Source of the DNA: Rhodoferax sp.
GTDB taxonomy: Bacteria; Pseudomonadota; Gammaproteobacteria; Burkholderiales; Burkholderiaceae_C
Length of the DNA stretch: 6,341 bases
Direction of reading: 5' to 3'
NCBI GenBank assembly: GCA_021731215.1
Contig: JAKFXU010000193.1
Coordinates: 1-6,341 of the forward strand
Shown here: one piece after another, positions 1 to 6,341 of the stretch
Numbering within the stretch: the stretch's first letter is position 1
Layout of the letters: every line of letters begins with the position of its first letter
Notes under the pieces: generated by a model
Database searches by the model: none
Seen by the model: the letters and a program-made list of their open reading frames with translations, nothing else
What the model was told of the DNA's origin: nothing
Translations under genes and position numbers: made by a program

Positions 1-555
1 GAGGGCTGGGTCACGGCCGAATACGGCATGCTGCCGCGTGCCACCCACAGCCGCAGCGAGCGTGAGGCGGCGCGCGGCAAGCAGAGCGGCCGCACCCAGG
101 AAATTCAACGTCTGATCGGTCGCTCCCTGCGCTCGGTGTTTGACCTGGCCGGCCTGGGTGAGCGCACCATCTATCTGGACTGTGATGTGCTGCAGGCTGA
201 CGGCGGCACCCGCACTGCCGCCATCACCGGGGCTTTTGTCGCCGCGCAGGATGCGGTCAGCCAGTTGCTGGCGCAGGGCAAACTCCAGCAGTCCCCGATT
301 CGCGACCATGTGGCGGCGATCTCGGTCGGCCTGCTGCAGGGCACGCCCTTGCTCGACCTGGAGTACAGCGAGGACGCCGCCTGCGACACCGACATGAACG
401 TGGTGATGACCGGCGCCGGCCATTTCGTGGAAGTGCAGGGCACCGCCGAAGGCGCGGCGTTTTCACGCCAGGAGATGAACGCTTTGCTGGCGTTGGCCGA
501 ACAAGGCATCAGCGACCTGGTCGCGCTGCAGAAGCGCTCGCTGCTCACCCAATAG
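1..555 (+). CDS. rph: Ribonuclease PH, 3' part (5' end outside window)
   Basis: RNase PH is a phosphorolytic 3'-5' exoribonuclease that trims the 3' ends of tRNA precursors, using phosphate and releasing nucleoside diphosphates; it works as a ring-shaped hexamer in the cytoplasm. The frame is open from base 1, reading [18 protein letters not shown], a conserved stretch of the family, so the ATG at 28 is internal and not the start. About 184 residues are present; the family is about 240 long, so roughly 55 N-terminal residues are missing to the left. Visible hallmarks are R-rich [19 protein letters not shown], the phosphate-binding DGGTRTA segment following LDCDVLQA, and the acidic active-site region [14 protein letters not shown]. 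The gene ends at TAG 553-555, 37 bases before rdgB, consistent with the conserved Burkholderiales order rph-rdgB-hemW. Identification is secure; only completeness is limited by the window edge. Confidence 0.97.
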
Positions 556-592
556 CGGCTGGCGCCATGACTACCGATTTAAAGTTGACTTC

Positions 593-1192
593 ATGAAAAT
601 GGTTCTGGCGTCCAACAACCCCGGTAAATTGGCGGAGCTGCGCGCCATGTTGGCGCCGCTCGGGCTTGAGTTGATCGCGCAAGGCGAGTTGGGCATCGCC
701 GAAGCACCCGAGCCGTACCGCACCTTTGTCGAGAATGCGCTGGCCAAGGCGCGCCACGCTGCCGAGCACAGTGGCCTGGCGGCGCTGGCGGACGATGCCG
801 GTTTGTGTGTCGATGCCTTCGGCGGCTTGCCGGGCGTCGATACCGCGTATTACGCCACGCGGTTTGGCTACGCCAAAGGCGACGACAACAACGTGCGCGC
901 CCTGCTGGAACAAATGCAGGGCGTTGAGCAGCGCCGTGCCGCGCTGGTCAGCACACTGGTGGCGGTGCGCTCGCCGCAAGACCCCGAGCCGCTGATCGCG
1001 GTCGGCCGCGTGCAGGGCGAGATCGCCCGCGCCCCGGTCGGCGACAACGGCTTTGGTTTTGATCCGGTGATGTACCTCCCCGAGCTGGGCCAGACCTTTG
1101 CCCAATTGCCGGTGGCGGTGAAAAATGCCAACAGCCACCGGGGGCGGGCGGCGCGGGCCATGCTGGCGCTGATGCGTGAACGCTGGCTGTAG
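593..1192 (+). CDS. rdgB: XTP/dITP (non-canonical purine NTP) pyrophosphatase RdgB
   Basis: Ham1/RdgB-family enzyme (199 aa, normal length) that hydrolyses dITP, XTP and dUTP-like purine analogues to the monophosphate and pyrophosphate, keeping deaminated purines out of DNA and RNA. The sequence shows the family signatures in order: N-terminal SNNPGK (residues 7-12, nucleotide binding), TFVENALAKAR (44-54), LADDAGLCVDAFGG (65-78) with the metal-binding and catalytic acidic pair at 67-68, GFGFDP (153-158), and SHRGRAARAM (181-190). ATG 593 is chosen because it gives MKMVLASNN, but ATG 599 (MVLASNN) is also possible; neither has a good Shine-Dalgarno sequence. A nine-codon frame starting at 567 overlaps this start as ATGA and could couple translation. 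It sits between rph and hemW with short gaps, so it is probably co-transcribed with both. Confidence 0.96.
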   Translation: MKMVLASNNPGKLAELRAMLAPLGLELIAQGELGIAEAPEPYRTFVENALAKARHAAEHSGLAALADDAGLCVDAFGGLPGVDTAYYATRFGYAKGDDNNVRALLEQMQGVEQRRAALVSTLVAVRSPQDPEPLIAVGRVQGEIARAPVGDNGFGFDPVMYLPELGQTFAQLPVAVKNANSHRGRAARAMLALMRERWL

Positions 1193-1209
1193 GGCGGGTC
1201 GTACTGGCC

Positions 1210-2448
1210 ATGATCCCGATTGCACCGGCTTTTATCGCGTCCGAGACGGCGGCGCGCCACGACCTGGCGCACTATATGCGGCCCGGCACTTTGCAGTTGA
1301 CGGCCCTGCCGCCGCTGTCGCTCTATGTGCACCTGCCCTGGTGCCTGAAAAAATGCCCTTATTGCGATTTCAACTCGCACCAAATGCGCGCCGCCGAGCT
1401 GCCCGAGCAGCGCTACCTGGAGGCCGTGCTGGCCGATCTGGAAGCGGCGCTGCCGCTGGTGTGGGGCCGCAGGGTGCACAGTATTTTTATCGGCGGCGGC
1501 ACGCCCAGTCTGTTTTCACCCGAGGCGATCGATCGCCTGCTGAGCGGCATTCGGGCCCGCCTGCCGCTCGAGCCCGACTGCGAGATCACGCTGGAGGCCA
1601 ATCCGGGCACCTTCGAGAAAGACCGTTTCCGGGCCTTCCGATCCGCCGGTGTGACCCGCCTGTCGGTCGGGGTGCAGAGCTTTAACGACGACTTTTTGAA
1701 AACCCTGGGGCGGGTGCATGACCGCGCCCAGGCGCTGGCCGCGGTGGAAGAAGCGGCGCAGGCCTTCGACACCTTCAACCTGGACATCATGTACGCGCTG
1801 CCGGGCCAGACGCTGGCCGCTCTGAAACAGGACATGGCCACGGCGCTGGCGCTGGCGCCGCCGCATATCTCGATCTACCACCTCACCATCGAGCCCAACA
1901 CCTATTTCGCCAAGTTCCCACCGCTGATCCCCGAGGAAGACACGGCCTACGACATGCTGGATCTCATCACCGACATGACAGGCCAAGCCGGGTTGCAGCG
2001 CTATGAAGTGTCGGCCTATGCCAGCGCCGGCCATCGCTGCCAGCACAACCTCAACTACTGGCAGTTTGGCGACTACCTGGGCTTGGGCGCGGGAGCGCAC
2101 AGCAAGCTCAGTTTTGCCCACCGGGTGGTGCGCCAAGTGCGTTTTCGCGAGCCCCGCCGGTACATGGAGCAAGCGCTGGCCGGCCACTGCCTGGCCCAGG
2201 ACAGCGAAGTCAGCCGGGCTGACTTGCCGTTTGAGTTCATGCTCAATGCCCTGCGGTTGAAAGACGGCTTTGTGTTGCAGCAGTTTTGCGAACGCACCGG
2301 TCTGGCCATTGGCGCGATTCAAAAAGGCCTGGATGCGGCCGAACGCCAAGGTTTGATCGAGCGCGACCTGACCCGCGTCAAACCGAGCGTGCGGGGCTTT
2401 GATTTTTTGAACGATCTGCAAGCGCTGTTCCTGCCGCCGCCGCGCTGA
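1210..2448 (+). CDS. hemW: HemW, radical-SAM heme chaperone (formerly annotated as oxygen-independent coproporphyrinogen oxidase-like)
   Basis: HemW binds heme and is thought to deliver it to respiratory enzymes; it is a relative of HemN but lacks coproporphyrinogen oxidase activity in studied members. The 412-residue product has the radical-SAM CX3CX2C cluster motif in CLKKCPYC (Cys45, Cys49, Cys52), the SAM-binding GGGTPS (95-100), EANPGT (129-134), GVQSFND (154-160), LDIMYALPGQT (191-201), and the HNLNYW element (279-284) matching the HNxxY-type motif linked to heme binding in HemW. A HemN C-terminal-like domain follows (about 335-400). Only one Cys triad is flanked by CDF, and the HemW-type HNxxYW motif argues for HemW over HemN. 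It starts 17 bases after rdgB with no clear ribosome binding site; a later in-frame ATG (residue 23) is less likely. Operon member with rph and rdgB. Confidence 0.95.
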   Translation: MIPIAPAFIASETAARHDLAHYMRPGTLQLTALPPLSLYVHLPWCLKKCPYCDFNSHQMRAAELPEQRYLEAVLADLEAALPLVWGRRVHSIFIGGGTPSLFSPEAIDRLLSGIRARLPLEPDCEITLEANPGTFEKDRFRAFRSAGVTRLSVGVQSFNDDFLKTLGRVHDRAQALAAVEEAAQAFDTFNLDIMYALPGQTLAALKQDMATALALAPPHISIYHLTIEPNTYFAKFPPLIPEEDTAYDMLDLITDMTGQAGLQRYEVSAYASAGHRCQHNLNYWQFGDYLGLGAGAHSKLSFAHRVVRQVRFREPRRYMEQALAGHCLAQDSEVSRADLPFEFMLNALRLKDGFVLQQFCERTGLAIGAIQKGLDAAERQGLIERDLTRVKPSVRGFDFLNDLQALFLPPPR

Positions 2449-2462
2449 GCGCTCTGTTTTTT
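2421..2462 (+). terminator. Possible weak intrinsic terminator at the end of hemW
   Basis: AGCGCT at 2421-2426 is self-complementary to AGCGCT at 2448-2453, giving a 6-bp stem with a long loop (or a 4-bp GCGC/GCGC hairpin around the stop codon, 2442-2452), followed by a run of six T at 2457-2462. The stem is short or the loop long, so the call is weak, but its place between hemW and a separately promoted gene is sensible. Confidence 0.3.
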
Positions 2463-2475
2463 GGCGGAGCCGCGC

Positions 2476-2500
2476 TATAGTCCGGTTCAATGATGGAGGG
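2476..2500 (+). promoter_or_regulatory. Candidate -10 box and Shine-Dalgarno for the CBS-domain gene
   Basis: TATAGT at 2476-2481 resembles a sigma-70 -10 hexamer; the best position for a -35 box (TCTGTT, 2453-2458, 17-bp spacing) is poor. A strong Shine-Dalgarno, GGAGGG at 2495-2500, lies eight bases before ATG 2509 and fixes that start. Together they suggest that the CBS gene has its own transcription start separate from hemW. Confidence 0.45.
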
Positions 2501-2508
2501 TCTGGACG

Positions 2509-3189
2509 ATGTTCTATGTCTATGGCGTTAGCGGGCAATCATTTCGGGGCTCAATGGAGCAACTGCGCCAGATTGAGCGCGTCGGCGCGTCGGCCCGCGC
2601 CAACGCCATCAAGCCGGTTAAACGCGATGGGCTCGACCCCGGCTATGCTGCCATCGGCAGCGTTGCCGGGCCGCTGCCGGCAGCGCCCAGCGACGAGGCG
2701 CATCGCAGCGCCTTGGCCGCTTACGCCCAGACCCAGAAGGTGGAGCAGCCGCGCCAGCCCTTGCGGCGGGTCGATGAGTTGATGAGCCGCCCGGTGATCA
2801 CCCTGCCCGATAGCGCGACGGTGCTGCAGGCCTGGCAACTGCTGGCCCAGCAGGGCGTGGGTCAGGCGCCGGTGGTCAATGCGGCCGCCACGCTGGTGGG
2901 TTTGTTGTCCCGGGCTGACTTGATGCGTCCCGAACACCTGCCAACGCCGGACAGCAATGCGCTGGTGTGGCGCGCTCTGCTGGCGCAAAGCGTGGTGGAC
3001 ATCATGCGCACGCCAGTGCCCAGCGTGGCGCCCGATACCGATATCCGGCGCGTGGCGCGCGTTCTGCTCGATACCGGATTGCCGGGTCTGGCGGTGGTCG
3101 ATGAGCAGGGTCTGGTCAGTGGTTTTATTTCGCGCTCCGACATCCTGCGCGCGGTGGTGACGGACCCGCCACTGGACCTCTGGGGTTAA
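2509..3189 (+). CDS. Two-CBS-domain protein of unknown partner
   Basis: A soluble 226-residue protein with a tandem CBS pair (Bateman module). CBS pairs usually bind adenine nucleotides or related ligands and regulate an attached or partner protein. CBS1 spans about residues 88-140 (VDELMSRPVITLPDSATV ... GLLSRADLM) and CBS2 about 160-217 (VVDIMRTPVPSVAPDTDI ... GFISRSDILRAV); both carry the usual D-M-x-x-P-V opening and S-R-x-D closing patterns, the latter often contacting the ligand ribose and phosphate. The first 85 residues (MFYVYGVSGQSFRGSMEQLRQ onward) have no motif I recognise, show an Ala/Pro-rich linker at about 51-85 and have no signal peptide. No catalytic domain is fused, so it probably works as a nucleotide-sensing regulator or is of unknown function. 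The start is fixed by a strong ribosome binding site. No neighbour reveals the partner. Confidence 0.88.
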   Translation: MFYVYGVSGQSFRGSMEQLRQIERVGASARANAIKPVKRDGLDPGYAAIGSVAGPLPAAPSDEAHRSALAAYAQTQKVEQPRQPLRRVDELMSRPVITLPDSATVLQAWQLLAQQGVGQAPVVNAAATLVGLLSRADLMRPEHLPTPDSNALVWRALLAQSVVDIMRTPVPSVAPDTDIRRVARVLLDTGLPGLAVVDEQGLVSGFISRSDILRAVVTDPPLDLWG

Positions 3190-3190
3190 C

Positions 3191-3262
3191 CTGGCCCCCA
3201 CGCTTGTCGCTACGCGTACTGCGCTGCCCCCCGAGGGGGCTGGCCTTGCTTGGGGCGGCCCG
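3191..3262. repeat. GC-rich hairpin, probable dispersed intergenic repeat (REP/BIME-like)
   Basis: This non-coding block just after the CBS gene contains a perfect inner stem, GCCCCC (3226-3231) pairing with GGGGGC (3235-3240) around a three-base loop, and an imperfect outer stem, GGCCCCCA (3193-3200) against TGGGGCGGCC (3251-3260). The design, with CGCTACGCG-like sequence between the arms, resembles GC-rich repeats I associate with Comamonadaceae intergenic regions; that is recall, not a search result. It could also act as a transcription terminator or 3' stabiliser for the CBS gene from the left, or formerly for the tRNA gene from the right, although no T-run follows. Confidence 0.55.
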
Positions 3263-3280
3263 GCGCGGCGGTTAGTGCTC

Positions 3281-3335
3281 TGGCGCAAGCTCAGGATTCG
3301 AACCCTGGAAACCTTGCGGTTTGCCGGTTTTCAAG
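3281..3335 (-). repeat. Duplicated 3' half of tRNA-Ser(UGA): distal attachment-site copy
   Basis: These 55 bases match the 3' half of the intact tRNA-Ser gene (4552-4607) in the same orientation, from the encoded CCA end (TGG on the + strand at 3281) through the T arm and variable arm to the 5' edge of the anticodon loop. There are two differences: one substitution in the acceptor strand (position 3286, C instead of G) and one missing G in the T stem near 3294. The match begins exactly at the tRNA end and stops exactly at the anticodon loop, which is the usual core for tyrosine-recombinase integration into tRNA genes. It lacks the 5' half and cannot form a functional tRNA. It is read here as the displaced original tRNA 3' end. 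Confidence 0.85.
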
Positions 3336-3480
3336 TCTCCAGCAGAAATCAGTAAAAATCAACGGCTTAGGCTGCTTTCATCTCCACAACTCCGCAATTT
3401 AAGCCCCCGAAATACTTAATAACGAGGCCGGTTCAGTCTTGCGTTGCGGAGATGGCATCGCGGGCAAAAAATAAACAAAA

Positions 3481-3511
3481 GTGTTGCGTTTTACATTGAT
3501 AAACACAACAC
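3481..3511. promoter_or_regulatory. 31-bp imperfect palindrome, candidate HicB operator
   Basis: GTGTTG at 3481-3486 pairs with CAACAC at 3506-3511; inside, GTTT (3488-3491) pairs with AAAC (3501-3504) and CA with TG around a central T at 3496. In all, 12 of 15 symmetric positions are complementary. It lies 20 bases before hicA and covers the candidate -35 box. Chromosomal HicB proteins with a C-terminal helix-turn-helix, as here, repress their own operon by binding palindromic DNA, so this is the natural operator. Confidence 0.55.
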
Positions 3512-3523
3512 ATCTGTTATTAT
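3496..3523 (+). promoter_or_regulatory. Candidate hicAB promoter
   Basis: TTGATA (3496-3501) and TATTAT (3518-3523) each match the sigma-70 consensus at five of six positions with 16-bp spacing. Transcription would begin near 3530, at or next to the hicA start codon, giving an almost leaderless hicA. The -35 box lies within the palindromic operator candidate. An alternative -35, TTTACA at 3490-3495, has no equally good -10 partner. Confidence 0.45.
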
Positions 3524-3530
3524 TCGCAGC

Positions 3531-3710
3531 ATGAACTCCAAGCAGATGAAGAAGTGGCTGGAACAGCAAGGCGCTACCTTTCAACCCGGCAAGGGTTCCC
3601 ATTTGAAGGTGTTCCTGAACGGTAAGCAGTCTGCCCTGCCCATGCACGGTACAACAGAACTCGGCAAGGGACTTGAAGCCGTTATTAAACGCCAACTTGG
3701 TTTGAAGTGA
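3531..3710 (+). CDS. hicA: HicA family toxin, mRNA interferase
   Basis: HicA is a small double-stranded-RNA-binding-fold ribonuclease that cleaves mRNAs and stops translation when free of HicB. The 59-residue product is the normal size. It starts with MNSKQMKKWLEQQGA, a typical HicA N-terminal helix, followed by the catalytic strand KGSHLKVF with the conserved His24 and by LPMHG (36-40), then the basic C-terminal helix GKGLEAVIKRQLGLK. ATG 3531 is chosen because homology starts there; an in-frame upstream ATG at 3444 would add 29 unrelated residues and run through the promoter and operator. No Shine-Dalgarno precedes ATG 3531 (TTATTATTCGCAGC), so translation of the toxin should be weak. Its stop is nine bases before the hicB ATG, typical of the toxin-first hicAB order. 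All key residues are intact, so the toxin is probably functional. Confidence 0.93.
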   Translation: MNSKQMKKWLEQQGATFQPGKGSHLKVFLNGKQSALPMHGTTELGKGLEAVIKRQLGLK

Positions 3711-3718
3711 GGAAAAAT

Positions 3719-4135
3719 ATGTTTGACTACCCTGTGACCCTGACCCCCGATGACGGCACCGTGTTGGTGACGTTTGCCGATGTGCCCGAGGCCATCACCT
3801 TCGGCGTGGATGAGGATGAAGCCTTGCTTCAAGCTGTGGACGCATTGGAAAGCGCTCTGTCCTTCTACGTGGATGCCCGTAAAGCGTTGCCCGCTGTTAG
3901 CCAGCCAGCACCCGGACAGAAAACGGTGCGCCCGTCAGCACTGGAGTGCGCCAAGCTCGGTGTGTATCAGGCGATGACCGAACAGGGCATCAAAAAATCA
4001 GAACTGGCGCGTCGCTTGGGCTGGCACATGCCACAAGTTGACCGCTTGTTTGACCTGCGTCACGCCTCTAGGCTAGATCAGATTGAGGCGGCAGCGCTTG
4101 TGCTCGGTCGGCATGTCGAGATAACGGTAGCCTGA
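3719..4135 (+). CDS. hicB: HicB family antitoxin with C-terminal helix-turn-helix
   Basis: HicB neutralises HicA by covering its active site and represses the operon. The 138-residue product has the HicB RNase-H-like fold at about residues 1-55 (MFDYPVTLTPDDGTVLVTFADVPEA, then DEDEALLQAVDALESAL), a Pro-rich linker (56-75), and a C-terminal XRE-type helix-turn-helix at about 79-135 (GVYQAMTEQGIKKSELARRLGWHMPQ ... RLDQIEAAALVLG). This helix-turn-helix type of HicB is the E. coli K-12-like class rather than the ribbon-helix-helix class. ATG 3719 is preferred over the in-frame GTG at 3707, because GAGG at 3709-3712 stands six bases before it and the protein then begins with the family-typical MFDYP. 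The ribosome binding site overlaps the hicA stop, suggesting coupled or independent strong translation of the antitoxin. Confidence 0.93.
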   Translation: MFDYPVTLTPDDGTVLVTFADVPEAITFGVDEDEALLQAVDALESALSFYVDARKALPAVSQPAPGQKTVRPSALECAKLGVYQAMTEQGIKKSELARRLGWHMPQVDRLFDLRHASRLDQIEAAALVLGRHVEITVA

Positions 4136-4142
4136 TTGCCTG

Positions 4143-4352
4143 ATGGAGCAAAGCGAGTTCGTCATCGGGCTGGAGTTTTGGACGCAAGCCGGACGATGGC
4201 GCTGCACTGATGTTGGTTCGCGGACAATCTGCGCCATCAAACTCGAAGGCGATCCGCTTGACTGGAACGGGCCACCCTACAGCATCGTCGAGCACGTATT
4301 CGATGAATACGATTTCGATGGGCTTTATGCCAGCGAGACTGATGTTGCGTAA
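4143..4352 (+). CDS. Small hypothetical protein downstream of hicB, putative third operon member
   Basis: A 69-residue acidic, soluble protein with no signal peptide or membrane segment. I cannot assign a function. It has a distinctive composition: aromatic EFWTQAGRWRCTDVGSRTI (11-29), then a segment with NGPPYSIVEHVFDEYDFDG (47-65). The TDVGSRT and NGPPY...VFDEYD blocks look like a conserved small-protein family that I recall loosely from accessory loci, without certainty. The ATG is seven bases after the hicB stop on the same strand, so co-transcription is likely; there is no clear Shine-Dalgarno, which suggests coupling to hicB. Its stop codon directly abuts the stop of an opposing reading frame. 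It could be a modulator of the HicA/HicB pair, an unrelated cargo gene, or a domain-sized remnant. Confidence 0.6.
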   Translation: MEQSEFVIGLEFWTQAGRWRCTDVGSRTICAIKLEGDPLDWNGPPYSIVEHVFDEYDFDGLYASETDVA

Positions 4353-4547
4353 TCACTGGCACGCGCTGACCGCCGCTTCAAGCTCGGCCTTGTAGCCTTG
4401 CCGCTGCAATCGTTCAGCGCGTAGCGCCTTCATCTGATTCCAAATGCCGGAGCCGAGCGGCAGGCCATCCACGGCGAATAGCGGGCGCTGCGGGGGCTTG
4501 TTGCCTACCGGCTTTGCATAGCGCCGAACTTCGCTAAGTTGTTGTTT
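4353..4547 (-). pseudogene. Unrecognised reading-frame fragment, 3' end of a gene truncated at the tRNA junction
   Basis: On the minus strand an open frame of 64 codons runs from the bases next to the tRNA 3' end to TGA at 4355-4353. It reads [19 protein letters not shown] then [19 protein letters not shown] and a charged helical tail MKALRAERLQRQGYKAELE followed by AAVSACQ. Codon third positions are rich in G and C and the composition is protein-like, more so than the competing frames. There is no good start: an in-frame TAA sits at 4550-4548, directly beside the tRNA CCA, and the only internal starts are GTG at 4472 and ATG at 4433. It looks like the end of a gene whose front was lost at the integration junction, or a small gene with an unusual start. 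I do not recognise the family. It ends tail to tail with the 69-codon gene, without a gap. Confidence 0.45.
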
Positions 4548-4549
4548 TT
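4527..4549 (+). terminator. Possible weak terminator for the rightward island transcripts
   Basis: AACTT (4527-4531) pairs with AAGTT (4536-4540) around a CGCT loop and is followed by GTTGTTTTT (4541-4549). The stem is short and AT-rich, so efficiency would be low, but it sits just before the convergent tRNA gene where a terminator for hicAB would be useful. Confidence 0.25.
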
Positions 4550-4551
4550 AT

Positions 4552-4639
4552 TGGCGGAAGCTCAGGGATTCGAACCCTGGAAACCTTGCGGTTTGCCGGT
4601 TTTCAAGACCGGTGCAATCGACCACTCTGCCAAGCTTCC
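4552..4639 (-). tRNA. tRNA-Ser (anticodon UGA), CCA encoded
   Basis: Read on the minus strand, the 88 bases fold into a class II tRNA: acceptor stem GGAAGCT (4639-4633) with AGCTTCC (4562-4556), discriminator G at 4555 and encoded CCA at 4554-4552. The anticodon stem CCGGT/ACCGG holds the seven-base loop CTTGAAA, with anticodon TGA at 4605-4603, which reads UCA and other UCN codons. The long variable arm AAACC-GCAA-GGTTT is the serine hallmark, and the T arm is CAGGG-TTCGAAT-CCCTG. All stems are intact, so this is the working copy. Its 3' half is repeated at 3281-3335. If an element integrated here, this 3' half was supplied by the element, which keeps the tRNA functional. Confidence 0.95.
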
Positions 4640-4648
4640 GAGCCGCGT

Positions 4649-4654
4649 ATTCTA
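4649..4654 (-). promoter_or_regulatory. Candidate -10 box of the tRNA-Ser gene
   Basis: On the minus strand TAGAAT (4654-4649) matches the -10 consensus at five of six positions and lies nine bases before the first base of the tRNA. The region about 17 bases upstream has no good -35 hexamer. The spacing suits a short 5' leader removed by RNase P. Confidence 0.4.
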
Positions 4655-4745
4655 ACTGGCTGGCAGCCAATCTTCGGATTCGAGGCGGGACATTGGTTCT
4701 TTCGCGCCTGCAGGGGCGTTGCGGCATCGAGGCGATAAAAAGCCT

Positions 4746-5798
4746 TCAGTGCCGATGCGAATGATGTGCATCCGGGACGTGCGGATGGCTATGGTGCAGC
4801 GCTTCGTGTTGATGGGCATGGCTGTGCGCCCCAGCCGGCAGGGGGTCGTGCACATGGTTGTGATGGCCGTCGTCGTGCGAGTGGGCATGTTCGTGCGCAA
4901 CGGCCTCATGCCCATGTTGATGTGCGTGGTTTTCCGCCAGATGCAGCAGCACGCCGAGCAACATCAAGAGTCCGCCGGCGGCGGTCAAGCCACCGGCTGA
5001 ACGTTCACCGAGCACAAAAGCCGCCAGCGCGCCCATGAACGGGGCAAACGCAAACACCGAACCGGTGCGCGCCGCGCCGAAGGCCCGCTGGGCCAGCAAA
5101 TAAAAGCGCAGACTCAGGCCGTAGCCGGTGGCGCCGACGGCGAGCAAACTCAGTGCGGCGGTGGTCTCCGGCGTCGGCTCGCCCAGACTCATGGCCAGCA
5201 CGGTGGTGGCGCAAACGCCCAGCGCTGCCTTGGCCAGCACCACCTGCGCCGGGTCGCGCTCGGCCAGCGCGCGCGACAGGGCGTTGTCCACGCCCCAGGC
5301 GGCCGTGGCCACCAGCACCGCCAGCAGGCCCATCAACTCGACGCCGCCCAAGCGGCCCCGATCAAACACCAGCAGCACGGCGCCGGCCAGCAGCAACAGC
5401 ATGGCGAGCCAGACGCGCCGGCCCATCGTTTCGTGATACAGCTTGCAGGCCAGCAGCGCGGTGAACAGCGCCTCCAGGGTGAGCATCAGGGACGCGCTGG
5501 TGCCACTGGTGCGCTGCAAGCCCCACGCCAGCGCCACCGGTCCGAGCACCGCACCGAAGCCGGCCATCGCCAACAGGCGAGCGAGGTCGCTGCGTTGCAA
5601 GCGCGCCTCCCGCTGCACCGGCTGCCTGAGCAGTATTCCCATGGCGGCCGCGCCGGCGTACAGCAGGGCCGCGGTGGTGAAGGCGCCCAGACCGCTGCCA
5701 AAGCGCTGCACCAGCGGCGTGCTGACCCCGAACAATAGGGCGGCCAACAGGGCCAGCGCGCCGCCGCGCAGCGCCGGACTCGATAAATTGCGGGGCAC
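4746..5798 (-). CDS. EamA/DMT-superfamily transporter with a histidine-rich C-terminal tail
   Basis: A 350-residue inner-membrane protein. Residues 10-288 contain about ten hydrophobic segments arranged as two EamA repeats, with characteristic ends LTLEALFTALLACKLYHETMG (106-126) and FAPFMGALAAFVLGERSAGG (251-270). DMT-superfamily members with this layout export or import small metabolites; the substrate here cannot be read from sequence. The unusual part is the tail at 291-350, with 24 His in 60 residues, mostly as HxH and HH, plus Asp and Glu. This suggests binding of Ni, Co, Zn or a similar metal, so metal transport or metal sensing is a reasonable inference, not proven. Translation starts at a GTG (5798-5796) with no Shine-Dalgarno; a 17-codon leader ORF ends four bases upstream and may feed ribosomes to it. 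The upstream neighbour gene lies on the same strand, so an operon is likely. Confidence 0.88.
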   Translation of the reverse strand: MPRNLSSPALRGGALALLAALLFGVSTPLVQRFGSGLGAFTTAALLYAGAAAMGILLRQPVQREARLQRSDLARLLAMAGFGAVLGPVALAWGLQRTSGTSASLMLTLEALFTALLACKLYHETMGRRVWLAMLLLLAGAVLLVFDRGRLGGVELMGLLAVLVATAAWGVDNALSRALAERDPAQVVLAKAALGVCATTVLAMSLGEPTPETTAALSLLAVGATGYGLSLRFYLLAQRAFGAARTGSVFAFAPFMGALAAFVLGERSAGGLTAAGGLLMLLGVLLHLAENHAHQHGHEAVAHEHAHSHDDGHHNHVHDPLPAGAHSHAHQHEALHHSHPHVPDAHHSHRH

Positions 5799-5802
5799 GG
5801 TG

Positions 5803-5856
5803 TTAACGGGGGCCAGCCGTGGCGACCTGGGCGCTGAGCGACAAGAGGGATTGCAT
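5803..5856 (-). CDS. 17-codon leader ORF before the transporter gene
   Basis: ATG at 5856-5854 is preceded by AGGA (5867-5864) at a seven-base distance, a decent ribosome binding site, and opens MQSLLSLSAQVATAGPR, ending with TAA at 5805-5803, four bases before the GTG of the transporter. The transporter start itself has no ribosome binding site. The arrangement suits translational coupling or a leader peptide. No runs of one regulatory amino acid are seen, so classical attenuation is not indicated. Alternatively it is chance, or a frameshift separates a true upstream start from the transporter frame. Confidence 0.35.
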   Translation of the reverse strand: MQSLLSLSAQVATAGPR

Positions 5857-5887
5857 CGGTGTGTCCTGGTGAGTGTTGACGGTATTG

Positions 5888-6341
5888 TTACAGCTCAATC
5901 GGCTCGACCGGCGCCGCCACGCTTGACCAGCGCCGCCGTGCCTTGCTCGCCTGCTGCGCGGCGCGGCGCAGGGCGCTGTAGCGGCGCAGCGCCTCCTCCA
6001 TGTCGGCCAGTCGCGCACCGCCGGCGGCACCGACGCCCAGCAAGCCGGTCTTGAGCTCTTCGTAAGCCGTTTCCATGGTCTGGGCGGCCGCGTCCAGGGC
6101 CGCCGTCTCGGGCTCCGTTGCCTGTGGGTCGCACCAGGCCAGCAGCGCGTCGGCCTGGTTCAGGAAGGCGTCGTGCAAAACCGTGCCAGCAGGGTGTTGC
6201 GCGTTCAGGGGGCGCAGCGGTGCGGCCAAATGAACCTGTTCCGCCGTGGTCTCGTGATAGCGCAGCACCCGCAGCACCTGGGCCAGGTGCTGGCTGGCGC
6301 GCTGCGACATGGCGCCGCGATTCATGCGTTCGACAAAGGCT
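5888..6341 (-). CDS. 3' end of a helical protein, possibly the PhoU-like tail of a Na/Pi cotransporter (5' end outside window)
   Basis: The frame stays open to the right edge: before the first ATG (6325) it reads AFVERMNRGAM, with no ribosome binding site there, so the gene probably starts beyond the window. About 150 residues are visible, nearly all predicted helical and charged, with QHLAQVLRVLRYHETTAEQ, an ETAALDAAAQTMETAYEEL heptad-like helix, and a basic end RRYSALRRAAQQASKARRRW. There is no membrane segment in this part. The all-helical, regularly spaced pattern and the LRVLRYHE segment remind me of the cytoplasmic PhoU-like domain at the end of bacterial Na/Pi cotransporter (NptA-like) proteins; this is recall and tentative. 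TAA at 5890-5888 lies 31 bases before the leader ORF of the transporter gene, which suggests one leftward transcript. Confidence 0.6.
   Translation of the reverse strand, partial: AFVERMNRGAMSQRASQHLAQVLRVLRYHETTAEQVHLAAPLRPLNAQHPAGTVLHDAFLNQADALLAWCDPQATEPETAALDAAAQTMETAYEELKTGLLGVGAAGGARLADMEEALRRYSALRRAAQQASKARRRWSSVAAPVEPIEL

Follow-up and report, generated by a model that had tools for sequence, protein, structure and literature searches.

A predicted HicA-HicB module between repeated halves of a tRNA-Ser(UGA) gene in Rhodoferax sp., probably left by an integrative element

We analysed a stretch of 6,341 nt of Rhodoferax sp. DNA (the window), in which ARAGORN called a single tRNA, tRNA-Ser(TGA), on the minus strand (Table 1). 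The 3' half of this gene is present twice in direct orientation. The two copies agree at 54 of 56 aligned positions, and relative to the intact gene the half copy has one base substituted and one base missing. Agreement is exact over 42 nt (3294-3335 = 4566-4607), and 14 of 15 positions match between 3281-3295 and 4552-4566. The repeat spans the gene from the first base of the anticodon loop (nt 33, with the anticodon at 35) to the encoded CCA; the earlier note on this DNA, which had placed both ends of the repeat at tRNA landmarks, is confirmed by the ARAGORN coordinates. An exact direct repeat of at least 18 nt was seen in 0 of 300 first-order Markov sequences built from window positions 2601-5200. 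When 3281-3335 was spliced onto 4608 onward, ARAGORN again called tRNA-Ser(tga), 87 nt long versus 88 nt for the intact gene. An intact tRNA together with a 3'-side fragment displaced in direct orientation is the arrangement by which tRNA islands are recognised, and an att-bounded unit with a crossover in the anticodon loop, as had been proposed, is supported by a repeat that runs from the loop to the CCA end. The displaced half was also considered as a marker of the native tRNA allele and rejected in that role, alleles varying between genus and family.

Table 1. Features of the interval and its borders (positions in the window).
Feature	Position	Strand	Evidence
Displaced tRNA-Ser(UGA) 3' half, distal attachment-site half	3281..3335	-	ARAGORN, repeat alignment
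Integrase-side arm, holds AGTAAAAATCAACGGCTTAGG	3336..3423		11-nt match only, to the G464 integrase-side arm
hicA leader	3424..3530	+	79% identity over 63 nt to the leader of a Limnohabitans MAG hicA-hicB-orf69 operon (L146:5311-5373)
hicA, predicted HicA mRNA-interferase toxin, 59 aa	3531..3710	+	PF07927 8.7e-9, above Pfam cut-off; PHROG 353 toxin 5e-15
hicB, predicted antitoxin, 138 aa	3719..4135	+	PHROG 497 'HicB-like' 6.5e-30
orf69, third gene after hicAB, 69 codons	4143..4352	+	70-protein family at E<=1e-3 including the window's own
Phage Rz1-like lysis lipoprotein, C-terminal ~46 codons, N-terminal part missing	4353..4494 (about)	-	Similarity to full-length viral proteins
Element terminus beside tRNA 3' end	4489..4551		Homologous to G464 island terminus
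Intact tRNA-Ser(UGA)	4552..4639	-	Single full-length copy found in the assembly (84.7% complete)
tRNA gene 5' flank	4640..4683		84% over 43 nt to L101 and L106; 80% over 44 nt to L103

The tRNA-Ser halves enclose about 1.2 kb with hicA, hicB, a 69-codon gene (orf69) and an ORF fragment. In 200-base windows, GC content is 46-60% across this interval, against 65-74% in the flanking CBS and EamA genes. No integrase or recombinase gene was found among the ORFs examined inside the interval, all PF00589 matches of the assembly lying on other contigs, which supports the earlier view of an island devoid of its integrase, with hicAB as the cargo of the att-bounded unit. The hicB product matched Pfam PF15919 under the cut-off (0.0022; 18.6 of 27 bits), and its C-terminal part resembles HTH regulators in weak matches; NCBIfam gave no match for hicA or hicB, and PADLOC none for hicB. 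For orf69 there was no match in Pfam, PHROG, NCBIfam or PADLOC, and a fold search with its model (pLDDT 87) gave 0 of 335 PDB matches at E<=1e-3. The order of the genes, a small HicA first and HicB directly after, is that of HicAB type II toxin-antitoxin systems, whereas here orf69 follows as a third gene. Behind hicAB, orf69 is also present in a Limnohabitans MAG and a Polaromonas MAG; upstream neighbours were compared in 43 loci picked by eye out of 82. Compared with G482, hicA showed a dN of 0.022 and a dS of 1.23, and hicB a dN of 0.054 and a dS of 0.83 (dS was saturated in the comparison with G362), so that both genes are, from their substitutions, under purifying selection. The hicA copy of G219 has an in-frame TAG.

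Synteny from the CBS gene to the tRNA, with no hicAB there, was found in eight other genomes of the genus, two of them with other insertions and one nearly empty. The 55-nt half copy was absent in all eight; host-tRNA repeats were examined in six of them, and G014 and G048 were searched by BLAST with the window's half only. The prediction that relatives would be without the insert is thus broadly borne out. G081 has 418 bp from CBS to tRNA-Ser and no insert, but holds a small conserved gene; as this gene of the relatives is missing in the window, the left flank of the window has therefore changed too. On the other side, 4640..4683 is alike in the syntenic genomes and is therefore taken as native flank. 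An assembly artefact, in which reads of two tRNA-Ser copies were joined, is scarcely credible: the window makes up one entire contig of a draft assembly with 507 contigs (at a guess, probably a metagenome bin), but both flanks resemble those of the syntenic genomes (CBS on the left, the tRNA 5' flank on the right), and the exact repeat is shorter than common assembly k-mers, which exceed 42 nt.

The terminus beside the tRNA 3' end (59-63 nt) is homologous to the sequence at the same position in G464, an integrase-bearing tRNA-Ser island from another genus (81% over 59 nt, E 2e-10 in a search of that locus). Its local score was 62 against the G464 flank and 8-27 against the other 57 of 58 tRNA-Ser(UGA) 3' flanks, while 2000 shuffles against the G464 flank reached a maximum of 27; the score of G022 (27) equals this maximum, and those of G215 (18) and G130 (16) are within noise. 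As a pattern with up to 3 mismatches, the terminus was present in 2 of 89 genus genomes (G000 and G022) and in 3 of 399 family genomes (G000, G464 and G215); read backwards, it gave no match. G215 was reached independently via its integrase and via its terminus, which lie ~14 kb apart on one contig.

G464, G130 and G215 are complete elements, and G022 is a truncated one in the genus of the window. All four have a common plan: a 7-nt core in the anticodon loop marks the point where the host tRNA-Ser(UGA) gene is interrupted, and next to the junction stands a complete tRNA-Ser(UGA). Each complete element comprises the displaced 3' half, an integrase, a DUF3987 or AAA helicase, the element-borne tRNA-Ser(UGA), a spacer and the native 5' half, and joining the flanks at the common core yielded a tRNA-Ser(UGA) in 3/3. 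The search showed no tRNA-Ser(UGA) other than the element copy in G130 or G215, two genomes given as 100% complete. In contrast to the four elements, no remnant of a native 5' half lies upstream of the tRNA in the window, and no integrase related to theirs adjoins the displaced half. Since the sequence from 4640 onward is native flank, the interval is therefore a probable derivative of G464-type elements and not a present-day member. The stretches fetched from the four elements contained no hicAB, orf69 or lysis lipoprotein gene, and the arm at 3336-3423 had no relatives among the loci compared and is unlike the arms of the G464-type relatives. The link of G022, G215 and G130 to the window runs solely through G464 and the common plan. 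Searches with the G464 integrase returned one weak match in viral contigs, one plasmid record (31% identity) and four phage records (28-30% identity).

The ORF fragment stops where the element terminus starts. It is 73-87% identical to its ten best matches, and its C-terminal 46 codons are 78-85% identical to proteins of the four viral contigs compared. These codons resemble phage Rz1-like outer-membrane spanins (PHROG 3580, unknown; PHROG 456, Rz-like, weak), but the window fragment is without the lipobox half and without partner genes; signal peptide and lipobox are both carried by the full-length relatives. A free gene was rejected for this ORF, which has neither a start nor a signal part, and its truncation is a sign of decay. 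It is conceivable, though we think it unlikely, that the interval is the end of an unrelated prophage whose integrase used the anticodon loop, with the lysis fragment and hicAB left over and the likeness to G464 confined to a common attachment-site arm. The identity to the ten best matches speaks for such an origin, as does the position of the gene within 1 kb of the contig end in 47 of 80 IMG/VR loci, which is expected of a last gene; moreover, in L239 the lysis gene is followed by a convergent integrase, and in G219 a hicAB 78% identical to that of the window adjoins an integrase and ORFs reading like tail genes. However, relatives of hicA or hicB at E<=1e-2 occurred in 0 of 80 viral loci (fetched flanks), so that an arrival of hicAB together with the lysis gene was also rejected, and viral contigs held no exact match to the 41-nt repeat core and neither the left-arm nor the terminus pattern. 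Besides, the N-terminal and not the C-terminal side of the fragment faces the tRNA, and therefore most of the prophage would need to have been deleted, right up to the terminus.

The earlier note had also read the interval as a minimal selfish element, to be mobilised in trans by an integrase encoded elsewhere. Here its overall reading divides: an att-bounded unit that lost its integrase and carries hicAB as cargo is supported, but the mobilised minimal element is not, and we regard it as quite improbable. Both att-like halves are in place and the unit is compact, and the assembly has three PF00589 matches on other contigs, one of them with a match to PRK09692-type integrases (C24, 399 aa). 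However, no copy of the unit besides that of the window was found in 40 related genomes (24 of the genus) or in 399 family genomes, and no relative of the G464 integrase was detected in the assembly at E<=1e-60. The C24 integrase, the sole own-genome integrase placed, adjoins a tmRNA gene, a likelier target for it than tRNA-Ser. The displaced half is decayed, the arm unmatched and the gene inside truncated. In 11 other genomes, hicAB relatives lie away from any tRNA-Ser and have no half copies in the stretches fetched, which likewise counts against mobilisation. The same 11 genomes could suggest that a partial duplication of the tRNA and an unconnected hicAB-orf69 insertion became neighbours by chance, and the hicAB-orf69 operon is indeed found elsewhere (L146 and L147, with a similar leader in L146). 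We nevertheless consider this highly improbable: integrases use the tRNA landmarks at which both ends of the repeat fall, and the inner terminus matches that of an island carrying an integrase at this same tRNA.

Our preferred reading of the interval is a fossil shortened by internal deletion, mobilisation finding no support. We think it probable that it is the collapsed remnant of an integrative element that entered tRNA-Ser(UGA) at the anticodon loop, kept the predicted HicA-HicB and lost its integrase. The displaced half (3281-3335) would be the far end of this element, and the intact tRNA would bear the element terminus on its 3' side. In G464, G130 and G215 a tyrosine integrase adjoins the far half and the cargo adjoins the tRNA; the ancestor, by analogy, probably had this layout too. 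Its integrase and replication genes would have been lost, and the lysis-gene fragment is now fused to the terminus, the order of these events being inferred. HicAB is retained by purifying selection, as its dN/dS against relatives indicates, and, judging from the HicAB family, would kill cells that lose it; as the earlier note proposed, the pair might have prevented complete loss of the island. The tRNA might have been rebuilt by the 3' half of the element at integration, or it might have been healed later, if a whole tRNA gene of the element recombined with the native 5' half. The collapse is read from a single locus.

Taken by itself, the window piece is an ordinary kind of decayed tRNA island. 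Islander-class islands at anticodon-centred (A) sites (PMC4383910) likewise show a 3' fragment displaced 3' of the intact tRNA in direct orientation, with a crossover in the anticodon loop; the interval differs in having no integrase gene and in measuring only 1.2 kb, and the Islander search, as described there, includes integrase finding. The plan of G464, G130, G215 and G022 resembles the tRNA-dependent lysogeny of actinobacteriophages (PMC10865867), whereas the present elements measure 9-16 kb and carry a DUF3987 or AAA helicase, no structural phage gene was recognised in them, their tRNA dependence is putative, and the tRNA of the window would have been rebuilt or healed. In the Discussion of that report, its authors state that the spread of tRNA-dependent lysogeny beyond actinobacteriophages needs investigation. 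In Sinorhizobium meliloti prophages, a host tRNA gene swapped for an incoming one has since been likened to tRNA-dependent lysogeny (PMC11476347); these, unlike the present elements, are alphaproteobacterial prophages, and phiLM21-like ones are said to be without such a substitution (PMC11476347, PMC12429752). Among the literature matches listed (titles and abstract starts, with subscription papers mostly outside the coverage), none described a comparable HicAB remnant or tRNA-supplying elements of Burkholderiales. We tentatively suggest, at rather less than even weight, that helicase-bearing, apparently non-phage elements split the host tRNA-Ser(UGA) and supply their own copy, making the cell reliant on the element for an essential tRNA, and that in the window the tRNA and HicAB addiction have outlived the remainder. 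The complete elements in three other genomes, and the cut one in the genus of the window, appear to replace the host tRNA-Ser(UGA); G464-type elements would extend tRNA-dependent lysogeny to elements that have a helicase but no recognised structural genes of phages, and the window suggests a way for an element of this kind to shrink to a tRNA and an addiction module.

The only tRNA of the window is a tRNA-Ser(UGA), and its 3' half recurs in direct orientation at the left end of the interval (42 nt exact plus 14/15; 54/56 aligned columns). The limits of the repeat are tRNA landmarks, from the first anticodon-loop base to the encoded CCA, and the earlier note, which had claimed both the repeat and its limits, was right on this point. 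An exact repeat of at least 18 nt occurred in none of 300 Markov sequences. GC is 46-60% inside the interval versus 65-74% in the adjoining CBS and EamA genes. The window is one entire contig of a draft assembly that is 84.7% complete in 507 contigs. Between CBS and the displaced half lies a GC-rich hairpin sequence, a REP-like repeat that is also found in other genomes and in contig C278 of the same assembly, and a small conserved gene that relatives have at this place is absent from the window.

Features of the interval and its left flank, from left to right, and coordinates of other loci
Feature	Sequence	Coordinates
GC-rich hairpin sequence	window	3190-3280
Displaced tRNA-Ser 3' half	window	3281-3335
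88-nt arm	window	
hicA with leader	window	
hicB	window	
orf69 (3' of hicB)	window	4143-4352
Minus-strand lysis-gene fragment	window	
Phage DNA homology	window	4353 to about 4494-4500
63-nt terminus	window	
G464-terminus homology	window	about 4489-4551
Intact tRNA-Ser(UGA), minus strand	window	4552-4639
CBS-tRNA insertion, G066	L108	2710-18647
CBS-tRNA insertion, G054	L101	1221-9325
hicAB, G482	L327	5992-6589
hicAB, G219	L328	403-2268
Integrase gene, contig C24	L334	119-1902

Among the 89 genus genomes, eight besides the window have CBS and tRNA-Ser(UGA) in the window orientation, at most 20 kb apart on one contig, with distances of 418 bp (G081), 1,076 (G083), about 1,570 (G014), 2,182 (G067), 4,414 (G061), 8,105 (G054), 15,938 (G066) and about 19 kb (G048). 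Relatives of hicA and hicB are absent from this interval in all eight, broadly as the earlier note had expected of sites without the island. The 15.9-kb insertion of G066, with a 15-nt repeat of the tRNA 3' end, reads from its translations as an island that has an integrase-like ORF of 433 aa towards CBS and a C5-methylase-like ORF, and the 8.1-kb insertion of G054, with a 14-nt repeat of the tRNA 3' end, reads as filamentous prophage-like (Zot-like and resolvase-like ORFs, from translations). The CBS-tRNA site seems to attract differing elements.

The window terminus, i.e., the element end adjoining the tRNA 3' end, has its counterpart in G464, a genome of another genus of the same family, where a 9.1-kb island extends from a displaced tRNA-Ser 3' half to an intact tRNA-Ser(UGA); window positions 4493-4551 are 81% identical to the same place there. 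When 58 tRNA-Ser(UGA) 3' flanks were scored against the terminus, G464 reached 62, G022 came second with 27 and the others ranged from 8 to 20 (G215 18, G130 16); shuffles scored up to 27, so G464 alone exceeds them. A terminus pattern built from the window, G464 and G022, with up to 3 mismatches allowed, is present in 2/89 genus genomes and 3/399 family genomes, the family set adding G215, and does not recover G130. In the G464 island 160 nt separate the displaced half from the start of the integrase gene (Pfam PF00589 and PF13356), and next comes a DUF3987 protein, which PHROGs class as a DNA helicase. At E<=1e-60 the G464 integrase was matched in five of 399 genomes (G464, G130, G215, G488 and G492); the stretches examined around the match in G488 and G492, one of which stops at a contig end, hold no tRNA-Ser half. 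The window's own assembly holds no relative at this threshold, and because this draft is incomplete an integrase elsewhere in the genome is possible. Three PF00589 matches were found in it. On C24, a contig of this assembly, a 399-aa integrase gene at the contig edge (PRK09692-type match) adjoins a tmRNA gene, likely a second tRNA-type integration site.

G464, G130, G215 and the visible end of the cut element G022 all show a native 5' half of 39 nt beside a TTTCAAG core, with 17-20 nt between this half and the intact tRNA downstream; in G464 and G130 this half (nt 1-39) and the displaced 3' half (nt 33-88) share 7 nt, the anticodon loop. Since the joined native flanks gave tRNA-Ser(UGA) in ARAGORN in 3/3 complete cases and a single flank from either side yielded no tRNA, the intact tRNA of G464, G130 and G215 is, as judged from sequence, element-borne. 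The other near matches of G130 and G215 run in ARAGORN were tRNA-Ser(CGA) or split-gene fragments (one 31-nt G130 match was left out), which makes the element copy the sole tRNA-Ser(UGA) observed in these two genomes, with the proviso that the G215 query recovered even the element tRNA as just a 45-nt piece and a diverged second gene could thus escape. The cargo next to the tRNA varies: G130 has an N6/N4 methylase (weak BglII-like match) and G464 a DUF2321 gene, G215 has PADLOC Hp1/Hp2 together with a protein that resembles type IV restriction enzymes, and G022 a gene that reads as trypsin-like; hicAB, orf69 and the lysis lipoprotein occur in none of the four in the stretches examined.

The window tRNA has the element terminus on its 3' side and the native flank on its 5' side, with no leftover 5' half, and the joined window flanks also give tRNA-Ser(UGA) in ARAGORN, one base short. 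An ancestor of the window might have rebuilt its tRNA from a 3' half, in the fashion of a canonical island, or two like 5' halves might have recombined, restoring it; among mycobacteriophages, subcluster K6 includes both kinds (PMC10865867). For the window locus we infer integrase-driven entry, integrase loss and toxin-antitoxin retention. Within the genus, the acceptor and T arms of tRNA-Ser(UGA) come in two allele types that alternate among the loci, and G042 and G058 have a common 30-nt tRNA 5' flank but different allele types, as if whole tRNA genes had been swapped.

The last 46 codons of the minus-strand fragment match proteins mostly of 82-101 aa, which possess a signal part and a lipobox. 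Its relatives include 80 viral loci, 47 of them with the gene less than 1 kb from a contig end; in one (L239) the lipoprotein gene lies 3' of endolysin-like and Rz-like genes (from translations), followed by a convergent integrase. Two full-length relatives were placed in PHROG family 3580 (unknown), and for one of them there was also a weak match to an Rz-like spanin. The phage homology and the G464-terminus homology adjoin, so that a scar marks their junction, and the N-terminal half of the lysis gene is gone.

HicA scores above its Pfam cut-off; HicB has a clear PHROGs match (6.5e-30) and a Pfam score under the cut-off. Compared with G482, dN and dS are 0.022 and 1.23 for hicA and 0.054 and 0.83 for hicB (dS exceeded 1.3 or was not computable in the remaining comparisons), and both genes look to be under purifying selection. 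The hicA-hicB-orf69 order also occurs in a Limnohabitans MAG (L146) and a Polaromonas MAG (L147), and across 63 nt the hicA leader shares 79% identity with its L146 counterpart, suggesting that the operon as a unit probably predates the window island. Neither a tRNA-Ser nor a half copy was found within the 2.5-19 kb examined around hicAB relatives in 11 genomes (G019, G005, G482, G219, G362, G133, G043, G378, G177, G282 and G409). The nearest hicAB found, in G482 (84% DNA identity), is surrounded by ORFs that read as a type III CRISPR locus; that of G219 (78%) adjoins an integrase (PRK09692-type match) and ORFs reading as tail genes, and its hicA has an in-frame TAG.

Excluding its own sequence, orf69 has 69 relatives, and its loci in named genomes (80 of 117) are mostly proteobacterial going by titles; it is possibly a roaming third gene of small operons. 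Judged from these named relatives, the host may belong to Burkholderiales, probably to Comamonadaceae. The family (L145-L227) has the motif WRCTDVG and is found 3' of varied small operons, with HicB in L146 and L147 and, on a plasmid of Methylocystis, a Phd/YefM pair. The 43 upstream neighbours selected included HTH_3 (5), DUF2442 (2), MazE-like (1) and PIN (1), and many others were not toxin-antitoxin genes.
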